A program made the position numbers and the translations under genes. The notes beneath the pieces were generated by a model. It saw only the letters and a program-made list of their open reading frames with translations, did no database searches and had not been told where the DNA came from. Below are positions 1 through 10,329 of a stretch of 10,329 nt of DNA, one piece after another. The stretch lies in NCBI GenBank assembly GCA_030601645.1, contig JAUWBQ010000045.1:1-10329 (forward strand), written 5' to 3'. Position 1 is the stretch's first letter; every line of letters starts with the position of its first letter. The DNA is from Candidatus Bathyarchaeota archaeon (lineage in GTDB: Archaea > Thermoproteota > Bathyarchaeia > TCS64).

Positions 1-499
1 CTGCGATCTCCAGTGCTCTACTGTTCACTACGCAGACATGGCCGCAGGTCCTGGTGAGACAGACCGGGTTGTCGGGGGCGGCCTCATCCAGATCCCATCT
101 CGTGGGATCCCTGTGCTCGGCGAGTTTGGCTTGGTCCCAGCCCCGCCCCTGGATCCACTCTCCGGGCTTCGCTTCCGCAGCCTTCTCCTTCACCGCGGCC
201 ATGATGTCTGCTATCGAGCTCATCGGAGGCGTCCTGCAGTTGATCTGGGACAGGGTGGTGCCGCTGCTCACCATGTGCAGGTGCGAGTCGATTAGGCCGG
301 GGAGGACCATCTTTCCTTTTAGGTCTATGATCTCTGTGGCTTCCCCTCTCCACGTTCTCATATCCTGATCTGTGCCAACGACGACGAATTTTCCGTCCTT
401 GACCGCGACGGCCTCGGCGATGCTGAACTCATCGCCTACTGTGATGATCTTGCCATTCATCAGCACGAGATCGGCCTTTGCGTGTTCTTCCATGACCAT
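1..499 (-). CDS. YtcJ-like amidohydrolase, N-terminal part (cut by window edge)
   Basis: The 166 visible residues are the start of a metal-dependent amidohydrolase of the YtcJ / amidohydrolase-3 group. The order is typical: a small N-terminal beta-sandwich (ADLVLMNGKIITVGDEFSIA, VAVKDGKFVVVG), then the entry to the TIM barrel with VLPGLIDSHLHM. H73 and H75 of that motif are the first metal ligands. Residues 116-122 (IQGRGWD) and 153-163 (GHVCVVNSRAL) are also typical of YtcJ. Members are usually over 500 aa, so about two thirds lies beyond the left edge. The family hydrolyses amide or related C-N bonds; the substrate cannot be told. No signal peptide is seen, so it is probably cytoplasmic. 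I chose ATG at 499; a second in-frame ATG lies at 493. A GAGG ribosome-binding site (508-511) sits 8 nt before ATG 499. The gene lies 56 bp downstream of the HTH regulator on the same strand. Confidence 0.88.
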   Translation of the reverse strand, partial: MVMEEHAKADLVLMNGKIITVGDEFSIAEAVAVKDGKFVVVGTDQDMRTWRGEATEIIDLKGKMVLPGLIDSHLHMVSSGTTLSQINCRTPPMSSIADIMAAVKEKAAEAKPGEWIQGRGWDQAKLAEHRDPTRWDLDEAAPDNPVCLTRTCGHVCVVNSRALEIA

Positions 500-507
500 T
501 AGAACTG

Positions 508-540
508 CCTCATAACAACTAGGTGAACCCGATATAACGT
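508..540 (-). promoter_or_regulatory. Putative archaeal promoter and ribosome-binding site of the amidohydrolase gene
   Basis: On the minus strand ACGTTATATC (540-531) is a TATA-like box about 26 bp before an expected transcription start near 510. It is followed by GAGG at 511-508, a Shine-Dalgarno match. The amidohydrolase may therefore have its own promoter besides read-through from the regulator gene. This rests on pattern and spacing only. Confidence 0.4.
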
Positions 541-555
541 TTTCATAGTGTGGCC

Positions 556-1023
556 TCACCAGGTCAGAAAGGTGATCTCCTTGACAAGGAGATCCGGGAC
601 CAGGCGCCGCCCCTCTTTCACGAGCCTCACGAAGCCGAGGCTCTCCAGGGTCTTCAGATCGTTGTAGACGTTCTTGACGTCTCTATTAATAGTGGTGGCC
701 AGCTCGTTGATTGAGTCCACCCTATGCCTTGAGATCTGATCCATGAGCTCTAATCTTCGGGGGGTCAGCTTCGAGATTTCATCTTTACTCAGCTCCAGGA
801 TGTCCTCTGTGAAGTAGTCGAAGTCCTCTCCCTCGCTATATGCCCTGAGGGCATGCTCCATCCCCATCCAATCCACGTAATCCTCGAAGGCCTCCCTATC
901 GATCTGTCCCTCGGCGAACCTATCGGGGATGTCGTCCATGTTTCCCCCGTATTTCGCCTCGAGATCTGCCACTCGGTGCCTCACTTCGCCCAGGGGGATC
1001 CTCCTGATAATTCTCAGTTGCAT
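556..1023 (-). CDS. Winged-helix transcriptional regulator, HVO_A0114-like
   Basis: This 155-aa protein has an acidic N-terminal region (about 1-80) and a C-terminal winged helix (about 86-155). The C-terminal part, with LTPRRLELMDQISRH, SINELATTINRDVKNVYNDL, LESLGFVRLVKEGRR and VPDLLVKEI, matches the pattern I associate with the archaeal HVO_A0114 family of putative DNA-binding proteins. The recognition helix is likely residues 114-127 and the wing 131-143. Residues 25-75 contain a segment (DRFAEGQIDREAFEDYVDWMGMEHALRAY in two overlapping helices) of the kind seen between N-terminal and HTH parts of some relatives, some of which act as antitoxins. No partner toxin is next to this gene. It is divergent from rtcB with a 77-bp gap holding a palindrome, which suggests autoregulation and perhaps control of rtcB. 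The regulated function is not known. The ATG at 1023 is the only good start in the reading frame. Confidence 0.8.
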   Translation of the reverse strand: MQLRIIRRIPLGEVRHRVADLEAKYGGNMDDIPDRFAEGQIDREAFEDYVDWMGMEHALRAYSEGEDFDYFTEDILELSKDEISKLTPRRLELMDQISRHRVDSINELATTINRDVKNVYNDLKTLESLGFVRLVKEGRRLVPDLLVKEITFLTW

Positions 1024-1037
1024 GGCTGAACCCTTTC

Positions 1038-1068
1038 ATTGGTGTCTATACCAATAAAGACTTATAAC
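1038..1068. promoter_or_regulatory. Divergent promoter region with palindromic operator candidate
   Basis: Between the regulator start (1023) and the rtcB start (1101) lies ATTGGTGTCTATACCAAT (1038-1055): perfect 6-bp arms ATTGGT and ACCAAT around a 6-nt centre, with one further T:A match inside. A TATA-like CTTATAAC (1061-1068) is placed correctly for a short-leader rtcB transcript. On the minus strand CTTTATTGG (1061-1053) could serve the regulator. The palindrome covers the presumed start region of the regulator and abuts the rtcB TATA box, so the regulator itself is the obvious candidate ligand. This is inferred from position; no binding data exist here. Confidence 0.5.
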
Positions 1069-1100
1069 TCCTTCTCGGGATAACCGGGGTGTGAAGTATA

Positions 1101-2549
1101 ATGCAGGTACCCATCAAGAAGATCAATGACCTCGTCTGGGAAGTGCCTGTGGAGTACAACAGGCACATGCGAGTCCCTGCCAGGATATACGCAGACGAGA
1201 CGCTCCTCGCCCAGATGAAAAGGGAGGAGACATTACACCAGGGGATAAACATCACGCAGCTTCCCGGCATCCAGAAGTATGGTATCATCCTCCCCGACGG
1301 CCACCAGGGTTACGGCTTCCCCATCGGCGGAGTCGCCGCCTTCGACGCTGAGGAGGGCATCATAACCCCCGGCGGCGTCGGATATGACATCAACTGCGGA
1401 GTCCGCCTAATGCGAACAGACTTGACTTATGAGGAGGTGAAGCCCAAGGCCCGGGAGCTCATAGAACGCATCTTCAAGCTCGTCCCGTGCGGCGTCGGCG
1501 TGGGCAGCAAGATTAGGCTCTCGACCCAGGAGCTGGATAACGCTGTGATGGAGGGCGTCGATTGGGCCATAGGCCGGGGATTCGGATGGGCCGGCGACTC
1601 TGAGCACATGGAGGAGGGGGGCTGCATGAAGGAGGCCAATCCTGACAAGGTCTCTGCCAGGGCTAAGAAGCGGGGTTCTAGCCAGTTTGGAACTCTTGGG
1701 GCTGGTAATCACTTCATGGAGATCGCCAGGGTTAAAGAGGTGTTCGACGAGGGCACGGCCAAGACCTTCGGGATCACTGGAGCCAACCAGATCGTGGCAT
1801 GGATCCACACGGGGTCGAGGGGGTATGGCCACCAGATAGCTTCCGACTACATTCGGGTGATGGACAGAGCTGTGAGGAAATATAACATCCGGATCCCGGC
1901 GAGGGAGCTGGGCTGTGCGCCCTTGAAGAGTCGGGAGGCTGAGGACTACTACGAGGCGATGTCGTGCGCCATCAACTGGGCGTTCATCAACCGGCACGTC
2001 ATCATGCATCGCGTGCGGCAGGCCTTCGAGGAGACCTTCAGGAGGTCTGCGGAGGACATGGGTATGAAGCTGGTCTACGGCATGACGCATAACACGGCCA
2101 AGAAGGAGGAGCACGATGTGAACGGTAAGCGTGTGAAGACTGTGGTTCACAGGAAGGGGGCTTCCAGGGCTTTCGGGCCCGGCCGGGCTGATCTGCCAGA
2201 GGATTACAGGGCGACGGGGCAGCCCGTGCTTCTGGTGGGGACCATGGGGACTGCCAGCTATCTCCTGGTGGGCACGGAAAGGAGTGAGGAGATCTCATTC
2301 GCGAGCACCGCTCACGGCGCGGGGAGGGTCATGTCGAGGACGGGGGCCCGGAAGCGTTTCCAGGCAAAGAATATCGTGTCCCAGTTGAAGAGGAAGGGCA
2401 TCGTGGTCAGGGCGGCCAGCGGCAGGGTGGTGGAGGAGGAGAGCCCTGAAAGTTATAAGGACGTCCACAGGGTGGTCGAGGTGAGTCACCGCTTGGGCAT
2501 CGGGAGGAGGGTCATGATGTCTGTGCCAATCGCCGTGGCTAAGGGATAG
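1101..2549 (+). CDS. rtcB: RNA-splicing ligase RtcB (tRNA ligase)
   Basis: This is a full-length 482-aa RtcB, the GTP- and Mn2+-dependent ligase that joins RNA ends bearing 2',3'-cyclic phosphate or 3'-phosphate to 5'-OH. In archaea it seals tRNA exons after intron removal. Conserved blocks are all present: LPDGHQGYGFPIGG (64-77), GGVGYDINCGVRL (91-103) with metal ligands D96 and C99, GAGNHFMEI (200-208) with H204, HTGSRGYGHQ (236-245), MTHNTAKKEE (328-337), and ASTAHGAGR (401-409) with H405 as the guanylylated histidine. Each sits one residue later than in the Pyrococcus horikoshii enzyme. There is no intein, although archaeal rtcB genes are a known intein host. The ATG at 1101 follows GGGGTG (1086-1091). 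No archease gene, the usual cofactor, is adjacent. The gene is divergent from the HTH regulator and converges on phoU with an 18-bp gap. Confidence 0.97.
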   Translation: MQVPIKKINDLVWEVPVEYNRHMRVPARIYADETLLAQMKREETLHQGINITQLPGIQKYGIILPDGHQGYGFPIGGVAAFDAEEGIITPGGVGYDINCGVRLMRTDLTYEEVKPKARELIERIFKLVPCGVGVGSKIRLSTQELDNAVMEGVDWAIGRGFGWAGDSEHMEEGGCMKEANPDKVSARAKKRGSSQFGTLGAGNHFMEIARVKEVFDEGTAKTFGITGANQIVAWIHTGSRGYGHQIASDYIRVMDRAVRKYNIRIPARELGCAPLKSREAEDYYEAMSCAINWAFINRHVIMHRVRQAFEETFRRSAEDMGMKLVYGMTHNTAKKEEHDVNGKRVKTVVHRKGASRAFGPGRADLPEDYRATGQPVLLVGTMGTASYLLVGTERSEEISFASTAHGAGRVMSRTGARKRFQAKNIVSQLKRKGIVVRAASGRVVEEESPESYKDVHRVVEVSHRLGIGRRVMMSVPIAVAKG

Positions 2550-2550
2550 C

Positions 2551-2567
2551 TTCCTTTTTTATCCTCT
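2551..2567 (+). terminator. T-rich terminator after rtcB
   Basis: Directly after the rtcB stop codon the plus strand reads TTCCTTTTTTATCCTCTTT, with six consecutive T at 2555-2560. Archaeal RNA polymerase can terminate at such U-tracts without a hairpin. The tract fills the whole gap to the convergent phoU stop codon. Confidence 0.45.
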
Positions 2568-3614
2568 TTATATTTGTGTTGAGCTCGTCTGGGTTATTTC
2601 CTCTAGTTTGTATGCCCTGTCTATGGTGATCTCGGCGATGTCGGCTGCGTGGTGGCTGATGTTCTTGATGCTCTCCCGCATGGTGATGACCTGGGAGAGG
2701 GAGGCCGTGTCGCCGGGTTTTCCGAATCGGGGGAGGGGGGTGATCTCTTTGAATAGCTCCCTTATGTTCTTCTGTCTGTCGATGATCTCGTTTGTCTGAT
2801 CTATGTTCTTGGTCAGGAAGCCGTTTACTGCCTCGTCGTAGGAGGTGAAGGCTATCTTGGCGGCCTCGACGAGGGTGGAGAGCACGTTTTCCGGTATCTC
2901 CATTTTGTTTTCGATGAGGGCTATGACGCTGTTGGCGATGTTGGTGGTGTGGTCGGCTATCCTTTCGATCCGGTGGACGAGGGTCTGGTAATCCAGGCAG
3001 TCGAGGGGGTCCAGACCCAGCTGTTTGCCCAGGGTGGGGTTGAGGGCGGCGCCTCGGATGAGCCTGAGGAGGAAGTATGTCAGCTGGTCGACGTCATCCT
3101 CTAGGGAGACTACGGATCTCGCCAGGTCTGTGTCCCAGTTCTCTGTGGCTTTGAGTATGTCCCGGCACATGGAGTATGTGATGATGTGAATCCTCTCTAT
3201 GCCTGAGACCACGGAGGCCTTGGACTCGTCTATGAGGGTCTGGAGGACGATGCTGCTGGCCTCCGACTCCATGACCATCATGTAGAGGGTGCCGACGATC
3301 TTGCGGATAGCCCTCTGCTGGTCGGCTGTGAATATCTTGGCGGATGACAGCTTGATGGTGTTGTACCCGTCGAGGTATGATCCTATGATGCGTCTGACGA
3401 TGGATTCATCGCTCTCGTCGGCTTCCACGCACAGGTGGATCTCCCTCTTCGTCTCTTTGGGGGTCGGGGTGGGGTGGATGATCAGGCAGCCGTCGCTCTG
3501 GATGTCCATCGAGACCATGTCTCCCCGGCCTAGGGCGTTCATCTTCAGCCAGGGTTTGGGGATGGAGACCACCATGGAGGACTTCCCGAGGGCCATGATC
3601 TTCCTCTGTTCCAT
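2568..3614 (-). CDS. AbrB-PhoU family phosphate uptake regulator-like protein
   Basis: This 348-aa protein has an N-terminal SpoVT/AbrB swapped-hairpin DNA-binding fold (about 1-50, with MALGKSSMVVSIPKPWLKMN and LGRGDMVSMDIQSDGCLII) followed by two PhoU-type helical bundles. The bundles are recognisable by LEDDVDQLTYFLLRLIRG (171-188), RIERIADHTTNIANSVIALI (215-234) and MRESIKNISHHAADIAEI (312-329). The AbrB-PhoU fusion is a common archaeal architecture annotated as phosphate uptake regulator. PhoU domains bind metal clusters and modulate Pst phosphate transport, and the AbrB part implies DNA binding. No pst transporter genes are in the window. The open frame extends upstream to 3974 but that part lacks family similarity and overlaps the zinc-ribbon genes. 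I chose ATG 3614 because the AbrB domain starts there and a TATA box lies about 30-40 bp upstream, suggesting a short leader. It is convergent with rtcB. Confidence 0.88.
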   Translation of the reverse strand: MEQRKIMALGKSSMVVSIPKPWLKMNALGRGDMVSMDIQSDGCLIIHPTPTPKETKREIHLCVEADESDESIVRRIIGSYLDGYNTIKLSSAKIFTADQQRAIRKIVGTLYMMVMESEASSIVLQTLIDESKASVVSGIERIHIITYSMCRDILKATENWDTDLARSVVSLEDDVDQLTYFLLRLIRGAALNPTLGKQLGLDPLDCLDYQTLVHRIERIADHTTNIANSVIALIENKMEIPENVLSTLVEAAKIAFTSYDEAVNGFLTKNIDQTNEIIDRQKNIRELFKEITPLPRFGKPGDTASLSQVITMRESIKNISHHAADIAEITIDRAYKLEEITQTSSTQI

Positions 3615-3640
3615 CGTATGTCGCCATGGATGTAGAGGGG

Positions 3641-3776
3641 GGTTATACTTATATTTTCTATGTTGATTAAGACGTTCGTGGGCGGTGTTCGTATCGGTAT
3701 ATATGACTATATATTGTATTAGGGATATTGCTGAAATGTATATATCTTTGTTTGGGGGATTTTCTGATAAGGAGGG
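3641..3776. promoter_or_regulatory. Divergent promoter region, phoU-like / zinc-ribbon genes
   Basis: This AT-rich gap of about 170 bp separates the phoU-like gene (minus) and the first zinc-ribbon gene (plus). On the minus strand AAATATAAGTATAACC (3655-3641 area) gives a TATA box for phoU. On the plus strand ATGTATATATCTT (3736-3748) fits a start near 3769, followed by the strong Shine-Dalgarno GGAGGG (3771-3776). Between them GGTATATATGACTATATATT (3696-3715 area) has two TATATA-type runs facing each other around TGAC, which could be another TATA box or a regulator site. Confidence 0.45.
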
Positions 3777-3782
3777 ATATGT

Positions 3783-3908
3783 TTGAAATACAAGTGTCTG
3801 AAGTGTGGGGCCGAGTTCGACGTCACCTTCGACCCGAAGTGTGGGGCGTTTGACAGGGATGTCGAGCCCCCGAGGAAGTATTTGGAAGCGCAGGCAGTCA
3901 GAGAGTGA
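3783..3908 (+). CDS. Small zinc-ribbon-like protein, 41 aa, TTG start
   Basis: Reading from TTG at 3783 gives a 41-aa protein beginning MKYKCLKCGAEFDVTFDPKC and ending in an acidic/basic tail (RDVEPPRKYLEAQAVRE). C5 and C8 form a CxxCGAEF knuckle of the rubredoxin or zinc-ribbon type. The second knuckle is DPKCG, so the expected third cysteine is Asp17 and only C20 remains. Coding status is supported by the strong GGAGGG (3771-3776) at 6-nt spacing and by a paralogue 46 bp downstream with the same start codon and layout. Such proteins may be small Zn-binding adaptors or part of larger complexes, but no function can be named. An ATG at 3779 is in another frame and does not give the cysteine pattern. 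Confidence 0.6.
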   Translation: MKYKCLKCGAEFDVTFDPKCGAFDRDVEPPRKYLEAQAVRE

Positions 3909-3954
3909 CCTTCTCCAAGCTACAGAGCGGCGGGTTGGATGAGGTGAGGCGTGG

Positions 3955-4077
3955 TTGAAGTTCAGGTGTAACAAGTGTGGGGCGGAGTTCGAGGCGAGGT
4001 TGGTGGCTCAGTGCCCCAATTGCGGCGAGTCCCTGGACGTCCAGCCCGTTTACGCCTCTAAATTGTCGAAGCCGTAG
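3955..4077 (+). CDS. Small zinc-ribbon protein, 40 aa, TTG start
   Basis: TTG at 3955 opens a 40-aa protein starting MKFRCNKCGAEFEARLVAQC. It has a complete four-cysteine zinc ribbon: C5 and C8 in CNKCGAEF, C20 and C23 in CPNCGESLDV. A short tail (QPVYASKLSKP) follows. The purine-rich GAGGTGAGG (3941-3949) lies 5 nt before TTG and acts as Shine-Dalgarno. The sequence is clearly related to the gene just upstream (shared MK-(Y/F)-(K/R)-C-x-K-CGAEF), so this is a tandem duplication. A T-run follows the stop. The role is unknown; nucleic-acid or protein binding through the ribbon is the usual theme. Confidence 0.7.
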   Translation: MKFRCNKCGAEFEARLVAQCPNCGESLDVQPVYASKLSKP

Positions 4078-4133
4078 GCGTCTTGGGCGCGGTGTTGGCT
4101 GGATCGGCGCCTGGGGCGTACGTGTTGGCTCCC

Positions 4134-4145
4134 TCCTCTTTTTTT
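4134..4145 (+). terminator. T-rich terminator after zinc-ribbon genes
   Basis: CCTCTTTTTTT around 4134-4145 has seven T in a row (4139-4145) on the coding strand, 57 bp after the stop of the second zinc-ribbon gene and before the ribK promoter. Confidence 0.4.
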
Positions 4146-4179
4146 GGTGGATCGTTGGGTTCGTGTTTACTTGTGAATA

Positions 4180-4213
4180 GGTATTTATCTGGGGGTTTCT
4201 ACTCGTTTTTTGG
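4180..4213 (+). promoter_or_regulatory. ribK promoter, probably leaderless transcript
   Basis: GGTATTTATCTGG has a TATA-like TATTTAT at about 4184-4190. Transcription would start about 26 bp later, near 4213, only a few bases before ATG 4219. No Shine-Dalgarno is visible before that ATG, which fits a leaderless mRNA. This also argues for ATG 4219 over the in-frame TTG at 4210. Confidence 0.4.
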
Positions 4214-4218
4214 TTACG

Positions 4219-4944
4219 ATGTCCGGTGTCGGCGATGGGGGGCGGTTGAGGCCTTTCCTGTGGTTCACGTTGTATGAGCTTCTCGTTTTGGGGGCGGTCT
4301 CCGGGGCAGTGAGGATTTCCACGGTTAGGCTGGCGGGGTTGTTGGGTTGTTCTCAGCAGTCGGCGTCCCGGCATCTCAGGCTCTTGGAGGAGATGGGTCT
4401 GGTGTCTCGTCGGTTGGGGGCGGACGGGAGTTTGATCAGGATCACGAGGGCGGGTCTCGAGGCGCTCTCCGAGGTCTATTACGGGATGAGGGGTTGGATC
4501 GAGGGGGGTGGGGAGGAGGTGTTGGTGTTCGAGGGTTCGGTCTTCAGCGGGATGTCTCAGGGGGGGTACTATGTCTCCCAGCCTTTCTATCGGGAGCAGC
4601 TGAGGGAGATGCTGGGGTTCGATCCGTATCTGGGGACTCTGAATCTCAGGTTGAGGGAGGGGTTTCTGGAGCAGAGGCGGGTGTTGGAGGGGTGGCCTGC
4701 GTTCAGGATCGAGGGTTTCAGGGGGGAGGACAGGGCTTTCGGCGGTGGTCGGTGTTATCCTCTGGTGGTGAACGATGAGGTCGAGGGGGCGCTGGTGGTG
4801 GCGGATAGGACGTCCTACGATCTCTCGGTGATGGAGGTGATCGCGCCCGTGAGCCTGCGGGAGCGGTTCGGGCTGGAGGACGGGGACACGGTGAGGCTGA
4901 CCATCCGGTCTTCTGGGCGTGGGTCTCCAGGGGCGGGTGGCTGA
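4219..4944 (+). CDS. ribK: CTP-dependent riboflavin kinase with N-terminal HTH (RibK)
   Basis: This 241-aa protein joins a MarR/ArsR-like winged helix (about 30-92; LAGLLGCSQQSASRHLRLLE followed by EMGLVSRRLG) to a DUF120 / archaeal riboflavin kinase domain (about 100-230). The kinase makes FMN from riboflavin with CTP rather than ATP. Family marks are GSVFSGMSQGGYYVSQPFY (106-124), LGFDPYLGTLNLRL (132-145) with the TLN signature, DRTSYD (196-201) and EVIAPVSLRE (206-215) before LEDGDTVRL. HTH-RibK fusions are known in archaea, where the HTH suggests a regulator of riboflavin genes that may sense its own cofactor. It faces the rnp4-dphB-ribL operon, whose last gene does the next step. Codon use is extremely G-rich (Gly, Arg, Val). 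In-frame TTG 4210 is an alternative start. Confidence 0.93.
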   Translation: MSGVGDGGRLRPFLWFTLYELLVLGAVSGAVRISTVRLAGLLGCSQQSASRHLRLLEEMGLVSRRLGADGSLIRITRAGLEALSEVYYGMRGWIEGGGEEVLVFEGSVFSGMSQGGYYVSQPFYREQLREMLGFDPYLGTLNLRLREGFLEQRRVLEGWPAFRIEGFRGEDRAFGGGRCYPLVVNDEVEGALVVADRTSYDLSVMEVIAPVSLRERFGLEDGDTVRLTIRSSGRGSPGAGG

Positions 4945-5191
4945 GCGTCGTCTCTCGTTGTCGAGCGTCGATTTTGGGGCCTGTAGTTATGGGTGGGTGG
5001 TCTGGCCCCCTTCCCCCTGTATTTTAAAACGTTGTTTTCAGGGTTCTTTCGTGTTTTTGGTTTGTTCTGGGGTTTTTCGAGGTTATTTTTCTCTCTTTTT
5101 TCCTACTTTTTTATAGAATTTTATATTTAATTGTAGTTGAATGGTGGTGGATGTCATTTGGGTAGTTGGCTACGGGGAGGGGGGGCGGTTT
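4945..5191 (+). terminator. Non-coding gap with T-rich terminator tracts after ribK
   Basis: The 247 bp between the convergent ribK and ribL stops hold no credible gene. The plus strand is T-rich, with runs at 5084-5089 and 5095-5101 and TTTTTTATAG near 5107-5116; several consecutive U-tracts of this kind form a typical archaeal terminator region for ribK. No comparable T-run faces ribL on the minus strand. Confidence 0.45.
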
Positions 5192-5641
5192 TCAGTATGT
5201 GGTTCTCAGGTCTTCTACGATCTTTCTCTTGATCTTGGAGCTGCTGTCGAGGTCGGACTGGCCGAATCTGCCTATTCTGACCACCTTGATTGGGAGGCCT
5301 TTTTCCTTGATGGCTTTCTTGGCCATTCTTTCTATGGCGTCTTGGTCGTGGCCGACGGCGATGATGTCGGGCTTTACTTTTTCGATGACGGTGGCCATGT
5401 CCATGTCTTCGTAGCCTAGGAGGGCTTCGTCTACGACTTTGAGGGCTTCGATGAGGGCTCGGCGCTGGTCTTCGGGGAAGACCGGGGGTTTGTTTTTGAG
5501 GCGTTTGACGGTCTCGTCTCTGGCGATGATGACCACGAGTTTGGCGTCGGGTCCTCCGTGGCTTTTCGCTTCTTCGAGGAGGCGGATGTGGCCGTAGTGG
5601 ATGAGGTCGAAGGCTCCGGATGTGAGGACTGTCTTGGGCAT
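5192..5641 (-). CDS. ribL: Archaeal FAD synthase (RibL)
   Basis: This 149-aa protein is a nucleotidyltransferase of the cytidylyltransferase-like class that adenylates FMN to FAD; in archaea RibL does this. It shows TSGAFDLIHYGHIRLLEEAK (7-26) with the HxGH nucleotide motif at 15-18, the DETVKRLKNKPPVFPEDQR segment (42-60), a central PDIIAVGHDQ (91-100) and a C-terminal DSSSKIKRKI (132-141), equivalent to the ISSSxI motif. Length is normal for RibL. It is the last gene of an operon: only 3 nt separate it from the dphB stop. Together with ribK on the other strand it provides the complete riboflavin to FMN to FAD route. Glycerol-3-phosphate cytidylyltransferase is the main alternative for this fold, but the archaeal context and motifs favour RibL. 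Confidence 0.9.
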   Translation of the reverse strand: MPKTVLTSGAFDLIHYGHIRLLEEAKSHGGPDAKLVVIIARDETVKRLKNKPPVFPEDQRRALIEALKVVDEALLGYEDMDMATVIEKVKPDIIAVGHDQDAIERMAKKAIKEKGLPIKVVRIGRFGQSDLDSSSKIKRKIVEDLRTTY

Positions 5642-5644
5642 GGT

Positions 5645-6682
5645 TTACCACTCGAATTCGACCAGGCCGAGGAGTTTGAGGGCGTCGAGGATGCCCTCGG
5701 CGTAGCTGACGGATGCTAGGGCGGTGGGTTTCCGTTCCTCGGCGTAGTGGTCTGCGTCGTTCAGGTACCTTTCCGCGTGTTGGATTAAAGCCTTTACTTC
5801 GTCGGGGGTGAGGGTTTTGGGGGGGTCTCTGGTTTCGAGTTCGTCGATGGCTTTGCGGCAGCCCGTGGTGTATTTCTCGATGAGGGTGTCTGTGGTGCTC
5901 GCTGGCTTGTGGTGTTCTAATGCCTCTGGCGGGCATCCGCCGATGGTCTTGAGGGCTTCGGCCTCTAGGAAGTGGAGTCTCCCGGGGATGATGAGGGCTT
6001 GGGGCGGGTCTCCGAAGTCGTGGTTGGAGAGGTCTCCGGCTGTGTTGGCCTTGATGGTCTGGTCGTTCCAGCCGAGGCGGGCGACGCCGATGGTGAGTGT
6101 GTCTGTGTTGTAGGCTTCTGGGTTGTCTGCTTCGAGGAGGATCTGGATGGCTCCGGGGATTGTGTGGGCCTGCTTTTTCTGGGTGTCGAGGTCCAGGAGG
6201 ATAAGGGTGTGGAGGCCGTGTTCCTTGTTTTCTGTTAGCGTCCTGAGCACGGTGTCCGGGGGGGCTTTCTCGGGGAGGGGGAGGGTGACGGTGCGGCCGA
6301 ATTTGTAGAGGCTGAGGCCGGTCTCGGCGATGGCGGTGAGGATGCTGGAGCCGTGGATGATTGTGGTTTTGATTCCTTTCTTTGCGGCGTCGAGGAGGAG
6401 GGGTAGGTGGGTTGTGGCGGTGAGGGCGTCGCCGCCTACGAGGATACCGATCTTCTTATGCTGGGCTTCTTCTAGGAGGGCGTCGGAGTTCTCCTCCATC
6501 TGGCTGCGGGTGAGGGGTGTTACGGGTTTGCCGATGAGGGTTGCCAGGCGTTCGGTGTCGGTGTCGAGGATCGTGGTGTAGAGCTCGGCGTAGAGTGTGT
6601 CGCAGTCCCTGGCTTCTTGGAGGGCTTTGAGGCTGAGGTCGTCCTCGTCTGTGAGGCCGATGCTGATGAGGGTGAGTGTCAT
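5645..6682 (-). CDS. dphB: Diphthine synthase DphB with C-terminal DUF357 domain
   Basis: Residues 1 to about 255 are a diphthine synthase, the SAM-dependent methyltransferase that trimethylates the modified histidine of elongation factor 2 during diphthamide formation. Marks are MTLTLISIGL (1-10), CDTLYAELYT, LVGGDALTATTH (81-92, the SAM-binding GDxLxATTH), GSSILTAIAETGLSLYKFGR (111-130), VARLGWNDQTIKA (200-212) and LHFLEAEAL (236-244). The usual length is about 250-270 aa, but this protein has 345. The extra residues, about 262-345, with AERYLNDADHYAEERKPTAL and SYAEGILDALKLLGLVEF, match the archaeal helical domain DUF357 (unknown function). The start ATG 6682 overlaps the rnp4 stop as ATGA and has GAAGGAGAAGG just upstream. 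The gene is followed 3 nt later by ribL. Confidence 0.92.
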   Translation of the reverse strand: MTLTLISIGLTDEDDLSLKALQEARDCDTLYAELYTTILDTDTERLATLIGKPVTPLTRSQMEENSDALLEEAQHKKIGILVGGDALTATTHLPLLLDAAKKGIKTTIIHGSSILTAIAETGLSLYKFGRTVTLPLPEKAPPDTVLRTLTENKEHGLHTLILLDLDTQKKQAHTIPGAIQILLEADNPEAYNTDTLTIGVARLGWNDQTIKANTAGDLSNHDFGDPPQALIIPGRLHFLEAEALKTIGGCPPEALEHHKPASTTDTLIEKYTTGCRKAIDELETRDPPKTLTPDEVKALIQHAERYLNDADHYAEERKPTALASVSYAEGILDALKLLGLVEFEW

Positions 6683-6993
6683 GTTTCCTTCTCCTTCAGG
6701 GGGAGTCGGTGGATGTGGCCGCATTTGAGGCAGGTGGTGGTGACGTGGGGTTCGCGGCGCTGGCGGATGCGGGTGCGGCTGGTGGTGCCTGGGACGAGGT
6801 AGGATTTGCAGCTGGGGCAGACGCGTCTTCTTAGGTCTTGGGGGAGGTGGGTGCGGGTGCGCATGGCGATCTTGCGGGCGAGGTCGACGTGGCGCTGGGC
6901 GAGGGTGGGGTCTTGGGGGAATGTTTCTTCTGCCTGTTGGAATAGGGTGCGGATGCGTTCTTGGGCGATCTTGGTGGTCTCTCTGGGGGGCAT
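6679..6993 (-). CDS. rnp4: RNase P protein component 4 (Rpp21 homologue)
   Basis: This 104-aa protein is the archaeal Rpp21/Rpr2 subunit of RNase P, which helps the catalytic RNA trim 5' leaders from pre-tRNA. Two N-terminal helices (KIAQERIRTLFQQAEETF; RHVDLARKIAMRTRTHL) precede a zinc ribbon with C59, C62, C88 and C91 (VCPSCKSYLVPG; CLKCGHIHRLPL). The run LARKIAMRTR and the PG after the first knuckle are hallmarks of the family. It is the first gene of the rnp4-dphB-ribL operon and its stop overlaps the dphB start by 4 nt. No Shine-Dalgarno precedes the ATG. Its promoter seems shared with the divergent initiator tRNA 75 bp away. Confidence 0.93.
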   Translation of the reverse strand: MPPRETTKIAQERIRTLFQQAEETFPQDPTLAQRHVDLARKIAMRTRTHLPQDLRRRVCPSCKSYLVPGTTSRTRIRQRREPHVTTTCLKCGHIHRLPLKEKET

Positions 6994-7033
6994 GGTGGTG
7001 GGCCTTTTTTCGTTGGGGTTGGGGGCCGGAAGG

Positions 7034-7042
7034 GTTTATAAG
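7034..7042. promoter_or_regulatory. TATA box usable in both directions (rnp4 and tRNA-iMet)
   Basis: GTTTATAAG at 7034-7042 is close to symmetrical. On the plus strand it lies about 30 bp before the mature 5' end of the tRNA (7068). On the minus strand (CTTATAAAC) it predicts a start near 7012, about 19 nt before the rnp4 ATG. It is the only good TATA match between the two genes. Confidence 0.5.
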
Positions 7043-7067
7043 ATTAGGGTGGGTGTTTGTTGGTTGG

Positions 7068-7145
7068 AGCGGGGTAGGGCAGCCAGGTTAGCCCGTGGGG
7101 CTCATAACCCCAAGGTCGGTAGTTCAAATCTACCCCCCGCTACCA
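7068..7145 (+). tRNA. Initiator tRNA-Met (CAT)
   Basis: A complete cloverleaf with encoded CCA: acceptor AGCGGGG (7068-7074) with CCCCGCT (7135-7141); D arm GGGC (7077-7080) with GCCC (7091-7094); anticodon stem TGGGG (7096-7100) with CCCCA (7108-7112); loop CTCATAA with anticodon CAT (7103-7105); variable AGGTC; T arm GGTAG TTCAAAT CTACC (7118-7134); discriminator A7142 and CCA 7143-7145. The A1:U72 pair and the run of G:C pairs in the anticodon stem are the archaeal initiator identity. There is no intron. The 3' end is repeated three times downstream, making this tRNA the likely integration site of the adjoining accessory DNA. Confidence 0.96.
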
Positions 7146-7162
7146 TTTCTGTTATAATTGCT

Positions 7163-7181
7163 ACCGCTTATAGCGGTTTTT
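7163..7181 (+). terminator. Hairpin plus T-run behind the tRNA
   Basis: ACCGCT (7163-7168), loop TAT, AGCGGT (7172-7177), then four further T to 7181: a perfect 6-bp stem followed by a run of five T counted from 7177. This resembles an intrinsic terminator and sits 18 nt after the tRNA CCA. Alternatively it is part of the att region, since TAGCGGT recurs beside the third tRNA fragment (8942-8948). Confidence 0.5.
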
Positions 7182-7272
7182 CGGGGGTTCATTGTTATGT
7201 GTGAATGTCTGCGATTTCTGGGTTGTAGGGTTCACACTTCATTGCTTTTCGTAATTGATAGATGTGGTAGTT

Positions 7273-7333
7273 GGTTAGCCCGTGGGGCTCATAACCCCAA
7301 GGTCGGTAGTTCAAATCTACCCCCCGCTACCAT
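7273..7333 (+). repeat. Second copy of the tRNA-iMet 3' part (att-like), not a full tRNA
   Basis: The 61 nt 7273-7333 are identical to 7086-7146, covering the D-arm 3' half, anticodon arm, T arm, acceptor 3' strand and CCA. The upstream part is unrelated (GATGTGG in place of AGCGGGG), so the acceptor and D stems cannot form properly. It therefore looks like an att repeat from an insertion in the tRNA gene rather than a working second tRNA. Confidence 0.85.
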
Positions 7334-7397
7334 CAAAACGTTAAACTGGGAATTTTTGGGGGGTTATCTTGGGGTTAAGGCTGGTTCAATCTAATCC

Positions 7398-7422
7398 CCA
7401 GAACGACCATTCTGGTTCGCGC
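7398..7422. repeat. Hairpin and left GGTTCGCGC repeat beside the M28 gene
   Basis: CCAGAA (7398-7403), loop CGACCA, TTCTGG (7410-7415) is a perfect 6-bp inverted repeat. It overlaps CATTCTGGTTCGCGC (7408-7422). A near-identical CATTCGGTTCGCGC occurs in inverted orientation at 8876-8863, on the other side of the M28 gene. The pair may be terminal inverted repeats of the inserted DNA. Confidence 0.5.
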
Positions 7423-7451
7423 ACACTAGTTAGTATGAAGAAAATAGATGG

Positions 7452-8630
7452 TTAATTTTGGGATGAAGAGCCAATCGCCGTGGCGATGGAGGCTTTGCAC
7501 ACTTTAACGATGAACTCGAAATCAAGCTTGTCAATCGTATCCGCCCTAGTATGATAATAAGGATACCGGAAGTTCCCTGAATCAGATAGGAAAATTGCAG
7601 GAATACCTTCTCTCCAGAATGGCGCATGATCTGATCTTATTAAATCATGCATTTTCTCAGCAATCACATCATAACTCAAGGGAACATGCATACAGGCGAA
7701 AGGTAATCCCACCTCGTCCATCTTGCAGCTGTTAGTAAACAACTCTAGCAATGATCCAGAATTTGAGTCACCGATGCCCGCAAGATAGTTCCCTACATAG
7801 ATGTCCTCGACGAGGTGTGTTCTAAACATGTCTGGACTCATACCAACAGGAAGTGACTGCGAATGAGGGTTCTTAGACGTGTATCCAATTGCATCAAGGT
7901 TTATTACGCCAGCGATGTCGATGTTTCTAGATTTCTCCTCAACCCAGTGACTACTCCCAATGCAGATCAATTTTCCAACCCGAGAACCAAGCGTAACTCC
8001 CTTGTGGAGCTCTGCGAATCCTTCAAAATAATGAAGTTCATTCTCACTCATCCGATCCTTTAATTCATCCATAAATATCTTTACGCTATCTGCATAGTCT
8101 CTCCCCCTTTGTCTTCCCCCTAAAATATATCCATTCAACTCCTTCCGTAGCCTCTGAGTGTTGAGACTCTTGAAGTTGTAGTTCTCATCCATTAAACCCA
8201 GTTCCTGAGCTGCAACCATGGATCTACGCCAGTATTCAGGTGAGCCCTCTTCCAAGGTGAATCCTATTACTCGAACGTTGAGGGGTTCATTGACCTTCGA
8301 TAGGACTCTTGCGGCCTCCAGCATGACCGAGACAGCTGATAAGTTGTCATCCGCCCCCGGTGACTGGGGGAAGGTATCATAGTGAGTCGTCAACAGCAGT
8401 TCGGGGTTCTCTCCCGTGTCTATAACGCCTTCAACGTTCCTGTATTGATCATTATCTACCTCGACCTTCTGCTCACTCACCTGAAGACCGTATCGTTCAA
8501 GCTCTGAGCTAATATAATCGGCTGCTGAGTCAAGCTTCTCTGGAGAATATATTGGATCATTGGGTCCTTCCAGTTCCAGTATATGCCTGAACAATCTTTC
8601 TTCGTCTACTTCTTTGAGAAGTTGCACCAT
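7452..8630 (-). CDS. M28 family metallopeptidase (cytoplasmic aminopeptidase-like)
   Basis: The 392-aa protein is a zinc peptidase of family M28. Numbered from GTG 8636, two codons upstream of the ATG chosen here, the metal and catalytic residues are present: THYDTF (H85, catalytic D87), SPGADDNLSA (bridging D96), FTLEEGSPEYW (E129 base, E130 ligand), INLDAIGY (D248) and YYHTRADTIDKLD (H362). SDHAPFWREGIPAIFLSD before the last histidine is also typical. The family removes N-terminal amino acids from peptides; some members cleave carbamoyl or glutaminyl substrates. No signal peptide or transmembrane segment is seen, so it should act in the cytoplasm, probably in peptide turnover. It is the only gene between the second and third tRNA-derived repeats and is AT-richer than the core genes, which suggests acquisition. 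GTG 8636 is an alternative start. A TATA-like TTTATCAA (minus strand, about 8674-8667) would give a very short leader. Confidence 0.9.
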   Translation of the reverse strand: MVQLLKEVDEERLFRHILELEGPNDPIYSPEKLDSAADYISSELERYGLQVSEQKVEVDNDQYRNVEGVIDTGENPELLLTTHYDTFPQSPGADDNLSAVSVMLEAARVLSKVNEPLNVRVIGFTLEEGSPEYWRRSMVAAQELGLMDENYNFKSLNTQRLRKELNGYILGGRQRGRDYADSVKIFMDELKDRMSENELHYFEGFAELHKGVTLGSRVGKLICIGSSHWVEEKSRNIDIAGVINLDAIGYTSKNPHSQSLPVGMSPDMFRTHLVEDIYVGNYLAGIGDSNSGSLLELFTNSCKMDEVGLPFACMHVPLSYDVIAEKMHDLIRSDHAPFWREGIPAIFLSDSGNFRYPYYHTRADTIDKLDFEFIVKVCKASIATAIGSSSQN

Positions 8631-8636
8631 ATTCAC

Positions 8637-8970
8637 ATATTTAGAATTAAGTCAAGAAAAGAGTTTTGATAAAGGGGCCGATGATTAGATTTGGAGTTCT
8701 TTATACAATGTGCTTTTCGCACTCTCTCTTATCGAAGACTATGATATGCTTCATCTAAGCCGCACATACAATAATACACGTCCTCGACACTGGATCACCG
8801 TGCATCTCTCAGCCGTCGAGAGCTAACGAGGAACTCTGGGTGTACAGGATTCTCTCTTTCACGCGCGAACCGAATGATTCAGACGGAGAATAAGTAATTA
8901 AAATAGATGCCGTCATACTTTCACGTGCAAGAATAACTAAATAGCGGTACAATTAAATGACATAAGTCAC
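8637..8970. other. Non-coding stretch upstream of the M28 gene
   Basis: I see no credible gene in these 334 bp. They hold the probable M28 promoter (about 8667-8674 on the minus strand), a small inverted repeat CTCTC / GAGAG around AGCCGTC (8815-8831 area), and the inverted copy of the GGTTCGCGC repeat at 8863-8876. TAGCGG at 8942-8947 is complementary to CCGCTA inside the next tRNA fragment. Confidence 0.5.
8863..8876 (-). repeat. Right copy of the GGTTCGCGC inverted repeat
   Basis: Read on the minus strand this is CATTCGGTTCGCGC. It matches CATTCTGGTTCGCGC at 7408-7422 apart from one missing T, in opposite orientation. A third GGTTCGCGC lies at 10056-10064 next to the fourth tRNA-derived repeat. 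Confidence 0.5.
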
Positions 8971-8986
8971 CTACCCCCCGCTACCA
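8971..8986 (+). repeat. Third tRNA-iMet 3'-end copy (att-like, 16 nt)
   Basis: CTACCCCCCGCTACCA is identical to tRNA positions 7130-7145: the 3' strand of the T stem, the 3' strand of the acceptor stem, the discriminator and CCA. It is in the same orientation as the tRNA, and no other tRNA part is present. It separates the M28 unit from the DapA-like unit. Confidence 0.75.
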
Positions 8987-9080
8987 GTTCTCCAGTTTTT
9001 TCCGCGTCAGCCAGTGGGTATAAGGGTTTCACGAGACACGTCTTTCCATGGAGCGAAACAAGAAGATGATGAAGTTACAG

Positions 9081-9087
9081 AAAAAAA
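9081..9087 (-). terminator. T-run behind the DapA-like gene
   Basis: Seven A on the plus strand (9081-9087) are seven T on the minus strand, 10 nt past the stop codon of the DapA-like gene. This fits an archaeal U-tract terminator. Confidence 0.45.
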
Positions 9088-9096
9088 GAAATCAGT

Positions 9097-9978
9097 TTAA
9101 ATCATTCTCTGATGTTTTAACAGTGATTCTAGCTCTTTCTTATGATATTCTGCTCCAAGGGATTGGGGTGGTAAAACCTTATCGGACTTGATTACCCCCA
9201 TTAATTTAAGCGCATATTTATGTGCCCATTGCCAGTTCTCAAAGAATCCACTGTCATTCCATGTTAAAAATTTCTCATACCAGAGTTTTCTGGCTTCATC
9301 AATTTTTCCTTCTTTAACTAAGGATAGAAGTTTTACGTTTTCCTCAGGTAGTACGGAGGCGGTAGCAGTCATAATGCCTTTACAACCAAGGAGTAGAAAT
9401 CTTAAAGTCCAATGATCTACCCCACAGAACTTGTAGAGTTTATCTCCCAGTGATTTATCCAGTTTTTGCAGAAATGCACAATCAAGGTAACCATTTTTTA
9501 TGTGAGAGATTCTTTCTTCATTTACAAGCCTTTTCAGTACACCAAATGGTATCGGATCATCGGCCCTTGCATATGCAACGATATGGATATCTGTTGCATC
9601 AGTTAAAGCCTTGAAATGGTGATACAGTTCATTTTCGGAGTATGTGCGCATTCCTTGGGGATTGAATGCAAGTATTGCATCGGCACCGAAGTCGTCAGCT
9701 GCTCTGATTAGTTCAACTGCTCTTCCGGTGCTCATCGATGCACATCCCACCATTAGCGGGCCTCTGCCATTCATGTGATCCACCGATGTTTTCACAACCG
9801 TTTTCCAGTCTTCATCAGATAGTAGGTAACCCTCACCGGCTGCTGCCAAAACACCTACCCCATGGCACCCGTTTTCTAATTGAAAATCGATCACGGATCG
9901 AAGTGATTCTTTATCTATTTTTCCATCATCATCTAGAGGTGTAGGAGGAAGAGCAATAACATCCTTAAATTCTTTCAT
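9097..9978 (-). CDS. DapA / dihydrodipicolinate synthase superfamily aldolase-like protein
   Basis: A 293-aa Schiff-base aldolase or lyase of the DHDPS/NAL superfamily with the usual TIM-barrel length. In the numbering from TTG 9987 (three codons upstream), the N-terminal IALPPTPLDDDGKIDKESL (11-29), the Schiff-base lysine K164 in ISHIKNGY and tyrosine Y139 in IVAYARAD are retained, as is LYHHFKAL (121-128). The loop that is G-T-T-G-E in true DHDPS reads AAAGEG (48-53), so the proton-relay threonine is missing, and the YYN segment is replaced by AFNPQG. It is therefore unlikely to be the lysine-pathway DHDPS; a sugar-acid aldolase, dehydratase or hydratase-aldolase is more likely, substrate unknown. 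It is alone between the third and fourth tRNA-derived repeats and is AT-rich. ATG 9978 is chosen; TTG 9987 is possible. A TATA-like ATAAATAT (about 10015-10008, minus) predicts a near-leaderless transcript. Confidence 0.87.
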   Translation of the reverse strand: MKEFKDVIALPPTPLDDDGKIDKESLRSVIDFQLENGCHGVGVLAAAGEGYLLSDEDWKTVVKTSVDHMNGRGPLMVGCASMSTGRAVELIRAADDFGADAILAFNPQGMRTYSENELYHHFKALTDATDIHIVAYARADDPIPFGVLKRLVNEERISHIKNGYLDCAFLQKLDKSLGDKLYKFCGVDHWTLRFLLLGCKGIMTATASVLPEENVKLLSLVKEGKIDEARKLWYEKFLTWNDSGFFENWQWAHKYALKLMGVIKSDKVLPPQSLGAEYHKKELESLLKHQRMI

Positions 9979-10020
9979 TCTACTCAAAATCTAAGTCTAA
10001 TTTTCTGATATTTATGTATA

Positions 10021-10069
10021 CGCGCGCGCGTTGCACCCCCCGCTACCATTTCTCGGGTTCGCGCGCGCG
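10021..10069. repeat. Alternating CG inverted repeat enclosing the fourth tRNA 3'-end copy
   Basis: CGCGCGCGCG at 10021-10030 and again at 10060-10069 are mutually complementary 10-bp arms around a 29-nt centre. The centre contains ACCCCCCGCTACCATTTCT (10035-10053), identical to 7132-7150, that is the tRNA 3' end plus the five bases that follow the intact tRNA. GGTTCGCGC (10056-10064) overlaps the right arm. The sharing of TTTCT with the region behind the intact tRNA suggests that this copy keeps the original chromosomal flank or a longer att core. Confidence 0.75.
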
Positions 10070-10099
10070 ATGAACTGAACGAGAACAAGGATCGAGCTC

Positions 10100-10120
10100 G
10101 GCATCCTCTTAGAGAATGCC
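10100..10120. repeat. Hairpin upstream of the dehydrogenase gene
   Basis: GGCAT (10100-10104) and ATGCC (10116-10120) pair; after one C/A mismatch CTC pairs with GAG around the loop TTA. It is followed by six A, not T, on the plus strand, so it is not a plus-strand terminator. It may be an operator or part of the insertion border. Confidence 0.35.
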
Positions 10121-10174
10121 AAAAAATATTACTTATCCAATAACCAAATATCTCTCTAGGAAAGGTGATTTGGA

Positions 10175-10329
10175 GTGTTTGATTTCAGGAATAAGGTAGC
10201 GGTTGTAACTGGGTCTTCCCGCAGTATTGGGAAGTCTATCGCATTAGCACTCGCGAGATGCGGCTGTGCAGTAACTATCAATTATCGTAAGAGCCGAGAC
10301 GAAGCGGATGAGGTCGTTAACTCCATCAG
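10175..10329 (+). CDS. Short-chain dehydrogenase/reductase (SDR), N-terminal part (cut by window edge)
   Basis: From GTG 10175 the frame gives about 51 residues: MFDFRNKVAVVTGSSRSIGK, then a helix SIALALARCGCAVTINYRKS and RDEADEVVNSI. TGSSRSIG is the TGxxx(x)xG dinucleotide-binding motif of classical SDRs, followed by the alpha-B helix and beta-2 strand. NYRKS at the end of beta-2, with basic residues instead of an acidic one, favours NADP(H). The catalytic Tyr-x-x-x-Lys lies beyond the edge. GGTGAT (10164-10169) is a fair ribosome-binding site. The gene belongs to the unit after the fourth tRNA-derived repeat and, unlike the two cassette genes before it, points away from the tRNA. Substrate cannot be told. 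Confidence 0.82.
   Translation, partial: MFDFRNKVAVVTGSSRSIGKSIALALARCGCAVTINYRKSRDEADEVVNSI

Follow-up and report, generated by a model that had tools for sequence, protein, structure and literature searches.

The initiator tRNA gene of a Bathyarchaeota genome is followed by a row of small gene units separated by copies of the tRNA 3' end, and comparable rows stand at the same locus in related Bathyarchaeia. The array is real, recurrent and tRNA-anchored, and it is an archaeal, fine-grained variant of the additive islands. Comparison of the sequences shows tRNA-derived repeats on a common strand, units between them that recur beside other neighbours, and an integrase at the same tRNA in relatives. 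We consider the locus to be, probably, a tRNA-iMet-anchored hotspot in which small units without an integrase are integrated serially and site-specifically by an enzyme acting in trans; we go no further than this because no complete iMet-linked integrase was seen.

The stretch of DNA analysed (the window, 10,329 bp) harbours four exact copies of ACCCCCCGCTACCA, all on the plus strand, at 7132-7145, 7319-7332, 8973-8986 and 10035-10048, and a scan of the window at up to two mismatches returned no match beyond these four. Shuffled sequences contain a mean of 0.15 matches at this threshold and none of 200 shuffles reaches four; together with the control queries described below this rules out short tandem or chance repeats as the origin of the cores. 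The first copy ends an intact initiator tRNA-Met(CAT) at 7068..7145 (+), the one tRNA called by ARAGORN and the presumed attB. The spacings from core to core are 187, 1654 and 1062 bp. In these respects the original prediction, which described four same-direction copies dividing the DNA into intervals of these lengths, the first copy lying inside an initiator tRNA, was exact. A single core type was expected and two were found: copy 2 ends a displaced tRNA-iMet 3' fragment (7273..7333, +) that is identical to 7086-7146 at 61 of 61 positions in a repeat search, whereas copies 3 and 4 are short cores of 14-15 nt with flanks unlike each other. Copy 3 with its left arm spans 8945..8986 (core 8973-8986, +), and by BLAST the arm shares 90% identity across 40 bp with a G237 core, in a relative, at which a different unit is closed; copy 4 (10035..10048, +) has CGCGCGCGCG runs on either side.

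Upstream of the tRNA lie dph5 (5645-6724, minus strand) and rpr2 (6679-6993, minus strand), both assigned by Pfam. Dph5 relatives sit upstream of tRNA-iMet in many relatives, and the only one in the genome-contig search (60% identity) belongs to the Bathyarchaeota MAG G001, which has the same locus with a tRNA-iMet, a partial copy 178 bp further on and then the end of the contig. Downstream, unit 1 (1654 bp core to core) carries an M28 family peptidase gene (7452..8636, minus strand; PF04389, E 1.1e-25), unit 2 (1062 bp core to core) a DapA-like gene of the DHDPS family (9097..9987, minus strand; PF00701, E 6e-47) and the open unit 3 the start of an SDR gene (10175..10329, plus strand; adh_short, E 1.7e-6), Pfam thus agreeing with the M28 and DapA-like identities proposed before. 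The GC content is 57.5% in 1-7067 versus 43.4% in 7333-10329, and no ORF of the window matches the iMet-linked integrase family. Of the 31 clade genomes, 29 contain relatives of the DapA-like gene, with G251 giving the best at 59%; the sole core-like match near the G251 gene falls inside the gene span. M28 relatives were found in none of the 31 clade genomes and in none of 398 genomes, in a search run without a positive control; a protein search gave a Bathyarchaeota M28 at 68% and another M28 at 92%.

The first interval of 187 bp is geneless. Its non-coding leader (7146..7272, +) is homologous in five genomes, as judged by alignment for the window, G001 and G236 and by BLAST for G238 and G235. 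Two GTTCWCTGTTCCGTG-like direct repeats lie 43 bp apart in the window leader, at 7187-7201 (three mismatches) and 7230-7244 (four), and such pairs with the same spacing and one to four mismatches are present in all five leaders; repeats spaced in this way could be the arm sites of an integrase. In the window, G236, G238 and G001 the leader adjoins the tRNA, which would place any later insertion behind the leader and not in the tRNA itself; in G235 it sits behind a short core, and the start of that contig has no intact tRNA. The position of the leader beside the tRNA was counted against our preferred reading. Directly behind the leader, the window has its M28 unit, G236 an SDR unit and G238 an MFS unit. 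Given these differing units the leader looks like an entry platform, and differential loss is another way in which the differences may have arisen.

The relatives are MAG assemblies of Bathyarchaeia (genomes labelled G, contigs labelled C), which can be wrong. Among them the same locus, rpr2-dph5 and tRNA-iMet, has fragments of the tRNA-iMet 3' part lined up behind it, decayed to every degree. An iMet query against 16 contigs (E<=0.05) gave 36 matches on the tRNA strand, nine of them intact genes, and none on the opposite strand, and on the same contigs there was no match to the query when reversed, to three shuffled versions of it or to three further tRNAs. A tRNA-Arg(CCT) control gave 12 matches (11 plus, one minus); among the six listed, five coincide with intact iMet genes and the sixth has another position in G238. 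A profile made from the iMet matches places 11 fragments downstream of the intact tRNA on contig G236:C90, all on its strand; the two at the far end are weak (E 0.06 and 0.2). The profile also finds rows in G238, G001 and G237. A 24-nt T-arm pattern at up to three mismatches occurs in 22 of the 31 clade genomes, with at least two sites in seven and at least three in five, counts in which the sites of G234 and G237 are not all in one row; the reversed pattern matches in 0 of the 31. One G237 fragment lies about 740 kb away from the array and counts against the preferred reading. The exact 14-mer is present in 101 of the 256 genomes of the class to which G001 belongs and more than once in four (four copies in G001, two each in G171, G232 and G236), both G171 copies being parts of complete tRNAs; these counts do not refute the original prediction, which frequent copies elsewhere in the genome away from any tRNA would have done. 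The extent of decay follows no trend with fragment order in five arrays tested (for G236, rho -0.39, p 0.24), and the notion that older fragments lie farther out is unsupported in all five. The locus as a whole has the layout of a tRNA-anchored additive island, with a conserved tRNA and then variable units bounded by tRNA 3'-end repeats.

Intervals between successive sites were collected from six contigs at a limit of 8 kb, the 10.8-kb G001 interval being left out and three core-like matches dropped beforehand. The 31 intervals have a median length of 1464 bp. Counting ORFs of at least 100 aa, which were chosen by length only such that some may not be genes, six intervals have none, 14 have one, six have two, three have three, one has four and one has seven. 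One gene per unit, earlier taken to be the rule, therefore describes 14 of the 31 intervals, and the single gene orientation claimed alongside it gives way to a mixture across arrays, with 37 genes reading with the tRNA and 22 against. The unit sizes cluster near 1-2.5 kb and the host-type genes are largely full-length. From a total of 103 array ORFs, 30 were submitted to Pfam and 26 match at 1e-5; the cargo includes SDR, DsbD, TruD, ArsR, ArsP, MFS, class V aminotransferase, PIN, metallo-beta-lactamase fold, alcohol dehydrogenase, M20, TBP, radical SAM, serine dehydratase and TIR, besides others. The MFS unit and the window units, with fragments or cores at both ends and one gene, resemble cis-mobilizable elements (CIMEs), in which att sites stand at both ends and integrase and transfer genes are absent.

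Units recur in different company. Content and order differ between the close relatives G236 and G238, as expected of an additive island, and a uniform gene order among relatives, which would have told against the original prediction, is not what we observe. The blocks shared by the two genomes keep their order within each G238 contig with the exception of the MFS unit, which takes the first place after the leader in G238 and the sixth place in G236 and has a fragment at either end in both genomes; in G247 it begins behind the first fragment. In all three genomes the shared sequence sets in where the left fragment has its anticodon-stem part, the DNA before this point being different, as seen by eye and from BLAST starts. 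The left and right fragments of the MFS unit overlap only in the variable loop and T-arm, unlike the sites of the window M28 and DapA units, which overlap only in the last 14-16 nt, and this suggests that two or more types of core exist for a single tRNA. A nucleotidyltransferase gene pair is found in G236, G237, G001 and G238 with a fragment behind the pair each time. Of 39 homology breakpoints between G236 and G238, 12 lie within 5 bp of a fragment versus 3.3 expected (0 of 5000 permutations of the fragments over intergenic places), and the enrichment has p 0.0006 at 15 bp and p 0.0064 at 30 bp; the 30-bp figure is the safest because the fragments are alike and pull alignments towards them. 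Among right flanks of fragments, 41 of 1275 pairs score higher than the 99.9% level set by random pairs, where 1.3 are expected, orthologous sites and the leader family making up many of them, and 15 of 861 left-flank pairs exceed the score used for the right flanks. The window stretch 10106-10329, made up of the SDR start and the preceding 69 non-coding bases, has 90% identity to G236 and 88% to G238, above the 76-77% of the backbone, which suggests transfer of the unit. Two further candidates were set aside. G236 has neither the M28 nor the DapA unit between leader and SDR, yet its homology to the window resumes 92 bp behind the fragment, an imprecise junction that does not make a clean empty site; and a large G238 insertion, read from contigs C1 and C24 in series, presumes the linkage of the two.

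The tyrosine recombinase sought at this locus is present in relatives. An integrase frame begins in or right behind the intact tRNA-iMet in G255 (interrupted by one break), in G254 (truncated where the contig stops) and in G233 (truncated by an N run), an integrase remnant lies behind the intact tRNA-iMet in G246, and in G251 the integrase is beside Rpr2 and Dph5 with N in the place of the tRNA; Rpr2 and Dph5 adjoin the integrase in G233 and G255 as well. With a frame break, a contig end, two N runs and a remnant, none of these five genomes contains a complete iMet integrase gene, and no N-terminal integrase piece was identified at a distal fragment for the frames at the tRNA in G255, G254 and G233. 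Sister integrases are joined to tRNA-Gln(TTG) in G242, G087 and G099; that of G242 reaches 60.1 bits with PF00589 (cut-off 27.1) and has archaeal XerA as its best match among solved structures, and the iMet-linked C-terminal piece of G255 scores 25.2 bits, slightly below the cut-off. Relatives of the G255 piece are spread over 132 of 256 class genomes, so that kinship is unspecific and the link of the integrase to tRNA-iMet rests on position. At 1e-3 the G255 integrase finds no match in G001, G235, G237, G238 and G247 and one in G236, and tblastn detects no integrase remnant in the arrays; action in trans is accordingly something we infer. Decayed integrase-like DNA behind the fragment at G001_C113 6957 scores 32 to the start of the G255 integrase. 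The PF00589 matches in G236:C81 and G001:C15 (both near tRNA-Arg(CCT)) and in G238:C24 (near tRNA-Leu(TAG)) were for that reason not taken as the iMet enzyme, and a viral source was rejected, as viral contigs hold no exact match to the 24-nt tRNA end and no relative of the tRNA-Gln-linked G242 sister integrase.

Under the hotspot reading, tyrosine integrases would target the 3' part of tRNA-iMet and insert DNA there, each insertion restoring the tRNA and displacing a 3' fragment, and repeated insertion would line up units of which many carry one or two host-type genes and lack an integrase. Such units would depend for their movement on an integrase acting in trans, of the kind located behind tRNA-iMet in relatives, whose presence renders plausible the earlier suggestion of an enzyme acting from elsewhere. 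Mobility of single units in trans is the most likely mechanism, as yet putative, and would involve circular intermediates and units moving one at a time. Counting against the hotspot reading, no circle or excised form was seen, the cores are of two kinds and fragment decay bears no relation to order.

A more ambitious version is possible but tentative: a non-integron archaeal cassette collector, in which the tRNA-iMet 3' end would serve as a shared recombination site and the leader, with its spaced repeats and tRNA fragment, as an entry platform, while tRNA-linked integrases acting in trans would capture single-gene circles, move them and exchange them among lineages.

The fragments might instead mark old integrations of larger, integrase-bearing elements that were later mostly deleted, with no movement of single-gene units at all. 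We regard this as unlikely. It accommodates the integrase at tRNA-iMet in relatives, the decayed integrase-like DNA in G001 and the fragments in all states of decay, and archaea are known to carry tandem integrations at a single locus (PMC8371274). Deletion of larger elements sits poorly with unit sizes clustered near 1-2.5 kb and largely full-length host-type genes, with arrays free of integrase remnants by tblastn, and with an MFS unit and a nucleotidyltransferase pair that recur beside different neighbours.

Homologous recombination between the tRNA-like repeats could shuffle or import units without any site-specific recombinase; RecA-type exchange might run between the repeats, which are 20-61 nt long and share one orientation, and PMC8371274 discusses exchange between tandem integrated elements in archaea. 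We think this highly improbable, for it leaves unexplained why tRNA ends in one orientation flank each unit, and an integrase does exist at tRNA-iMet in relatives. Moreover, the shortest cores are only 14-15 nt, which is short for RecA-type exchange.

The genes of integron cassettes lie mostly in one orientation, and the 37 to 22 split seen here departs from that. Changes in the T-arm over 42 fragments break pairs (45+14) at least as often as they keep them (20+8), and in the 31 in-register fragments they break 29 (24+5) and keep 19 (17+2); with no preference for kept pairing, this proxy gives no sign of a hairpin constraint such as a folded attC would impose. Mixed orientation and T-arm pairing both disfavour integron membership. 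The original prediction of an integron-like cassette hotspot consequently survives as a tRNA-end hotspot that gathers small gene units, different behind the same leader (M28 in the window, SDR in G236, MFS in G238), and loses its integron features: the array is integron-like in part, and tRNA-anchored additive islands are the better fit. That the units are true integron cassettes (CALIN), the tRNA likeness of their sites being incidental, is scarcely credible. It would be suited by small gene units set in rows between recurring sites with no integrase alongside, by a single GTTRRRY 8 nt behind core 2 (7340) and by the archaeal integrons reported in PMC9668308, but the fragment sites match tRNA-iMet up to full length and the two RYYYAAC motifs in the units (8133 and 9711) are both far from any core. 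An assembly or binning artefact has a negligible chance: of 15 clade loci, 5 have a contig end less than 500 bp downstream of tRNA-iMet and none has one within that distance upstream, showing that assembly is hard there, but leader, strand and fragment pattern are alike in independent assemblies and control patterns gave 0.

To our knowledge, little is known about metabolic gene gain in uncultured Bathyarchaeia. An array of small metabolic-gene units with readable boundaries offers a fixed site at which gene gain and loss can be tracked in long-read metagenomes. If the units do move singly, they would be an archaeal counterpart to integron cassettes, with a tRNA end replacing the attC hairpins.

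Within the literature covered (titles and abstract openings, with few subscription papers) there is no report of such an array at tRNA-iMet in Bathyarchaeia, and the term 'bathyarchae' occurs 0 times in the main text of PMC9668308. Tandem insertions bounded by RNA-gene ends are already known (PMC3146451, PMC10872708, PMC4119200). The additive flexible genomic islands fGI-2 of Ca. Methylopumilus and fGI1 of Alteromonas likewise have a conserved tRNA gene as insertion target and units added in series (PMC10872708, PMC4119200); unlike them, the present array belongs to an archaeon and to tRNA-iMet, its units are mostly 1-2.5 kb, its fragments extend to near full tRNA length, it has a conserved leader with spaced repeats, and in relatives an integrase gene reads out of the tRNA. 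The ssrA islands of Dehalococcoides similarly form a tandem series that occupies a single region behind an RNA gene, with 20-bp repeats of the 3' end of that gene at their borders, and 15 of 31 islands are without an integration module and are discussed as possible cis-mobilizable elements; they differ in residing in a bacterium at a tmRNA gene, in using a serine recombinase and in their larger size (vcr about 12 kb) (PMC3146451). Archaeal integrons and CALINs share with the array rows of small gene units between recombination sites, often with no adjoining integrase, whereas here the sites are tRNA 3' ends, orientation is mixed and there is no sign of hairpin constraint (PMC9668308). The archaeal SSV-type and SNJ2 integrases, members of the Phage_integrase family that target tRNA 3' regions, move viruses or plasmids that have an integrase of their own, whereas the units described here have no integrase; even so, the integrase gene joined to the tRNA end in relatives recalls the SSV type, and the SNJ2 att, stem-loop-free and 14 nt long, equals the short cores of the window in length (PMC8371274).

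The tRNA target has switched within the family of the iMet-linked integrase, the tyrosine integrase residing at tRNA-iMet in relatives of this genome, since its sisters in three genomes (G242, G087 and G099; loci L144, L145 and L146, frames of 318–331 aa) are joined to the 3' end of tRNA-Gln(TTG) in the same manner. Integrases with the Phage_integrase domain (PF00589) also lie near other tRNAs (loci L135, L138 and L133), namely tRNA-Arg(CCT) in genomes G236 and G001 and tRNA-Leu(TAG) in G238. A stretch resembling tRNA-Arg(CCT) is located at 38187–38250 of G238_C1 (reversed).

Among the units arrayed behind tRNA-iMet, an overlapping gene pair (~133 and ~179 aa) recurs in four arrays, in all four of which a tRNA fragment stands behind it. 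The pair, exemplified by L076:10913-11828 and L037:1418-2333, comprises a gene whose G001 copy displays an HTH, plus a nucleotidyltransferase gene (DUF2204). In the window, the fourth copy of the 14-nt tRNA-iMet 3'-end repeat (10035–10048, forward strand) is flanked on both sides by alternating CGCGCGCGCG runs (10021–10075). In another genome a single iMet T-arm fragment (G237:C1:618636-618659) resides on the same contig as the array, ~740 kb away from it.

Across the tRNA-iMet loci of 15 clade genomes, with G234 and G244, in which the tRNA sits at a contig edge, omitted, the contig terminates less than 500 bp downstream of the tRNA in five loci and upstream in none (5/15 versus 0/15; p 0.042).
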